Positions 1 through 64,000 of a stretch of 64,000 bases of DNA are shown here, piece by piece. The stretch is taken from assembly GCF_026965555.1 (NCBI RefSeq), contig NZ_CP114040.1, positions 7,316,001-7,380,000 of the forward strand. Direction: 5' to 3'. The stretch is from Nannocystis punicea. GTDB lineage: Bacteria > Myxococcota_A > Polyangia > Nannocystales > Nannocystaceae. The notes below the pieces were generated by a model. That model searched no databases and was not told the DNA's origin. It saw only the letters and a program-made list of their open reading frames with translations. Position 1 is the first letter of the stretch. Each line of letters starts with the position of its first letter. Made by a program: the position numbers and the translations under genes.

Positions 1-772
1 CCGGCCGATGCGCCTCGGCGTCCTCGCGGCTGTGGGCGGCGAAGAACAGCTCGTAGAATTCGGCGGGGGTCTGCTCGTTGAGCGGATACAGGGCGCGCGA
101 CGAGAAGCGGCCGTCGGGGCTGACGAGCCGCCGCGCCTCGGCGCCGCGCATCACGCGAGTGATCGCCCGCTGCGGGCTGCTGAGCAGCGCGGAGAACGGC
201 ACGTCGAAGGCCTGGGCGATCTTCCACACCACGCCGACCGACGGCGAGACGCGGCCGTTCTCGATCTGCCCGAGCAGCGAGCGACCGAGGCCGGTCTGGC
301 GCGCGAGCACGTCGAGCGAGAGGCCCTTGCGCGCCCGCAGCTCGCGCAGGTTGGCGCCGACGATCGCGTCGAGCGTCGGCTCGGGCACGCCGCAGCTCGA
401 GCCCGCGTCGCCGTCTTCGGGCTCGTCCGCGGCCGCCGCGGGCTCGCGCGCCGGCGCCGGCGACCGCTCGATCGGCAGGCCCGCGTCGGCCCACGCGCTC
501 GTCCCGCCGTCGAGCGAGTACACCTCGACGAGCCCCGCCTGCTCCGCCAGCTTCGCCGCGGTCAGGCTGCGCATGCCCCGGGCGCACACGAACAGCACGC
601 GCTCGCCGCGGACCTTGTCGCGCGGCGCGTCGCGCAGCTCGGCCAGCGGCACCGAGCGCGCCCCGGGCACGTGACCCGAGACCCACTCGTCGGGCTCGCG
701 GACATCGACGATGTCGAGGTCGCCAGCGGCGACGAGGGGCTCGGCGTCTCGGGGGGTCAGGATGCGCGGCAC
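1..772 (-). CDS. Rhodanese-XRE-cupin fusion regulator (3' end cut by window edge)
   Basis: Seen: reading leftward from a GTG at 772 (4 bases after the cysteine desulfurase stop) gives at least 257 residues without a stop. Residues 5-105 are a rhodanese domain with the catalytic loop CARGMRS (Cys63). Residues 139-197 are an XRE helix-turn-helix (LGRSLLGQIENGRVSPS). From about 205 the chain enters a cupin-like region (FSSRALYPLNEQ, AEFYELFFA) that continues beyond base 1. A rhodanese can carry or sense persulfide sulfur, and XRE-cupin proteins are repressors with a small-molecule pocket. Inferred role: a sulfur-responsive regulator or sulfur acceptor of the adjacent encapsulin operon. An ATG at 780 fails because its frame stops after seven codons, so the GTG was chosen. 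Confidence 0.85.
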   Translation of the reverse strand, partial: MPRILTPRDAEPLVAAGDLDIVDVREPDEWVSGHVPGARSVPLAELRDAPRDKVRGERVLFVCARGMRSLTAAKLAEQAGLVEVYSLDGGTSAWADAGLPIERSPAPAREPAAAADEPEDGDAGSSCGVPEPTLDAIVGANLRELRARKGLSLDVLARQTGLGRSLLGQIENGRVSPSVGVVWKIAQAFDVPFSALLSSPQRAITRVMRGAEARRLVSPDGRFSSRALYPLNEQTPAEFYELFFAAHSREDAEAHRP

Positions 773-776
773 CGCC

Positions 777-2786
777 TCATTGTAGCGCAGCGGGCTGGCC
801 GGGCCGACCGGACTGCAAGCGCCGGAGGGCGGCGACCAGCGCGTCGATGTCCTCGCAGGTGTTGTAGGGCGCCAGCGAGGCGCGCACCGTGGCCTCGACC
901 CCGAAGCGGCGGAGGATCGGCTGCGCGCAGTGGTGGCCCGAGCGGACCGCGATCCCCTCGCGGTCGAGCAGGCCGCCGACCTCCTCCGTCTTCTGCCCGG
1001 CCAGCACGAACGACAGCACCCCGGCCTTGCCCGGCGCGGTGCCGATCATCGTCAGCCCCGGCACCGTCGCCAGTCGCTCGGTCGCGTAGACCAGCAGGTC
1101 GTGCTCGTGGCGCGCGACGTTGTCGAGGCCGACGGCGACGAGCCACTCGAGCGCGGCGCCGAGCCCGACGGCGTCGGCGATGTTGCCGGTGCCCGCCTCG
1201 AAGCGCGCCGGCGCCGGGTGATACGTGGTCCGCTCGAAGGTCACGTCCTGGATCATGTTGCCGCCGCCTTGCCACGGCGGCATCGCGTCGAGCAGCGCCT
1301 GCTTGCCGAACACCACGCCGATGCCGGTCGGCCCGAACACCTTGTGGCCGGAGAACACGTAGAAGTCGCAGTCCAGCTGTTGCACGTCGACGGCCATGTG
1401 CGAGACCGCCTGGGCCCCGTCGAGCAGGACCACCGCGCCGTGCCGGTGCGCCATCTCGATCATCGCCCGCGCCGGCGTCACCGTCCCGAGCGCGTTCGAC
1501 ACCTGCGGCAGCGCGACCAGCCGCGTCCGCGGGTTCAGCAGCTTCTCGTACTCCTCGAGGACGATCTGGCCGGTGTCGTCGACCGGCGCGACCCGCAGCC
1601 GCGCCCCTCGCTCGGCGCACAGCAGCTGCCACGGCACGATGTTGGCGTGGTGCTCGAGCCAGGTGATCACGACCTCGTCGCCGGCGCCGACGTTGCGCCG
1701 GCCCCAGCTCTGCGCCACCAGGTTGATGCCCTCGGACGCGCCGCGCACGAACACGACCTCGCGCGTCGACGACGCGTGGAGGAACCGCCGCACCGACTCG
1801 CGCGCGCTCTCGTAGGCGTCGGTCGCCCGCGCCGCGAGCGTGTGCGCCGCGCGGTGGATGTTCGAGTTCTCGCGCTCGTAGAAGCGCGCCAGGCGATCGA
1901 TCACCGCCTGCGGCTTCTGCGTGGTCGCGGCGTTGTCGAGCCACACCAGCGGCTTGCCGTGGACCCGCTCCTGCAGGAGCGGGAACTCGCGGCGCAGCGC
2001 GTACGGATCGAACACCCCGGGCCCTCGCAGGGTCGGCCCCGCGAGCGGCGAGAACTCGTGCGCCTCGAAGCCGCCGAGATCGATCGCCGGCGCAGCCGCG
2101 GAGGTGGCGGGCAACCAGTAGAGCGCCGAGCCCTCGGGCGCGACCTCCGGGACCGCGACCACGCCGTCGAGCAGCGCCACCGATTCGAGCGCAGTCTCGG
2201 CCAGCGCCCCGAGCTCGACCTCGCCGAGCCCGTCGAAGCGCAGCGGCGCCGCGAACGGCGACTGCGACCACTCGCTCGGCGCCGCGTCGGCGAACGGCGA
2301 TTGCGTCGCCGTCGGTGCGGACAATTGCGGCGACGGCGACAGGATCGGCGGTTGCGCCGACGCCGTCGATTGCGGCGACTTCGACGGCGCCTCCAGCGAT
2401 TGCGCCGGGACCGGCGAGCTCGCCGGCCCTGCCGCGGGCACCGCAGCCGCCGGGCCGCGAGCGGCCGGCGCGGGCGTCGTCGTCGGCGCGCCCGGCAGCT
2501 CCGGGCTCGGCGGGTATTGGTGGTACTCGACGTCCGGACGCGCCCCCGGGCCGAGCTCGAGCTCGAGCTCGGCGGGAGCGGGCGGCGCGGCGAACATGTC
2601 GTTCGCCATCCGCCCGATCATCGTCGCCAGCGCGGCGGGATCGAAGTCCGGCACGGTCGGCGCCCCGGGCACGCGGGCGCCGGCGAGCGCGACGCCGGGG
2701 GTCGGCGCGGCGCTCGTGGGCGTCGCGGACGCGGTCGGCAGCAGCGACGTGAGGAGGCCCAGCTCCTTCGGATCAAGTGTAGTCAT
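777..2786 (-). CDS. SufS-like cysteine desulfurase, encapsulin cargo, with long disordered N-terminal region
   Basis: Removes sulfur from cysteine to make alanine and an enzyme persulfide (PLP-dependent, SufS/CsdA class). Residues about 262-669 are the enzyme: FDPYALRREFPLL, PLP lysine near 482 in FSGHKVFGPTG, sulfur-accepting Cys near 620 in RSGHHCAQP. The first about 260 residues are absent from ordinary SufS (about 410 aa). They are Pro/Ala/Ser-rich with islands of order (LGLLTSLLP, VPDFDPAALATMIGRMAND, VEYHQYPPSPELPG, LYWLPATSA). In family 2A encapsulin systems such a region directs the desulfurase into the shell. The ATG overlaps the end of the shell gene by 14 bases, so the two are translationally coupled. 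Inferred: makes the sulfur stored in the compartment. Confident in enzyme and cargo assignment. Confidence 0.93.
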   Translation of the reverse strand: MTTLDPKELGLLTSLLPTASATPTSAAPTPGVALAGARVPGAPTVPDFDPAALATMIGRMANDMFAAPPAPAELELELGPGARPDVEYHQYPPSPELPGAPTTTPAPAARGPAAAVPAAGPASSPVPAQSLEAPSKSPQSTASAQPPILSPSPQLSAPTATQSPFADAAPSEWSQSPFAAPLRFDGLGEVELGALAETALESVALLDGVVAVPEVAPEGSALYWLPATSAAAPAIDLGGFEAHEFSPLAGPTLRGPGVFDPYALRREFPLLQERVHGKPLVWLDNAATTQKPQAVIDRLARFYERENSNIHRAAHTLAARATDAYESARESVRRFLHASSTREVVFVRGASEGINLVAQSWGRRNVGAGDEVVITWLEHHANIVPWQLLCAERGARLRVAPVDDTGQIVLEEYEKLLNPRTRLVALPQVSNALGTVTPARAMIEMAHRHGAVVLLDGAQAVSHMAVDVQQLDCDFYVFSGHKVFGPTGIGVVFGKQALLDAMPPWQGGGNMIQDVTFERTTYHPAPARFEAGTGNIADAVGLGAALEWLVAVGLDNVARHEHDLLVYATERLATVPGLTMIGTAPGKAGVLSFVLAGQKTEEVGGLLDREGIAVRSGHHCAQPILRRFGVEATVRASLAPYNTCEDIDALVAALRRLQSGRPGQPAALQ

Positions 2787-3678
2787 AGTAGTGATCGATG
2801 ACGACGCCCTCGAGCATCCCCACCGCGTCGTGGGTCAGGATCGCGACGGAGCAGTACAGCGCCAGCAGGTAGTAGGCCGCGCCCGCCTGGTTGATCCCCA
2901 TCAAACGCACCGACAGGCTCGGGCTGACCTCGCCGGGGATGCCGGGCTGGAACAGGCCGACCACGCCGCGCTTGCGCTCGCCGGTGCGCAGCAGCAGCAT
3001 GTCCGTCTTGTTGCCCTTGATCGGCAGCTTGTCGCATGGCACGAGGGGCAGCCCGCGCCAGGTCATGAACTGCGACCCGAACAGCGTGACGATCGCCGGC
3101 GGCACGCCGCGGCGGGTGCACTCGCGGCCGAACGCGGCGATCGCCTTCGGGTGGGCGAGGAAGAACGCCGGCTCCTTCCACACCGTCGAGATCAGCTCGT
3201 CGAGGTCGTCCGGGGTCGGCCGGCCCTTGCGCGGCGCGATGCGCATGTCGGGATCGACGTTGTTGAGCAGGCCGTACGCGCGGTTGTTGAGCAGCTCGTT
3301 CTCCTGCTTCTCCTTGAGCTTCTCGACCGCGAGCGTCAACTGCTCCTTGACCTGATCCATCGGGCTGCGGAACAGGTCCGACACCCGCGTGTCGATCTCC
3401 ACGGTGGTCGTGATCGACGTGAGCACGAACTCGCGGGGTTGCAGGTCGTAGTCGCTCAGCGCGCGCGGCAGCGGCTCACCGGACTCGGGGCTGCAACGGA
3501 CCTCGAAGTCGTCGTCGAGCGCCTGATTGAGGCGATAGACGCCGGCCTCGACCGGCGTCCACGGCAACATCTGCGTCAGCCAACGCGGGGTCGCGCCGCG
3601 CCATTGCGGCGGAGTCTTGGTGGTGTTCGCGAGGTGCCGTGCGGCGCGCTCGCCGATCGAAGTTCGTCGTTCTGCCAT
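2773..3678 (-). CDS. Family 2A encapsulin shell protein (SrpI type)
   Basis: A 301-residue HK97-fold shell protein that should self-assemble into an icosahedral nanocompartment. Recognised from the SrpI-family segments: N-terminal arm (residues 20-50, PRWLTQMLPWTPVEAGVYRL), E-loop and spine helix region (95-135, ending KEKQENELLNN), ISTVWKEPAFFLAHPKAIAA (163-182), FGSQFMTWRGLPLVPCDK (200-217) and the C-terminal A-domain (PGIPGEVSPSLSVRLMGIN). There is no cyclic-nucleotide-binding insertion, which separates 2A from 2B. It is the first gene of a leftward operon, followed by its desulfurase cargo. Start ATG at 3678 with GGAG about 14 bases upstream. Cytosolic. Family 2A shells are known to sequester elemental sulfur made by the cargo desulfurase; that function is inferred here. 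Confidence 0.93.
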   Translation of the reverse strand: MAERRTSIGERAARHLANTTKTPPQWRGATPRWLTQMLPWTPVEAGVYRLNQALDDDFEVRCSPESGEPLPRALSDYDLQPREFVLTSITTTVEIDTRVSDLFRSPMDQVKEQLTLAVEKLKEKQENELLNNRAYGLLNNVDPDMRIAPRKGRPTPDDLDELISTVWKEPAFFLAHPKAIAAFGRECTRRGVPPAIVTLFGSQFMTWRGLPLVPCDKLPIKGNKTDMLLLRTGERKRGVVGLFQPGIPGEVSPSLSVRLMGINQAGAAYYLLALYCSVAILTHDAVGMLEGVVIDHYYDYT

Positions 3679-4305
3679 GGTCGAGGGGCTCCGAGAGAGC
3701 GCCGCTCGCGAGCCGAAATGGGACGCTCACGCGGCGGCAGACCGCAGGCTAACAGAAAGGCCCGCTGCACAATCGCCATTCGTCGCTCGTGTCGCCGGGG
3801 CGACCCAATGCGTATAACGCCGTTCCTGCGGCGGAACGACGAGGGACCACCGAACCATCGCGTCTTTTGGGCGGCGCCGCGGTCGCCGTCGGCGTGCTCC
3901 GGAGATCTCGATCTCCAAATGCCCCGGAACCGCGTCCCGCCGCCGTCGACATTGTCGCGACGCCGTCACGAAATGCTTTTTGACGTCTAGAGCGCAACGA
4001 CGCCGCGCCGGCCGTGCATTTTCGTCAGCCCCGCGGTCTGCGGGCGGATTCGAGCCTCCGGCGACCTTCGGGGGCGCGGGGCCTGGCCGCGCCGCACCTG
4101 CCGCGAACCACGACTCCCCACAATCTCGCGCCTGCGCTTCGCACTGCGATCAATCCTCGCGGTTCAGCGAACGGCCGATCGCAGCACGCGCCCACTGCGA
4201 GCATTCGCGACGCGGCCCACATTCGTCGCACTCGCCCCGTCCCCCTCGCCGAGCGCCGGGCGCCGCGGCCTCGTGCGCGACCGCCTCCGCCCGTCCGTGG
4301 TAGTC
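3679..4305. other. 627-bp non-coding region upstream of the encapsulin operon
   Basis: No convincing gene; the short frames here lack coding character. It is less GC-rich than its surroundings. It holds a possible leftward promoter (3812-3817), a 16-bp inverted repeat GTTCC/GGAAC (3822-3837) and a second one GGAGAT/ATCTCC (3901-3916). The operon leader would be about 130 nt. Confidence 0.6.
3812..3837 (-). promoter_or_regulatory. Candidate encapsulin promoter -10 with adjacent inverted repeat
   Basis: On the minus strand TTATAC (3817-3812) is the best -10-like hexamer upstream of the shell gene. Immediately upstream lies GTTCC, six bases, GGAAC (3822-3837), at about the place a -35 or operator would sit. 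It could be the target of the rhodanese-XRE regulator. No clear -35 is visible, so this is tentative. Confidence 0.35.
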
Positions 4306-4860
4306 ATGCGCATGGCGCTGACGGCCACGCTCTACCACCTGCAAGTCAACCTCTCCGACATCGACCGCGGCGTGTACGAGGACCTCGATCTGCGGATCGC
4401 CCGCCACCCGTCGGAGAGCCTGCGGTTCATGCTGACGCGCACGATCGCCTACTGCCTGAGCCACGCCGAGGGCATCGCCTTCAGCAAGGACGGCATCGCC
4501 TCGACCGACGACCCGCCGATCGCCGTGCGCGATCCGACCGGTCTCCTGCTCGAGTGGATCGACGTCGGCAGCCCCTCCTCCGAACGCCTGCACCGGGCCA
4601 CCAAGGCCGCGCGACAGGTCTCGCTGTTCACCGCCACCTCGCTCACCCAGCTGCGCCGCGACGCCGCCGCCGGCGCCATCCACAAGGCCGACACCATCGC
4701 GGTGTGGCTGCTCGATCCCGCCTTCCTCGACGCCCTCGCCGACCGGCTCGACCGCAAGGTCCGGCTCGAGCTCGTGCGCACCGACGGGCGGCTCTACGTC
4801 ACGATCGGCGGCGAGACCGTCGAGGGCCCGCTCACCCGCGACTCGCTGGTCGAGGCGTGA
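4306..4860 (+). CDS. yaeQ: YaeQ family protein
   Basis: A small (184 aa) YaeQ-family protein with the family opening MALTATLYHLQVNLSDIDRG, the RIARHPSES and AYCLSHAEGI blocks, LLLEWIDVGSPS in the middle, and a C-terminal strand pair LYVTIGGETVEG. YaeQ proteins have a PD-(D/E)XK nuclease-like fold of uncertain cellular role; the E. coli homologue was linked to suppression of RfaH-dependent haemolysin defects. Start taken at ATG 4306 (MRMALTA); ATG 4312 matches the usual family N terminus equally well. Stands alone, 9 bases from the convergent SnoaL-like gene. Confidence 0.88.
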   Translation: MRMALTATLYHLQVNLSDIDRGVYEDLDLRIARHPSESLRFMLTRTIAYCLSHAEGIAFSKDGIASTDDPPIAVRDPTGLLLEWIDVGSPSSERLHRATKAARQVSLFTATSLTQLRRDAAAGAIHKADTIAVWLLDPAFLDALADRLDRKVRLELVRTDGRLYVTIGGETVEGPLTRDSLVEA

Positions 4861-4869
4861 GCCTGCCCG

Positions 4870-5343
4870 TCAGCCGCCCACGCCGTGCAGGCGCAGGCGC
4901 AGGCGCACGAACCACGCGAACACCTTGAACCCGGGCGACCCCGGCGGCGGCACCGGCCGCACGCGCGTGTTGTGGAACGCGGCGATCGTCCAGCCCTCGC
5001 CCGCGCGGACCAGCACGTACGTCTGCCGCGACAGCCGGTCCGGCGGCAGCCCCTGCTGCCACGGCCACACCACCGCCCCGAGCGCGTGGGCGACCGCAGC
5101 GTCGGCGCCGACGAGGCGCACGTCCTCGACCTCCCCGCGCAGCGCGGTCGCCCGCAGCACCGTCGAGAACAGCGCGGCGTGGCCCCGCTCGACCTCCTCG
5201 CGCCCGCGGGCGATCGACCCGTCGAACGCCACGTAGTCGACCTCGGGCGCGAACAGGGCCGCGTAGGCCCGCGCGTCGCCGCGTCCCCACGCCTCCCAGG
5301 TCCGCAGCACGTGCTCCCGGATGTCCCGCGCGTCGTCATTCAT
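4870..5343 (-). CDS. SnoaL-like / DUF4440 (NTF2-fold) protein
   Basis: 157 residues with the NTF2-like pattern of the SgcJ/EcaC-DUF4440 group: an N-terminal helix (IREHVLRTWEAWGRGDARAYAALFAPE), VDYVAFDGSIARGREEV, a central strand VEDVRLVGADAAVAHALG and the last strand GWTIAAFHNTRVRP. Such domains bind small hydrophobic molecules or act as isomerases/hydrolases; the substrate cannot be read. Start set at ATG 5343 (MNDDARD) because the longer upstream frame runs into the divergent LysR promoter. A CTACTC sequence lies just upstream. Divergent from the LysR gene, so probably its target. Confidence 0.8.
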   Translation of the reverse strand: MNDDARDIREHVLRTWEAWGRGDARAYAALFAPEVDYVAFDGSIARGREEVERGHAALFSTVLRATALRGEVEDVRLVGADAAVAHALGAVVWPWQQGLPPDRLSRQTYVLVRAGEGWTIAAFHNTRVRPVPPPGSPGFKVFAWFVRLRLRLHGVGG

Positions 5344-5370
5344 GCTCGACGGAGTAGCCGCGGTCGGGGA

Positions 5371-5399
5371 TGACGACCAGTGATAGTTCCTCATACAAT
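5371..5399 (+). promoter_or_regulatory. LysR-gene promoter in divergent region
   Basis: TGACGA (5371-5376) and TACAAT (5394-5399) are spaced 17 bases apart upstream of GTG 5412. The -10 lies downstream of the possible ATG at 5370, which argues for the later start of the regulator. Confidence 0.5.
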
Positions 5400-5411
5400 C
5401 CATCACCCGCC

Positions 5412-6350
5412 GTGATATCCGTCGACCTCGCAGCGATCGACCTCAACCTCTTCCTCGTGCTCGAGGCGGTGCTCGCCGAGGGCAGCGCCACCGCGGCCGC
5501 GCGTCGCCTGCACGTCACCCAGTCGGCGGTCTCGAACGCCCTGGCGCGCCTGCGCGAGGTGGTCGGCGACCCGCTCGTCGTCCGCCGCGGCCGCGGCCTC
5601 GTGCCCACCCCGGTCGCGCTCGAGCTGGCGCCGCGCGTCGCCGCCGGCCTGTCCGAGCTGCGCGCCGCCCTCGCGCCGGGCCGCGGCTTCGACCCTGCGA
5701 CCACCACCCGCCGCTTCACCATCGCCCTCACCGACAACCAGGAGGTGTCCGACCTGCCGCGGATCGTCGCCCGCTTCGAGCGCCAGCTGCCGCGCGCGTC
5801 GCTGCAGGTCGTCACCGTCGAGCGCCTGATCGCCAGCGACGGCCTCGCCGCCGGCCTCGTCGACGTCGCCCTCGCCCCCGCCGCGGTCACCGCCCCCGGC
5901 CTGCACCAGGCCCCGCTCTACAGCGAGAAGGGCGTCCTGGTGGTCCGCCGCGACAACCGCAAGGTCGGCCGCCGCCTCGACCGCGCGGCCTTCGAGGCGA
6001 CGCCGTACGTCGACGTGCAGATCGTCGGCGAGGGCGGCCACGGCCACCGCGTCGCCCGCGACACCCTCGCGCGCGCCGGCCTGCGCCGCCGGGTCGTCCT
6101 GACCGTGCCGCACTTCATGGCCGCGGCGGTGGCAGTGTCGCGCACCGACTGGATGACCGGCCTGCCCCGCCGCTTCGCCGCCGAGGTGAGCCGCCGCCTG
6201 CCGCTGCGCACGGTGGGCGCCCCGCACGAGCTCGTCGACTTCCCGATCGCCCTGCACTGGCACGCGCGCACCGACGCCGACCCGGGGGCCCGCTGCTTTC
6301 GCGAGCTCGTGGTGGCCGCGATCGGGGCCCCGCGCGGGCGACGGGCTTGA
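5412..6350 (+). CDS. LysR family transcriptional regulator
   Basis: LysR-type regulator of about 312 aa. The N terminus has the canonical DLAAIDLNLFLVLEAVLAEGS helix and HTH (AARRLHVTQSAVSNALARLRE). It is followed by DPLVVRRGRGLVPTPVALEL and a two-lobed substrate-binding domain starting at TRRFTIALTDNQEV, with VDVALAP and the LHWHAR strand typical of the NodD/NahR-like branch. GTG 5412 is preferred to ATG 5370 because a good -10 (TACAAT) lies between them. Divergent from the NTF2-fold gene, the usual arrangement for a LysR regulator and its target. The inducer is unknown. Confidence 0.9.
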   Translation: MISVDLAAIDLNLFLVLEAVLAEGSATAAARRLHVTQSAVSNALARLREVVGDPLVVRRGRGLVPTPVALELAPRVAAGLSELRAALAPGRGFDPATTTRRFTIALTDNQEVSDLPRIVARFERQLPRASLQVVTVERLIASDGLAAGLVDVALAPAAVTAPGLHQAPLYSEKGVLVVRRDNRKVGRRLDRAAFEATPYVDVQIVGEGGHGHRVARDTLARAGLRRRVVLTVPHFMAAAVAVSRTDWMTGLPRRFAAEVSRRLPLRTVGAPHELVDFPIALHWHARTDADPGARCFRELVVAAIGAPRGRRA

Positions 6351-6358
6351 GGCGGCTG

Positions 6359-6424
6359 CTGTCTCTCGGGACAGGCGCTCCGCTCTCGCCACGAATGCGC
6401 CCGAGCCCCGGGCGCGGCCGGGGC
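6359..6424. terminator. Hairpins between convergent LysR and PfkB genes
   Basis: Two stems lie between the stops. CTGTC/GACAG (6359-6363, 6370-6374) is a member of the dispersed palindrome family. GCCCCGG/CCGGGGC (6405-6411, 6418-6424) has a 6-base loop. No T-run follows, so termination is inferred from position. Confidence 0.45.
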
Positions 6425-6444
6425 CTCGGGCGGCAGCGCGCGCC

Positions 6445-7386
<942 letters not shown>

Positions 7387-7406
7387 GGCTCTCTCTTCGT
7401 TGCTGT

Positions 7407-7472
7407 TCGTTCAGACATGCCTGATGAGACAGGCATCAAGGGACATGGGCACTGGCACATGTCCGGGTGGAC
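7407..7472. repeat. Dispersed TGTCC/GGACA element cluster, with terminator-like hairpin
   Basis: Between mtnP and the PfkB gene. ATGCCTG/CAGGCAT (7417-7423, 7430-7436) forms a 7-bp stem just past the mtnP stop. It is followed by GGGACATG and CACATGTCC...GGACATC copies of the genome's repeated half-site. Confidence 0.6.
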
Positions 7473-7475
7473 ATC

Positions 7476-8402
7476 TCACTCGGTCGGCAGCAGCAGGTGG
7501 CCCGCGATCAGGTCGAGCCGCTTCAGCGTCTCGGCCGGGATCCGGGTCCGGTCGGTGATGAGCGCGTGCTGCAGCGCGCGCGGGTACGGCAGCTCGGCGG
7601 TGCGCTCCGGCAGCCCGGCCGCGAGGCGGGCGATGAGCCGGCGCGACAGGGCCACGTTGGCCTTCAGCACCGCGATCACCGCCTCGACGCTGACCTCGAC
7701 CTCGCTCTGGTGCCAGCAGTCGTAGTCGGTGGCCAGCGCGACCAGGGCGTAGGCGATCTCGGCCTCGCGGGCCAGCTTGGCCTCGGGCAGCGCGGTCATG
7801 CCGATCACGTGCGCGCCCCACGAGCGGTACAGGTTGGACTCGGCGCGGGTCGAGAACGCCGGGCCCTCCATCACCACGCACGTGCCGCCGACGTGGACCC
7901 GCGCGCCCTCGGCCTCGGCCGCGCCGGCGACGCGGCGCGAGAGGCCGGCGTCGACCGGGTCGCCCATCTGCACGTGCGCCACCAGCCCGCCGCCGAAGAA
8001 GGTCTGGGCGCGACCCGCGGTGCGGTCGATGAACTGATCGGGGATGACGACGTCGCCGGGCGCGATGTCCTCGCGCAGCGAGCCGACGGCCGACACGCTG
8101 AGCAGGTGGGTCACGCCGAGCTGCTTGAAGCCGTGGACGTTGGCGCGGAAGTTGATCTCCGACGGCAGCAGCACGTGGCCGCGCCCGTGCCGCGGCAGGA
8201 ACACCGCGCGGATCGGCGGCAGGCCGCCCGACCGCGGCAGGAGCCCCACCGTGTAGAGGTCGGACGGTCGTCCGAAGGGCGTCTCGAGCGCGACCTGCTC
8301 GACCTCTTCGAGCCCGTCGATCTCGTAAAGCCCGGAGCCGCCGACGACTCCCAGCACCAGACGATCGCGGGCCTCGGGCGAAGCAGGATGCGGGGTCGAC
8401 AT
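7476..8402 (-). CDS. mtnP: S-methyl-5'-thioadenosine phosphorylase
   Basis: Splits methylthioadenosine with phosphate into adenine and methylthioribose-1-phosphate (methionine salvage). 308 aa, hexameric/trimeric phosphorylase fold. Visible: VVGGSGLY (20-26), phosphate-site RHGRGH (71-76), the family signature MEGPAFSTRAES (178-189), GMTALPEAKLAREAEIAY, and TDYDCW (225-230), whose aspartates favour adenine over hypoxanthine; this is why MTA rather than methylthioinosine is called. Start ATG 8402; TATCCT sits 8 bases before it, suggesting a leaderless transcript. Divergent from the gamma-glutamyltransferase. Confidence 0.93.
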   Translation of the reverse strand: MSTPHPASPEARDRLVLGVVGGSGLYEIDGLEEVEQVALETPFGRPSDLYTVGLLPRSGGLPPIRAVFLPRHGRGHVLLPSEINFRANVHGFKQLGVTHLLSVSAVGSLREDIAPGDVVIPDQFIDRTAGRAQTFFGGGLVAHVQMGDPVDAGLSRRVAGAAEAEGARVHVGGTCVVMEGPAFSTRAESNLYRSWGAHVIGMTALPEAKLAREAEIAYALVALATDYDCWHQSEVEVSVEAVIAVLKANVALSRRLIARLAAGLPERTAELPYPRALQHALITDRTRIPAETLKRLDLIAGHLLLPTE

Positions 8403-10059
8403 GCGCGGCGAGGATACCGGCGGCCCCCGTACGCGCCAAGCGCCGTTGCGCGCGACCCCTCACGCACGTTACACACCGGTCACGCCACCCGAGTTCCATC
8501 ACGACCGCCGCGGCTGCGTCGCTGCCGGTCACCCTGTCACCGCCGCGGCCGCCATGCACGCGCTCGCGGCCGGCGGCAACGCGTTCGACGCCGTGCTCGC
8601 CGCGCTGATGGCCGCGTGCGTCGCCGAGCCGGTGCTCGCCTCGCCCGGCGGCGGCGGCTTCATCCTCGCGCTGCCGGCCGGCAGGGAGCCGCGGCTCTAC
8701 GACGCCTTCGTCCACACGCCGCGCGTGCGTCGGCCGCCGGCCGAGGCCTGCGCGCGCGAGGTGATCACCGACTGGGGCACCGCGCAGCAGGCGTTCCACA
8801 TCGGGGTCGGCTGCGCCGCCACGCCCGGCCTCGTCGCCGGCATGTTCGCGGTCCACCGCGACCTCGCGCGCCTGCCGATGCCCGTCATCACCGCCCCGGC
8901 CGTGCAGGCCGCCCGCGAGGGCATCGCGGTGTCGCAGTTCATGGCCTACCTCATGACGCTGGTGGCGCCGATCTACCTCGAGCTGCCGGCCGCGCGCGCG
9001 ATCTTCGGCGACCCCGCGGCCGTGGCGGGCGGCGCCCCCGTCCCGGTCAAGGCCGGCGGGCGCCTCGTCAACCCTGTCCTCGGGGACATGCTCGAGCAGC
9101 TCGCGCGCGAGGGCGAGGCGCTGTTCTACCGCGGCGACGTCGCCGCCGCGATCGTCCGCCAGAGCCGCGAGGCCGGCGGCCACCTCACCGCCGACGACCT
9201 CGCCGCCTACCGCGTCCAGGCCCGCGCCCCGCTGCGCCTGCGCTACCGCGACGCCGCCCTGCTGACCAACCCCCCGCCGGCCGCCGGCGGGCTGATGATC
9301 GCCTTCGCCCTCGCCTTGCTCTCCGGACATGACCTGAAGGCCATGGGCTTTCAGACAACCGAGCACATGGCCCTGCTGGCCCGCGCCCAGGCCGAGACGG
9401 TGCGCGCCCGCGCCACCGCCGGCCCGCCGCGCGAGGGCGTCGAGGCGGCCTGGCTCGGCGGCGACCTGCTGGCGGCCCACGCCGCCGCCCTGGCCGGCCC
9501 GCTGCGCAGCCGCGGCACCACCCACATCAGCGTCATCGACGCCGCCGGCAACGCCGCCTCGGCCACCGTCAGCAACGGCGAGGGCTGCGGCGAGATCGTC
9601 CCCGGCACCGGCATGATGCTCAACAACATGCTCGGCGAGGACGACGTCAACCCGCCCGGCCCGCACGCCTGGCCGCTCGACCGGCGCCTGGCGTCGATGA
9701 TGTCGCCCACCGCGATCGTCGGCGACGACGGCAGCCTGCTCGTGTGCGGCAGCGGCGGCTCCAAGCGGATCCGCACCGCCGTCCTCCAGGTCGTCTCCAA
9801 CGTCCTCGACTTCGGCCTGCCCCTGCCCGAGGCGATCGCCGCCCCCCGCGTCCACGTCGAGGACGACCACGTCAGCTTCGAGGCCGGCCTCAGCCCCGCC
9901 GCCGCCGAGGCCCTCGCCGGCCTGTTCGCGCGCACCACCGCCTGGCCCGGCCTCAACATGTTCTTCGGCGGCGTCCACTCGGTCCAGCGCGCCGGCGACG
10001 GCCGCCTGACCGGCTTCGGCGACCCCCGCCGCGACGGCGTCTGCCTCGGCGGCGAGTGA
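8401..10059 (+). CDS. ggt: Gamma-glutamyltransferase
   Basis: Ntn-hydrolase that cleaves glutathione and other gamma-glutamyl compounds. 552 aa. Large-subunit region begins VAAGHPVTAAAAMHALAAGGNAFDAVLAAL. Autoprocessing would occur before the nucleophile Thr near 373 in GTTHISVIDAAGNA. The small subunit carries GTGMMLNNML and LLVCGSGGSKRIRT (SGG oxyanion loop). No signal peptide is seen, unusual for periplasmic GGT. The ATG at 8401 overlaps the start codon and promoter of divergent mtnP, so the true start may be TTG 8446. A copy of the dispersed repeat lies inside the gene near 9324-9360. Confidence 0.88.
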   Translation: MRGEDTGGPRTRQAPLRATPHARYTPVTPPEFHHDRRGCVAAGHPVTAAAAMHALAAGGNAFDAVLAALMAACVAEPVLASPGGGGFILALPAGREPRLYDAFVHTPRVRRPPAEACAREVITDWGTAQQAFHIGVGCAATPGLVAGMFAVHRDLARLPMPVITAPAVQAAREGIAVSQFMAYLMTLVAPIYLELPAARAIFGDPAAVAGGAPVPVKAGGRLVNPVLGDMLEQLAREGEALFYRGDVAAAIVRQSREAGGHLTADDLAAYRVQARAPLRLRYRDAALLTNPPPAAGGLMIAFALALLSGHDLKAMGFQTTEHMALLARAQAETVRARATAGPPREGVEAAWLGGDLLAAHAAALAGPLRSRGTTHISVIDAAGNAASATVSNGEGCGEIVPGTGMMLNNMLGEDDVNPPGPHAWPLDRRLASMMSPTAIVGDDGSLLVCGSGGSKRIRTAVLQVVSNVLDFGLPLPEAIAAPRVHVEDDHVSFEAGLSPAAAEALAGLFARTTAWPGLNMFFGGVHSVQRAGDGRLTGFGDPRRDGVCLGGE

Positions 10060-10082
10060 CCGCGGCGGCTCGCCCTGTACGC

Positions 10083-10140
10083 ACGCACATGTCTCAAAGA
10101 TCATGCACTTCCGAGCATGACTGATCAGACATGTCCTTTT
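10083..10140. repeat. Dispersed TGTCC/GGACA repeat cluster at convergent gene ends
   Basis: ACATGTCT, AGATCATGCA, CCGAGCATGACTGATCAGACATGTCC. It lies between the ggt stop and the RND pump stop and encodes the last residues of the pump. Likely acts at transcript ends. Confidence 0.6.
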
Positions 10141-13100
10141 CATCACTCTTCCCCGGCCTCCGCCGCCCCGGCCGCACCAGCGACGCCGCGCACGGCAGCA
10201 CCAGCAGCGTCAGGAGCAGCGTCGACACCAGCCCGCCGACCACCACGGTGGCCAGCGGGCGCTGCACGTCGGAGCCGATCCCGGTCGCGCGCGCGGCGGG
10301 GACCATGCCGAGCAGCGCCACCAGGATCATCAGCAGCAGCGGACGCACCGCCCGCGTCGCCCCCTGCACCGTGCGCTCGCGGACGTCGTCGCCGGCCCCC
10401 GCCGCGCGGATCGACTCGGCCAGGAGCACCCCGCTCATCACCGCGACCCCGAACAGCGACACCATCCCGACCGCCGCCGACACGCTCAGGTGGATCCCCC
10501 GCAGCCACAGCGCCAGCACCCCGCCGAGCAGCGAGAACGGCACGCACGCCAGCACCAGCAGCGCCCAGCGCAGCGAGCGGAACGCGAAGAACAGCAGCGA
10601 CACGATGATCCCGAGGGTCAACGGCAGGATCACCACCAGCCGCCGGCGCGCGCGCTCGAGGTTCTCGAACTGCCCGCCCCACTCGACGTGGTAGCCGGGC
10701 GGCAGCTGCAGCGCCGCCCGCAGCCGCCGCTGCGCCTCGGCGACGAAGCCGCCCTGGTCGCGCCCGCGGATGTTGGTGCGCACCGTGATCTGGCGGTGGT
10801 TCTCGCGCCTGGCGATGATCGTCGCGCCCTCGACCACGTCGATGTCGGCGACCTCGGCCAGCGGCACTCGACCGCCCCGTCGCGGCGTGATCAGCAGGCG
10901 GCCGATCGCCTCACCGCTGGCGCGCGCCTCGGGGATGAAGCGCAGCGCCGCCGCGAACCGCCGCGAGCCCTCGTAGACCGTGGCGATCGGCCGCCCACCG
11001 ATCGCCAGGCTCACCAGCTGCTGCACGTCGGTGACGTCGACCCCGTAGCGGGCCATGTCGGCCCGCCGCAGCCGCAGCCGCAGCTGCTCCTGCGGCGCCT
11101 CCTGCTCGATCGCCGTGTCGGCCGCGCCGGCGATCCCCGCCACGATCTCGCGGCTCTGCACCGCCAGCCGGCGCAGCTGGCCGAGGTCGGGTCCGCGGAG
11201 GATGATCGCCAGGTCGGCCGACGAGCCGGTGGCCGCCTCGGTCGCGTTGTCGAGGATCGGCTGGGTGAAGCTGAACGTCCCGCCGGGGATCGCCGCGCGC
11301 AGCCGGGTCGCCAGGGTCTCGACCAGGTCGGCCTTGACCTGCCCCTTCGGCCATGTGTCGTACGGCTGGAGGTCGACCAGGAACTCGTTGCGGTTGGGCC
11401 CGTACGGGTCGGTCCCCGAGTCGTTGCGCCCCGTCTGCGAGGCGACCAGGCGCACCTCGGGCGACTGCCGCACCAGCCCGCGGATGGTCGTCGCGATCTC
11501 GGCCGACTTGAACAGCGACAGGCCGCGCGGCAGGTTGCAGCGGATCCAGATCGAGCCCTCGTCGAGCTGCGGCAGGAACTCGGTGCCCACGCGGCGGCCG
11601 AGCAGCACCAGCGCCACCACCGTCCCCAGCGCCGCCCCCGCGACCACCAGCCCGGCGCGCCGCACCAGGCGCCGGATCAGCCACGCGTAGCCGCGGGTGA
11701 TCGCCGCCATCACCCGGCTGCCGCGGCTCGCCACCCCGCCGCGGAACAGGTAGCTCGCCAGCACCGGCGTCAGCGTCAGGCACAGCAGCAGCGAGCCGAG
11801 CAGCGCCGCGCTGACGGTGAACGCCATCGGCGTGAACAACCGCCGCTCGACCCGCTGCAGCATGAACAGCGGCAGATAGGCGGAGATGATGATCGCCAGC
11901 GAGAACACGATCGGCCGCGCCACCCCGCAGGCCGCCTCGCCGATCAGCGCCGGGTCGGCCGGGGCCTGCGGCTCCGCGCGCTGCTGCAGGCGGTGCACGA
12001 TCGCCTCGACCATCACCAGAGAGCCGTCGACGATGATGCCGAAGTCGAGCGCCCCCAGGCTCAGCAGGTTGGCCGGGATCCCCGCCAGCTTCATGCACGC
12101 GAACGCGAACAGCAGCGACAGCGGGATCGTCAGCGCCGTCAACAGCGCCGCGCGCACGCTGCCGAGCAGGAACACCAGCACCAGCACGACGATCGTCACG
12201 CCCTCCGCCAGAGTGCGCGCGACCGTCCGCAGCGTGCGGCCGACCAGCTCGCTGCGGTCGTAGAACGCCTCGATGCGGGCCCCGGTCAGCTCCTCGCCGG
12301 CGTTCAGCGCCTCCACGCGGGCGTGGATGCCCTTCAGCACCTCGCTGGGGTTCTCCCACCGGCGCATCAACACCACGCCCTCGACCCCGCCCTGCGCCTC
12401 GTCGAGGCCGAAGATGCCCGTCGGCGGCGCCGCCCCGATCTTCACCGTGGCGACGTCGCGGACGAAGATCGGCACCCCCTCGTCGACGCCGACCATCGTC
12501 GACGCGATGTCCTCGGCCGTCTGCAGCTGGCCGACGCTGCGCACCGCGATCGACTGCTGCCCGTTGTCGATCACCCCGCCGCCGGCGTTCTCGTTGTTGT
12601 CCTGGATCGCCGCGGCGATGTCGTCGATCGACAGGTGGAACTTCTCGAGCGCCAGCGGATCGAGCTCGACCTGGTACTGCCGGACCTCGCCGCCGAAGGT
12701 GACGACGTCGGCCACGCCCGGGGCCTGCAGCAGCCGCGGCGCGACCACCCAGTCCTGCAGCGTCCGCAGCTGCATCGTCGTGAGCGTGTCGCTGACCAGG
12801 TGGTAGCGGAGCATCTCGCCGATCGCCGTCGACATCGGCCCGAGCGACGAGTCGACCCCCGGCGGCAGGTCGGCGGCGCGCAGCTTCTCGAGCACGACCT
12901 GGCGCGCGACCAGGTCGTCGATCGCGTCGTCGAACGTCAGCTCGACCACCGACAGGCCGAAGATCGTCCGCGAGCGGCGGCCGATCACGTGCGGCACGCT
13001 GCCGAGCGCCCGCTCGATCGGCACCGTCACCAGCTGCTCGACCTCCTCCGCCGCGTAGCCCGGCAGCGTCGTGATCACCACCACCTGCGTGTCCGACACG

Positions 13101-13234
13101 TCCGGGTACGCCTCGATCTTCAGCGTCGCCAGCGAGTACGCCCCGACGGCGATCCACACCACCGCGACGAACAGCACCGCGAGGCGGAAGCGCAGGGCCA
13201 GGTGCGGCAGCCGTGTCAGCACCCCTCGCCTCAC
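10094..13234 (-). CDS. Heavy-metal efflux RND pump (CusA/CzcA family)
   Basis: Inner-membrane proton/metal antiporter, 1046 aa, the normal length for the HME-RND class. Features in order: first TM helix (LAVLFVAVVWIAVGAYSLATLKIEAYPDVSD), PN1/PN2 periplasmic loop, the TM4 charged motif LGALDFGIIVDGSLVMVEA, the mid-protein TM bundle, then GTEFLPQLDEGSIWIR and the second TM set with GVAVMSGVLLAESI. DFGxxVDG in TM4 is typical of Czc/Cus pumps for divalent or monovalent metals. GTG 13234 overlaps the adaptor's TGA by 4 bases. The last about 15 residues (DEKDMSDQSCSEVHDL) are encoded by the dispersed repeat and are probably not functional. Confidence 0.92.
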   Translation of the reverse strand: MRRGVLTRLPHLALRFRLAVLFVAVVWIAVGAYSLATLKIEAYPDVSDTQVVVITTLPGYAAEEVEQLVTVPIERALGSVPHVIGRRSRTIFGLSVVELTFDDAIDDLVARQVVLEKLRAADLPPGVDSSLGPMSTAIGEMLRYHLVSDTLTTMQLRTLQDWVVAPRLLQAPGVADVVTFGGEVRQYQVELDPLALEKFHLSIDDIAAAIQDNNENAGGGVIDNGQQSIAVRSVGQLQTAEDIASTMVGVDEGVPIFVRDVATVKIGAAPPTGIFGLDEAQGGVEGVVLMRRWENPSEVLKGIHARVEALNAGEELTGARIEAFYDRSELVGRTLRTVARTLAEGVTIVVLVLVFLLGSVRAALLTALTIPLSLLFAFACMKLAGIPANLLSLGALDFGIIVDGSLVMVEAIVHRLQQRAEPQAPADPALIGEAACGVARPIVFSLAIIISAYLPLFMLQRVERRLFTPMAFTVSAALLGSLLLCLTLTPVLASYLFRGGVASRGSRVMAAITRGYAWLIRRLVRRAGLVVAGAALGTVVALVLLGRRVGTEFLPQLDEGSIWIRCNLPRGLSLFKSAEIATTIRGLVRQSPEVRLVASQTGRNDSGTDPYGPNRNEFLVDLQPYDTWPKGQVKADLVETLATRLRAAIPGGTFSFTQPILDNATEAATGSSADLAIILRGPDLGQLRRLAVQSREIVAGIAGAADTAIEQEAPQEQLRLRLRRADMARYGVDVTDVQQLVSLAIGGRPIATVYEGSRRFAAALRFIPEARASGEAIGRLLITPRRGGRVPLAEVADIDVVEGATIIARRENHRQITVRTNIRGRDQGGFVAEAQRRLRAALQLPPGYHVEWGGQFENLERARRRLVVILPLTLGIIVSLLFFAFRSLRWALLVLACVPFSLLGGVLALWLRGIHLSVSAAVGMVSLFGVAVMSGVLLAESIRAAGAGDDVRERTVQGATRAVRPLLLMILVALLGMVPAARATGIGSDVQRPLATVVVGGLVSTLLLTLLVLPCAASLVRPGRRRPGKSDEKDMSDQSCSEVHDL

Positions 13235-14400
13235 TCCGACGGCAGGAGTAAAAGGCCGCCGTCGATCACCACCCGCTCGCCGACCTTCGCGCCCTCGGCC
13301 AGCCCGAGCCACTCGCCGCTGCGCGCCCCGATCCTCACCGGCCGGACCTCGAAGCGCCCCGGGCCGCGCTCGACCAGCACCACGTCGCCGCCGTCGCGGT
13401 GCAGCACCGCCGACTGCGGCACCGCCGGCATCGACGTGGTCGCCCGCGAGTGACGCACGCGGCCGAACATCTCCGGGCGCAGGCGGCCGTCGGGGTTCGG
13501 CAGCAGCGCCTGGACCTTGATCGTCCGCGTCTTCGGATTGACGGTGTCGGCGATCCGCACCACCTCGGCCGCGAACGTCTCGCCCGGGTAGGCCGCCAGC
13601 TCGGTCTGCATCGACTCGCCGACCGCGACGAGGCGGATCAGGTTCTCGGGCACGTCGGCGGTCACCAGCACCGCGCTGAGGTCGGCGATCGTCATCAGCG
13701 GCTGCGCGGTGTCCGAGTGGAACTCGCCCGGCGCCACGTGCAGCTCGAGCACCTTGCCGGCGATCGGCGCGGGCACCGAGATCGTCCCGCGCGGGTCGCC
13801 GACTTTGAGCCCGAGGAGGCCGAGGCGCCGGCGCGCCTGCTTGCGATCGGCCTCGCTGCGCACCACCCCCGCGCGGGCCTCCACGTACGCCGCGTCGACG
13901 TTGTCGACCTCCTTGCGGGCCACCGCGTCGTGGGCGAAGAGGCCGTGCACGCGCTCGCGGTCGGCGGTCGCCTTGACCATCCCGGCCCGCGCCGCCAGCA
14001 CGTCGGCCTCCGACTGCTCGAAGTGGGCGATCGCCGCGTCGGCCTCCGGGCTGTCGAGCACGAGCAGCACGTGGCCGGCCTCGACGCGGTCGCCGACGCG
14101 GACGTCGACCTCGCGCACGCGCCCGGTCACCGGCAGCAGCACGTGCGACAGCCGGCCCGGATCGATCTCGATCTGCGCCGGCGACACCACCTCGTCGGTC
14201 GACAGCTCGCGCGCCACGACCTCGCCGATCTTCAGGCTCGTCAGCATCGGCGAGTCGGCCGGCAGCTCGATCTGCGGCGCCCCGCCCGGCTGCACCGGCG
14301 CCGGCGCGGCCCCTCTCGGCTCGCGCTGCGGCGCCCGCGATCGACACGGCCCCAGCGAACCGACCACCCACATCGCCAGCCACCACCCGCGCGCGCTCAC
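13231..14400 (-). CDS. RND efflux periplasmic adaptor (CusB/CzcB-like)
   Basis: Bridges the pump to the outer-membrane channel. 389 aa starting with GTG at 14400. N-terminal membrane anchor or lipoprotein-type signal (WLAMWVVGSLGPC). The biotinyl-lipoyl half-motifs are VLLPVTGRVREVDVRVGDRVEAGHVLLVLDSPE (about 87-120) and ISVPAPIAGKVLELHVAPGEF (about 208-228), flanking an alpha-hairpin, with a beta-barrel domain (TIADLSAVLVTADVPE) and membrane-proximal domain after. No Met-rich CusB metal site is obvious. Overlaps the outer-membrane gene upstream and the pump downstream by 4 bases (GTGA), so one transcript. Confidence 0.92.
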   Translation of the reverse strand: MSARGWWLAMWVVGSLGPCRSRAPQREPRGAAPAPVQPGGAPQIELPADSPMLTSLKIGEVVARELSTDEVVSPAQIEIDPGRLSHVLLPVTGRVREVDVRVGDRVEAGHVLLVLDSPEADAAIAHFEQSEADVLAARAGMVKATADRERVHGLFAHDAVARKEVDNVDAAYVEARAGVVRSEADRKQARRRLGLLGLKVGDPRGTISVPAPIAGKVLELHVAPGEFHSDTAQPLMTIADLSAVLVTADVPENLIRLVAVGESMQTELAAYPGETFAAEVVRIADTVNPKTRTIKVQALLPNPDGRLRPEMFGRVRHSRATTSMPAVPQSAVLHRDGGDVVLVERGPGRFEVRPVRIGARSGEWLGLAEGAKVGERVVIDGGLLLLPSE

Positions 14401-15722
14401 GGCGGGCTCCCGAGCGCGGTCACTGCGTCGATCTCGTACAGCGCCCTGGCGAAGTCCGCCCGCGCCTCGTTGTAGGTCCGGCGCGTGTCGTTGTGGGCCC
14501 GCTGCGCGTCGATCAGCTCGATCAGGCTGGCCTCGCCGCGCCGGTACGCGTACTCCGCGGTCGCCAGCACCTGCTCCGCCCGGACCAGCATCCCGCCCTC
14601 GAAGCTGGCCAGCAGGTCACGCGCCACCTCGTACGCCACGTGGGCGTTCTCCGCCTCGATCCGGATCGCCTGCTCGACCGCCAGCGCGCGCTGATCGGCC
14701 TGCGCCGCTTGTTGACGCGAGCGCTCGATCTGCCCCTGATTGCGGTCGAACAGCCGCAGCGGGATCACCACGAAGAACCCGAGCGAGTTGCCGGTGCCGG
14801 CCAGGCCCTGCTGGCGCCGGGCCTCGACGCCGACGCTGAGATCGACCTTGCCCTCGGCGATCTGGCGGCGGATGTCGAGCTGGGTGAAGCGCTGCTCGCT
14901 GTGCGCCGCCCGCAGATCGGGCCGCCGGCGTAGCGCCAGCGCCTGGATCTCGCCCAGCGATCGCGGCGCTGCGTCGGCCCGCATCTCGCCCGTGACGGAG
15001 ATCGCAGCGGCGACCTGCGTGCGGCCGAGCAGCAGCGCCAGGTGGTTGGTAGCGATCCGTTGCGCCCCCTGCGCCTGGCGCAGCTCGTTGCGGGCCTGCA
15101 GCTCGGCGATCTGCGCGCGCGTCAGGTCGACCTTCGCCAGGTCGCCGTTGTCGACGCGGACCTCGTTGAGCGCGACCACGCGGGCGAACAAGTCGCGGTT
15201 GATCACGGCGAGCTCGACCGCCGCGGCCGCGGACTGCACGTCGACGCAGGCGCACTGGACGTCGCGCACCAGCCGGCGGACCGCGTCGCGCAGCTGCTGC
15301 TCGGCGACCACCACGCTCTCCTCCGCGACCTCGATCCGGCGCTTGCGCTTGCGGCCGGTGCGGAACAGCCAGTCGGTGCGGACGAAGAACTCCTCGGGGC
15401 CGGCGTGGTTCACGTCGTCGTAGTGCGTCCCGAGCAGGTCGAGGTGGTCGGCGCCGACGCTGAACGTCGGGTTCAGGCGCAGCCGCGCGGTCACGGTCTC
15501 CGCCCGCGCCAGCGGCACCTCGTAGGTCTGCGCCAGCAGCTGCAGGTTGTGCCGCAGCGCCTCGTCGACCGCCTCCTCCACGCTCATCGCCTCCACGCCC
15601 GCCGCCGCCGCCGGCGCGGAAGCCACCGGTGCCGCGGCCGCCTGTCCCGAGAGCCAGGCGATCACCAGCGCGGCCGCGCCGCCGACGCGGGACCTGCCGG
15701 AGCGGGGGCGCGAGCGAGACAC
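14397..15722 (-). CDS. Outer-membrane efflux protein (TolC/CusC family)
   Basis: Trimeric outer-membrane channel, first gene of the leftward efflux operon. Start chosen at GTG 15722, which places a signal peptide (SRSRPRSGRSR then VGGAAALVIAWLSGQAAAA) at the N terminus; a TTG at 15755 would add 11 unlikely residues. 441 aa. It shows the duplicated OEP pattern: MSVEEAVDEALRHNLQLLAQ, long coiled helices with AEQQLRDAVRRL, then SLGEIQALALRRRPDLRAAHSEQ, the second strand pair FFVVIPLRLFDRNQGQI, and RRGEASLIELIDAQRAHNDTR near the end. Exports the metal or drug captured by the pump. Confidence 0.9.
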   Translation of the reverse strand: MSRSRPRSGRSRVGGAAALVIAWLSGQAAAAPVASAPAAAAGVEAMSVEEAVDEALRHNLQLLAQTYEVPLARAETVTARLRLNPTFSVGADHLDLLGTHYDDVNHAGPEEFFVRTDWLFRTGRKRKRRIEVAEESVVVAEQQLRDAVRRLVRDVQCACVDVQSAAAAVELAVINRDLFARVVALNEVRVDNGDLAKVDLTRAQIAELQARNELRQAQGAQRIATNHLALLLGRTQVAAAISVTGEMRADAAPRSLGEIQALALRRRPDLRAAHSEQRFTQLDIRRQIAEGKVDLSVGVEARRQQGLAGTGNSLGFFVVIPLRLFDRNQGQIERSRQQAAQADQRALAVEQAIRIEAENAHVAYEVARDLLASFEGGMLVRAEQVLATAEYAYRRGEASLIELIDAQRAHNDTRRTYNEARADFARALYEIDAVTALGSPP

Positions 15723-15785
15723 GCGACGGTGTATGCGAGCGGCCCCGGCCGGCAAGCGAGCGCACGGCGGTCGAGGATGCCCGCG

Positions 15786-15879
15786 AGGACATGCTCATCC
15801 GGACATCATGGCCCCGCCGGCGCCCTGTGCTCCCATGTCCTTCGCGACATGCCCCATCGAGCATGTCCCGAAGACCGTG
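15786..15879. repeat. Dispersed TGTCC/GGACA repeat cluster
   Basis: GGACATGCTCATCCGGACATCATGG, then CCATGTCCTTCGCGACATG and GAGCATGTCC. It lies right after the stop of the 15880 lipoprotein gene and before the efflux operon; probable transcript-end hairpins. Confidence 0.6.
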
Positions 15880-16884
15880 CTACCAGCGCTTCTTCCCCCC
15901 GCCCGCGACGACCGCGACGGACTCGACCGTCAGGTCGCGCAGCTTGTTCTGCTGGCAGTCGAGCACGCTCGCCACGTAGGCCTCCTCCTCCAGCGACTCC
16001 AGGTCCGGCTCGACGAGCAGGATGCAGGAGCCGTCCGGCTGCTCGCCGAACCGCACCGCCAGCTGCGGGCTCCGGCCGTACGGCTGGCCGACCGTGTTCG
16101 TCGCGTAGTCCAGGTCCCAGTAGCTGTCGATCTCGAAGGCCACCCCGTCGACCTCGCCCTCGGCCAGGACGGTGAAGCCGCCGCCGCGGGCCGGGCGCGT
16201 GTGGAACGACAGCTTCCCCTCGGCGAGGGTGACGTCGACGCGGTCGACCTCGACCTCCGTCGCCTCGCAGCGGGCGACCTGGGCTCGCCGCGGCGACTCA
16301 CCGGGCGCGCTCCCGGGCACGAAGCCGATGACTTGCAGGTCTCCGTCGCGCTCGAGCGCCGCGACGGGCGCCAGCAAGAACTCGCGGGTGCCGGCCGGGT
16401 ACGCCAGCTTCACGATCAGCAGCTCGCCGTGGGCCGTCGCCGCCTTCGGGTCGTCGACGTAGACGGCCGTCTCCCAGCCCTGCTTCGGGTCGAGGAAGCC
16501 CATCGAGCCCGGCACGCTGTCCGCCGCGAAGTAGACTGCGCCCTCGCCCTCGGTCCCGCGGACCTCGGGCCCGTCGGGCCCGGTCCGCAGCGTGAACGGC
16601 ACCCACGCGTCGGCCATGACCTCCGCCTCGGCCGGCAGCGTAAACTCGCCGGCCTCGAGCCGCAGGACGCCGCGAAAGCGGAACAGCGCCTCCGACGTGG
16701 ACGGCGTCACCAGGCACAGCTCGACGGACTCCGGGATCCGGAACACCCGCCCGCCGCTGTCGGTGTCGGAGCTCCCCTCGGCGCCGCACCCCGCGACCAC
16801 GAGCGCGAGCAGCCAGGTCGCGGCGCGCCGCTTCGGCGCTGCGAATGAACCCCCACGATCGCTGGACGGCAGACAATGACCCAT
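15880..16884 (-). CDS. Lipoprotein of unknown function
   Basis: 334 aa, not recognised. N terminus has a Lys/Arg stretch and a lipobox WLLALVVAGC (Cys33), so it should be lipidated and face the periplasm or surface. The mature part is acidic with repeated beta-strand-like blocks: VELCLVTPSTSEALFRFRG, DAWVPFTLRTG, GELLIVKLAYPAGTREFLLAP, GFTVLAEGEVDGVAFEIDSYWDLD and LAVRFGEQPDGSCILLVEPD. Two Cys pairs are possible. TATCGT lies 8 bases before ATG 16884, suggesting a leaderless transcript. Not in an obvious operon. Confidence 0.75.
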   Translation of the reverse strand: MGHCLPSSDRGGSFAAPKRRAATWLLALVVAGCGAEGSSDTDSGGRVFRIPESVELCLVTPSTSEALFRFRGVLRLEAGEFTLPAEAEVMADAWVPFTLRTGPDGPEVRGTEGEGAVYFAADSVPGSMGFLDPKQGWETAVYVDDPKAATAHGELLIVKLAYPAGTREFLLAPVAALERDGDLQVIGFVPGSAPGESPRRAQVARCEATEVEVDRVDVTLAEGKLSFHTRPARGGGFTVLAEGEVDGVAFEIDSYWDLDYATNTVGQPYGRSPQLAVRFGEQPDGSCILLVEPDLESLEEEAYVASVLDCQQNKLRDLTVESVAVVAGGGKKRW

Positions 16885-16978
16885 ACCAGGCCACGATAGC
16901 CGGACCCGCCGCGCCCGTCCACCCCGAGCGCCGCCGCGCGAGGCGAGAGGCCTGCCCCCTGCACTAGACTACGAGCCG

Positions 16979-17066
16979 GCCTGCCCCATTGCACATGTCG
17001 GAGAGACCATGCCTCTTAAAACATGTTCTCTCCGACATGCCCTTTCAGACATGCCCCCGGGGACAG
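16979..17066. terminator. Long perfect hairpin of the dispersed repeat family
   Basis: Arms CATGTCGGAGAGA (16994-17006) and TCTCTCCGACATG (17027-17039) pair over 13 bp around a 20-base loop. It sits just past the stop of the 17070 gene, with further CATG/GGACAG half-sites beside it. Confidence 0.6.
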
Positions 17067-17069
17067 CCC

Positions 17070-17951
17070 TCAGAACGACCCGCGCAGGCTGAGCCCGACG
17101 AACCCGGGCGCCAGCGCCGGCGCGAACGCGGTCTTCGGCTGTGAGCGGCGCTTGAGCCCGACCACCAGCAGGGCCACGCCGGCGCCGGCGAGCAGCGGGG
17201 CCAGCACCGCGCCGGCGACGGTCATCGAGTTGGCCGCCTTGCCGCGGTCGAGCAGGTCCTGGCAGGCGGGCGACGGCATGCTGAGCACGCACATGTTGGC
17301 GGGGTCGTCGACCTGCGCCTCGAGCGACTTGCCGCGAGCGCCCCCGACCCCGGCGACCACCGCCGCGCCGACGCCGAGCCCGATCATCACCGCGCCGCCG
17401 GCCACCAGCCCCTTCCACGGCTTCGGCTCCGGCTGGTCGGTGACGGGCGGCGGCAGCTCCTCGGGCCCTTCGATCGGCGCCTCGACCTGCGGCGCCGCGG
17501 CGGCCGCCGCCGCCTCGGCCTCGGCCAGCCGTGCCTTGAAGTCGTCGCGCGCCGCCACGATCTTGGGGCTGATCGGCGTCTCGGTCCCGTACGCGCGGGT
17601 GAAGCCCTCGCAATACGCGTCGAGCGCCTGGGCCGCCTCGCGCAGCGCCTCCGGCCGCTTCTCGCCCTGCAGCCCGCGCGTGAACGCGTCGACCACGTAC
17701 TCGTAGACCGCAGTGCGGTTGTCGCGATGCGCCGTCGTCTCCCGCAGGTTGGCGGCCGCCGCGATCCACGTGCGCGCCGCCTCGAGGTGCTGCCCGCGGT
17801 CGAACTCGGCCTGCCCCTCGTTGAACCCGGCCTCGAACGCCGCCAGCGCCTTCGAGTCCTCGGCGGGGGCCGCCAGCGCCGGCGGCGGCGCCAGCAACGC
17901 GAGCGCGGTGAGGAGAGACAGGACGCGGGAGGGACGCGTGGCGTGCTTCAT
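17070..17951 (-). CDS. Periplasmic protein with C-terminal membrane segments, unknown function
   Basis: 293 aa from ATG 17951. The longer frame upstream reads through a dispersed repeat and was rejected. Signal peptide KHATRPSRVLSLLTALALLAPPPALAA. The mature N-terminal half is helical and repeat-like (ALAAFEAGFNEGQAEFDRGQHLEAARTWIAAAANL), resembling TPR-type proteins of myxobacteria. Then comes a Pro/Glu linker and two hydrophobic segments (LVAGGAVMIGLGVGAAVVAGV; MTVAGAVLAPLLAGAGVALLVVGL). Divergent from a Ser/Thr kinase across about 500 bp, so it may work with it. No enzymatic motif seen. Confidence 0.75.
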   Translation of the reverse strand: MKHATRPSRVLSLLTALALLAPPPALAAPAEDSKALAAFEAGFNEGQAEFDRGQHLEAARTWIAAAANLRETTAHRDNRTAVYEYVVDAFTRGLQGEKRPEALREAAQALDAYCEGFTRAYGTETPISPKIVAARDDFKARLAEAEAAAAAAAPQVEAPIEGPEELPPPVTDQPEPKPWKGLVAGGAVMIGLGVGAAVVAGVGGARGKSLEAQVDDPANMCVLSMPSPACQDLLDRGKAANSMTVAGAVLAPLLAGAGVALLVVGLKRRSQPKTAFAPALAPGFVGLSLRGSF

Positions 17952-18448
17952 GTCGTGGGGGGGAGGTGTCCGCAAGGACATGTCGGATCGGTCCGGTGAG
18001 CCGCGGCCCGAGGCCGAGGGGGGCGGCCCGGCTGGCCAGCACCTGCGCGGCCGACCTCGACGAGGGCGTGCTGCGGGTGGCGAGCGAAGCGGCGGCGCGG
18101 CATCCGGAAAAACCGGCGCGAGTGTACAACAACCCGGCCATCAGCCCCCGCCACGGCCCATCATCGGCGCCGGGGTCGCCTCGCTGCAAACCGGCGAGAA
18201 GTCGCCGCCGGAGACCCACATCACGGCCCGCCGTCGGGGAGGATCCCCGGACACCTGCACCCTCGCCGATCGATGCCGCGAGGCCATCCCGGCCGGCCGA
18301 CGTTTTCGCCGCCAGCATCGCGCCAGACGCCGTTTCAGCGCAGATCCGCCCTCCCGGAGCAGGCGCGCCCGCCCACGCGTCGCTCCAGGACGGACTCCGT
18401 TCTAGCGTGCAGAACGGCGACGACTCGTGTAGGTAAGCGAGACCAGGC
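17952..18448. other. 497-bp divergent intergenic region
   Basis: No gene supported. It carries a dispersed repeat copy (GTGTCCGCAAGGACATGTC, about 17967-17985) next to the 17070 gene. A TAGCGT -10-like box at 18403-18408 could start the kinase transcript with a leader of about 35 nt. The remaining frames lack coding character. Confidence 0.5.
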
Positions 18449-20167
<1,719 letters not shown>

Positions 20168-20299
20168 GCCCGCTGTCCTCCGGCCTGCGAGAAGGCGCCT
20201 GTCATGTCGACACGCTCGCGCGCTCCCGTCCTCGCCCGTGCGCTCGTCAGGTCGAGCCCGCTGCGTGCCGGTAGGCCAGGCGGCGCGACGACCCGCGGG

Positions 20300-20369
20300 G
20301 ACACCGTCCCGACATGTCCGATGATCCATGTCCCAACGACCATGACCCCATGACCATGTCTCAAGGAGC
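20300..20369. repeat. Run of dispersed repeat half-sites before a lipoprotein gene
   Basis: CGACATGTCCGATGATCCATG, GTCCCAACGACCATGACC, CCATGACCATGTCTCAAGG. Five CATG half-sites spaced 10-17 bases apart end at the ribosome-binding AAGGAG of the next gene. Confidence 0.55.
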
Positions 20370-21815
20370 ATGACCGTGAAGACACCCCCCCTGTCCCTCG
20401 CGTCAACCCTCCTCCTCGCGGCCGCCTGCTTCAACCCGTCGGGCAGCGACCCGACCACCGGCACCACCGCCACCGGCGGCCCGGCCACGAGCGACGGCCC
20501 CGGCGGCCCCGGGTCCACGGCCAGCGGCGAGGGCGACACCCTCAGCAGCGGCGCGCCGACCTCCGGCGAGCCGGTCACCACCACCGCGGCCACCGGCGAC
20601 ACCTCGAGCGGCACCGGCACCACCGGCGAGCCCTGCGACGCCGACGTGTGCCCCTGCGACAGCGCGACCGAGTGCGCGGCCGGCCAGCAGTGCCTCGACG
20701 GCGCGTGCGTCGAGTGCATCGACAGCACCACCTGCAACGGCCGCGTGTGCGACCCGATCGCCCACGTCTGCCGCGACTGTCGCGAGCACTCCGAGTGCCC
20801 GAAGACCGCCTGCGAGCTCGACGACGGGGTCTGCTTCCCGGTCGTCGCCACCAGCCACGCCCACGTCGACCCCGGCCTCACCTGCGGCGATCAGCCCTGC
20901 ACCGCCGACCAGCCGTGCTGCTCGATCGGCCAGGCGATGACCCAGTACATCGACGCCAGCCACCTCGTCGTCCACCTCGGCCCCGGGACCTACATGAGCG
21001 GCGTCAGGCTCGTCGAGGGCGGGCGCAAGGTCGCCGTCCTCGGCAGCGAGCTCACCGTCTTCGAGGTCAGCGGCGAACCGGCCGTCCGCCTCGGCGACGA
21101 GATGCAGGCCGACGCCATCGACAGCGAGCTCTACGTCGCGGACATCCGCATCGAGGGCGGGACGGGCGAGGCCGCGATCCGCTGCAAGTCCGCCGCCCAG
21201 CTGTGGCTCGACGACGTCCGGATCGAGAGCTACGTCGGCCGCGCCATCTCGACCTCCGAGTGCGTCGCCATGGTCCGCCGCAGCGAGCTCGCGCTCAACG
21301 TCCACGCCATCGCCATCGACCAGGGCAGCACGCTGCAGCTGGAGAACACCCTCGTCGCCCACTACAACATGGGCGCCGCGCTCGAGGTCGGCGTCACCAG
21401 CGGCGCGCACCTGCTCTACACCACCCTCGGCGACGCCACCCAGCACGCCGCCGGCCTGTTCGCCTGCGTCGACGGCACCGCCATGCTCAGCGCCCGCAAC
21501 TCGGCCCTGCTCAGCCACGGCCTCGGCGGCACCTTCAGCTGCGCCTCCAGCTCGCTCCAGCTCACCGACTCCGTCGTCAGCGACTCGACGCTCGAGAACG
21601 TCGACACCAACGTCGCGGTCATCCAGCCGCAGCAGGTCGCGCCGCTGTTCCAGGGCTGGGGCGGCGGCGACCTGCACGTGCTCGGCGACGGCGGCCTCCT
21701 GGCCGGCAAGGCCCGCTGGAAGCAGGGCGACCCGGGGACCGACGTCGACGGCGATCCGCGACCGATGATGGACGGCGCGCCCGACGTCGCCGGCGGCGAC
21801 CGTCCCCCGGGTTGA
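20370..21815 (+). CDS. Secreted lipoprotein with Thr/Gly linker, Cys-rich module and beta-helix-like domain
   Basis: 481 aa. Signal and lipobox LLLAAAC (Cys20), then a Thr/Gly/Ser linker to about residue 85. A Cys-rich stretch follows (DVCPCDSATECAAGQQC, CIDSTTCNGRVCDPIAHVC; about 12 Cys, EGF/dickkopf-like spacing), then TCGDQPCTADQPCCSI. From about 190 to 430 comes a right-handed parallel beta-helix-like region (VHLGPGTYMSGVRL, LWLDDVRIESYVGRAI, LQLENTLVAHYNMGAALEV). The C terminus has DVDGDPRPMMDGAPDVAG. GTG 20376 is a later alternative start to ATG 20370. Surface adhesion or carbohydrate binding is possible; function unknown. Confidence 0.85.
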   Translation: MTVKTPPLSLASTLLLAAACFNPSGSDPTTGTTATGGPATSDGPGGPGSTASGEGDTLSSGAPTSGEPVTTTAATGDTSSGTGTTGEPCDADVCPCDSATECAAGQQCLDGACVECIDSTTCNGRVCDPIAHVCRDCREHSECPKTACELDDGVCFPVVATSHAHVDPGLTCGDQPCTADQPCCSIGQAMTQYIDASHLVVHLGPGTYMSGVRLVEGGRKVAVLGSELTVFEVSGEPAVRLGDEMQADAIDSELYVADIRIEGGTGEAAIRCKSAAQLWLDDVRIESYVGRAISTSECVAMVRRSELALNVHAIAIDQGSTLQLENTLVAHYNMGAALEVGVTSGAHLLYTTLGDATQHAAGLFACVDGTAMLSARNSALLSHGLGGTFSCASSSLQLTDSVVSDSTLENVDTNVAVIQPQQVAPLFQGWGGGDLHVLGDGGLLAGKARWKQGDPGTDVDGDPRPMMDGAPDVAGGDRPPG

Positions 21816-21946
21816 GCCCGTGACCTAACTCCGACCGGCCGACCGTCGCCGGCGCCCCGGCTCGCGGTCGACCGCGCCATCGCGCCCGCGCGCGCCGTCT
21901 ATTGCCGCCCGGAGGTCATTCGCGCACCAGGCGCACATGCACTCGC

Positions 21947-22043
21947 ATTGCAATTGCAGTCGGCTGACAACAGCGACTCGAGTGCGAGAGCGGTCCGCTC
22001 GCTTGACGGCCTCGGCCGGGATCTTTTAGTCGTTCGATCCCGG
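21947..22043 (+). promoter_or_regulatory. Control region of the TonB receptor gene
   Basis: TGCAATTGCA (21949-21958) is a perfect palindrome. TTGACG (22003-22008) and TTTAGT (22025-22030) could be -35/-10 with a 16-base spacer. CCGGGATC (22016-22023) and GATCCCGG (22036-22043) are 8-bp inverted arms that enclose the -10 and touch the GTG start. Together they look like a repressible promoter. Confidence 0.45.
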
Positions 22044-24664
22044 TGCCACGCGCTCGCGCCACGCTCTGCACCTGCCTCGCGGCGTGCCTGTGGGCCTCGC
22101 CGGGCCGGGCCGCGCCCGCGGTCGTCCCGCCGAGCCCCCGGACCCAGGTCGACGCCGTCTATCCGCTCGCCGAGGCGCGCAGCGAGACCGTCGCCGTCGA
22201 GCTCGCGGTCACCGTCGAGGTCGACGGGCGGGTCGGCGCGGTCGAGGTGCTGAAGAGCGGCGGCGCGGCCTTCGACGACGCCGCCGTGGCCGCCGTCCGG
22301 CAGTGGCGGTTCGAGCCGGCCCGCCGCGGCGCCGAGGCAGTGGCCGTCAAGATCCGCGTGCCCTTCAGCTTCGCCCCGCCGGCCCAGCCGGCCGAGGCCC
22401 CCGCGGCCGGCGGACCTGCCCCTTCGGCCAGCCCCGAGCAACCCGGTCCTGCGGCCAGCGAGCCTGCCCCTTCGACCAGCCCGGAACAACCTGCCCCTTC
22501 GACCAGCCAACCGGTCCCTTCGACCAGCCAACCGGCCCCTTCGACCAGCCAGCCGCCCGGCGCGCCACCTGCCCCTTCGGCCAGCCAGCCCGAGCCGGTG
22601 CTCGACGTCGCCGCGCGCAGCCGCCGGCCGCCGCCGCGGGCCGCCAGCGACTTCGTGGTCGAGCGCGACGTCCTGGCCGCCCCGCCGCGGCAGAGCGCCG
22701 CCGACATGCTGAGCAGCGCCCCCGGCGTCTACGTCGCGCGGGCCGAGGGCGAGGCCGTCGCTCACGAGATCACCCTGCGCGGCTTCAACGCCGCGCACGG
22801 CCAGGACATCGAGATCACCGCCGGCGCCCTGCCGCTCAACCAGGTCTCGCACCTGCACGGCCAGGGCTACGCCGACCTCAACTGGATCGTCCCCGAGACG
22901 GTGCGATCGATCCGCGTCACCGAGGGCGTCTACGACCCGCGGCAGGGCGACTTCGCGGTCGCCGGCAGCATCGACTTCGACCTCGCCGTCCCGCGCCGCG
23001 GCATCCAGCTGCGCAGCACCGGCGGCTCGTTCGCCACCTTCCGCCAGCTCGTCCTGTGGGCGCCCAAGGGCCAGGAGGACGAGACCTTCGCCGCCGCCGC
23101 CGTCCGCCGCACCCGCGGCTTCGGCATGAACCGCGGCGGCCTCTCGGGCATGGCCATGGGGCAGTTCGCCTTCTCGGCCGCGGGCGGCTGGCGCGGCAAG
23201 ATCCACGTCGCCGCCTACGCCGCCCGGGCCGGGCTCGCCGGCGTCCTGCGCCGCGACGACGTCGCCGCCAGCGTCGTCGGCTTCTACGACAGCTACGGCG
23301 ACCCCTCGGCCAACAGCCAGTCGGCCTCGGCCGCGCGCGGCCACCTCTCTCTCGAGCTCGAGCGTCGCGGCGAGCGCGGGGCCGTCACGCGCATGGCCGT
23401 GTGGACCGCCCTGGTCGACTTCCACAGCCGCGAGAACTTCACCGGCTACACCCAGCGCGGCGTCGTCATGCCCGAGTGGGTCGGCCGCGGCGACCTCATC
23501 GAGCAGCAGAACCGCGACTTCGGCGGCGGCATGCGCCTGTCCCATCGGACAGCCGGCTGGCGACCCGCCGCGTGGTTCAACGCCGCCCTCGAGGTCGGCG
23601 CCTCCGCCCGGATCCACAACATCCAGCAGGCGCAGAACCTGCTGCAGGCCCCGCAGAACGAGACCTGGGACCGGCGCGTCGACGCCACCGTCCTCGCCAG
23701 CGACGTCGGCCTCTACGGCGACCTCGACCTCCGCCTCGGCAAGCGCGTCCGCCTTCGCGGCGGCGGTCGGGCCGACGTCCTCCACTACGACATCGACGAC
23801 CGCCTCGGCAACTTCATCGCCCCCTACCAGATCGAGAGCCACCTCGTCGGCCACCGCCGCACCGCCACCGGCGTGGCCGCCGGGCCGCGCGTCAGCCTCG
23901 AGGTCGCGCCTGTCCCCTGGGTCAGCCTGTTCGCCGCCTACGGCCAGGGCTACCGCTCGCCGCAGGCGCGCCAGCTCGACGAGGGCGAGCGGGCCCCGTT
24001 CGCCAAGGTCCACAGCACCGAGGGCGGCGTGCGCATGAGCCCCCTCGGCGGCCGCCTGCAGCTCAGCGCCGCCGGCTTCGCCACCTTCCTCTCGCAGGAC
24101 CTCGCCTTCGACCCCGAGGAGGGCCGGCTCGAGAAGGTCGGCCCGACCCGCCGGGCCGGCGCCGCCGTCCAGCTCGTCGCCCGCCCGCTGCCGTGGCTGG
24201 TCACCTCCGGCAGCGTCACCTACGTCCACGCCGTCCTGCGCGCCCCGCCGCCCGCGACCGCCGAGAACCCGTCCCCGCCGTACGTCCCCGGCCAGCTGCT
24301 GCCCTACGTCCCGCCGGTGGTCGTGCGCGCCGACGTCGGCCTCGACAAGGACCTCGTCGAGCTCAAGGGCCGCCCGCTCGGCCTGCGCGTCGGCCTCGGC
24401 TACTCGTACCTGTCTCCGCGGCCATTGCCCTACGGACAGTTCGCCGACCCGGTCCACCTCCTCGACGCCAGCGCCGCGGTGCGCTGGTCGGTCGTCGAGG
24501 TCGGCGTCGAGGCCTTCAACCTGCTCGCGCGCCGCTGGGCCGCCACCGAGTACAACTTCGTCTCCGACTGGGGCACCCGCCCCGTCCCCTCCCTCCTGCC
24601 CGCGCGCCACTTCGCCGCCGGCCCCCCGCTCAGCGTCATGGGCACCCTCACCCTCCACTTCTAG
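22043..24664 (+). CDS. TonB-dependent receptor with N-terminal TonB C-terminal-type domain
   Basis: 873 aa from GTG. Signal peptide (LCTCLAACLWASPGRAAP). Residues 35-110 form a TonB_C-like domain (VAVELAVTVEVDGRVGAVEV, AAVAAVRQWRFEPARR). A Pro/Ser linker (111-185) is built from tandem PAPSTSQP-like repeats of the dispersed DNA element. The plug follows (about 185-315: RQSAADMLSSAPGVYV, ITLRGFNAAHGQDIEITAGA), then a 22-strand-type barrel ending PPLSVMGTLTLHF. Receptors normally lack a TonB_C domain of their own. It should import a large or scarce nutrient, powered by the ExbB/ExbD/TonB genes downstream. Substrate unknown. Confidence 0.9.
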   Translation: MPRARATLCTCLAACLWASPGRAAPAVVPPSPRTQVDAVYPLAEARSETVAVELAVTVEVDGRVGAVEVLKSGGAAFDDAAVAAVRQWRFEPARRGAEAVAVKIRVPFSFAPPAQPAEAPAAGGPAPSASPEQPGPAASEPAPSTSPEQPAPSTSQPVPSTSQPAPSTSQPPGAPPAPSASQPEPVLDVAARSRRPPPRAASDFVVERDVLAAPPRQSAADMLSSAPGVYVARAEGEAVAHEITLRGFNAAHGQDIEITAGALPLNQVSHLHGQGYADLNWIVPETVRSIRVTEGVYDPRQGDFAVAGSIDFDLAVPRRGIQLRSTGGSFATFRQLVLWAPKGQEDETFAAAAVRRTRGFGMNRGGLSGMAMGQFAFSAAGGWRGKIHVAAYAARAGLAGVLRRDDVAASVVGFYDSYGDPSANSQSASAARGHLSLELERRGERGAVTRMAVWTALVDFHSRENFTGYTQRGVVMPEWVGRGDLIEQQNRDFGGGMRLSHRTAGWRPAAWFNAALEVGASARIHNIQQAQNLLQAPQNETWDRRVDATVLASDVGLYGDLDLRLGKRVRLRGGGRADVLHYDIDDRLGNFIAPYQIESHLVGHRRTATGVAAGPRVSLEVAPVPWVSLFAAYGQGYRSPQARQLDEGERAPFAKVHSTEGGVRMSPLGGRLQLSAAGFATFLSQDLAFDPEEGRLEKVGPTRRAGAAVQLVARPLPWLVTSGSVTYVHAVLRAPPPATAENPSPPYVPGQLLPYVPPVVVRADVGLDKDLVELKGRPLGLRVGLGYSYLSPRPLPYGQFADPVHLLDASAAVRWSVVEVGVEAFNLLARRWAATEYNFVSDWGTRPVPSLLPARHFAAGPPLSVMGTLTLHF

Positions 24665-24839
24665 CCGCCTGTCCCTTCACACCTGTCCCTTCGGACATCC
24701 ACCGCTCTCGACCGCGCCCGTCGCACTCGCCGACTGTTCCGCCGCTCGAACTCTCCTCCCCACGCCATACCCGCCACGCCCATCACCGCCCCCGCCGCCT
24801 GTCCCTCATACCTGTCCCTTCGCACCGGTCCCTTCACCC
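24665..24839. repeat. Intra-operon spacer made of dispersed repeat half-sites
   Basis: Contains GCCTGTCCCTTCACACCTGTC, CTTCGGACATCC, CCTGTCCCTCATACCTGTCC, and CCATGTCCCTCC reaching the next start codon. At least six TGTCCC half-sites lie within 175 bp. Confidence 0.6.
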
Positions 24840-25568
24840 ATGTCCCTCCGACCAGCCATCCTCCTGCTGCTCTGCGCCGCCTGCGGCGCCACCGGCGAGC
24901 CGGCCTTCCAGGCCCCGCTGCGGGCGCGGGGGGCCGCCTCGGAGCTGACCGCGGGCGCCTGGACCGTGAGCCTCGCGCGCGCCGAGGTCGGCCTCGGCCC
25001 GCTCTACCTGTGCGCCACCGCGGCGGCCTCCTCCGAGCTGTGCGCCACCGCGGCCGCCGAGTACGCCGCCGTCGCGACCGTCGACCTCACCGACCCCGAG
25101 CCGCAGCCGCTCGGCGAGCTCGACGTCCTGCCCGGCCAGGTCCGCTCGGCCATGCTCGACTACGGCGTGACCTGGCTCAAGACGCAGGCCAAGCCGAAGG
25201 CCCAGGACGGCGCGCCCGGCGGCCGCGCGGCCCGGTTCGCCGGCATGGCTGTCTCTTCGGACATGTCCTTCGAGTTCACCGCCGACCTCGACGTCGCCCC
25301 CGTGCTCCGCGGCAGCCGCACCCTCGAGGGCCTGCGGATCGGCCCGTTCTCGCTCGACGAGGGCGGCGCGCTCGACGTCACGGTCGACGGCGCCGCCTGG
25401 TGGGCCGGCGTCGACTTCGACGCCCTCGCCGCGCTCGGCCCCGGCCCGCACGACCTCACCGCCCTCGCCGCCGCCGATCCGGCCTCCCCGGCCGCCGACG
25501 CCCTCGCCGCCGTCCGCTTCGCCATGATCGCAGTCCCCCCGCGGTTCGCCTGGACCGCCGAGCAATGA
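24840..25568 (+). CDS. Lipoprotein of the TonB locus, unknown function
   Basis: 242 aa, not recognised. Lipobox LLLLCAAC (Cys15), with a second candidate Cys12. Mature chain begins with beta-strand pattern (ELTAGAWTVSLARAEVGLGPLYLC), a Cys pair region (LYLCATAAASSELCATAA), AMLDYGVTWLKTQAKPK in the middle and LRIGPFSLDEGG, FAMIAVPPRFAW at the end. Between receptor and exbB with 4 bases to exbB, so part of the uptake operon; perhaps it binds the substrate at the outer membrane. A repeat copy (CTGTCTCTTCGGACATG) is read in frame as AVSSDMS. The start codon ATG itself lies in a repeat half-site. Confidence 0.78.
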   Translation: MSLRPAILLLLCAACGATGEPAFQAPLRARGAASELTAGAWTVSLARAEVGLGPLYLCATAAASSELCATAAAEYAAVATVDLTDPEPQPLGELDVLPGQVRSAMLDYGVTWLKTQAKPKAQDGAPGGRAARFAGMAVSSDMSFEFTADLDVAPVLRGSRTLEGLRIGPFSLDEGGALDVTVDGAAWWAGVDFDALAALGPGPHDLTALAAADPASPAADALAAVRFAMIAVPPRFAWTAEQ

Positions 25569-25572
25569 TCCC

Positions 25573-26262
25573 ATGACCCCGATCGACGCCCTCCAGCAGC
25601 TCTTCCTCCGCGCCGGCGCCGGCTGGGTGCTGTGGCTGCTCGGCCTGCTCTCGCTCGTCAGCGTCGCCCTCACCGTCGAGCGCTGGCTGGTCCTGCGCGC
25701 CCGCGGCGGCGACCTGCGCCTGCTCGCCGGCCGCGTCGGCGCCCTCCTGCACACCGGCGACCGCGACGGCGCCCTGCGCCTGCTCGCCGCCTCCCGCAGC
25801 GTCGCCGCGGCGATCGCCGCCGCCGGCCTGCGCCTCGCCGACCGCGGCCCCAAGGCCGCCGAGTACGCGATGCAGAGCGCCCTCGCGCTCGAGCGCGGCC
25901 AGCTCGAGCGCGGCCTTATCTTCCTCGGCACCCTCGGCAACAACGCCCCGTTCGTCGGCCTGCTCGGCACGGTCATCGGCGTCATCGCCGCCTTCGAGGA
26001 GCTCGGCCACGCCGCGCCCGGCCACGGCGGAGGCACCGGCGCCGCCTCCCAGGTCGCCTCCAACGCGGTCATGTCGAGCATCGCCGAGGCCCTGGTCGCC
26101 ACCGCCGTCGGCCTCCTGGTGGCCCTCCCCGCCGTCGCCGCCTACAACGCCTTCCAGCGCCGGATCACCTCCCTGTGCCAGGGCAGCGAGGCCCTGACCA
26201 ACCTCGTCCTCGCCTACATGGCCGATACGACAGGTCCCGAAGACCAGCCGGAGGCGCGCTGA
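25573..26262 (+). CDS. exbB: ExbB/TolQ/MotA-type proton channel
   Basis: Forms, with ExbD, the proton-driven motor for TonB. 229 aa with three TM helices: about 17-37 (WVLWLLGLLSLVSVALTVERW), 115-141 (FLGTLGNNAPFVGLLGTVIGVIAAF) and 170-195 (AEALVATAVGLLVALPAVAAYN). The GLLGTVIG and EALVATAVGL blocks are the family core. TGATG overlap with exbD. The tail (ADTTGPEDQPEAR) is encoded over a copy of the dispersed repeat. Confidence 0.92.
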   Translation: MTPIDALQQLFLRAGAGWVLWLLGLLSLVSVALTVERWLVLRARGGDLRLLAGRVGALLHTGDRDGALRLLAASRSVAAAIAAAGLRLADRGPKAAEYAMQSALALERGQLERGLIFLGTLGNNAPFVGLLGTVIGVIAAFEELGHAAPGHGGGTGAASQVASNAVMSSIAEALVATAVGLLVALPAVAAYNAFQRRITSLCQGSEALTNLVLAYMADTTGPEDQPEAR

Positions 26263-26696
26263 TGGCCGGCCACAGCTCCAGCGATCAGAACGGCCTCATC
26301 GTCGGCATCAACGTCACGCCGATGGTCGACGTCGTCCTGGTGCTGCTCATCATCTTCATCGTCACCGCCAAGATCATCGTCACCCCCGCGGTCGAGATGG
26401 ACCTGCCGGAGGCCAGCACCGCCGGCGAGGTCCAGGTCGTGCTCTCGGTCATCGTCCCCGAGCGCGGCGCCACCCTCGTCGACGGCGAGCCGATCGCCGG
26501 CGAAGACGAACTGGTCGCCCGCGCCACCGCCGTGCGCGCCCGCAGCCCCCAGGTCCGCGCGGTCATCCACGCCGACGGCGAGGTCCCCCATCGCCGCGTG
26601 ATCGCCACCATCGACGCCCTCCAGCGCGGCGGCGTCTACCGCGTCGCCTTCGCCACCCTGTCCCCTGCGCCGGGCCCCCAGGAGGCCGCGCCGTGA
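26262..26696 (+). CDS. exbD: ExbD/TolR biopolymer transport protein
   Basis: 144 aa single-pass partner of ExbB. INVTPMVDVVLVLLIIFIVTAKII carries the proton-conducting Asp23 in its only TM helix; the periplasmic part ends with VRAVIHADGEVPHRRVIATIDALQRGG, the usual C-terminal domain. The ATG is inside the exbB stop (TGATG). The TGA stop overlaps a GTG that opens a 246-codon repeat frame up to tonB. Confidence 0.92.
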   Translation: MAGHSSSDQNGLIVGINVTPMVDVVLVLLIIFIVTAKIIVTPAVEMDLPEASTAGEVQVVLSVIVPERGATLVDGEPIAGEDELVARATAVRARSPQVRAVIHADGEVPHRRVIATIDALQRGGVYRVAFATLSPAPGPQEAAP

Positions 26697-27433
26697 CCTG
26701 CCCGCCCGCCTCGACACGCCACGCGCCCCCGAGGCCCGCGCGCCACCTGTCCCTCGGGCCGGCCGCGCCCGCAACTCACCTGTCCCTCGGGTCACCTTCC
26801 CACGCCTCCGCGCATCGCCGGTCCCTCGCCTCATCTTCTCTCGCCCCCGCGCACCGCCGGCCCCTCGCCTCATCTTCTCTCGCCCCCGCGCACCGCCGGC
26901 CCCTCGCCTCATCTTCCCGCGCCCTCGCGCGCCACCTGTCCCTCGGGACAGCCGTAAACCCGCCCGCGCATCGCCTGCCCCTCGGCTCATTTTCCCTCGC
27001 CCTCGCGCGCCACCTGTCCCTCGGGCTAGCCGTCAACCCGCCCGCGCATCGCCTCGGCCCATTTTCCCGCGCCCTCGCGCGCCACCTGTCCCTCGGGCCA
27101 GCCGTCAACCCACCCGCGCATCGCCTCGGCCCATTTTCCCGCGCCCTCGCGCGTCACATGTCCCTCGGGCCAGCCGTCAACCCGCCCCCGCACCGCCTGC
27201 CCCTCGGCTCATTTTCCCGCGCCCTCGCGCGTCACCTGCCCCTCGGGCCAGCCGTCAACCCGCCCCCGCACCGCCGGCCCCTCGCCTCATTTTCCCTCGC
27301 CCTCGCGCGCCACATGTCCCTCAGGACAGCCATAAACGCGCCCTCCCGTCACCTGTCAATCCAGCCGTTCGCCGAGACGCTCCCCCGTCACCTGTCCCTC
27401 GGGCCAGCCTCGCCCACGGAGGTCCGCGCGTGA
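26693..27433 (+). repeat. Tandem repeat array between exbD and tonB, open as a 246-codon frame
   Basis: Units of 72 or 78 bp (copies of the core start near 26933, 27011, 27083, 27155, 27233, 27311) follow a 39-bp sub-array at about 26815-26925. Each long unit has the element CCTGTCCCTCGGGCCAGCC plus a constant CGTCAACCCGCCC block. All periods are multiples of 3, so one frame stays open, reading ARHLSLGPAVNPPAHRL again and again. That frame begins with GTGA overlap on exbD and ends with GTGA overlap on tonB. A protein so rich in His/Arg/Pro/Leu without known fold could be real, or could be a translatable spacer. No recognised domain. Confidence 0.6.
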
Positions 27434-28266
27434 CCCGTCCGGGCATCGCCGCACAGGTGTTCGCCGCCGCCGCGCCGCCGGCCTCGCGGCGGCACCACGC
27501 GATCATCGTCGCAGTCCTCCTGCACCTCGGCGTCGCGGTCCTGATCTTGCGGGCCCAGCCGACGCTCGAGACCTGGAGCGCCACCATGGCCGCGCGCGTG
27601 CACGACGAGCTGACCCGCCTGCAGCTGGCCGACGTCGAGCGCACCGAGCCGCCCCCGCCCCCGCCCGAAGAGCCGCCCCCGCCCGAGCCCCCGCAGGCCG
27701 CCAGCGAGCCTGCGCCCGCCGTCGCCACCGCCCCGCCCGCCCCCGCGCGACCGGCCCGACCGACGCCCGCGCGCGCGGGTCGAGTCGTCGCCGCGCCCCC
27801 CGGAGCCCTCGACCTCACCGGCGACGTCGTCGTCGTCGGCAGCGCCAGCGCCTACGTCGGCGGCGCCACCAGCTCGACCGGCACCGGCACCAAACCTGTC
27901 CCGAACGCCAGCTCCCAGCCGGCCTCGCCCCCGGCCCCGGCCCCGACGAGCCCGCCTGCTCCGCCTCCGCCCGCCGACGATCGCTCGCGCCCGGTCGCCC
28001 TCGCCAGCGAGGAATGGAACTGCCCGTGGCCGGCCGAGGCCGAGGGCCTCGCGCTCGACGAGCAGATCGCAGTCATCCGCGTCCTCGTCGACGCCCGCGG
28101 CGTCGTCGAGTCGTCCGAGCTCGTCGCCGACCCGGGCGACGGCTTCGGCGCCGCCGCCCTCGCCTGCGCCCGCCGGACCCGCTTCACCCCCGCCCTGGAC
28201 CGCGACGGCCGCCCAGTCCGCGCCCGCTCGCCCGCCATCCGCGTCCACTTCACGCGCAACCCCTGA
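27430..28266 (+). CDS. tonB: TonB energy transducer
   Basis: 278 aa from GTG 27430. Cytoplasmic N terminus, one TM helix with the functional His (HHAIIVAVLLHLGVAVLIL, about 22-40), Pro-rich periplasm-spanning stretch (PPPPPPEEPPPPEPP), a Ser/Thr/Pro linker including a dispersed repeat copy (KPVPNAS), and the TonB_C domain (about 195-278: EQIAVIRVLVDARGVVESSEL, ALACARRTRFTPALDRDG). Transfers energy from ExbB/ExbD to the receptor of this operon. Confidence 0.88.
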   Translation: MTRPGIAAQVFAAAAPPASRRHHAIIVAVLLHLGVAVLILRAQPTLETWSATMAARVHDELTRLQLADVERTEPPPPPPEEPPPPEPPQAASEPAPAVATAPPAPARPARPTPARAGRVVAAPPGALDLTGDVVVVGSASAYVGGATSSTGTGTKPVPNASSQPASPPAPAPTSPPAPPPPADDRSRPVALASEEWNCPWPAEAEGLALDEQIAVIRVLVDARGVVESSELVADPGDGFGAAALACARRTRFTPALDRDGRPVRARSPAIRVHFTRNP

Positions 28267-28284
28267 GCTCTCTCCACGGCTTGC

Positions 28285-28390
28285 CTTCAGAACATGTCCG
28301 AAAGGACACTCTGAAACTCCGCCGATCCCGACCGCTCTCCCTTACGACCCATCCCGCCAGCGACATGTCCCCAAAGACATCCATGCCGTC
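28285..28390. repeat. Dispersed repeat copies downstream of tonB
   Basis: AACATGTCCGAAAGGACACT and GACATGTCCCCAAAGACATCC, each a weak hairpin, in the 158-bp gap to the next small lipoprotein. Confidence 0.55.
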
Positions 28391-28424
28391 CACGGCGGGT
28401 CGCCCTCGCGCCTGACCCTCGCCC

Positions 28425-28739
28425 ATGCTCGCCCCGCAGCAGCCACCGCCGAAGCCGCGCCTCGCCCCGCTGGGTCTGGCGCTGCTGCTGCTCACCTGTC
28501 GTTCGGAGCGGGCCGGCGCCGACGACTGCGCGGTCATCCTCGACCGGATCGTCGCCCTCGAGCTCGCCGAGCAGGGCTACCGCGACCCCGAGCTGACGCG
28601 GCGCAAGCAGCAGGAGTTCGCGCGCCGATTCGCCCCCGAGCTGCAGCGCTGCGAGGGCCTCTCGCTCCCGCCGGGCGCGCGCGAGTGCATCGCGCGCGCC
28701 GCCTCGGCCGAGGAGATCAGCCACGTCTGCCTGCGCTGA
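28425..28739 (+). CDS. Small Cys-containing lipoprotein, unknown function
   Basis: 104 aa. Signal with lipobox LLLLTC (Cys25). The mature part is a compact helical domain of about 75 residues with four further Cys: DDCAVILDRIVALELAEQGYRD, ELTRRKQQEFARRFAPELQRCEG, PGARECIARAASAEEISHVCLR. The pairing pattern suggests two disulfides. Same strand as the TonB operon, 158 bp downstream; may or may not belong to it. Not recognised. Confidence 0.7.
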   Translation: MLAPQQPPPKPRLAPLGLALLLLTCRSERAGADDCAVILDRIVALELAEQGYRDPELTRRKQQEFARRFAPELQRCEGLSLPPGARECIARAASAEEISHVCLR

Positions 28740-28787
28740 CGCGCGCTCGCGCGGGACCGCCTCGCCGCGCTCGTCCGCCCCGCGAAG

Positions 28788-28817
28788 TTCGCCTGTCCTT
28801 GCAGACAGGTCCCTGCG
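28788..28817. repeat. Dispersed repeat copy
   Basis: GCCTGTCCTTGCAGACAGGT: arms CCTGTC/GACAGG around TTGCA-type loop, 50 bp after the small lipoprotein stop; likely transcript-end hairpin. Confidence 0.5.
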
Positions 28818-28853
28818 AACACCTCTGCGGCCCCCCGGCCCCACGCCCCTCGG

Positions 28854-28885
28854 TTGACAAGCCGATCCTGCGGGCAGCAGACTCG
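28854..28885 (+). promoter_or_regulatory. Possible promoter of the first twin lipoprotein
   Basis: A consensus -35 TTGACA (28854-28859) is followed after 18 bases by CAGACT (28878-28883). The -10 is poor and lies close to ATG 28893, so a short or absent leader is implied. Confidence 0.35.
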
Positions 28886-28892
28886 GATCGCC

Positions 28893-29576
28893 ATGGGGAA
28901 GCTCGGAACCGCGCTCGTCGCCGCGCTCACGCTCGCCGCCTGCGGGACCGAGCCGGGTGACGAAAGCACCGCGACCGGCAGCACGACGACCACCGAAGCA
29001 GGCACGACGTCTGCGACCCCCGGCGAGCCCACCACCGCCGAGCCCACCACCGGCACCTCGACCGGCGACGCCTCGACCACGACCTCGACCACCGGCGTCG
29101 ACGAGGCGCTGTGCGCCGACTACTGCGCCGACATCATGGCCCGTTGTACAGGCCCCGAGGCCCAGTACCCGAGCGCCGACAGCTGCGTGCGCGCCTGCAC
29201 CAGCTTCCCCGCCGGCGCCCGCGGCGACGTCTCGGGCAACAGCTACGCCTGCCGCCGCTACCACATCGACGCCGCGGCCATGGACGCGCCGACCCACTGC
29301 GTCCACGCCGGCCCGGGCGGCGGCGGCGCGTGCGGCGACAATTGCGAGGGCTTCTGCGCCATCGCCGTGTCCGTCTGTCCCACCGAGCACCCGAGCGTCG
29401 ACGCCTGCCTCGGCGCCTGCATGGGCTTCGTCGACGACGAGAAGTTCGACATCGGCGACGTCGCCGGCGACACCCTCGCCTGCCGCCTCTACCACCTCAC
29501 AGTCGCCGCCGGCAGCGACGACGACGCCGCCGTCCACTGCCCGCACACGGTCCAGGCCTCCCCGCCCTGTATGTAA
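28893..29576 (+). CDS. Cys-rich secreted lipoprotein, twin A
   Basis: 227 aa from ATG 28893, chosen because the lipobox LTLAAC (Cys17) follows at once. A Thr/Ser/Gly/Glu linker runs to about residue 70. Then come two related Cys-rich modules: the first CADYCADIMARC, YPSADSC, SGNSYACRRYH; the second CGDNCEGFCAIAVSVC, TEHPSVDAC, AGDTLACRLYH, ending ASPPCM. Each module has about 8 Cys, so it is a disulfide-rich extracellular protein. Same architecture and about half identity to the gene downstream, so a tandem duplication. Function not recognised; surface location is inferred. Confidence 0.8.
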   Translation: MGKLGTALVAALTLAACGTEPGDESTATGSTTTTEAGTTSATPGEPTTAEPTTGTSTGDASTTTSTTGVDEALCADYCADIMARCTGPEAQYPSADSCVRACTSFPAGARGDVSGNSYACRRYHIDAAAMDAPTHCVHAGPGGGGACGDNCEGFCAIAVSVCPTEHPSVDACLGACMGFVDDEKFDIGDVAGDTLACRLYHLTVAAGSDDDAAVHCPHTVQASPPCM

Positions 29577-29605
29577 GGACATGTCCCTTCCACCATGTCG
29601 GTTCA
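29573..29605. repeat. Dispersed repeat copy between twin lipoprotein genes
   Basis: AAGGACATGTCCCTTCCACC begins at the stop of twin A. GGACATGTCC is a perfect 10-base palindrome. Confidence 0.55.
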
Positions 29606-29627
29606 CCCCGCCACGCAAGGCCCACGC

Positions 29628-30389
29628 ATGATCTCTCGCGCCCTCGTCCCCCTCCTCGGCACCCTCCTGTTCGCCGCCTGCTTCGACGACTCTCGCGGCG
29701 GCGACACCGGCTCGACCGCGGCCGACACCGTCATGACCACCTCCGCGACCCAGGTCAGCGGCGACGTCACGACGACAGCGACGACGACCACCACCACCAC
29801 CACCACCGGCTGGACCACCGACGAGCCGACCTCCTCGACCTCGACCGGCGGCGTCGACCCGGTGACGAGCACCACCGACCCGACCACCGTCAGCACCTCC
29901 ACCGGCGGCGACACGGACGCCGGCTGCCAGATGTACTGCGCGGCGATGATGGCCAGCTGCACCGGCACGAACGCCCAGTACCCGAGCAACGAGAGCTGCC
30001 TCGGCGCCTGCGGCGGCCTGCCGCCCGGCTCGCCGGGCGAGACCTCGGGCAACTCGCTGGCCTGCCGGGCCTATCACGCCGGCATGGCCTCGATCGATCC
30101 GGGCGTCCACTGCGTCCACGCCGGCCCGAGCGGCGCCGGCGCGTGCGGTCAGAACTGCGAGGGCTTCTGCGCCATCGCCACCTCGATCTGCCCGACCGAG
30201 CACCCGAGCCCTGGCGACTGCATGGCCACCTGCGCCAACTTCATGGACACCGAGCCGTACAACGCCGAGGACGCCGCCGGCAACACGCTCGCCTGCCGCC
30301 TCTATCACCTGACCATCGCCGCCACCGGCCCGGCCGAGGCCCAGGTCCACTGCGGCCACACGATCGAGGCCTCGCCGCCCTGCATGTGA
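29628..30389 (+). CDS. Cys-rich secreted lipoprotein, twin B
   Basis: 253 aa from ATG 29628. Lipobox LLFAAC (Cys18), Thr-rich linker (a run of nine Thr) and the same two modules as twin A: CQMYCAAMMASC, YPSNESC, SGNSLACRAYH; then CGQNCEGFCAIATSIC, TEHPSPGDC, AGNTLACRLYHLTIA and the same ending ASPPCM. The linkers differ in sequence while the modules are conserved, which indicates selection on the modules. Transcribed with twin A; convergent with the VWA lipoprotein. Confidence 0.8.
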   Translation: MISRALVPLLGTLLFAACFDDSRGGDTGSTAADTVMTTSATQVSGDVTTTATTTTTTTTTGWTTDEPTSSTSTGGVDPVTSTTDPTTVSTSTGGDTDAGCQMYCAAMMASCTGTNAQYPSNESCLGACGGLPPGSPGETSGNSLACRAYHAGMASIDPGVHCVHAGPSGAGACGQNCEGFCAIATSICPTEHPSPGDCMATCANFMDTEPYNAEDAAGNTLACRLYHLTIAATGPAEAQVHCGHTIEASPPCM

Positions 30390-30399
30390 CCCGAGGGCC

Positions 30400-30475
30400 A
30401 GGTCTTCGGGGACATGCCCGAGCGGGCAGATAGCAAAGGGCATGTCCGGACGGACATGCCCTTCGAGTCATGCCG
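30400..30475. terminator. Perfect 12-bp hairpin of the dispersed repeat between convergent genes
   Basis: AAGGGCATGTCC (30436-30447) and GGACATGCCCTT (30452-30463) pair completely around a GGAC loop, midway between two stops. Another copy (GGGGACATGCCCGAGCGGGC) lies at 30407. Likely bidirectional terminator; no T-run. Confidence 0.6.
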
Positions 30476-30490
30476 CCGGAGCAGCGGCCC

Positions 30491-32671
30491 TCAGCGCGCC
30501 GACGGCCAGGCGTCGGGCCCGGACGCCGGGGTGCGGCGCACGGGGTTGCGCGGCCGCTCGTAGCGCGAGCAGAACTTGTCCCACAGCGACACCACGCGGG
30601 TGACCTCGGGGTCGTTCATCCCCTGGGCCATGTCGCGCAGGTCGGCCTTGCCCTGCTCGCACTGCTGCCAGCCGTCGGCGTCGATCCACGCCCCCGCGAC
30701 CGGCGCGGTGCCGATCGGCTGCGGCCGCGAGGCCATCAGCGCCAGCCGGTCGGCCCACGCGATCAGCAGCCGACCCTTGCGGATGTTGTAGGCCTCGCGC
30801 TCGATCTCCGCCAGCGAGAACGCCCGCTCCTCGACCATCTTCTGCCCCGACTCCGGGTCCTCGTACTCGATCGTCAGCATGATCTGGTCCTGCGGCCGCA
30901 GCTTCTTGCCGCGGGCCATGAGATCGGACAGGAACAGCTGCGAGGTGTTGGCGAAGTAGTGGATCGCCTGCACGTCCTCCTTCACCGCCGAGCTCTCCTC
31001 GCCGTAGAACACGTTCATGCGCAGCGACGGCGGCAGGTGCAGCTGGAAGTGGACGTCCATCGCCGTGGTCTCGAGCAGCGAGATGAAGCGCGGCCCGAAC
31101 ACCGCGTCGACCTCGGCCTCGGAGCCGAGGAACACGTAGGCCCCCTTGCCGCGCTCGGTCAGCTTGTCGAGCAGGGCGTCGTTGAACTCGGTGCCGACGC
31201 CGACGCCCGACAGGCGGATCTTCCGCTCGTCGTAGTACTTGGCGACCATCGCCATGGTCCGCGGGTCGGTGTTGCCGGTGTTGGCGAGCGCGTCGGTGAC
31301 CAGCACCACGCGGTTGTTGTAGGTCGGCTGGTAGCCGCGGTCGGCCAGCTCGTAGCCGCGGGTCAGCCCCGCGTGCACGTCGGTCGACCCGCGCGGCATC
31401 ATCTTGTCGATCGCCCGCTCGAGCGCCTCCGGCTTGTCGCGCCCGACCACGTAGTTTTCGACCGGCACGCACACCTCGTGGTCGAACAGCACCACGTTGA
31501 CGAGGTCGCCGGTCTTGAGCTCGCCGATCATCTTCCGCATGCCGCGCTTGAGGTAGTCCATGCGGCCCTCGTCGCTCATCGAGCCCGAGCGGTCGACCAC
31601 GAACGTCAGGTTGCCGTTGCGCCGCGCCTGCTTGTCGACCGGGCGCCCGCGGATCGCCAGCGCCAGGTTGTAGATGCCGTCCTGCTTTGGATCCTTGGCG
31701 ATCTCGGGCAGCACCGAGAAGTCGTCGGTCGGCGCCACCTCGGCCGTCTCGAACGAGAAGTAATTGAGCAGCTCGTGCGGCCGGATGTGCTCGAGCGGCA
31801 CCGGCAGGAACTTGTCGATGGCGAAGATCACCCGCTGCGCCGACGACAGGCTCATCGTGTCGTCGTTCGACAGGTACGTCGCCTGCCCCCAGTCGCTGTA
31901 CTGCTCGACGTCGTCGACCTGCTGGACCGGCTCGTACGCAACGCTCTCGTCCGCCGCGTCGCCGCGGGCCACCTCGGCCTCCTCCATCGCCGGCGCGCTC
32001 GCGGCCGGGGCCTGCTCGGCCGCCTTGTCACGCGCGCGGCCGCTGTCCTTCTTCTGCTTCTCGGCCTTGCGCTCGGCCGGCGGCGTCCGGGGCCCCGCCG
32101 CGGCCTCGCCGTCCCCGGCCTGGGCGTTCGCCGACTTCGACGTCGTCACCGGCGGCGGCGGCGGCGAGCCCTGCGGGGCCGCACCGCCGGCATCGAACCC
32201 GCTGTTGCCGCGACCGAACGACCCTCCGCCGCCCTTGCCGAGCGTCCCGGCCGTCGGGGTGGTCTGGATCGGCGACGGCGCGGGCGGAGGCGACGGCTTG
32301 GCCGAGCCGCCCCCGCTGTAGGTCACCTGCTTGTACTTCGGCGGCGCCGGCTTCTTGGTCGGCTTGGCGAGCGACCCACCGGTCGCCACCGCCCCGCCGC
32401 TCGCCCCGTAGCACTGGTCGATCCGCGACACCATCTTCGGCAGCGCCGCCAGGTTCGGCGGCGGCGCGTCACCGCGGCTGCGCGGCGGGTGCGGACGCGG
32501 CGAGAACGTGTGCGGCGGCGCCTCGTAGGCCACGTCCCCTTGCCCGTGCGCCAGCATCACGTTGTCGTTGCCGCCCGGGGTCACGGTGCCGATGGGGGTG
32601 ACCGAGCTCGAGCGGCACTGCGTCAGCGCGAGCGGGGTCGCCAGGAGGATCCACTTCATCCACGGGTTCAT
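30491..32671 (-). CDS. VWA-domain lipoprotein (YfbK-like)
   Basis: 726 aa. Start ATG 32671 is fixed by AAGGAGA 6 bases upstream and the lipobox ATPLALTQC (Cys19); a longer upstream frame lacks both. A disordered Pro/Gly/Ala/Lys region runs to about 260. A YfbK-type N-terminal piece follows (YLSNDDTMSLSSAQRVIFAI, PHELLNYFSFETAEV). The von Willebrand A domain has MIDAS DRSGSM, the Thr of STDVHAGL and the Asp of VLVTDALANTGN. The C-terminal beta region ends in LWDKFCSRYERP. VWA domains bind protein partners through a metal ion; partner unknown. Confidence 0.88.
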   Translation of the reverse strand: MNPWMKWILLATPLALTQCRSSSVTPIGTVTPGGNDNVMLAHGQGDVAYEAPPHTFSPRPHPPRSRGDAPPPNLAALPKMVSRIDQCYGASGGAVATGGSLAKPTKKPAPPKYKQVTYSGGGSAKPSPPPAPSPIQTTPTAGTLGKGGGGSFGRGNSGFDAGGAAPQGSPPPPPVTTSKSANAQAGDGEAAAGPRTPPAERKAEKQKKDSGRARDKAAEQAPAASAPAMEEAEVARGDAADESVAYEPVQQVDDVEQYSDWGQATYLSNDDTMSLSSAQRVIFAIDKFLPVPLEHIRPHELLNYFSFETAEVAPTDDFSVLPEIAKDPKQDGIYNLALAIRGRPVDKQARRNGNLTFVVDRSGSMSDEGRMDYLKRGMRKMIGELKTGDLVNVVLFDHEVCVPVENYVVGRDKPEALERAIDKMMPRGSTDVHAGLTRGYELADRGYQPTYNNRVVLVTDALANTGNTDPRTMAMVAKYYDERKIRLSGVGVGTEFNDALLDKLTERGKGAYVFLGSEAEVDAVFGPRFISLLETTAMDVHFQLHLPPSLRMNVFYGEESSAVKEDVQAIHYFANTSQLFLSDLMARGKKLRPQDQIMLTIEYEDPESGQKMVEERAFSLAEIEREAYNIRKGRLLIAWADRLALMASRPQPIGTAPVAGAWIDADGWQQCEQGKADLRDMAQGMNDPEVTRVVSLWDKFCSRYERPRNPVRRTPASGPDAWPSAR

Positions 32672-32844
32672 GCGCGTCTCCTTGGGCCGGGGCACGGGCC
32701 AGCTTGACAGCCTCGTGCCCCGGCGTGCAGCCCCACAACGCCGCCGCCCCGCCCGCGCTGACACCCCGCGAGCGCGCCCCTGCGGGCCTCGGCCGGGGCG
32801 GATCCGCCCGAGCTCGCGCGCTGCTCCGTCGAGGCCGACAATCA

Positions 32845-32870
32845 CATGTCCCAAAAGACAGCTCGTCTCG
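32845..32870. repeat. Dispersed repeat copy
   Basis: CACATGTCCCAAAAGACAGC, in the divergent gap between the VWA lipoprotein and the 32965 gene. Confidence 0.45.
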
Positions 32871-32964
32871 CCGGCGCGGAACGCCCGACAAACTCACCGT
32901 CGCCCGCCGCAGCCCCCTGGCGTCCCGGCCGGGCTCGTGCGTACCATCCGAGGCTGCTGCGCTC

Positions 32965-34029
32965 ATGCTCGGGTCGACCTCCGCGCTGCTCCTCCTGTCG
33001 CTGGCCGGACCGCCCGCGATCGAGTGGCGCGCCCCCGAGGGCTGTCCGACCCGCGACGACGTCCTCGACGCCCTGGCCGCGCTCACGCGTCCGCCGGACC
33101 TCGAGGGCGTGCGCGTGCGCGGCGTCGTCCGCCGGGTCGCCGGGCGCTACGAGCTGCGGCTCGACATCCACACCCGCCGCCTCACCCAGCGCCGGGTCGA
33201 GCGCGCCGACGCCTGCGAGTCGCTCGACGGCGCCGCCGCCCTGATCATCGCCATCGCCATCGACCCGCTCGAGTTCGCCAACCAGCTCGCGCCTCCGCCC
33301 CCCGAGCCGACGCCCGAGCCCGAGCCCGAGCCTGCGCCCCCGGTCCCGCCGCCGCCCGAGATCGTCGAGCCTGCCCCCGTCGGCCCCGAGCCCAAGCCCG
33401 CCGCCGATCCCCCGCCTCCGCCCACGCCCGAGCCCACGCCCACGCGCCCCCCCCTGCCCCCGCGCTCACGCGACCTCAGCGTGCTCGTCCGCGTCGACGG
33501 GGCGATCGACGCCGGTGCCACGCCCACGATCGCCGGCGACGTCGGCGGGGCGCTCGGCATCCTCTGGCGTCGCCTCCGGATGGAAGCCGTCGGCCATTAC
33601 ATGCCGCCGCGCCCCCTGACCTTCGGGGCCGAGGACGCCCGGGTCGGCACGGTCGCCCGCTGGGCGCTCGGGGTCCGCGGTTGCGGTCGGTTCATCCGCG
33701 GCGTCCTCGAGATCCCGGTGTGCCTCGGCCTCGAGGCGGGTCAGTTACTCGCCGAGGGCGCGGGCATCACCGTCGATCCGAGGCGAGCCCGCCCGCCCTG
33801 GTTCGCCGCCTCGCTCGGCCTCGGCCTCGTGTGGTCGCCGCACCCGCGTGTCGGCCTCGGAGTCCGCACGGACTTCCTGGTCACCCCGCTGCGCGCCCCC
33901 TTCACCGTCAGCGACGAGCTCGTGTTCATCACCCAGCCGGTCGGCGTTCGCTTCGCGGGCGGCCTCGAGATTCGTCTCGGTCCCGGCGCGCGACGAGACG
34001 GATCCAAGCCGGCCCGGCCAAAGAAATAA
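32965..34029 (+). CDS. Outer-membrane/periplasmic protein with Pro-rich centre, unknown function
   Basis: 354 aa from ATG 32965, where a short signal peptide starts (LGSTSALLLLSLAGPPAIEW). N-terminal domain about 25-115 (WRAPEGCPTRDDVLDALAAL, YELRLDIHTRRLTQRRV, AAALIIAIAIDPLEF). Pro/Glu-rich spacer about 118-170. C-terminal beta-barrel-like domain (DLSVLVRVDGAIDAG, GVLEIPVCLGLEAGQL, SLGLGLVWSPHPRVGLGVRTDF, GGLEIRLG). This architecture commonly precedes ECF sigma genes in myxobacteria. Its stop abuts the sigma GTG, so the three genes here form an operon. Confidence 0.8.
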   Translation: MLGSTSALLLLSLAGPPAIEWRAPEGCPTRDDVLDALAALTRPPDLEGVRVRGVVRRVAGRYELRLDIHTRRLTQRRVERADACESLDGAAALIIAIAIDPLEFANQLAPPPPEPTPEPEPEPAPPVPPPPEIVEPAPVGPEPKPAADPPPPPTPEPTPTRPPLPPRSRDLSVLVRVDGAIDAGATPTIAGDVGGALGILWRRLRMEAVGHYMPPRPLTFGAEDARVGTVARWALGVRGCGRFIRGVLEIPVCLGLEAGQLLAEGAGITVDPRRARPPWFAASLGLGLVWSPHPRVGLGVRTDFLVTPLRAPFTVSDELVFITQPVGVRFAGGLEIRLGPGARRDGSKPARPKK

Positions 34030-34605
34030 GTGACTGCCGTGCTGAAGGTTCAGCCATCCACACCCGGCCCCGAGGAGCACGCGCAGCGCGGGTTCGTCAC
34101 CGTGTACTACGCTTACTTCGACCTCGTCTGGCGGATCCTTCGCCGCCTCGGGGTCCCTTATGACCAGCTCGAGGACGCCGCCCAGGACGTGTTCCTCGTG
34201 CTCCACCGCCGCCTCCCGGGCCTAGATCCGCAGATCTCCCTGCGGAGCTGGCTGTTCGGCACCGCGCGGCGGGTCGCCAGCGATTTCCGCCGCGGCCTGC
34301 GGCGCCATGAGCGCCGGATCCAGGCGTTCGCAGTCGTCCACACCCATCAACCGCGAGAGCGCGTCGCCGAGCGCGCCGAGGCCGCCGACTTCGTGCAGCG
34401 CTTCCTCGACACCCTCGACCAGGACAAGCGCATGGTCTTCATCCTCGCCGACCTCGAGGGCTTCACGGCGCCGGAGATCTCCCAGGCCCTCGACGTCAAA
34501 TTGAACACCGTTTATTCGCGTCTGCGGGCCGCTCGGGCCGAGTTCGAGCGCGCCATCGCCGAGACCGAACGAGCGGATGGGAGGCAAGCAGCATGGAACC
34601 GCTGA
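34030..34605 (+). CDS. ECF RNA polymerase sigma factor
   Basis: 191 aa sigma-70 family factor from GTG 34030, immediately after the previous stop. Region 2 (VTVYYAYFDLVWRILRRLG, DQLEDAAQDVFLVLHRRLPG, SLRSWLFGTARRVASDFRR) and region 4 (LDQDKRMVFILADLEGFTAPEISQALDVKLNTVYSRLRAARAEF) are complete. It should direct transcription of its own operon and envelope genes when released from its regulator. Overlaps the next gene by 13 bases, so translationally coupled. Confidence 0.93.
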   Translation: MTAVLKVQPSTPGPEEHAQRGFVTVYYAYFDLVWRILRRLGVPYDQLEDAAQDVFLVLHRRLPGLDPQISLRSWLFGTARRVASDFRRGLRRHERRIQAFAVVHTHQPRERVAERAEAADFVQRFLDTLDQDKRMVFILADLEGFTAPEISQALDVKLNTVYSRLRAARAEFERAIAETERADGRQAAWNR

Positions 34606-35300
34606 GTTCGGAGGCGCGGGCGCGCCTGGCCGCATTCCGCAGCACCGAGTCGCCCGACCGCGCGATCGCCGACCGAGTGCTCTCGGCGCTCGAGCAACGC
34701 CTCGACGAGGGCGGCAGCGACGACCTCGACGACGAGGCCCCGCAACGCTCGCGCCTCGCCCCGCGCGTGTTCGCCGGCTTCGCTCTGGCCGCCGGCGTCC
34801 TCTTGGCCTTGACCTGGGCCGTCACGCGCGGCGGAGAGGCGCCGCAGGACCACGTCGCCGCCCCTTACCAGGTCCAGGGCGACGACGCCTCGCACACCGC
34901 CGAATCCGTCCATCGCCCCGGTCCGGCCCCTGCACCCGAGACCGCGCCCGAGGTCGTCGCCGACGACGTCCCGGTCGCCGACAAACCTGCCTCTTCGGAC
35001 AGCTCCAAGGGTCGCCGCCCTGCACGTGAGGACACCGTCGCCGCCGAGGTCGACCTGCTGCGGCGGGCCAAGCTGGGCGCGCCCGATGAGCGGCTGCAGC
35101 TGATCGAAGAGCACGCGCGGCGCTTCCCCAGCGGCATCCTGGCCGCCGAGCGCGGCCTCCTGGAGATCGAAGCGCGCTGCGCCCTCGGGCAGCGCGACGT
35201 CGCGCGTGAGCTGGCGGCCAGCTACCCGCGACGATTCCCGGGCTCGCCTCTGGTCGACCGGGCGGCCACCCTTTGTACTGGATCGGCCGCGCAGCCCTGA
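34593..35300 (+). CDS. Membrane anti-sigma-like regulator
   Basis: 235 aa. Cytoplasmic N terminus (LSSEARARLAAFRSTESPDRAIADRVLSALEQ), one TM helix at about 52-70 (VFAGFALAAGVLLALTWAV), a Pro/Ala/Val linker containing a dispersed repeat copy (DKPASSDSSKG), and a helical periplasmic domain (AAEVDLLRRAKLGAPDERLQ, ALGQRDVARELAASYPRRFPGSPL). No zinc-binding ZAS motif (HxxxCxxC) is visible, so it is an unconventional anti-sigma. The call rests on position after the ECF gene, overlap and topology. Confidence 0.78.
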   Translation: MEPLSSEARARLAAFRSTESPDRAIADRVLSALEQRLDEGGSDDLDDEAPQRSRLAPRVFAGFALAAGVLLALTWAVTRGGEAPQDHVAAPYQVQGDDASHTAESVHRPGPAPAPETAPEVVADDVPVADKPASSDSSKGRRPAREDTVAAEVDLLRRAKLGAPDERLQLIEEHARRFPSGILAAERGLLEIEARCALGQRDVARELAASYPRRFPGSPLVDRAATLCTGSAAQP

Positions 35301-35325
35301 CCCCCCGCGGCGGGTGAGACGACCC

Positions 35326-36900
35326 GTGCCCACTTCACGACTGCACCGCAGCACCATCGCCTCCGCGGCGAGGGTCTGCCTCGCCGTGGTTCTCACCTGT
35401 CCTTTCGTACATCTCGGCTGCGTCCTCGAGCCCAGCCCGCTGGGCGAGTTCCCGAGCGACAGCGACACCGCGGGTCCAGGCGAGGGCGACACCCTCGTCG
35501 TCACCTCGCAGCACGTCGACGGCACCACCTTCGAACCGACGCCGACCACCACCTTCGACCCCGTCACCACCGGCGACCCGATCGACGAGACCACGGGCGA
35601 GCCCGCCACCACCGGCGACGACCCGCCGCCGGAGTCCGGCTGCATCGACGGCGGCGCCTGCGATCAGCTCGACGTCCTGTTCGTCATCGACAACTCGGGC
35701 ACCATGGGCGAGGAGCAGAGCCAGCTCGCCGACAGCTTCCCGGCCTTCGTCAAGCTGCTGCGCGGCCTCAGCGACGCCAACGGCCAGCTCGTCGGCGCCG
35801 ACGTGCACATCATGGTCACGACCACCGACGTGCCGCACCCGCTGTGCACCCCGTTCGAGAAGCCCGACTACGACGCCGCCGACGGCGAGCCGATCGAGAC
35901 CCCGTGCACCGACCGTCTGGCGCGGTTTACCGGCCTCGGCGCCGATCCGCCGGTGATGTCCGAGATCTGCACCTCGCGCTGCTCGGAGGCCGCGCCGTCG
36001 GTCCCCACCGATCCGTTCATCCACTTCAACCCCACCACGCACAACGTCATCGATCCCGACGGCATGGGTGATCCCGCGGCCGACGCCCTCGCCTGCATCG
36101 GCCCGCAGGGCATCGATGGGTGCGGCATGGAGTCGCCGCTCGAGGCCATGCTGCGCGCGCTCGACCTCGAGGCGCGGTGGAACGGCGGCGAGCGGCCGTT
36201 CCTGCGCCCCGGCGCCCCGCTGGCGGTCGTCCTCGTCACCGACGAGACCGACTGCTCCACCCTCAACTTCGCCTACTTCGATCCCAAGCTCGCGGACGAC
36301 CCCGAGTTCAGCAAGTACTGGCCGCGCGATCCCGACAGCGGCGACAAGAGCGAGCCGACCAGCGCGGTGTGCTGGAACGCCGGCATGACCTGCGCCGACG
36401 ACGACAACGACGGCGTGTTCGAGTGGTGCATGTCCGAGGACAAGCAGGTCCTCCACCCCGTCGCGCGCTACACCCAGGCGCTCGCCGACCTCCGCCGGCT
36501 CCACGGCAAAGACGTCGTCATGCTCGTCCTCGGCGGCGTCCCGCGGGTCACCGCCCACAACGAGGCTCCCCCGTTCGAGCCGGTCGCGGGCGGCGTCGAC
36601 GCCCTCGTCTACCGCCCCTGGCTCCCTGAGGACATCCTGCCCGGCGACACCGACACCCCCGCGCAGAAGCAGTTCGAGTTCGGCATCGGCCCCGGCTGCG
36701 TCGGCCCGGCCGGCCAGGCCGTCCCGCCCGGCCGGATCCAGGAAGTCTGCCAGTCCCTGGATCTCCCCGACGACCCCGACACCGCCTTCAACGAACGCGC
36801 CGTGCGCTGCTGCATCGAGTCCGTCTGCGACAGCGACTACACCGCCGCCCTCGGCTGCCTCGCCGGCATGCTTCAGCCGACCCTGCAAGCCATGCCCTGA
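35326..36900 (+). CDS. VWA-domain lipoprotein with Cys-rich C terminus
   Basis: 524 aa from GTG 35326 (GTG 35314 possible). Signal and lipobox HLGC (Cys32); the signal region itself spans a degenerate dispersed repeat (CCTGTCCTTTCGTACATC). Thr/Glu/Asp/Gly linker to about 115. VWA domain: LDVLFVIDNSGTMGEEQSQL (MIDAS), acidic loops, AVVLVTDETDCSTL, then many Cys (CTSRCSE, CIGPQGIDGCG, CVGPAGQ, RAVRCCIESVCDSDYTAALGC). Such proteins are surface binding proteins in myxobacteria. 26 bases after the anti-sigma-like gene, so possibly under ECF control. Confidence 0.85.
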   Translation: MPTSRLHRSTIASAARVCLAVVLTCPFVHLGCVLEPSPLGEFPSDSDTAGPGEGDTLVVTSQHVDGTTFEPTPTTTFDPVTTGDPIDETTGEPATTGDDPPPESGCIDGGACDQLDVLFVIDNSGTMGEEQSQLADSFPAFVKLLRGLSDANGQLVGADVHIMVTTTDVPHPLCTPFEKPDYDAADGEPIETPCTDRLARFTGLGADPPVMSEICTSRCSEAAPSVPTDPFIHFNPTTHNVIDPDGMGDPAADALACIGPQGIDGCGMESPLEAMLRALDLEARWNGGERPFLRPGAPLAVVLVTDETDCSTLNFAYFDPKLADDPEFSKYWPRDPDSGDKSEPTSAVCWNAGMTCADDDNDGVFEWCMSEDKQVLHPVARYTQALADLRRLHGKDVVMLVLGGVPRVTAHNEAPPFEPVAGGVDALVYRPWLPEDILPGDTDTPAQKQFEFGIGPGCVGPAGQAVPPGRIQEVCQSLDLPDDPDTAFNERAVRCCIESVCDSDYTAALGCLAGMLQPTLQAMP

Positions 36901-36960
36901 AGAGCATGTTCTCAAGGGCATGTTCTTTCGAGCATGCCCTCATGAACACATCTCTTCAGG
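36893..36960. terminator. Dispersed repeat hairpins after the VWA lipoprotein
   Basis: AGGGCATG (36915-36922) and CATGCCCT (36933-36940) form an 8-bp stem 15 bases past the stop. Flanked by AGAGCATGTTCTC. Between convergent genes. Confidence 0.55.
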
Positions 36961-36998
36961 CGCGCCCGAAGATGCCGCTCGCCTCGACCGCGCGGTCG

Positions 36999-37612
36999 TT
37001 AGCACGGGGGCGGCGTGCCGTCCGGCAACGACGGCTGCGGCTCACACGGGCCGAAGCCTATCGGCGTGCAGCCGACGGTGTGGAAGGCGCGAGGTCCGGA
37101 GTCCGAGGCGGTGCAGACGAGCCGCGGGTTCGGCTTGCAGATCGTGAACGGCCGGCAGCCGAGGAACACCTGGACGGCCGGCTCCGGCATGCACCACTGC
37201 TCGCCGAGACACTCCGCGGGGACGCCGAAGAGCCCGACGCACGCGTCGCCCATGGCGGCGCACTCGGCTCGCTCATGAGCGCAAAGCAACCATCGGGATC
37301 GGGCTCGGGTGGCTCGTCGTGAGGCCCGACCGACACGAGACACACGCTGGCGCCGGTGGTCGCCGCCCCGGTGGCGCCGGACGGATCGACTGTGGCGTCA
37401 CTGGTCGTCGGAGTGGCTGTCGTGGCCTCAGAAGCCCCGCCATCGGCGGCGTCCCCGGAGGGATCGACGGTCGAGGCGCCGGCAGTGGTGGTGGAAGACG
37501 TGGTGGTCCCGCCGTCGGTGGCGTCCCCAGGCGCCCGCGTCACGCAGGCGAGGGTGCTCAGCAGCGCGAGCCACGGGAGCGGCGATCGATGGCGGTGAAC
37601 GGATCTACGCAT
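36999..37612 (-). pseudogene. Frameshifted Cys-rich lipoprotein gene
   Basis: From ATG 37612 the frame gives a lipobox (LALLSTLAC) and a Thr/Ser/Asp linker ending VGPHDEPPEPDPDGCFA. It then loses sense at about 37280. The neighbouring frame continues from there with HERAECAAMGDACVGLFG, CLGEQWCMPEPAVQVFLGC, CKPNPRLVCTAS, HTVGCTPIGFGPC and a natural stop after TPPPC at 36999. Joining the frames needs one inserted or two deleted bases near 37275-37285. It may be a real pseudogene or an assembly error. If intact, it would be a secreted Cys-rich lipoprotein of about 200 aa. Confidence 0.7.
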
Positions 37613-37686
37613 GGCAAACTCCTCATCACAGGGACGCCGTTCGCCGCGGTAGCGAGTCGGCGTCGGGGTGTCTCTCTGCACGACCA

Positions 37687-39765
37687 TCACCCCGGATCGC
37701 AGACCCCGTCGCAAGTATTCTCGACCACCCCCTCGAGCAAGAACTTCCCGAGGATCGCCTGCACCGCCGGGTCGTCGACTGCGGCCCCGTGCGCTCCGTT
37801 ATCCCCCTCGGCCGGCAGGTTCTCGACCGGAGGCAGCGGCCCCTTCTTCGTATCGACCTGCAGCAGCGCCGACCCCGTGAACCCGGCGGGCGCGTCCTCG
37901 ATCCCCCACACCGGGTACACCGACGGCGCAGCCATCGACATCCCGTACGAGCGGGCCATCGCCTCCGACGCGACGTTGGCCACCTGCGCGTCGCCGATCG
38001 ACTCGATGAGCAGCAGCGCGTCGTCGGCCTCTGCGATCACCGAGCGGTACGTCACCGGGTCGGCCACGTCGAACACTGCCTGGTACAGCGCGAACAGGAA
38101 CTCCCGGTTTTGCACGCTCGGCTGGGTCGCCGCCCACACCGAGTTCACCTGCTCGAACGCAGTCGAGCGCCACACCATCAGCGAGTAGTTCGACGCTCCG
38201 ACCACCAGCACCCCGCGGTGCAGGTTGGGAGCCATCGCAGTCACCGTCGCCCCCATGATCCCGCCCTGAGAGCCCCCGAGGTAGTAGACCGTCGACGGGT
38301 CGATCAGCCCTTGCAGCGCAGGATCGTCGGCCAGCTCGCCCTGGACCAGGTATGCCAGCGTCGTGAAGTTCACCGTCGACTGCACCAGTCGTTCGCCGAG
38401 AGCGCGGCCGCCGACGAAGTTGTTGCCGAGCATCCCGATGACCGCCGCGATGTCGTCCTCCGACATCCCCCAGAAGTCCGTCCCCGCGATGATGAGCGAC
38501 CCGTTCTTCTTCGCCACCGACTCCGCCTCCGAGCCGGAGCCGAGCAGGCCGTGGCCGTACACCGCCACTGGTGCCGGCGTTTTCGCCTCGAAGATCGCTT
38601 GCGGCACCGCGATCCAGAACTTCGCCGTCGCGGAGTTCGAGCAGTCGGGCAGGCCTGCCGGATCGCGGGCGAACACAGCGCCCGGCCCGCTGTCGCCTTC
38701 CAGGCAGCTCGGCACAGTGAACGTCCCGCGCACCACCAGCGGCACCGCCGTGCCCGGGAACTCGCTCACCTCCTCGATCGTGTAGCCGAGGTCGCCGGCT
38801 TCCGCGGTCGCCACGACCTGCGGCATGATCGCCGTGAAGTCGCGCTGCAGCTCCTCCTGCGTGTTCGTCGTGAAGTCCCACGCCAGCTGCAGCGCCGATC
38901 GATCGATCCCTGCGGCGGCCAGCGCCGCGAAGATCTCGTCGTAGCGTTCACGCTCGGCCTCGAGCTGCGGCACGTCGGTCGCGAGCTCGTCGCGGAGCGC
39001 GCGGAACAGCGGCGAGGCCGGGATCTCCTCGCCGTTTTTATCGCGCAGCCCGCGAACGGCGACGACATAGCGTTCGCCTGTCCGCGGCTGTCGCATCGGC
39101 CGCACGAAGATCGTCTGCGGCTCGCCTGCCACTGCCGTCGCATCGACCTCCGCGAAGTACGGCCAGCGTTCCCCCGAGCCGACCTCGAGTAGCACGATCG
39201 GCGCGTCGTCGGCCAGCGAGTGTCCGATGTCGGCGATCGGCGGCAGCGCGGCCCCGTCGATCGGCACCGGCGAGGCGAAGCGGATCTGCGCGTTGGGCGT
39301 GAACCCGGGCCGCCCGTTGAGGAATTCATCCGCGGGGAATTCGGTCTGCTGCGTGTTCTTCGGCAGCAGCCCCGCGGGCAGCGCGATCGCCAGGCCCGTC
39401 GGACTCTCCGGCGCGGGCGTCGTGTAGAAGTTCGACGGCCACGGGTACACGCACTGGCCGCGGCCTGCGGGATCGCCGAGCGGATGGCAGCCGGCCTCGA
39501 TGTCCGCGCGACCGACGGCCTCGCAGATCCCACCGACGCACGCCTCGTCGGCGGCGCAGCCCTCGGGGCAGTCGTCCTGCGCGGCCGTGGATCCGGAGCT
39601 GCCCGAGGACGAGGTCGTTGGGACAGGTTCCATCGGACCTGTCGTAAGGGACATCTCGGAAGTCGCGTTCGTCGTCGACGCATCGTCCGTCGCGCTGCCG
39701 GCGGCCGGATCCTGGCAGGCCACGAGGCCTGCGGTGATGAGAGAGGCGAGGCTCGGTTTCCGCAC
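37687..39765 (-). CDS. Secreted lipase/esterase-like lipoprotein (alpha/beta hydrolase)
   Basis: 692 aa from GTG 39765. Lipobox LITAGLVAC (Cys17), Ser/Thr linker with a dispersed repeat copy read as SLTTGPMEPVPTT, then a Cys-rich piece (CPEGCAADEACVGGIC, CHPLG). The catalytic domain begins at CVYPWPSNFYTTPAP. The nucleophile elbow is YLGGSQGGIMGA (Ser near 499), and APVAVYGHGLLGSGSEAE supplies the oxyanion region. Late His candidates are in GDNGAHGAAVDDPAV. Such proteins are known in myxobacteria as large secreted hydrolases of unknown substrate. The upstream frame extension overlaps the 2H gene and was rejected. Confidence 0.85.
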   Translation of the reverse strand: MRKPSLASLITAGLVACQDPAAGSATDDASTTNATSEMSLTTGPMEPVPTTSSSGSSGSTAAQDDCPEGCAADEACVGGICEAVGRADIEAGCHPLGDPAGRGQCVYPWPSNFYTTPAPESPTGLAIALPAGLLPKNTQQTEFPADEFLNGRPGFTPNAQIRFASPVPIDGAALPPIADIGHSLADDAPIVLLEVGSGERWPYFAEVDATAVAGEPQTIFVRPMRQPRTGERYVVAVRGLRDKNGEEIPASPLFRALRDELATDVPQLEAERERYDEIFAALAAAGIDRSALQLAWDFTTNTQEELQRDFTAIMPQVVATAEAGDLGYTIEEVSEFPGTAVPLVVRGTFTVPSCLEGDSGPGAVFARDPAGLPDCSNSATAKFWIAVPQAIFEAKTPAPVAVYGHGLLGSGSEAESVAKKNGSLIIAGTDFWGMSEDDIAAVIGMLGNNFVGGRALGERLVQSTVNFTTLAYLVQGELADDPALQGLIDPSTVYYLGGSQGGIMGATVTAMAPNLHRGVLVVGASNYSLMVWRSTAFEQVNSVWAATQPSVQNREFLFALYQAVFDVADPVTYRSVIAEADDALLLIESIGDAQVANVASEAMARSYGMSMAAPSVYPVWGIEDAPAGFTGSALLQVDTKKGPLPPVENLPAEGDNGAHGAAVDDPAVQAILGKFLLEGVVENTCDGVCDPG

Positions 39766-39848
39766 GATCGACCGAGTACCCGAGCGCCGGCCCGGGCGGC
39801 AACCACCTTCTCGGGGCCTCGCGCCTGCGCGCTCGGGACGGCAGCGGC

Positions 39849-40379
39849 TCAGGAGCCGGCGAGCGGCCGCGACCACACCCGCACGATGCGATCGTCGGGC
39901 GTCCGCTGATACAGGACCAGCTCGGCGATCGTGAACTCGCCGGGCACGGTCAACGAGAACAGCGCGCTGATGTCCGCGTCGGTGAGCGGCCCTGCCATGC
40001 GGATCGTGCAGTGGGGGAAGAACGGGAACTGGCTCTCCTCGAACGCGATCCCCGAGTGTTTGAGCGCCTCGTGGAGGGCCATGAACGGCATCGGGTCCGA
40101 CATGCTGAGGCAGAAGATGTCGGTGTCCGGGAAGCGGACCATCCCGCCGAGGCTCGCGCGGATCGGCGCCCACTCCTGCGCGATGGCCTCGAGCTTGGGT
40201 TCGACGCGGTCCCAGTGCAGCTGCGGCAGCATCGCGCCCACGCCGCTCGATCCCGTGATCGTGATCTCGGGCGGGAAGTCCTTGAGCCGCTGACAGTAGC
40301 GGCGGCGCAGCACCATCACTTCCGACGCCTGCGGCTCGGGCAGGTCGAGGCAGATGTACGTCGGCGAGACGAGGTTCAT
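39849..40379 (-). CDS. 2'-5' RNA ligase-type 2H phosphoesterase (degenerate first motif)
   Basis: 176 aa of the LigT/2H fold. The second HxT motif is present (PFFPHCTIRM), but the position of the first reads PPEITITGSSG, with Glu in place of His. 2H enzymes need both His for cyclic-phosphate or 2'-5' bond hydrolysis, so this one is either inactive, binding only, or uses Glu in an altered reaction. Start ATG 40379 with GGAG just upstream. Alone, divergent from DUF1592. Confidence 0.72.
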   Translation of the reverse strand: MNLVSPTYICLDLPEPQASEVMVLRRRYCQRLKDFPPEITITGSSGVGAMLPQLHWDRVEPKLEAIAQEWAPIRASLGGMVRFPDTDIFCLSMSDPMPFMALHEALKHSGIAFEESQFPFFPHCTIRMAGPLTDADISALFSLTVPGEFTIAELVLYQRTPDDRIVRVWSRPLAGS

Positions 40380-40547
40380 CGCTCCAAGATCGGTAATACA
40401 ACGCTTTCACGGGCGCGTCACGGGCCGACCTCGCCGCGTGGGGTCTTCCGCGGACAGGGAACCTCAGCAGACAGGGCCCCTCACGGTGCGCGCCGTGGAC
40501 GCAGATCTTGACCCCCTTTATGGTGGACGACCAGCAAGGAGCCGCCC

Positions 40548-42317
40548 ATGCCCAGGCAGCGTCGTTTCGCCCGCGCACCATCCAGGCCGCAAGGTCCGGG
40601 AGGGATCGCGGTCCTCCTCACTCTCACGGCGAGCCTCGCCGGCGGTTGCTACCACGGCGCCGGCCAGGATCAGAGCGCCAGCAACCCGACGCTCACCGGC
40701 GGCGAGGATCCCACCGAGACCGGTGGGCCGAATCCCACCGGCACCGCGGGCGATCCGACCGAGGGATCCGACCCGACCGACGGCGGCGGTGAAGAGTTCG
40801 CCCCGGCCCCCGCCCGCCTGCGCCTCCTGCTCGCGCGCCAGTACCGGAGCTCCGTCGCCTATCTGCTCGGCGACGCCGCGGCCGCCAAGGTACAGACCCC
40901 GCCGGACAGCGCGCTCAACGGCTTCGAGTCGATCGGCGCCGCCCAGCTCGCGCTCAACGATCAGGCCGTCGACACCTACGAGAAGTCGGCGCGAGCGATC
41001 GCCGCCGCCGCCGACGACGCGATCCTCGCCAGCTACCACACCTGTGTCCCGACCGGGCCCGACGACGACGCCTGTCACAAGGAGTTCGTCGCCAACTTCG
41101 GGCGGGTCGCGTGGCGTCGCAGCCTGACGCAGGCCGAGATCGATCGCTACGGCGCGGTCGGCCGCGACGCCGCGCTCGCGTTCGGCAGCTGGGAGTCGGG
41201 CCGCGAGTACGCCCTCGCCGGTCTGCTGCAGTCGCCCTACTTCCTCTACCAGGTCGAGGTCGGCGAGCCCGATCCCGACGACCCGGCGCAGCGCGTCCTC
41301 ACCGGCGTCGAGCTCGCCACGCGCATGAGCTTCTTCCTGCTCGACACCACCCCGACGCGCGAGCTCATCGACCTCGGCGAGGGTGACGGCCTCGTCACCG
41401 CCGACGACGTCCGGGCTGTCGCTTGGACCATGCTCGAAACGCCAGCCGCGCGCGCCGCTCTCGGCGGCTTCTTCGCCGAGGTCCTGCGCCTGCGCACCAT
41501 CGAGAACCTGCCGAAGGATCCCGGCGTCTTCCCGGCCTGGTCGCCCGCGCTCGGCGTCAGCATGCGCGAGGAGGCGCTCAAGCTCATCGACGACATCGCC
41601 TTCACCCGCGAGGCCGACTTCCGCGACTTCCTCGACGCCCCGTACACCTTCGCCAACGGCCCGCTCGCCGCTCTCTACGGCCTCATCCCCGACGCCAACG
41701 TGCTCGGCGACACCTGGCAGAAGTTCGACCTCCCGGCCGAGGGCAAGCGCGGCGGTCTGCTCGGCCAGGGCGGCTTCCTCGCCGCCTACGCGCACATCAG
41801 CAGCACCTCGCCGACCCTGCGCGGCAAGTTCGTGCGCGAGGTGTTGATGTGCCAGGGCATCCCGGCGCCGCCGCCCGACGTCGTCACCGAGCTGCCGACC
41901 GGCGAGAACTACCCGACCATGCGCGAGCGCCTGGCCGAGCACCAGACCAACCCGTCGTGCTCCGGCTGCCACAAGCTCATGGACGACATCGGCTTCGGCC
42001 TCGAGAACTTCGACGGCATCGGCGCCTTCCGCCTGGTCGAGAACGGCGTCGACCTCGACACCGTCAGCTTCCTGGACGGCGGCGAGTTCGACGGCGCCCG
42101 CGAGCTCGGCACGCTGCTGCGCCAGAGCCCGGCGGTCACGCGCTGCCTGGTGCGCAACCTGTTCCGCCACGCCACCGGGCACCTCGAGGTGCCCGGCGAG
42201 GCCGAGGCGCTGAAGGACCTCGACCAGCAGTTCGAGGACAACGAGTACCGCATGAAGGAGCTCCTCGCCGAGCTCGTCGCCAGCCCCGCCTTCCTGCGCG
42301 TGGGGACCCCCGAGTGA
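40548..42317 (+). CDS. DUF1592/DUF1588/DUF1585 lipoprotein with c-type haem motif
   Basis: 589 aa. Start supported by AAGGAG 7 bases upstream. Lipobox TASLAGGC (Cys34), Gly/Thr/Pro linker, then DUF1587/1595-like start (LRLLLARQYRSSVAYLLGD), DUF1592 (VAWRRSLTQAEIDRYG, LLQSPYFLYQVEVG, LATRMSFFLLDTTP), DUF1588 (GLLGQGGFLAAYAHISSTSPTLRGKFVREVLMC) and DUF1585 at the end. CSGCHKLMDDIGFGLENFD near 470 is a CxxCH haem site. This family pairs with DUF1552 proteins in planctomycetes and myxobacteria; proposed role in extracellular oxidation or polymer breakdown. Followed by its partner after 14 bases. Confidence 0.9.
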   Translation: MPRQRRFARAPSRPQGPGGIAVLLTLTASLAGGCYHGAGQDQSASNPTLTGGEDPTETGGPNPTGTAGDPTEGSDPTDGGGEEFAPAPARLRLLLARQYRSSVAYLLGDAAAAKVQTPPDSALNGFESIGAAQLALNDQAVDTYEKSARAIAAAADDAILASYHTCVPTGPDDDACHKEFVANFGRVAWRRSLTQAEIDRYGAVGRDAALAFGSWESGREYALAGLLQSPYFLYQVEVGEPDPDDPAQRVLTGVELATRMSFFLLDTTPTRELIDLGEGDGLVTADDVRAVAWTMLETPAARAALGGFFAEVLRLRTIENLPKDPGVFPAWSPALGVSMREEALKLIDDIAFTREADFRDFLDAPYTFANGPLAALYGLIPDANVLGDTWQKFDLPAEGKRGGLLGQGGFLAAYAHISSTSPTLRGKFVREVLMCQGIPAPPPDVVTELPTGENYPTMRERLAEHQTNPSCSGCHKLMDDIGFGLENFDGIGAFRLVENGVDLDTVSFLDGGEFDGARELGTLLRQSPAVTRCLVRNLFRHATGHLEVPGEAEALKDLDQQFEDNEYRMKELLAELVASPAFLRVGTPE

Positions 42318-42331
42318 AAGGAGCACGAGTC

Positions 42332-43714
42332 ATGAAGCGCCATCAACTCAGCCGTCGCACCATGCTCCGCGGCGTCGCCGGCGGCACCACCGTCGCGCTC
42401 GCGCTCCCGCTGCTCGAGGCCATGCTCAACTCGAACGGCACCGCCCACGCCGACGGCACCGCCCTGCCGCGGCGCATGATCACCTGGCACTTCGGCAACG
42501 GCGTCGCCCTCGTCGACCCCGCCGACGTCGGCAAGGGCAACCGCTGGGCCCCCGCCGAGACCGGCCCCAACTACCCGCTGACCCCGCAGCTGGCCGCGCT
42601 CGAGGGCGTGCGCGAGTACTGCAACCTGCTGACCGGCTTCGACATCAAGGCCTCGTCGAAGCACCGCCGCGGCCACCACGACGGCTGCGCCGGCTTCTTC
42701 TCCGGCTACCCGTTCATCGAGCTGCCGCACGCCGAGAACAGCTACTCGTCGAAGTTCGGCGGCCCCTCGATCGACCAGGTCGCCGCCGCCGCGGTCGGCG
42801 GTCAGACCTTCATGCCGTCGCTGCAGCTTGCGGTGTCCAAGCGGGTCATCGGCGGCGAGGGGCCGACCCTGCAGTACCTGTCGCACAAGGGCCCGGACCA
42901 GCCGCTGCCGCCGTTCTTCAACCCGCAGGAGGCGTTCGCCGCCCTGTTCGAGAGCTTCGTCCCGCCGGACGACCCGACCAAGGGCCCGCGCGTCGACATC
43001 CTCGACGCCGTGCGCGAGGACGTGAAGGCGCTCAAGCTGCGGGTCGGCAGCGCCGACAAGCTCCGCCTCGACGCTCACCTCGCCAGCGTCGAGCAGATCA
43101 AGAAGCAGATCGAGACCCTGCCGCCGGCCTGCACCCTGCCGGGCATGCCGATCGAGACCAACATGGACATCGACGGCGTCGAGCCGATCGAGCTCGTCAA
43201 CGCGGCGATGGTCGAGATCATCATCGAGGCGTTCCGCTGCGACCTCACCCGGATCGTCAGCGTCCAGTTCTCGGGCTCGGTCGGCTACCACATCTTCGCC
43301 AGCCTCGGCCACAGCAAGGGTCACCACGACATGACCCACGACACCGCCGACAACGAGGCGGTCGACCAGACCACGATCAAGACCGTCGAGTGCTTCGCCG
43401 TCCTGCTCAATCGCCTCAAGGAGACGGTCGAGGGCGACGGCAACCTGCTCGACAACTCGTGCGCGATCCTCGGCAGCGACGCCGCCTCGGGCTACACCCA
43501 CAGCGTGTTCGACCAGCCGTGCATCGTCGCCGGCCGCGGCGGCGGCACCCTGCGCTACCCCGCCGAGCACTACCACTCGCCCTCGAGCGAGAACACGTCC
43601 GACATCCTGCTCGCGTGCCTCCAGTCGGTCGTGCCCGAGGCCACCGAGGTCGGCGCCACCAACGCCGACGGCGACGGCTACTCCAACACCCCGTGCGCCG
43701 CCCTCCTGGCCTGA
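42332..43714 (+). CDS. DUF1552 protein with Tat-like signal
   Basis: 460 aa. Start ATG 42332 preceded by AAAGGAG. N terminus has a twin-arginine signal (LSRRTMLRGVAGGTTVALALPLLEA). Family blocks: RMITWHFGNGVALVDP, HHDGCAGFFSGYPF, SYSSKFGGPSIDQVAA, DILDAVREDVKALKLRVGSADK, and LGHSKGHHDMTHD with clustered His as metal-ligand candidates. Tat export implies folding with a cofactor in the cytoplasm. Operon with DUF1592, which carries the haem; together likely a periplasmic redox or hydrolytic pair. Confidence 0.9.
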   Translation: MKRHQLSRRTMLRGVAGGTTVALALPLLEAMLNSNGTAHADGTALPRRMITWHFGNGVALVDPADVGKGNRWAPAETGPNYPLTPQLAALEGVREYCNLLTGFDIKASSKHRRGHHDGCAGFFSGYPFIELPHAENSYSSKFGGPSIDQVAAAAVGGQTFMPSLQLAVSKRVIGGEGPTLQYLSHKGPDQPLPPFFNPQEAFAALFESFVPPDDPTKGPRVDILDAVREDVKALKLRVGSADKLRLDAHLASVEQIKKQIETLPPACTLPGMPIETNMDIDGVEPIELVNAAMVEIIIEAFRCDLTRIVSVQFSGSVGYHIFASLGHSKGHHDMTHDTADNEAVDQTTIKTVECFAVLLNRLKETVEGDGNLLDNSCAILGSDAASGYTHSVFDQPCIVAGRGGGTLRYPAEHYHSPSSENTSDILLACLQSVVPEATEVGATNADGDGYSNTPCAALLA

Positions 43715-44419
43715 GAGACAGCGCTCGCTGACGCGAAAGACAGCCCCCGCGGCGAGGTCGGCGCAGCCGGCCTCGCCGCAGTCGCGACGGACGACATGTC
43801 CTGCAAGACAGGCTGAAGCCCGGCCCCGCCACGCGTGTGACATGCCCGGAGGGACAGCCTCATCCTGCCCCCGCTCGCGCCTCGTCGTCACCGACCTGCC
43901 CCGAAGGACACCTCCACCTCCGACCTCGCGCCCGGCCTCGTCGCCTCCTACCTGCCCCGAAAGACAGCGCCACTCCGGCCTCGCGCGAGCGCCTGGCAGC
44001 CGCAGACCTGGCCCGAAGGACAGCTTTTCCGCGCCCGATCTGCCCCCGCGCCCCGTGCGGCGGCCTCGCACCGGCCCCGACACGACCTGGCTCCCGAGAC
44101 AGCTCGCCGGCCGGGTCCGCCTCGAACCGGCCGGGGGGCGATCTACACCCCTCCGCCCGCCCAGGCTCTGGATCCCCCCAGGCGGAAGGGGATTTCTCGC
44201 CGTCTCGCGCTGCTCGCGCATCTCTGGAAGGCCGCCAAACGGCCGCCAGGGCCGGTTTACGGGCGTTTCGGCGTCGACCGTGCACGCGGCGTCGCGCTCG
44301 CACCCGGGGACGGCCGGCGCCGGTTTTTCGTCGTCGGCCTGCCGATCGAGCGAGCACTGGCCCCGGCTCCAGGTAGTGTGGTCGCCGCTCGCTGACCGCG
44401 GTCTGAGAGGCACACCGAG
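43715..44419. repeat. 705-bp spacer with a dispersed-repeat array (about 54-56 bp period)
   Basis: No credible gene. Element copies: GACATGTCCTGCAAGACAGG (43794), ATGCCCGGAGGGACAGCC (43841), CCTGCCCCGAAGGACACC (43895), CCTGCCCCGAAAGACAGC (43951), CCTGGCCCGAAGGACAGC (44007), roughly every 54-56 bp with unrelated GC-rich filler. From about 44100 the repeats stop. The region ends with a TAGTGT box near 44372 that could be the roadblock gene promoter. Confidence 0.6.
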
Positions 44420-44803
44420 ATGAACCTGAAAGACGTGAATTCGACCCTGACCGAGATCGAAGACGGCCTGATGGGCGGCCTCGCCACCATCGACGTCTTC
44501 AGCAAGACCTCCGGCATGTCGGTCGCCGGTATCCGCAGCTCGCCGAAGGCGTGCGCCCTCTTCAACATCCTGTGCGAACGGATCACCGAGGCGCTCAAGA
44601 AGTCCCAGCTGCCGGTGCCCGACTTCGTCTATCAGACGCTCCTTCGCCTCGGCGACGAGGGCAACGTCATGATCATCGTCGTCGACCTGACCGACAAGTA
44701 CCGCATGGGCATGGCCGTCGACTGCCTCAAGGCCCCCCTCGGTATCCTCGTCAGCGTCGTCCTCCCCGACACCATCCCGCGGCTCCGCAACTCGCTGCGC
44801 TAG
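44420..44803 (+). CDS. Roadblock/LC7-like small protein
   Basis: 127 aa, starting MNLKDVNSTLTEIEDGLMGGLATIDVF. The alternating strand/helix pattern (LATIDVFSKTSGMSVAGI, ALFNILCERITEALKKS, NVMIIVVDLTDKYRMGMAVD, LGILVSVVLPDTIPRL) fits the roadblock/LC7 fold used by MglB and relatives that regulate Ras-like GTPases. No GTPase partner gene is in the window. It ends with a conserved-looking hydrophobic strand, so the domain is complete. The call is from fold pattern only. Confidence 0.6.
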   Translation: MNLKDVNSTLTEIEDGLMGGLATIDVFSKTSGMSVAGIRSSPKACALFNILCERITEALKKSQLPVPDFVYQTLLRLGDEGNVMIIVVDLTDKYRMGMAVDCLKAPLGILVSVVLPDTIPRLRNSLR

Positions 44804-44900
44804 TCGGCCGCGGCTGCGCGCCCGCCCGGCGTCCCCAGCGACTCCGGGCGGTTTCGTCGCGACCGCACGTCGAGCCCGACGCGCCGTAACCGTCGCTCAC

Positions 44901-45035
44901 CTGTCCCCAAGCACAGGCGCCGAGGCGCCGCCGTTCGATCTGTCCCCAAGTACAGGCGACCAGGCGCCGCCGTTCGACCTGTCCCCAAGTACAGGCGTCC
45001 AGGCGCCGCCGCATCACCTGCCCATCAGGACAGCC
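44901..45035. repeat. 39-bp tandem repeat array built on the dispersed element
   Basis: Three full units (44901-44939, 44940-44978, 44979-45017) and a partial fourth. Each opens with CTGTCCCCAAGTACAGGCG, with the CCTGT/ACAGG arms able to pair, and carries AGGCGCCGCCGTTCGA. The last partial unit reads CCTGCCCATCAGGACAGCC. Non-coding as far as can be seen. Confidence 0.75.
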
Positions 45036-45052
45036 TCACCCTCGCCCGCTCC

Positions 45053-45268
45053 TCACTGGTTCCAGGCCGACGCCGCGTCGGCGAGCCCGGGGCACTTCTC
45101 CAGCAGGTCGGCGCACACGTCCTCGGTCGAGTCCGGCTGGTTCCGCTCGCACGCCTGCCACGCCTCGGCGCGCTCGATGCTGCGATCGGTGCGCAGCGTG
45201 AAGCAGCGTTCGACCTCCGCCACCATGGCTGCGCACGTCGACCCGCCCACGTCCTCGACGCAGCCCAC
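45053..45268 (-). CDS. Small Cys-containing hypothetical protein
   Basis: 71 aa from GTG 45268, three bases after the HxlR stop. Contains five Cys (GCVEDVGGSTCAAMVAEVERC, AWQACERNQ, EDVCADLLEKC) spaced as in the Cys-rich lipoproteins of this window, but with no signal peptide. It could be a small protein, a fragment of a lost lipoprotein module, or chance. Weak call. Confidence 0.4.
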   Translation of the reverse strand: MGCVEDVGGSTCAAMVAEVERCFTLRTDRSIERAEAWQACERNQPDSTEDVCADLLEKCPGLADAASAWNQ

Positions 45269-45271
45269 GGG

Positions 45272-45676
45272 TCAATCCGCGACCGAGGCCTCCGACGCCC
45301 CCGAGAGCGCCGGCACGCGCCGCGCCGTCCACTGCAGCAGCGAATCGAGCGTCGGGCACAGCGACTGCCCCCATTCGGTCAGGCGGTATTCGACGCGCGG
45401 CGGCACCTCGCCGAACACCTCGCGACGCACCAATCCGTCGCTCTCCAGCCGGCGCAGCTGCTGCGCCAGCATCTTCTGCGACACCTCCGGAATGGCGCGT
45501 TCGAGCTCCGAATAGCGCAGCACCTTGCCGCCGAACAGGTTGAACAAGATCCGCAGCTTCCAGCGGCCCTCGAGCAGCGCCAGCGCCTCGCCGACCGCCT
45601 CCGCGGCCGCGTCCGGCGTCATCGGCTCGGACTTACCTGCGGGTGAGCGGCTCACTTTTTCGTGCGTACTTGTCAC
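45272..45676 (-). CDS. HxlR-type winged-helix regulator
   Basis: 134 aa from GTG 45676. HxlR core: ALALLEGRWKLRILFNLFGG, LRYSELERAIPEVSQKMLAQQLRRLESDGLVRREV, PPRVEYRLTEWGQSLCPTLDSL. Dimeric DNA-binding protein; Cys in SLCPTL could be redox-active. TAGTCT lies 6 bases before the GTG. The palindrome GACTAGTC (45684-45691) overlaps that -10, so autorepression is likely. Divergent from an SDR, the usual HxlR target arrangement. Confidence 0.9.
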   Translation of the reverse strand: MTSTHEKVSRSPAGKSEPMTPDAAAEAVGEALALLEGRWKLRILFNLFGGKVLRYSELERAIPEVSQKMLAQQLRRLESDGLVRREVFGEVPPRVEYRLTEWGQSLCPTLDSLLQWTARRVPALSGASEASVAD

Positions 45677-45682
45677 GTCACC

Positions 45683-45691
45683 AGACTAGTC
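45683..45691 (-). promoter_or_regulatory. HxlR -10 box with overlapping palindrome
   Basis: TAGTCT (minus strand, 45688-45683) is 6 bases upstream of the HxlR GTG, and GACTAGTC (45684-45691) is a perfect palindrome over it. Candidate operator for the divergent HxlR/SDR pair. Confidence 0.45.
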
Positions 45692-45764
45692 CCATCTTCG
45701 CGGTCCGAGCAATCGGCGGCCGGCGAACGACGCGCCGCGCGTGCGCTCGCCCGGAGATCGATCC

Positions 45765-46568
45765 ATGAGCCAGGCCACGCCCCTCTTCTACGATTCCCGC
45801 GAATTCACCGGCAAGCGCGTCCTCGTCACCGGGGGCACCCAGGGCATGGGCGCCGCCGTCGTCCGCCGCCTCGCTGCCGGCGGCGCCACGGTCGCCACCA
45901 CCGCGCGCTCGAGCTTGCCCGAAGGACAGGAGCCCGCCCTGTTCGTACAGGCCGACATCTCCACCCGCGAGGGCGTCGATCGGGTCGTTCGCGCCGTGAC
46001 CGACGCCTTCGGCGGCCTCGACATCCTCGTCGACAACGCCGGTGGTTCGACCGCCCCCGGCGGCGGCGCCCTCGCCCTCGACGACGATCACTGGCGCCAC
46101 GACCTCGACCTCAACCTGCTCGCCGCCGTCCGCTTCGACCGCGCCTTCCTGCCCGGCATGGTCGCCCAGCGCCGCGGCATCATCCTCCACGTCTCGTCGA
46201 TCCAGCGGCGACTGCCGCTCTACGAGTCCACGCTCGCCTACGCCGCCGCCAAGGCCGCCCTCACCACCTACAGCAAGGGTCTGGCCAAGGAGTTCGGCCC
46301 CCAGGGCGTCCGGATCAACAGCATCGCCCCCGGCTACGTCGAGACCGCCGCCGCCCACGCCCTCGTCGTCCGCCTGGCCGCCGAGGCCGGCACCGACGAG
46401 GCCACCGCCCGCAACGGCCTCATGACCTCGCTCGGCGGGATCCCCATCGGCCGCCCCGGCAAGCCCGAGGAGGTCGCCGAGCTGGTCGCCTTCCTCGTCT
46501 CCGACCGCGCCGCCTCGATCCACGGCAGCGAGACCACCATCGACGGCGGCACCGTCCCGGTGGTGTGA
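45765..46568 (+). CDS. Short-chain dehydrogenase/reductase
   Basis: 267 aa NAD(P)-dependent oxidoreductase. TGGTQGMG cofactor loop, DILVDNAGG, catalytic Ser in LHVSSIQRR and YAAAK, NSIAPGYVETAAA and the C-terminal IHGSETTIDGGTVPVV. Start ATG 45765 (MSQATPLFYDS). Divergent from HxlR, so inducible by an electrophile or quinone-type signal is likely. Substrate unknown. Confidence 0.92.
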   Translation: MSQATPLFYDSREFTGKRVLVTGGTQGMGAAVVRRLAAGGATVATTARSSLPEGQEPALFVQADISTREGVDRVVRAVTDAFGGLDILVDNAGGSTAPGGGALALDDDHWRHDLDLNLLAAVRFDRAFLPGMVAQRRGIILHVSSIQRRLPLYESTLAYAAAKAALTTYSKGLAKEFGPQGVRINSIAPGYVETAAAHALVVRLAAEAGTDEATARNGLMTSLGGIPIGRPGKPEEVAELVAFLVSDRAASIHGSETTIDGGTVPVV

Positions 46569-46593
46569 ACCGCCCGGGCGCCGCGATTCATCA

Positions 46594-46645
46594 CAGGACC
46601 TTTCGGGCATGTCCCTTTCGACATGCCCTTGCGGTCTCCTGTGAT
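46594..46645. terminator. Nested dispersed-repeat hairpin between convergent SDR and aldehyde dehydrogenase genes
   Basis: Inner stem GGGCATGTC/GACATGCCC with CCTTTC loop (about 46606-46629), enclosed by outer arms CACAGGA and TCCTGTG. Lies exactly between the two stops. Likely bidirectional terminator. Confidence 0.6.
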
Positions 46646-48067
46646 TCAGCGGACCACGAGCATCCGGATCTCCGACATGTCCTCGACGGCGAAGCGGAGC
46701 CCCTCGCGGCCGAGGCCGGAGTCCTTGACCCCGCCGTAGGGCATCGGGTCGGCGCGGAACGACGGCACGTCGTTGATGATCACGCCGCCGACCTCGAGCG
46801 AGTCCCAGGCCTGGTACATGCGGTCGATGTCGCGGGTGAACACGCCCGCCTGCAGGCCGAACTTGCTGTCGTTGACCTGCCACAGCGCCTCGTCGAACGA
46901 GGCGAACTCCTGCAGCAGCGCGACCGGCCCGAACGCCTCCTCGGCGGCGATCGGCTGGTCGCGCGGCACGTTCTCGAGCAGCGTCGGCGCGATCATCACC
47001 CCGTCGCGCTGGCCCCCGCACAGGAGGCGCGCGCCGGCCTTGACGGCGGCGTCGATCCACTCGGAGATCCGGCGCGCCTCCTTCTCGGAGATGATCGGGC
47101 CGATGAACGTCTCCTCGTCGCGCGGGTCGCCGGCGCGCAGCTTCATCGTCGCCGCCACCAGGCGCTCGCGCAATTCGGCGTAGATCGGCGTGTGGGCCAG
47201 GATCCGCTGCACGCTGATGCAGCTCTGGCCCGACTGATAGAACGCCCCGGTGACCAGCCGCGGCACCGCCTTCTCGAGGTCCGCGGTCTCGTCGACCACG
47301 CAGGCCGCGTTGCCGCCCAGCTCGAGCACCACCTTCTTCTTGCCGGCGCGGGCCTTGAGCGCCCAGCCGACCGCGGGCGAGCCGGTGAAGCTGAGCAGCT
47401 TGAGGCGGTCGTCGGTGGCCAGCGCGTCGGCGCCGGTGCGCGGGCACGGGACGATCGACCATGACCCTTCGGGCAGGTTCGTCTCGGCCAGCACCTCGCC
47501 GATCAGCAGCGCCGAGATCGGGGTCGCGCTGGCCGGCTTGAGCACGAACGGGCAGCCGGCCGCGATCGCCGGCGCGATCTTGTGGGCCGCCAGGTTGAGC
47601 GGGAAGTTGAACGGCGAGATCAGCGAGCAGGCCCCGATCGGCACCCGCTTCCACTGCCCGCGGGTGCCTTGCAGGCGCGGGCTGGTGGCCATCGGCAGCA
47701 CCTCGCCGACCGGCCGCGTCACCTCGGCGGCGGCGGCCTTGAACGTCTCGATGAGGCGGCCAACCTCGCCGCGGGCGTCGCGGATCGGCTTGCCCGCCTC
47801 GATGCACAGCACCCGTGCCAGCTCGGCCGCGCGCTCCTCGAAGCGGCGAACGCAGTGCTCGAGCGCCGCCTGGCGGGCGTACGGCGGCAGCGCGGCCATC
47901 GCCCGCGTCGTCCCGGCGGCGGCGGCGATCGCCGCGTCGAGCGTGCCAGGGTCGGCCTGGGCCACGCGGGCCGCCTCCTCGCCGGAGAACTTGTCCAGGA
48001 CGGGCAGGTCGAAGTTGGCCTGCACCGCGCGGCCGCCGAGGAACAGGGGGTATGTCTCGCGGAGCAT
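46646..48067 (-). CDS. NAD(P)-dependent aldehyde dehydrogenase
   Basis: 473 aa from ATG 48067. Cofactor and catalytic blocks: SPFNFPLNLAAHKIAPAIAAGCP, KPASATPISA, FTGSPAVGW, VVLELGGNAACVV with the general-base Glu, catalytic Cys near 283 in SGQSCISVQR, EEAFGPVALLQEF and FRADPMPYGGVKDSGLGREG. Oxidises an aldehyde to an acid; closest to lactaldehyde/succinate-semialdehyde or glyceraldehyde-3-phosphate (non-phosphorylating) dehydrogenases, not resolvable. Co-directional with guaD, 8 bases apart. Confidence 0.92.
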   Translation of the reverse strand: MLRETYPLFLGGRAVQANFDLPVLDKFSGEEAARVAQADPGTLDAAIAAAAGTTRAMAALPPYARQAALEHCVRRFEERAAELARVLCIEAGKPIRDARGEVGRLIETFKAAAAEVTRPVGEVLPMATSPRLQGTRGQWKRVPIGACSLISPFNFPLNLAAHKIAPAIAAGCPFVLKPASATPISALLIGEVLAETNLPEGSWSIVPCPRTGADALATDDRLKLLSFTGSPAVGWALKARAGKKKVVLELGGNAACVVDETADLEKAVPRLVTGAFYQSGQSCISVQRILAHTPIYAELRERLVAATMKLRAGDPRDEETFIGPIISEKEARRISEWIDAAVKAGARLLCGGQRDGVMIAPTLLENVPRDQPIAAEEAFGPVALLQEFASFDEALWQVNDSKFGLQAGVFTRDIDRMYQAWDSLEVGGVIINDVPSFRADPMPYGGVKDSGLGREGLRFAVEDMSEIRMLVVR

Positions 48068-48075
48068 GCCTCGGT

Positions 48076-49371
48076 TTACACCACCTCGGGACCGGCAGCG
48101 ACCGCCCCGCGCAGCAACGCCCCGCGCACGAACACCGCGCGGGCGGGCGCCGCGTCGCGCCGGAACGCCAGCGCGTCGAACAACCCCTCGGCGGCCGCGA
48201 TCTCCGGCGCGTCGATCACCGCCAGGTCGGCCGCGTGACCCGGCTGCAGGCAACCGAGCTCGGCCGCCATGCCGAGCGCGCAAGCTCCGCCCCGGGTCGC
48301 CAGCCACAACAGTTCCTCGGCCGTCGCGGGCGCCCCGGCGATGAGGCTCGCATCATAGGCGCCGGCGATCACCTGGCGCAGCGAGAAGCTGCGGCCCGCG
48401 CCGACGTCGGTGCCGAGGCCGACGCGGATGCCCCGCCCGGTGGCCGCGCGCAGGCGCATGCAGCCGCTGCCGAGGAAGAAGTTGCTGTCGGGGCAATGCG
48501 CCACCGCCCCGCCGGCGGCCGCCAATCGATCCCACTCGCCGTCCGACAAATGAATGCAGTGCGCGAACAACGAGCGCGGCCCCGACAACCCGTGCGATTC
48601 GTACACCTCGAGGTAATCGCGGGCCGCCGGGAACGCCGTCGCAGTGTGCAGCAGCTCGTCTGTATTTTCGGACAGGTGCGTCTGGACATGCAGCCCGTGC
48701 GCCTCGGCCAGCCGGCCCGCCGCGCGCAGCAGCTCGGGCGAGCAGCTGAGGGCGAACCGCGGCGTGACGCAGAACCCGAGCCGGCCGTCGTGGCCGTGCC
48801 AGCGGGCGATGAGCCGCTCGCAGGCGGCGATCGCCTCCTCGACGCCGACGAGCAGCCCGGGCGGCGCCCCGCGGTCCATCAGCGTCATGCCGACCAGCGC
48901 CCGCAGGCCGGACCGGCTCAGCTCCTGGAACAGCACGTCGGTGGCCGCCTCGTGGCTGGACCCGTAGATCGCCGCGCACGTGGTGCCGTGGCGGATCAGC
49001 GCCTCGCAGAACTCCCACGCCACCGCGGCCGCGTAGCGCACGCTGTGGAACCGCAGTTCCTCGGGGAACACGGTCCGCTCGAGCCAGCGCAGCAGCGGCC
49101 CGCTGGCGCTGCCGATCACGCGCGTCTGCGGGAAGTGCACGTGGGTGTCGACGAAGCCGGGCAAGATCACCGCCCCCGGGTACGACTGCGGTAGCGCGCA
49201 ATCGTTCGGCGCCGGCGCGATCGAGGCGATCCGGCCGTCCTCGCCGATCGTCAGCAGCCCGTCGGCGATGCGCTCGATCTTCGCCTGTCGCGGATCGGGG
49301 CACAGCAGACGTCCCCGCAGGACGCGGGCGCGGGACGGGGTTTTCGCGGGGCCGTCGGTGATCGTCGACAT
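48076..49371 (-). CDS. guaD: Guanine deaminase
   Basis: Amidohydrolase that deaminates guanine to xanthine with Zn. 431 aa from ATG 49371. PGFVDTHVHFPQTRVIGS (His77, His79), HLSENTDEL, SLFAHCIHLSD, VAHCPDSNFFLGSGCM, and GLGTDVGAGRSFSLRQV supply the metal and substrate sites. The PQTRVIGS and NFFLGSG blocks mark guaD against other amidohydrolases. Pairs with the downstream aldehyde dehydrogenase by strand and spacing, although a common pathway is not evident. Confidence 0.92.
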   Translation of the reverse strand: MSTITDGPAKTPSRARVLRGRLLCPDPRQAKIERIADGLLTIGEDGRIASIAPAPNDCALPQSYPGAVILPGFVDTHVHFPQTRVIGSASGPLLRWLERTVFPEELRFHSVRYAAAVAWEFCEALIRHGTTCAAIYGSSHEAATDVLFQELSRSGLRALVGMTLMDRGAPPGLLVGVEEAIAACERLIARWHGHDGRLGFCVTPRFALSCSPELLRAAGRLAEAHGLHVQTHLSENTDELLHTATAFPAARDYLEVYESHGLSGPRSLFAHCIHLSDGEWDRLAAAGGAVAHCPDSNFFLGSGCMRLRAATGRGIRVGLGTDVGAGRSFSLRQVIAGAYDASLIAGAPATAEELLWLATRGGACALGMAAELGCLQPGHAADLAVIDAPEIAAAEGLFDALAFRRDAAPARAVFVRGALLRGAVAAGPEVV

Positions 49372-49465
49372 CCGGCCGAAGGTGCCCGTTGCCGCCGCCG
49401 CGCGCAATCCGGTCCGGCGCCAAAATGCTCGCAGCACGGGTCTCCCGGCGCGCCGAGGACCCGTC

Positions 49466-49480
49466 TATCCTGCTGTCGTG
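49466..49480 (+). promoter_or_regulatory. Leaderless-type -10 box
   Basis: TATCCT (49466-49471) is exactly 6 bases before GTG 49478. No Shine-Dalgarno sequence is visible. Same layout at several other genes here. Confidence 0.5.
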
Positions 49481-50473
49481 ACCTTCGTGTTCGCGCTCGC
49501 AGTCGGCCTCGCCGGCCTCGCGCCGGTGACGGAACCTCTCGATCCATCGCCCCCGCGGCCCGGGGTCTTCGCCGTCGCACCGCCCGATCCGGCGCCGCCC
49601 GCGAATCCATCGCCTCACGCGGACGGGATCGTCGGCCACGTGCCCGCAGTGCTGACGCCCACGCTCGTCGGCCTCGAACCGACCGCGCCGGACGCCGCGG
49701 CCTCGACGCCCGCGCCCGCGATCCCCTCGCCCACCGCCGTGCAGCTCACGCCGACCGCCCACGCGTCGCCGAAGCCCGCGCCGATGCGCGTCGTGATCGC
49801 CGCCCCATCGCCCGCGCGGACCCGCGTCGAGGCCGGTTTGCGGATCCCTCGCGGCTGGGCCTTCGACCTGTCCGCAGGGACATCCGTGCCGCTCGCCGTC
49901 GGCGCCGCGTTCCAGGTCGAGGCGCCCGCGCGGGTGCTCGCGCAGCTCGAGGTCGGCGGCTTGCTCGCGCGCTACGTCGACGTGCTCGACGCCACATCCG
50001 CGGCGGCGCGGCGCGAGCCGCCGGGCGCCGGGCTCGCGCGCGACGTCAGCCGCAACGCCATGGTCGTGCGCGCCGCGGTCGGCGTCCGGCCGCTGCGCCG
50101 CCGGGGCCTCGAGGTGCGCGGCGGCTACACCGTCGTCACGCACGGCCAGAGCCTCGTCGGCCTCGACACGATCGGCGCGCTCGCCGACAGCGAGCTCGGC
50201 GGCGACGAGCGCCCGGTGCCGGTGCGTGGCGCACTGCACAATGTGCACTTCGACATCGGCTGGCGATGGGTGATCCGCCGCCACTTCCTCGTGCGGGCCG
50301 CGATCGGCTATGTGCACAGTCTGGCCGCCAAAATGCTGGTATCCGACGTCTCAAGCGAGGCCCTCGAGTTGATCCGGCGCACAAACGAGGCGCTCGGACG
50401 GATCGCCGAGAACGGCGGCCAGGCCGCCTTGCGAGCGCCTCTGCTGGCGTTACACCTGGGCTACCGCTTTTAG
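49478..50473 (+). CDS. Outer-membrane beta-barrel-like protein, unknown function
   Basis: 331 aa from GTG 49478. Signal peptide (FVFALAVGLAGLAPV), Pro/Ala/Thr-rich region to about 105, then beta-strand pattern with alternating hydrophobics (WAFDLSAGTSVPLAVGAAFQVEA, VLAQLEVGGLLARYV, AMVVRAAVGVRPLRR, LEVRGGYTVVTHGQ, VRGALHNVHFDIGWRWVIRRHF, LRAPLLALHLGYRF) ending in Phe as outer-membrane barrels do. Monocistronic. Confidence 0.75.
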   Translation: MTFVFALAVGLAGLAPVTEPLDPSPPRPGVFAVAPPDPAPPANPSPHADGIVGHVPAVLTPTLVGLEPTAPDAAASTPAPAIPSPTAVQLTPTAHASPKPAPMRVVIAAPSPARTRVEAGLRIPRGWAFDLSAGTSVPLAVGAAFQVEAPARVLAQLEVGGLLARYVDVLDATSAAARREPPGAGLARDVSRNAMVVRAAVGVRPLRRRGLEVRGGYTVVTHGQSLVGLDTIGALADSELGGDERPVPVRGALHNVHFDIGWRWVIRRHFLVRAAIGYVHSLAAKMLVSDVSSEALELIRRTNEALGRIAENGGQAALRAPLLALHLGYRF

Positions 50474-50627
50474 AACTTTGGGACAGGTGATAGATAGCGC
50501 CCGCTGCGCGTCGCGGCTGAGCGGACACGCGCGAAGGGCCGGCGGCGCCGCTTGAACGCGCCGCATCGGCCTCGCGGCGCCGCGGTTGGGGCGTGTGTGC
50601 GGGTCGGTGCAAGACTGGTCGAGTCCC

Positions 50628-53375
50628 ATGAGCGTCATCATTCCCGATACGGACGCGTCGGGGATCTCGGTGGACATCACGCAGTCGCTGCCTGGTGTCG
50701 CGATCATCCCTGCGACCCTGCCTCCGCGGCTCGGTCGGTTCACCATCCTCGAGCGCCTCGGCGGCGGAACGGCGGTCGTCTACGCCGCGTACGACGAGCT
50801 CCTCGACCGCAAGGTCGCCATCAAGGTCCTGCCGGACACCGGGTCGAAGGGCCAGATCCGGCTGCTGCGCGAGGCGCAGGCGATGGCGGGCGTGACCCAT
50901 CCCAATGTCATCACCGTGCTCGAGGCCGGCGTCGTCAAGGGCCAGGTCTACGTCGCCATGGAGCTGATCCGCGGCGCCGCGCTGCCGGCCTGGCTGGCTG
51001 GCGGGCCGCGGACCTGGCGCGAGATCCACGACGTCTTCACCCAGGCCGCGCGGGGCCTCGCGGCCGCGCACGGCGTCGGACTCCTGCACCGCGACTTCAA
51101 GCCCGGCAACGTCATGATCGACGCCACGGGTCGCGCCTGCGTCCTCGACTTCGGCCTCGTGCGGGCCACGCCCGATCGGCCGGGCCTGCTCGATCTGTCC
51201 TCGGGCGCCAGCCAGAGCATGCGGATCCGCGTCGGCGACGACGGGGAGGACATCCTCGGCACGCCCGCCTATCTCGCCCCCGAGCGCTGGCGCGGCGGCG
51301 CGGCCGAACCAGCCTCCGATCAATTCAGCTTTTGCGTCGCCCTCTATGAGGCGCTATTCGGCCTGCCGCCGTTCGCCGGCAACGACATCCTCGCGCTCTC
51401 GCACGCGATCACCAACGGGCACCTGCGGCCGCCGCCGCGCAACCACGGCGTGCCCGCGTGGCTGGTCGCGGCGCTGATGCGCGGCCTCAAGACCGAGCCG
51501 CGCGACCGCTATCCGTCGATGGAGGCGCTGCTCGGCGCGCTCGCCCCGTCGCGCGGGCGGACCTGGCGGGTCATCGGCGCCGCCGTGGCGCTCGCCCTCA
51601 CCGCCGGCGCCGCCGGCCTCGCCTTCGTGCCCGAGGCCTCCGCCGAGTCGCCGTGCGCCGACGCCGACGCCGACATCGCGCGCGTGTGGGGACCTGCCCA
51701 GCGCAACGCAGTCGCCACCGCCCTGCGCGACGCGGCCCCGAATTACGCCGCGGTGCTGTGGCCCAAGGTCGCCGACGAGCTCGACAGGTTCGCCGCCGGG
51801 TGGGCCGAGAACCACCGCGACACCTGCCTCGCCGAGCACCAGGGCCGCTACACCGAGGCCTTGCTCGATCGCCAGCGCCGCTGCCTCGACCGCCGGCGCG
51901 ACGCCTTCGACGAGACCGTCAAGGCGCTGTCGATCGCCGACATGGACATGGCCCCGCGGGCGCTCGCCGCCGCCAGCGACCTCGTGCCGCCCTCGGCCTG
52001 CCACGACCTCGCCTTCCTCAAGGCCGAGCCGCCGGCGCCCGACGACGCCGAGCTCGGCGAGCGGGTCGCCGACCTGCGCAATCACATGGCGCGGGCCGAG
52101 GCGCAGGCCAAGCTCGGGCGGGTCCACGACGCCGTCGACGAGGCCGTCGACATCGAGACCGCGGCCGAGCAGATCGGCTACGCCCCGCTGCGGGCCGAGG
52201 TCGCGCTGCTGCGCGGGCGGCTCTCGCTCAACACGTCCGAAGAGACAGGTCAGGAGCTCGAGTGGCTCACCCGGGCGATGCGCAGCGGCATCGAGTCGCG
52301 CGGCGACGCGATCGCGGCCGAGGCCGTGGCCTTGCGGATCGTCGCTGCCAGTCGCCGGCCGGAGATGGTCGGCCGCGCCCTCGCCGACGAGCCGCTCGCC
52401 CTCGCCCTCGCCTCCCGCGGCGCCGCCCCCGAGGCTCTGCGCGGCCTCGTCCTGCACAACCTCGGCGTCGCCCACCTCGCCCAGCGCAACCCGACCGAGG
52501 CGCGGCGCTACTTCACCGAGGCCCTGAGCGTGCGCCAGGCGGCGCTGTCGGCCGGTCACCGCGACGTCGGCTACACCCTGCTCAACCTCGCCTCGGTCAC
52601 CGAGCCCGGGGCCGCGCGCGACGACCTCCTCGCGCGCGCGCTCGAGATCTTCGACGCCGAGCTCGGCGTCGTCCACCCGGCTACGATCGAGGCGCGGATC
52701 ACCGCCGCCCAGCTGGCCGAGCCCGGCGAGGCGTGGTCGATCCTCCAGACCGGCTGCGTCGCGCTCGAGCGGTTCTTGCCCGACGACCTCGTGCGGCGCA
52801 CGCGTTGTCTGTTCCACCTCGGCCGCGCCGCCACCGAGATCGGCGACGACGACGACGCCGCCTCGGTCTTCCGCGCCGCCGCCGAGCTGTCGGAGATGTC
52901 CGGCACGCGCCTGTTCGGCCCCGAGGCCACGCTCCTCGCCGGCTACCGCGGCCTGGCCGGCCCGTTCGACGACGACACCCCCGTGCAGCACCTCCAGGCC
53001 ACTCTCGGGCGCATGCCGGACAGCACCTGGTCGAGCGACGAGATCGCCGAGCTGCGCCTGGTCCTCGGCCAGAACCTGCTCGTGCGCGGCCGCCCCGTCG
53101 AGGCCCGCGCCCCGCTGGCCGCCGCCGTCGCCGAGCTCACCATCCTCGCCGCCGAGGACCCGCACTGGGCCCCGCGCCTGGCCCGGGCCCACCGCACCCT
53201 CGCCGAGGCCATGCTCACCGCCACGCCGCCGGCCGTCGCCGCCGCCCGCCCGCACCTCGGCGCCGCGATCAACTTCTACCGCGTCGCCGGCGCGAGCTTC
53301 TCCCGCCAGCTGGCCGCGAGCGAGCGCCTGCTGACGCGCGGCGCGCCCCGAGCCAAGCCGCCCGCGAAGCCATGA
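50628..53375 (+). CDS. Membrane Ser/Thr kinase with TPR-like sensor domain
   Basis: 915 aa from ATG 50628. Kinase domain about 36-300: glycine loop LGGGTAVVY (slightly atypical), Lys66 in VAIKVL, HRDFKPGN with Asp156, DFG 174-176, TPAYLAPERW. TM helix about 313-333 (VIGAAVALALTAGAAGLAFV). The large outer part has helical TPR-like repeats (ALRGLVLHNLGVAHLAQRN, TEARRYFTEALSVRQ, GYTLLNLASVTEPG) and ends near GASFSRQLAASERLLTRG. Typical of the large PknB-TPR kinases of myxobacteria. Ligand unknown. Monocistronic with a hairpin just after the stop. Confidence 0.9.
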   Translation: MSVIIPDTDASGISVDITQSLPGVAIIPATLPPRLGRFTILERLGGGTAVVYAAYDELLDRKVAIKVLPDTGSKGQIRLLREAQAMAGVTHPNVITVLEAGVVKGQVYVAMELIRGAALPAWLAGGPRTWREIHDVFTQAARGLAAAHGVGLLHRDFKPGNVMIDATGRACVLDFGLVRATPDRPGLLDLSSGASQSMRIRVGDDGEDILGTPAYLAPERWRGGAAEPASDQFSFCVALYEALFGLPPFAGNDILALSHAITNGHLRPPPRNHGVPAWLVAALMRGLKTEPRDRYPSMEALLGALAPSRGRTWRVIGAAVALALTAGAAGLAFVPEASAESPCADADADIARVWGPAQRNAVATALRDAAPNYAAVLWPKVADELDRFAAGWAENHRDTCLAEHQGRYTEALLDRQRRCLDRRRDAFDETVKALSIADMDMAPRALAAASDLVPPSACHDLAFLKAEPPAPDDAELGERVADLRNHMARAEAQAKLGRVHDAVDEAVDIETAAEQIGYAPLRAEVALLRGRLSLNTSEETGQELEWLTRAMRSGIESRGDAIAAEAVALRIVAASRRPEMVGRALADEPLALALASRGAAPEALRGLVLHNLGVAHLAQRNPTEARRYFTEALSVRQAALSAGHRDVGYTLLNLASVTEPGAARDDLLARALEIFDAELGVVHPATIEARITAAQLAEPGEAWSILQTGCVALERFLPDDLVRRTRCLFHLGRAATEIGDDDDAASVFRAAAELSEMSGTRLFGPEATLLAGYRGLAGPFDDDTPVQHLQATLGRMPDSTWSSDEIAELRLVLGQNLLVRGRPVEARAPLAAAVAELTILAAEDPHWAPRLARAHRTLAEAMLTATPPAVAAARPHLGAAINFYRVAGASFSRQLAASERLLTRGAPRAKPPAKP

Positions 53376-53378
53376 CTC

Positions 53379-53450
53379 GATGGACATGCTCTTTAGAGCA
53401 TGTCCTCACGAGAATGTCTCGATAGACATGTCTCCGACGACATGCCTTCT
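53379..53450. terminator. Perfect 10-bp hairpin of the dispersed repeat after the kinase gene
   Basis: GGACATGCTC (53382-53391) and GAGCATGTCC (53396-53405) pair around TTTA, 6 bases after the stop. Two more CATGTC copies follow (TAGACATGTC, GACGACATG). Confidence 0.65.
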
Positions 53451-53459
53451 CGCGCGCAT

Positions 53460-53575
53460 CGCACGACCTCCCTGTATTCAGCGGTCTCCTCGCCGAAACA
53501 ATAAAGGCTAATATCTAGCCCTTTATCGAGCTTTTTTAGCCCATTGGGGTCAAAATACGATCCCTTCAACGGCAC
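53460..53575. other. AT-rich islet with possible gene remnant and T-tailed hairpin
   Basis: About 115 bp far less GC-rich than all else here. On the plus strand TAAAGGCTA (53502-53510) and TAGCCCTTTA (53516-53525) can pair, with CTTTTTT at 53531-53537, like an intrinsic terminator. On the minus strand the same bases read KGSYFDPNGLKKLDKGLDIS and then LYCFGEETAEYREVV, protein-like with AT-ending codons foreign to this genome. The frame ends inside the dispersed repeat at 53393. Either a transferred gene fragment or a terminator. Confidence 0.45.
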
Positions 53576-53633
53576 GGCTCACCGCCCCGCGCGCGCGAGC
53601 AGCTCGGCTCTCGCCCGCGCCTCGCCGCCGCGC

Positions 53634-55466
53634 CTACGCCGGATCGCAGCCGAACGGCGGCAGCGTCGCCGCCGGCGTCTCGGCGCCGCCCGCCACTCGC
53701 TCCGACGTCACGCGCGCCCCGCAGGCCCAGGTCAGGGTCGGGCTGAAGCAGCGCACGCAGGACACGTCGCGGACGATCGCCTCGACGCCCATGGCGACGT
53801 TGATGGCCCCCTCGCCGCCGGCGTTGCGCAGCTGCACGTGCTCGATGAGGTTGCCGCGGGCCTTCTCGTACAGGCGGATGGCGTCCCACGTGCCGCGGCG
53901 GTCGGTGTCGCCGAAGATCTGCACCGGCCGCTCGGCGGTGCCCTCGACGCGCAGGGTCGCTCCGCCGAATTCGCCGATCCCGAGCGAGAAGCCGTCGTGC
54001 ACGCGGATCTTCGCGCCCGGGCGGATCGTCAGCGTCGCCCCGTTCTCGACGGAGATCGGGCGCTTCAGGTGGATCGGCACCCCGAAGTCGTGCCAGACCG
54101 CGTCCCTGGTGATCTCGCCGCCCTCGACCTGCACCGTCGTCTCGGCGTCGAGCTTGTTGTCGGCCGAGATCATCCCGTACATCTGCGGGCTCACGTCGAA
54201 GGCCGGGTGGGAGCGCTCGAACGTGTTGCCGCGGAAGTCGCCGAGGCGGACGTTCGCGCCCTGCAGGGTCACGCCGCCGCCGTTGTCGTGGAAGGTGCAG
54301 CCCTTCACGGACAGGCGCGCCTCGTTGTTGGCGTACACCACCCCGCGGTCGGAGCGCTGGCCGCCGTACTCGAACACCACGTTGCTGAAGCTCCCGGTGG
54401 CCGAGCGGTAGAGGTTGACCCCGCGCCACGCGTGCGACATCTGCCGCGTCGCCGACGTCAGGACGATCGGCTCCTTGCCCTCCGCCTCGGCGATGAGCGC
54501 CGCCGGGTGGTCGTAGCCGACGGTGAAGTACGCGTCGTCGTCGAACTTGAGGACTGTCCCCGGGGCCAGCTCGAGCACCGCCTCGTGCTTGTCGTCGGGG
54601 CCCTCGATCTCGATCACCCCGCCGATGACGAACGGCACCTTGGGCACGTCCCAGCGGGCGCGCTCGCGGATCATCCCGCCGAGCACGTGGATCACCGAGT
54701 CGGGCGGAAACGTGTTGTCGGGCGCGATCGACCCGGCCGAGCGGGCCGGCAGCAGCAGCGCCGGCGAGCTCACGCGCTCGAGCCGGTTGCCCTTGAAGCT
54801 GCTGAGGTGGCCCTTCGACGTGACGTGCACCGCCACGTTCTGGCTGTCGCGCACCGTCGAGCCGTCGATCTTCACGTCGCTCGCCTGCACGTAGATCGCC
54901 CCGCGCAGGTCGGTGCCGGCGAACTCGAGCACGAGGCCGGCGATCTCCGAGCCGTCGGCGTGGTCGTACAGCGCGATCCCCTTCCACGCCCCGGGCTTCG
55001 CCTGCTCGCCCGCGGCCGTGAAGCGGACCGGCGCCTCCGCCGTGCCGCGCACGTAGAGCGCGGCCGGCCGCTCGAACCCGACCGCCAGCTCGGCGCCGGG
55101 CATGAACTGCAGCGTGACCCCGGCCTCGAGCGTCAGCGATCCGTCCTCGACGCGGTAACCCGGGTGCACCGTCACCGACTTGCAGGCCGAGCCGATCACG
55201 CGGTCGACCTGCTCGGGCTCGCGGAGCGTCTCCGGGCAGTCGTGGACCTCCGGCCGGCGCGGCGCGGGCGCGGGCGCCTGCACCCGGTCGGGCATGTTCG
55301 GGTTCGCCTCGACCTTCTGCGCCTTCTGCTCGCCCGGCCCGCAAGCGAGCGCGACGGCCACGCACCCGAGCCCGAGGAGCGCGGCCGTGGAGCGCTGCCA
55401 CGCGCTGCGACCGCGGCCACGCCGACGCGCGGGCCCGACAGCGGACGCAGCGGCGGGGGGATGCAT
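53634..55466 (-). CDS. Beta-helix lipoprotein, unknown function
   Basis: 610 aa from ATG 55466. Lipobox VAVALAC (Cys42). Short linker, then a long right-handed parallel beta-helix with about 20 rungs (SLTLEAGVTLQFMPGAELAVG, DLRGAIYVQASDVKIDGSTVRD, ARLSVKGCTFHDNGGGVTLQ, GANVRLGDFRGNTFERSHPAFD). The pattern of repeated GTVLKFDDDAYFTVG-type rungs resembles secreted right-handed beta-helix proteins of myxobacteria. C-terminal Cys-rich end (DVSCVRCFSPTLTWACG). Divergent from the GNAT gene, 75 bp. Confidence 0.85.
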   Translation of the reverse strand: MHPPAAASAVGPARRRGRGRSAWQRSTAALLGLGCVAVALACGPGEQKAQKVEANPNMPDRVQAPAPAPRRPEVHDCPETLREPEQVDRVIGSACKSVTVHPGYRVEDGSLTLEAGVTLQFMPGAELAVGFERPAALYVRGTAEAPVRFTAAGEQAKPGAWKGIALYDHADGSEIAGLVLEFAGTDLRGAIYVQASDVKIDGSTVRDSQNVAVHVTSKGHLSSFKGNRLERVSSPALLLPARSAGSIAPDNTFPPDSVIHVLGGMIRERARWDVPKVPFVIGGVIEIEGPDDKHEAVLELAPGTVLKFDDDAYFTVGYDHPAALIAEAEGKEPIVLTSATRQMSHAWRGVNLYRSATGSFSNVVFEYGGQRSDRGVVYANNEARLSVKGCTFHDNGGGVTLQGANVRLGDFRGNTFERSHPAFDVSPQMYGMISADNKLDAETTVQVEGGEITRDAVWHDFGVPIHLKRPISVENGATLTIRPGAKIRVHDGFSLGIGEFGGATLRVEGTAERPVQIFGDTDRRGTWDAIRLYEKARGNLIEHVQLRNAGGEGAINVAMGVEAIVRDVSCVRCFSPTLTWACGARVTSERVAGGAETPAATLPPFGCDPA

Positions 55467-55529
55467 CGGCCGAGCATGCCACGCGCGTGCGCGGGCCCGC
55501 AAGGCGGACGAGCGCCCCCCAGGCGGTGC

Positions 55530-55544
55530 TAAACTACGGCCGTG
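55530..55544 (+). promoter_or_regulatory. Leaderless-type -10 box
   Basis: TAAACT (55530-55535), 6 bases before GTG 55542. Same arrangement as at 49466, 63853 and 45683. Confidence 0.5.
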
Positions 55545-56342
55545 GCCTCCCGCAAGTCCGCGCCCGCCGTCACGGAGCCGACCATCCGTGTCCGCCGGAT
55601 CCACCGCCGCGACCTCAACAAGGTGTGGGAGTTCCTCAAGCGCGTGTTCCGCTCGGTCAACCGCGAGACCGTCGAGTACCAGCGCCCCCGCACCAAGACC
55701 CGCTTCCTCGAGATCTACGAGGAGGAGGGCATCGAGCAGCTGCTGTTCGAGATCCACGAGGGCGAGGCCCCTGTGATCGTCGGCTACGCCGAGTGCGCCT
55801 ACGAGGTCATCGGCTCCGACAATTGGATCAACGAGCGCTACTTCGAGAGCCGGGACATGCGCCCGCTGTTCGTCGAGGAGATCGCCATCCACCCCGACTA
55901 CCAGGGCCGCGGGATCGGCAGCTTCGTCATCGAGCAGCTCGAGCACCTCGCGCGCGTGCGCGGCTGTACGCACCTCGTGCTCGAGGTCGCCGCCAACAAC
56001 AAGCGCGCGCTCCAGTTCTACCGCGCCCGCAGCTTCTCCCAGATCGACGCCGCCATCTTCCTCGCCAAGAAGGTCGTCAGCGAGCCCGAGCTGCTGCCGC
56101 CCCGCACCCTCCGCAGCGGCGGCCTCGACCCGGGGCCCGCGGCCGAGGCCGAGGCCGAACCCGAGCCCGAGAGCGAGGAGCCGGAGGACGCGGAGGACCT
56201 GTCCGAAGCGACCGGTCCCGACGCACAGGAACCCGAGGACATGCCCGAAGAGGCAGCCGAGCCCGAGCCCGAGCCCGAGCCCGCTCCCGCCCTGGCCGCC
56301 AAGCCCGCCCGCGCCCGCCGCACGCGCCCCCGCAAGGCCTAG
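55542..56342 (+). CDS. GNAT N-acetyltransferase with acidic repeat tail
   Basis: 266 aa from GTG 55542. GNAT core about 15-175: IRVRRIHRRDLNKVWEFLKRVF, VGYAECAYEVIGSDNW, VEEIAIHPDYQGRGIGSFVIEQLEHLAR with the acetyl-CoA loop QGRGIG, LEVAANNKRALQFYRARSF. After about 185 comes a Glu/Pro/Ala tail to the end (PEPESEEPEDAEDL, EPEDMPEEAAEPEPEP) and a basic end (RARRTRPRKA). The tail includes dispersed repeat copies read in frame. Acceptor unknown (protein or small amine). Confidence 0.9.
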   Translation: MASRKSAPAVTEPTIRVRRIHRRDLNKVWEFLKRVFRSVNRETVEYQRPRTKTRFLEIYEEEGIEQLLFEIHEGEAPVIVGYAECAYEVIGSDNWINERYFESRDMRPLFVEEIAIHPDYQGRGIGSFVIEQLEHLARVRGCTHLVLEVAANNKRALQFYRARSFSQIDAAIFLAKKVVSEPELLPPRTLRSGGLDPGPAAEAEAEPEPESEEPEDAEDLSEATGPDAQEPEDMPEEAAEPEPEPEPAPALAAKPARARRTRPRKA

Positions 56343-56478
56343 CGCAGCCCTCGCGGTCCTCGACGACGCTGGCCGCGTCGCTCGTCGGTTCGCTCGCATC
56401 GTCTCGCTCGACGATCGCTCGAAGCGCCCGACATGCTCTCGTCGCCCCGCCTGTCGAGGTCGCGCCAGCTCGCCCGCC

Positions 56479-58068
56479 TCACAGCGAGATCTTGCGACCG
56501 AGCACGATCTTCGGCGGGAAGCGAGCCGCCCGCACAGCGTCGGCCAGGCAGTCGCCGAGCGCACCCGGGGTCGCCGGCACCGCGCGCATGACCGCCCCGT
56601 TCGACCCGATGGCGTAGTCGACCTCGATCGCCGGCCCGCCCACGGCCTTGTGGATCCTGCGGCATTTCTTCGCCGCGAGCTCGATCTGCCGCAGCGGATC
56701 CGCCGGCCTCGACGGCTGCGTCGCGGACTGCACCGGCCGGGCGACCTCCGACGCGAGCGGCGGCAACTCCGGCTCCGGCGGCGGCGGCGAGCCAGGCGGC
56801 TCCGCTCGCACCTCCGGCACGGACGACGGCGGCGCGGCAGGCGGCGCCGTCACGACCGGCTCCGCCTGCTTCGTCGCGGGCACCATCGGCTCGCCCGTCA
56901 CCGGGGCCGCGACCGCCTCGCCCGCGATCGTCGGGCCGGCCGCCTCCTCCCGGCCGCGCAGGACGATCGCCGCCACGAGCACGAGCAGCGTCACCACGCC
57001 GACGCCCGCCGACAGCCTCAACCAGCGCGACGACTGCGCTCGCTGCGACATCGCCGTCGCGCTGGTCTGCCGCGTCGAAGCGCCCGGCGTGAAGTCGTCC
57101 TGCCCGACGCCCTGCGCTCCCCGCCTCTCGATCGCGCTCGCGCTCGGCAGCGGCACGTTCACAGTCACGCTCGTCGCGGCCTGCAGCGCCGCCGCCAGCT
57201 CGGGCGCCTCCTCGCTCAGCACCACGCGCAGGGCGGCCGCCAGCGCCCGCATCGATTGAAACCGTTCGTCCGGCCGCTTGGCCAGGGCCGTCAGCACGAT
57301 GTCCTCGAGGTTCGGCGAGATCCCCGGCGCCAGCGACGACGGCCGCGGCGGAGGCGTGTCGCACTGCGCCATCGCCACCTTCAGCGGCTCGCCGGTGAAC
57401 GGCACCCGGCCGGTCAGCAGCTTGAAGAGCAACACCCCGAACGAGTACACGTCGCTGCGGCGATCGAGGTGCTCGTTGCGGACCTGCTCCGGCGACATGT
57501 AGCTCGGCGTCCCGAGAGTGATGCCGGTCCGCGTCAGGTCGGAGCCCTCCTCGACGCGGGCGATGCCGAAGTCCAGCAGCTTGCACCGCTCCTCGCCGTC
57601 GCGCCGCCGCGCCAGGAACACGTTCGCCGCCTTGAGGTCGCGGTGGATGAGCCCCGCGTCGTGCACCACCGCCACCGCCTCGGCGATCTGCAGCGCCCAC
57701 AGGCAGCCGTGATGGACCCCGAACGGCCGCTTCTCGCGGGCCCGCAGGCGCGTGTCGAGGTCCTCGCCGTGCAGCAGCTCCATCACGAAGTACACCACCC
57801 CGGACGGATCTTCGCCGTACGAGTAGATGTCGACGATGTTCGGGTGGTCGAGCGACGCGATCATCTGCGCCTCGCGCAGGAAGCGTTCGACGTGCTCGCG
57901 CTCGGACGCCAGCCGCGGATGCAGCACCTTGAGCGCGCAGGCCCGCTTGAGCCGGAGATCCTCGCCCGCGAACACGCAGCCCATCCCGCCGTGGCCCAGC
58001 AGGCGCACCACCTGGTAGCGCCCCTCGAGCACGACCCCGGCGAGGTCCAGCGGCGCGTCGCTCGCCAT
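56479..58068 (-). CDS. Membrane Ser/Thr kinase, paralogue with AgmX/TonB-like tail
   Basis: 529 aa from ATG 58068. Kinase domain: LLGHGGMGCVF, Lys47 (ALKVL), HRDLKAAN with Asp144, DFG 166-168, TPSYMSPEQ. TM helix about 347-366 (VGVVTLLVLVAAIVLRG). The end has the same AgmX/TonB_C-like domain as the kinase at 18449: KKCRRIHKAVGGPAIEVDY, NGAVMRAVPATPGALG, CLADAVRAARFPPK. The shared tail with two Cys suggests a common signal or partner. Convergent with GNAT. Confidence 0.92.
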   Translation of the reverse strand: MASDAPLDLAGVVLEGRYQVVRLLGHGGMGCVFAGEDLRLKRACALKVLHPRLASEREHVERFLREAQMIASLDHPNIVDIYSYGEDPSGVVYFVMELLHGEDLDTRLRAREKRPFGVHHGCLWALQIAEAVAVVHDAGLIHRDLKAANVFLARRRDGEERCKLLDFGIARVEEGSDLTRTGITLGTPSYMSPEQVRNEHLDRRSDVYSFGVLLFKLLTGRVPFTGEPLKVAMAQCDTPPPRPSSLAPGISPNLEDIVLTALAKRPDERFQSMRALAAALRVVLSEEAPELAAALQAATSVTVNVPLPSASAIERRGAQGVGQDDFTPGASTRQTSATAMSQRAQSSRWLRLSAGVGVVTLLVLVAAIVLRGREEAAGPTIAGEAVAAPVTGEPMVPATKQAEPVVTAPPAAPPSSVPEVRAEPPGSPPPPEPELPPLASEVARPVQSATQPSRPADPLRQIELAAKKCRRIHKAVGGPAIEVDYAIGSNGAVMRAVPATPGALGDCLADAVRAARFPPKIVLGRKISL

Positions 58069-58375
58069 CAGCCGACCCTCCGCGATCCGCTGCGCGACGA
58101 CGGCGACATCGCGTCGGCGCCGCCTGCGAGTCTCCGCGTCCCCAGCGACGCCGAGGCATGGCCGCGGGGCGCAGCGGCTCTCTCGCCGATGTCGAAGCGG
58201 GCAGGTGCCATCAATCCATCGGTAGTTGTACCCGACGGCCGATCCGTTGCGGCGAATCCGATTTCGCCAGGCCCGCAGGCCGCACGGCCGGGATCCTCGG
58301 GTCCTGCCTGGCACCTCGCCTGCGCATCGCGGCTCGCCGGAGCACCGCGTCCGCCGCTGTGTTAGCGTCCGCCGC
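58069..58375. other. 307-bp divergent region between kinase and ABC ATPase
   Basis: No gene supported. TAGCGT (58363-58368) lies 7 bases before the ATPase GTG 58376 and is the probable -10. The kinase side shows no clear promoter. Confidence 0.5.
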
Positions 58376-59182
58376 GTGCCCGAGCCGGACCCAGCCTCGC
58401 ACATCGAAGCCCGCGGCCTCGGCGTGCGCTTCCCTGGCGGCGTGCAGGCCCTGAGCGGCCTCGACCTGGTCGTCCGCCGCGGCGAGCTGCTGGTCGTCAT
58501 CGGCCCCTCGGGCTGCGGCAAGTCGACGTTCCTGCGCGTCGCGGCCGGACTCGCGCCCGCCAGCGAGGGCACCCTCACCGTCGCCGGCGAGGCCCCCGAG
58601 CGGGTCCGGGCCCGCCGCGCCGTCGCCTTCGTGTTTCAGGACCCGACCCTGCTCCCGTGGCGCAGCCTGCACGCCAACGTCCGGCTCCCGCTCGAGCTCG
58701 CGCGCGTCCCGTCGGCCGAGCAGAACCTCGCCGCCGACGCCGCGCTCGCGCTCGTCGGCCTGTCGGAGTTCGCCGCCGCCGGCCCGGCCGCGCTCTCGGG
58801 CGGCATGAAGATGCGCGCCTCGCTGGCCCGCGCCCTCGTCACCCGCCCCGAGCTGCTCCTCCTCGACGAGCCGTTCGGCGCCCTCGACGAGCTCACCCGC
58901 GAGCGCCTCAACGACGAGCTGCTGCGGCTGTGGGAGCGCGACCGCTTCACCGCCGTCGCGGTCACCCACAGCGTCGCCGAGGCCGTCCTGCTCGGCGACC
59001 GCGTCGTCGTCCTCTCGGCCCGCCCCGGCCGGATCGTCGCCGACATCCCCGTCCCGCTGCCGCGCCCGCGCCGGGCCGCCCTGGTCGGCGCCCCCGAGTT
59101 CGCCGCCGTCGCCGCCGAGGTCCGCGCCCGCCTCCGCGCCGCCGCCCCGCCTGACCCATCGGACCTGTCCGTTCGCACCTGA
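58376..59182 (+). CDS. ABC transporter ATPase (SsuB/TauB/NrtD type)
   Basis: 268 aa from GTG 58376. Walker A GPSGCGKST (43-51), Q-loop VFQDPTLLPWRSLHANV (the LLPW signature of nitrate/sulfonate/taurine importers), signature LSGGMKMRASLARALV, Walker B LLLLDEPFGALDELT, H-loop VTHSVAEAVLLGDRV. Energises import with the permease 207 bp downstream. The last residues (PPDPSDLSVRT) lie in the dispersed repeat. No sulfonate-specific site can be read from this subunit. Confidence 0.9.
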   Translation: MPEPDPASHIEARGLGVRFPGGVQALSGLDLVVRRGELLVVIGPSGCGKSTFLRVAAGLAPASEGTLTVAGEAPERVRARRAVAFVFQDPTLLPWRSLHANVRLPLELARVPSAEQNLAADAALALVGLSEFAAAGPAALSGGMKMRASLARALVTRPELLLLDEPFGALDELTRERLNDELLRLWERDRFTAVAVTHSVAEAVLLGDRVVVLSARPGRIVADIPVPLPRPRRAALVGAPEFAAVAAEVRARLRAAAPPDPSDLSVRT

Positions 59183-59389
59183 CCGTTCCGCCCTGGTCGT
59201 TCGAACCTGTCCGTTCGAACCTGTCCTTTCGCCCCGTTCGCCCCTCGCCCTCCTCCCGCGCTTCCCTCCTGTCCGTTCGCACCTGTCCCCTCGCTCCGTT
59301 CGCCCCTCGCCCTCCTCCCGCGCTTCCTTCCTGTCCGTTCGCACCTGTCCCTTCGCCCCGTTCGCCCCTCGCCTCCGCACCTCTCGCGC
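59183..59389. repeat. 62-bp tandem repeat array inside the ABC operon
   Basis: Units at 59206-59267, 59268-59329 and a partial third to about 59373. Each has CCTGTCCGTTCG, CACCTGTCCC and CCCCTCGCCCTCCTCCCGCG. It separates ATPase and permease, which are normally a few bases apart. Non-coding. Confidence 0.7.
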
Positions 59390-60178
59390 ATGTCCCTCGC
59401 ATCGGCCGCTCGAGCCGCCTTCCCGCCGCTCCTCGTCTTCCTCGCCTTCCTCGGCCTGTGGCAGCTCGCCTGCGTCGCGCTGGCGCTGCCGGCCTACCTC
59501 GTGCCCGCCCCGGCCGAGGTCGCGCGCGAGGCCGCCGCCCACGCCGATGCCCTGGCCGAGGCCGCGCTCCTCACCGCCGTGGGCGCTCTCGGCGGGCTGG
59601 GGGCCAGCCTCGTCGTCGGCGGCCTCGTCGCGGTGCTGTTCTCGCAGTCGCAGACGGCCGCGCGCAGCCTCTATCCCTACGCGATCTTCCTGCAGACCGT
59701 CCCGATCGTCGCCGTCGCCCCGCTGATCGTCGTGTGGTTCGGCACCGGCCTGCAGAGCGTCGTGCTGACCGCCGCGATCCTGAGCGTCTTCCCGATCATC
59801 ACCAACGGCACCACCGGCCTCGTGCGCGTCGACCCCCAGCTGCTCGAGCTGTTCGCCATGAGCGACGCCTCGCGCCTGCAGCTGCTGCTCAAGCTGCGCC
59901 TGCCCGGCTCGCTGCCCTACTTCGTCGCCGGCGCCAAGATCAGCGCCGGCCTGGCCGTCATCGGCGCCATCGTCGGCGAGTTCTTCGCCGGCTTCGGCGC
60001 CGACGACCTCGGCCTCGGCGCCCTGATCTTGCAGACCTCCGGCCGCCTGCAGACCGCCTACCTGTTCGCCGCGATCTTCAGCGCCACCCTGCTCGGCCTG
60101 GTCCTGTTCGGCGCCGTCGCCCTGCTCGGCGAGCTCGCCCTCCGCCGCTGGCGCGGCCGCGAGCTCGCCGTCCACTGA
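59390..60178 (+). CDS. ABC importer permease (SsuC/TauC type)
   Basis: 262 aa with six TM helices: FPPLLVFLAFLGLWQLACVALA, LTAVGALGGLGASLVVGGLVAVLF, YPYAIFLQTVPIVAVAPLIVVWFG, VLTAAILSVFPIITNGTTGL, then the BPD-transp-1 EAA loop (MSDASRLQLLLKLRLPGSLPYFVAGAK) and terminal helices to LGELALRR. Matches the nitrate/sulfonate/taurine or thiamine-precursor importers. Its binding protein may be the lipoprotein at 63865, some 3.7 kb away. Confidence 0.88.
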   Translation: MSLASAARAAFPPLLVFLAFLGLWQLACVALALPAYLVPAPAEVAREAAAHADALAEAALLTAVGALGGLGASLVVGGLVAVLFSQSQTAARSLYPYAIFLQTVPIVAVAPLIVVWFGTGLQSVVLTAAILSVFPIITNGTTGLVRVDPQLLELFAMSDASRLQLLLKLRLPGSLPYFVAGAKISAGLAVIGAIVGEFFAGFGADDLGLGALILQTSGRLQTAYLFAAIFSATLLGLVLFGAVALLGELALRRWRGRELAVH

Positions 60179-60186
60179 AATTTATC

Positions 60187-60345
60187 AAATGGTCCTCCAG
60201 GACATGTCCTCATGGACATGTCTTACAGTCCGTCGCGCAGGCCGCCCCCTCATCCAGGGGCGCGATCCCCCTCGCCTGCCGGCTCGCCGCCATTTGCGAT
60301 CTCTGCCCCTCAGGACATGTCCTCCAGGGCATGTCCTCACGGTCA
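60187..60345. terminator. Dispersed repeat hairpins between convergent genes
   Basis: GACATGTCC (60201-60209) and GGACATGTC (60214-60222) form a 9-bp stem around TCAT, 22 bases past the permease stop. A second copy (AGGACATGTCCTCCAGGGCATGTCCT-type) lies at 60312-60337, on the HxlR side. Confidence 0.6.
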
Positions 60346-60455
60346 TCGCCGCCGCACCACCTCGTTTCGCGGACGCCGTCCGCCTCGCTGCCGGCATCCT
60401 CGATCTGTCGGGCCGAACGACCCGCCCCCTTCTCGAACCAGACTCGTTCGCCGCC

Positions 60456-60914
60456 TCACTCGTCGCGGCGCGGCACCACCCGCCCGACCGCGCGCACGCG
60501 CAGGGCCGTCAGCGGCGCCCCGCTGACGCGGTCGACCAGCGTCGGCTCGATCGGCCGCCCCGTCGCCGCGTCTTCGAGGTGGGTCGGCGGTGGGTCGTCG
60601 CGGGCGAACTCGTCGCCCCACTGCATCAGCGTGATGATCACCGGCCGCAGCCCGCGGCCCTTCGCCGTCGGCACGTACTCCTCGCGCGGCGGGTGCTCGC
60701 GGTAGGCCCGGCGCTCGAGGATCCCCGCGTCGACCAGGTGCTCCAGCCGGGCCGTCAGCGTCGCCCGCGGGATCTGCAGCCGCGCCTGGAACGCCTCGAA
60801 GCGGGTCACCCCGAGCAGCGCGTCGCGCACGATCAGCAGCGTCCACGGATCGCCGACGACGTCGAGCGCCCGCGCGATCGAGCACTCCATCCGGTCGAGT
60901 CGCTTGCGCCGCAC
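60456..60914 (-). CDS. HxlR-type winged-helix regulator
   Basis: 152 aa from GTG 60914. Canonical start MECSIARALDVVGDPWTLLIVRDALLG with the redox-type Cys of HxlR regulators, then FEAFQARLQIPRATLTARLEHLVDAGILERRAY and YVPTAKGRGLRPVIITLMQWGDEF. The C-terminal extension (HLEDAATGRPIEPTLVDRVSG) is common in this branch. TACAAC lies 7 bases before the start, within the end of the MFS gene. Probably controls the MFS pump and aldo-keto reductase. Confidence 0.92.
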   Translation of the reverse strand: MRRKRLDRMECSIARALDVVGDPWTLLIVRDALLGVTRFEAFQARLQIPRATLTARLEHLVDAGILERRAYREHPPREEYVPTAKGRGLRPVIITLMQWGDEFARDDPPPTHLEDAATGRPIEPTLVDRVSGAPLTALRVRAVGRVVPRRDE

Positions 60915-60927
60915 GGGGCCCGTTGTA

Positions 60928-62295
60928 TCACGCCCGGGCCGGACCTGTCCGAAGGGGCAGCGAGCACAGCGCCGTCGCCAGGCCGCCGGCGATCATCACC
61001 CACCAGACCCGCTCGAACCGCACCAGCGCGTCGGCCGGCCCGCTCGCCCCGGCCGTCAGGCCGATCGCCAGCGCCACCCCGAGAGTGCCCGCGAACTGGC
61101 GCAGCGCCTGGTTGACCGCCCCGCCGACCCCGAGCCGGTTCGGCGGCAGCGCCTGGCCGACCACGCTCGACAGCTGCGGCAGGCACAGCGCCACCCCCGT
61201 CCCGGTCAGCAACATCGACGGCAGGTAGTCGATCGCGTAGTTCGCCTCGCCGGTCAGCATCGCCAGCCGCCACAGCCCACCGAGGGCGAACGCCAGGCCG
61301 CCGGCGATCAGCAGCGGGCGCTGGCCGATCCGCGCCGCCAGCCGGCCGAACCGGGCCGACGTCGCGGCCACCAGCAGCGGCCCGGGCGCGACGCCGAAGC
61401 CCGCCGCGAGGATCGACCAGCCCCACACCTGGGTGAGGAACAGGACGCTGGCCAGGAACATCGCCGTGAACGCCACGCCGAACGTCAGCGTCGCCGCGTT
61501 GGCCCAGCGGAAGTTGTTCGCCGCGAACAGCGACAGGTCGATCGTCGGCGCCGGCGTGCGCGCCTGATGGATCACGAACACCGCCAGAGTCGCCAGCCCG
61601 GCCACCAGCGCCGCGATCGTCTCCCGCGACGTCCAGCCCCACGACTCCCCGAGCACCAGCGCCAGAGTCACCAGCACCGCGCCGACCACCAGCAGCAGCA
61701 CCCCCAGCGGCGCCGGCACCACGCTGTCCGGGTCGCGCGACTCCGCCAGCCGCCCGCGGCCGAGCCCCACCGTCACCAGCCCCACCGGCAGGTTGATGAC
61801 GAACACCCACCGCCAGCCGCACGCCTCGATCAGCGCCGCGCCGAGCGTCGGCCCGACCGCCCCCGCCATCGCCCCCGTCGCGCCCCACACCGCCAGCGCC
61901 ACCGGCAGCCGCTCGCGCGGCGTCGCCCGCATCACCAGCGCCAGCGACGACGGCACCAGGGCCGCGCCGCCGACCGCCTGCAGCACGCGCGCCGCCACCA
62001 GCAGCCACGGCGTCGGGGCCGCTGCGCACAGCAGCGACGCCAGCGTGAACGCCAGCGACCCGCCGAGGAACGTCGCCTTGTGACCCCAGCGATCGGCCAG
62101 GCGCCCGAGGGGCACCAGCGCCGCCGCGAACACGATCGTGTACGCGTTCAGCACCCACGACAGCTCGGCCGTCGGCACCGCCGGGAACGTCACCGCGATC
62201 GACGGGAACGCCACGAACAGCACAGTGGTGTCGAGGAACACCGCGAACACGGCGAGGCTGGCGACGAACAGCGGCGACAAGCGGACGACATCCAT
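60928..62295 (-). CDS. MFS transporter, DHA2 (drug:H+ antiporter) family
   Basis: 455 aa, 14-TM class: opening FVASLAVFAVFLDTTVLFVAFPSIA, motif A region LGRLADRWGHKATFLGG, motif C WVFVINLPVGLV in TM5, and further helices to VWWVMIAGGLATALCSLPL. Expels toxic compounds with proton antiport. The tail (PLRTGPARA) lies over a dispersed repeat copy. A 15-bp palindrome lies 2 bases from the ATG. Confidence 0.9.
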   Translation of the reverse strand: MDVVRLSPLFVASLAVFAVFLDTTVLFVAFPSIAVTFPAVPTAELSWVLNAYTIVFAAALVPLGRLADRWGHKATFLGGSLAFTLASLLCAAAPTPWLLVAARVLQAVGGAALVPSSLALVMRATPRERLPVALAVWGATGAMAGAVGPTLGAALIEACGWRWVFVINLPVGLVTVGLGRGRLAESRDPDSVVPAPLGVLLLVVGAVLVTLALVLGESWGWTSRETIAALVAGLATLAVFVIHQARTPAPTIDLSLFAANNFRWANAATLTFGVAFTAMFLASVLFLTQVWGWSILAAGFGVAPGPLLVAATSARFGRLAARIGQRPLLIAGGLAFALGGLWRLAMLTGEANYAIDYLPSMLLTGTGVALCLPQLSSVVGQALPPNRLGVGGAVNQALRQFAGTLGVALAIGLTAGASGPADALVRFERVWWVMIAGGLATALCSLPLRTGPARA

Positions 62296-62297
62296 GC

Positions 62298-62312
62298 GTT
62301 CAATGATTGAAC
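62298..62312. promoter_or_regulatory. Operator-like palindrome upstream of the MFS gene
   Basis: GTTCAATGATTGAAC is a perfect 15-bp palindrome (7-bp arms, one-base centre), 2 bases upstream of the MFS ATG. A bound dimer would block transcription and translation of the pump. Likely site for the neighbouring HxlR protein. Confidence 0.6.
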
Positions 62313-62388
62313 TAACTGTCGCCCGATCGCAACCACTCGCCGCGCGAATCCGAGCACCGCAAATCTACCGAACTCACGCGCTCGTCCC

Positions 62389-62435
62389 TTGCCGATTCCA
62401 TATGACGACCATAATCTAAAAACCCATCAGGAGCA
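62389..62435 (+). promoter_or_regulatory. Promoter and ribosome site of the aldo-keto reductase gene
   Basis: TTGCCG (62389-62394) and TAATCT (62412-62417) are spaced 17 bases apart. AGGAG (62430-62434) precedes the ATG at 62441. An unusually AT-rich stretch for this window. Confidence 0.55.
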
Positions 62436-62440
62436 CAACG

Positions 62441-63490
62441 ATGCGGTACAGGACATTCGGTCGTCGCACAGGCCTACGCGTCTCCGAGCTCGCGCTCGGG
62501 ACCGGCAACTTCGGCACTGGTTGGGGTCACGGCAGCCAGCCCGACGAGGCGCAGCGGATCTTCACCGCCTACGCCGAGGCCGGCGGCAACTTCATCGACA
62601 CCGCCGACATCTATCAGTTCGGCCAGTCGGAGCAGCTGCTCGGCGACTTCCTCGCGGCCGAGCGCGACCGCTTCGTCGTCGCCAGCAAGTACACCCTCGG
62701 CACCGGTGGAGGCCTGCACGCCACCGGCAACAGCCGCAAGACCATGATCGCCGCGCTCGAGGCCAGCCTGCGCCGGCTCAAGACCGATCGCCTCGAGCTG
62801 TACTGGGTCCACTTCCCCGACGGCCTGACGCCGATCGAAGAGATCGTGCGCGGCCTCGACGACCTCGCGCGCGCCGGCAAGATCCTCTACGGCGGCCTGT
62901 CGAACTTCCCCGCCTGGCGCGTCGCGCGGGGCGATGCGCTCGCCGAGCTGCGCGGCTGGACGCCGCTCGCGGGCATCCAGATCGAGCACAGCCTGGTCGA
63001 GCGCACCGCCGAGCACGAGCTGCTGCCGATGGCCGACGCGCTCGGGCTCGGCGCGGCCCTGTGGTCGCCGCTCGGCGGCGGCTTCCTCACCGGCAAGTAC
63101 CGCACCAGCGACGAGGGCCGCCTGAAGGGCCTCGGCATGCTGGTCCACACCGAGAAGACCGCCCGCGAGACCGCCGTCCTCGACGTCGTCGTCGCCGTCG
63201 CCGCCGAGGCCGGCGTCGCGCCGATCCAGGTCGCCCTGGCCTGGTCGCTGGCCCACGCCGCCGCCGCTCCGACCGCGCGGATCCCCATCCTCGGGCCCCG
63301 CACCCGCGAACAACTCGACGCCGCCCTCGCCGCCCTCACCCTCGAGCTCTCGCCGGCCCAGCTCGCGCGCCTCGACGCCGCCAGCGCGATCCCCCTCGGC
63401 ACCCCGCACCGGCAGGTCCAGGACAACCAGGCGCGGATCACCGGCGGCAACCCCGAAAGCCTCGTCCCCCCGCCGATCCCGGTCGCGTGA
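62441..63490 (+). CDS. Aldo/keto reductase
   Basis: 349 aa (alpha/beta)8 NADPH-dependent reductase. Catalytic tetrad: Asp in FIDTADIYQFG, Tyr of the same block, Lys in VVASKYTLG and His in LYWVHFPDG. KILYGGLSNFPAW, WSPLGGGFLTGKY, and the C-terminal cofactor block IPILGPRTREQLDAAL are present. Reduces a carbonyl, perhaps a reactive aldehyde. Divergent from the MFS pump, with which it may share HxlR control. Confidence 0.93.
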   Translation: MRYRTFGRRTGLRVSELALGTGNFGTGWGHGSQPDEAQRIFTAYAEAGGNFIDTADIYQFGQSEQLLGDFLAAERDRFVVASKYTLGTGGGLHATGNSRKTMIAALEASLRRLKTDRLELYWVHFPDGLTPIEEIVRGLDDLARAGKILYGGLSNFPAWRVARGDALAELRGWTPLAGIQIEHSLVERTAEHELLPMADALGLGAALWSPLGGGFLTGKYRTSDEGRLKGLGMLVHTEKTARETAVLDVVVAVAAEAGVAPIQVALAWSLAHAAAAPTARIPILGPRTREQLDAALAALTLELSPAQLARLDAASAIPLGTPHRQVQDNQARITGGNPESLVPPPIPVA

Positions 63491-63864
63491 GCTCGAGCCG
63501 CGACTCGCTCCGCCCCGTCGCACGCTCGACCTCCGAACGACGCGGCGGAGCGCGCACGCCCGCGCCGATGCAGCGCGGTCGCTGGGACGCGAGCGCCGTC
63601 CGTCGCGGCGATCGGGCAGCGCCCTTCAGGACAGGATCGCTAGCCCGGGCTCGCTCCGCCCGTCGGCCACGGGTGGCCGTGCCAGTGTCAGCCTTGTCGG
63701 TGGAACGCCGGTGTCGTCCGCCGATGCCAGCGATCCACCGCCTTCACATGCTCCTGAGGACATGTCTTTAAAAACATGTCCATACAGACATAGAAGCCCC
63801 TCGCCTCCACCCGCACGGCCGAGGCCGCTGGTGCGTCCATGGCGCTCCGGTGTACTCTTCGGGC
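63491..63864. other. 374-bp intergenic region with dispersed repeats
   Basis: No gene supported. GGACATGT (63758-63765) and ACATGTCC (63774-63781) form an 8-bp stem with an AT-rich loop, flanked by CACATGCTC and CAGACATAG. TACTCT (63853-63858) lies 6 bases before the next ATG. Confidence 0.55.
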
Positions 63865-63867
63865 ATG
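63853..63867 (+). promoter_or_regulatory. Leaderless-type -10 box
   Basis: TACTCT (63853-63858), exactly 6 bases before ATG 63865, no Shine-Dalgarno. Confidence 0.5.
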
Positions 63868-64000
63868 CGCGCTCCGCTCCGATTGGCCCCGCCGCGCCCG
63901 TGGTTCGGCGCCCTCGCCCGTCTCGTCGTCGCCTGCCTCGCCCTCTTGCTCGTCACCTGCGCCCGCGAGCAGGACCCGCAGCGGGTGCGGATCGCCCTCA
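63865..64000 (+). CDS. Lipoprotein, possible ABC substrate-binding protein (cut by window edge)
   Basis: Only 45 codons are visible. Signal peptide with lipobox LALLLVTC (Cys32), then AREQDPQRVRIAL. The VRIAL strand right after the lipid anchor resembles the first strand of NMT1/THI5-like or SsuA-type binding proteins, which would suit the orphan ABC importer at 58376-60178. This is only a suggestion, as a single strand is readable. Confidence 0.45.
   Translation, partial: MRAPLRLAPPRPWFGALARLVVACLALLLVTCAREQDPQRVRIAL

Follow-up and report, generated by a model that had tools for sequence, protein, structure and literature searches.

A repeat-derived open reading frame as a putative translated spacer between exbD and tonB in Nannocystis

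The closest described system is translational coupling in which ribosomes terminate and reinitiate at overlaps of 4 nt (Huber et al. 2019, PMC6728339, and 2023, PMC10666635; Brown and Wade 2025, PMC12548453). Its traits, namely NTGA overlaps, a Shine-Dalgarno sequence before the downstream start, partnership in one membrane complex and, on the reading proposed below, strong dependence on short distance, are shared by the exbD-tonB junction of Nannocystis punicea described here. The Nannocystis junction differs from such pairs in that two serial overlaps, linked by an ORF of repeat origin that has no evident protein function, appear to replace a single ancestral overlap. In coupled pairs a gap of ~20 nt almost abolishes reinitiation, a distance of 38 nt reduced it by 80-100% in three E. 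coli pairs (PMC10666635), and untranslated RNA in bacteria becomes exposed to Rho (PMC12548453). Rickettsia palindromic elements (Ogata et al. 2000, 2002, reviewed in PMC10969869) are likewise dispersed palindromes that occur in frame in coding DNA, as the Nannocystis element does inside tonB of one congener (G001), in gene linkers and at a further locus, L050. They are, however, ~150 bp long and specify a conserved peptide, whereas the Nannocystis element has a ~17-nt core and at exbD-tonB forms a separate ORF, not a fusion. Leaders of bicistronic designs (for example PMC5995908) similarly bring ribosomes to a downstream start by being translated, but they are engineered and short, whereas the putative spacer in Nannocystis is natural, 62-246 codons long and located between two structural genes. 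REP elements (PMC3733652) are also small high-copy palindromes, mostly intergenic with some in genes; they carry a GTAG or CGTC tag, while the core motif common to the Nannocystis copies compared has neither. No description of this element or of such a translated spacer was found in the open-licence literature searched.

Nannocystis is a soil bacterium, and the genome of N. punicea (G000) consists of a single contig of 13.2 Mb. The window, that is the whole stretch of 64,000 nt analysed here, has a G+C content of 73% and contains an operon in the order exbB, exbD, repeat ORF and tonB (Table 1). The end of exbB overlaps the start of exbD (TGATG), and the repeat ORF shares a GTGA with exbD at 26693-26696 and another with tonB at 27430-27433. 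The initial annotation had described an open frame of 246 codons filling the exbD-tonB gap, array periods that are all multiples of 3, and four-base overlaps with the flanking genes at both ends. All of this was borne out, as the frame runs from its GTG without a stop, the periods are 39, 78, 150, 24 and 33 (start-to-start distances 39, 72 and 78), and GTGA occurs twice. No alternative start codon was found in the tonB frame upstream of the tonB GTG. The ORF contains eight copies of the motif ACMTGTCC (26745, 26778, 26934, 27012, 27084, 27156, 27312 and 27390), the first and last of which fall just beyond the tandem part, and all eight read in frame as CAC MTG TCC. The repeat peptides spelled by the ORF include HLSLGPAVNPPAHR, and the repeat peptide HLSLG corresponds to CAC CTG TCC CTC GGG, the element read in one frame.

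Table 1. Features of the exbD-tonB junction in N. punicea and of a further repeat-bearing gene (window positions, except for the last row)
Feature	Position	Strand	Basis
exbB (MotA/TolQ/ExbB proton channel)	25573-26262	+	ORF; Pfam MotA_ExbB 7e-28
exbD	26262-26696	+	ORF; Pfam ExbD 4.1e-25
Left junction GGAGG-N7-GTGA, exbD stop/spacer ORF start	26681-26696	+	sequence
Putative spacer ORF, GTG start, 246 codons, repeat-derived, joining exbD to tonB	26693-27433	+	stop-free
Tandem array, periods 39/78/72/150	26777-27343	+	repeats inside spacer ORF
Right junction GGAGG-N7-GTGA, spacer stop/tonB start	27418-27433	+	sequence; conserved in G003, G004, G006
tonB	27430-28266	+	Pfam TonB_C 5.6e-6; orthologues start at same residue
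998-aa ORF at L050	5611-8607; G000:C1:2025610-2028606	-	element repeats (TCPSGH...) make up the first ~600 codons

The window contains 46 copies of ACMTGTCC, where 2.2 would be expected. The palindrome ACMTGTCC-N(3-6)-GGACA gave 1,183 matches in the N. punicea genome, 196-1,369 in each of the other Nannocystis genomes and 0-40 in other members of the family, with 0-5 matches to the reversed-pattern control in any genome and 0-2 in those of Nannocystis. The core of ~17 nt (ACMTGTCC-N4-GGACA) has a constant stem, and the loop and flanks are variable. As the palindrome is abundant across Nannocystis genomes, the array between exbD and tonB is a locally amplified form of a genus-wide element. Other element arrays lie in the window, for example at 20321-20375, 44899-45011 and 59150-59373. 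Outside translated regions, element arrays have periods such as 14, 28, 56 and 62, and copies inside genes keep the frame of the host gene, as seen in tonB of G001, in gene B at L050 (5/6 species) and in linkers of called genes.

The closest named relatives are Nannocystis strain RBIL2 (G003), N. pusilla Na p29 (G004), N. pusilla DSM 53165 (G002) and N. bainbridge BB15-2 (G006), and tonB orthologues are 86-88% identical in the four congeners. DSM 53165 carries no insert, and its exbD and tonB overlap directly by GTGA. Because a direct GTGA overlap of the two genes is also seen outside the genus (G019, G037 and G047, at loci L029, L028 and L027, respectively), it is likely to be the ancestral state. 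The inserts measure 62 codons in BB15-2, 89 in RBIL2, 98 in Na p29 and 246 in N. punicea, all open from GTGA to GTGA, and in each of these species the spacing from one GTGA to the other leaves a remainder of 2 on division by 3, as a double overlap requires. The initial annotation had named array length modulo three and retention of both overlaps as the comparison to be made in relatives; in BB15-2, RBIL2 and Na p29 the frame is open and both GTGA are kept, so that the 4-nt stop/start overlap of coupled pairs is present at both ends in N. punicea and in these three relatives. GGAGG-N7, the Shine-Dalgarno layout of coupled pairs, precedes both GTGA in the four species, and the left-junction layout, the same in the three insert-bearing relatives, is in DSM 53165 the start of tonB itself. 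N. punicea raised the question, and the independent cases are RBIL2, Na p29 and BB15-2, with homologous inserts in the first two; given few species and shared ancestry, the independent evolutionary events number perhaps three or four. The unrooted tree fits equally one gain with a loss in DSM 53165, or one gain after DSM 53165 had split off. The Na p29 assembly has the lowest coding density and several truncated orthologues (loci L075-L094); its broken genes are probably sequencing frameshifts, and its frames should be treated with care.

Openness of the ORF in N. punicea is by itself a weak argument for translation, because the array is stop-free in forward frame 2 as well, 13% of its mononucleotide shuffles are open, and so are 19% of the frames in other tandem gaps that carry the element and measure 600-900 nt. 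The openness is partly a by-product of the C-rich, stop-poor element, and it is the relatives that provide evidence beyond chance. The main rival of a translated spacer is neutral insertion of repeat DNA, in which a stop-poor element expands between genes, phase and overlaps reflect coincidence and common descent, and tonB uses its own Shine-Dalgarno sequence. We regard this as possible but rather unlikely. It is in keeping with the 19-47% of frames that are open in element gaps, with the lack of a coding signature in the ORF, and with the divergence between the inserts of RBIL2 and Na p29 (64 of 264 aligned sites, 24%), which is typical of element gaps (4-37%). It does not predict that all four insert lengths share one residue class modulo 3, nor that the three indels between the RBIL2 and Na p29 inserts, placed by an alignment blind to codons, are all in frame (30, 6 and 3 nt). 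The indels are supportive only, because multiples of three also make up 70 of the 124 indels of at least 3 nt in other gaps (70/234 of all indels there).

The phase of the elements also speaks against neutral insertion. In five 400-kb blocks with called genes, which served as the comparison set, sense-strand element spacings in other tandem gaps were distributed 62/77/113 among the classes 0/1/2 modulo 3 (62/252 in phase, 25%), and all spacings were in phase in only 2/109 of the other gaps with at least four elements. In the exbD-tonB inserts, by contrast, 15/15 spacings are multiples of 3: 7/7 in N. punicea (33, 156, 78, 72, 72, 156 and 78) and 8/8 in RBIL2, Na p29 and BB15-2 together (45, 84, 81; 45, 114, 75; and 33, 78 in the three inserts). 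Amplification of a single unit does not explain the phase, because the spacings are not multiples of one unit length. The probability of 8/8 is 0.246^8, ~1e-5, before allowing for shared descent, and p-values that treat the spacings as independent overstate the case.

The initial annotation had also raised the possibility of a new His/Arg/Pro-rich protein. A His/Arg/Pro/Ser-rich product with its own function, perhaps linked to the Ton complex, is most unlikely. The one result in its favour is the pN/pS between RBIL2 and Na p29, which is 0.67 in the ORF frame (substitutions at codon positions 1/2/3, 18/19/27) and 1.1-1.2 in the other frames, with a noncoding median of 0.95; the value of 0.67 lies around the bottom 4% of the distribution for frames from comparable noncoding gaps. 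On the other side, under a 3-periodic coding model, which finds the neighbouring genes at the starts given in Table 1, the ORF scored -53 in its reading frame; the other frames were all negative too, and the inserts of the three relatives scored -30, -32 and -15, whereas called genes had a median of +0.093 per nt. The codon usage of the ORF is accordingly not that of an ordinary protein-coding gene, and it generated no Pfam family match. The peptide is what a genome-wide DNA element spells in one frame, the 62-246 residues share only element-derived motifs, and the product is absent in DSM 53165. Little else can be aligned across species, and the comparison indicates that in these inserts the frame is kept and the sequence hardly. 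A phage-derived protein was also looked for in the ORF, and none was found.

The preferred reading, to which we give a probability of about 60%, is that the array is a translated spacer between exbD and tonB. The initial annotation had suggested a spacer whose translation keeps ribosomes travelling between exbD and tonB through a hairpin-rich array. The spacer part is supported by the open frames and retained overlaps in three relatives with inserts of other lengths, despite poor sequence conservation; the hairpin part was not upheld, with a fold z-score of 0.22 relative to shuffled sequence. The array matched no known RNA family, and consensus searches located no internal promoter (sigma-70-type only) or terminator in it. 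We also considered that the array hides the tonB Shine-Dalgarno sequence. The site was predicted to be mostly paired whether or not the array is present, and predicted access to the tonB start was no lower, beyond scatter, than with shuffled upstream sequence; on this modelling the array does not specifically hide the tonB start.

That an open block lies at this junction in every carrier species suggests that ribosomes must cross it to make TonB. From the sequences compared we infer that the spacer is translated, that its translation is selected for, that tonB depends on it and that it arose by duplication. Ancestrally, exbD and tonB would have been translationally coupled through their GTGA overlap. 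DNA carrying ACMTGTCC-N4-GGACA would then have inserted at the junction in Nannocystis, probably duplicating the initiation region (GGAGG-N7-GTGACCCG) so that one start coincides with the end of exbD and another opens tonB; the sequence GGAGG-N7-GTGACYCG, common to the left and right junctions in RBIL2, Na p29 and BB15-2, fits such a duplication of the tonB initiation region. A ribosome finishing exbD would restart at the first GTGA, read through the array as far as the second GTGA, stop there and begin again on tonB. Since reinitiation drops steeply with distance (PMC10666635), an insert of 181-733 nt would uncouple tonB if untranslated, and a bridging ORF with NTGA at each end would restore the stop-restart path. 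The insert could drift and vary in length freely, and changes that break the path would be lost because coupling fails across untranslated gaps of tens of nucleotides; repeat DNA would thus be tolerated only while ribosomes cross it via a stop and restart at each end. As a caveat to coupling, tonB is preceded by a GGAGG of its own, from which it might be initiated uncoupled.

Each stop-restart step should lose ribosomes. A translated spacer could on that ground be a length-tunable attenuator, its length setting how many ribosomes reach tonB and lowering TonB relative to ExbD, and spacer length does range from 0 to 246 codons among congeners. Nothing links length to expression in these few species, and there is no sign of any length being kept; we consider a role of this kind very unlikely. 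If the spacer is translated as proposed, the locus shows, as a natural experiment, how close the coupling of adjacent genes has to be, with up to 733 nt of repeat DNA accepted between partner genes while readable, and it would represent a class of ORFs conserved in frame and not in protein sequence, which annotation pipelines would miss or mistake for genes. The natural variants (0, 62, 89, 98 and 246 codons) would then be suited to measuring ribosome loss and polarity at operon junctions.

Among 249 element gaps, bridging from NTGA to NTGA is confined to three gaps in BB15-2 and the four inserts at exbD-tonB. A genome-wide rule that every element gap is bridged was rejected, as most of the 249 are unbridged, and the occupation of many unbridged gaps by the same element is what neutral insertion would lead one to expect. 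Where element gaps of at least 150 nt have coupling-type ends, 2/17 are bridged compared with 3/3 exbD-tonB inserts (N. punicea left out; Fisher 0.009), and a further 400 kb yielded no additional bridged element gap, the 2/17 and the follow-up zero being manual tallies from gap tables. In BB15-2, gap group 40/41 is a chance bridge that relatives do not keep, and the bridged gap 132632 has no orthologous gene pair for comparison. Coupled pairs with any gained insert in the five 400-kb blocks were otherwise mostly misplaced starts or broken genes of Na p29.

Two parallel cases speak against neutral insertion. In G001, a fragmented assembly, exbD and tonB overlap by ATGA, and degenerate elements lie in frame in the first ~35 codons of tonB. 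The genes treX and treZ overlap by 11 nt in N. punicea, RBIL2, Na p29 and G005, and in BB15-2 (L164, G006:C3:381325) an element-bearing insert separates them and is spanned by an ORF of 24 codons that has ATGA at each end; it looks as if the element-like start region of treZ had been duplicated in tandem. A wider rule for Nannocystis, that the element invades coupled overlaps only if it is still translated, as a bridge or as an in-frame N-terminal extension, with ribosome traffic filtering the repeats and spacer length tuning the downstream gene, is conjectural and in our judgement improbable. The gap between tonB and the next gene, which was not an ancestral overlap, has likewise acquired elements; in line with the spacer reading, no ORF bridges it, and its length, 49 versus 48 nt, is not conserved modulo three.

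The exbD-tonB inserts are C-rich and G-poor, ranking 8, 16, 23 and 27 among 433 tandem gaps, which would suit rut-like RNA in need of cover. Shielding from Rho stays a side idea, because the equally skewed 175-nt operon gap before 24840 has no coupled bridging ORF. The small gene that follows this gap (24840-25568) has its start codon within an element copy at 24838-24850 (CCATGTCCCTCCGACC). Further upstream, 22043-24664 encodes a TonB-dependent receptor that has a TonB_C domain of its own at the N terminus (Pfam 1.4e-13) and, after it, a proline-rich linker in which repeats at 22397-22555 (periods 48 and 21) resemble the element in frame. At L050, gene B starts inside the last codons of the upstream gene, and in 5/6 species, the exception being Na p29, it carries in-frame element repeats before its first hydrophobic segment, the stretch ranging from ~20 codons in DSM 53165 to ~600 in N. 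punicea.
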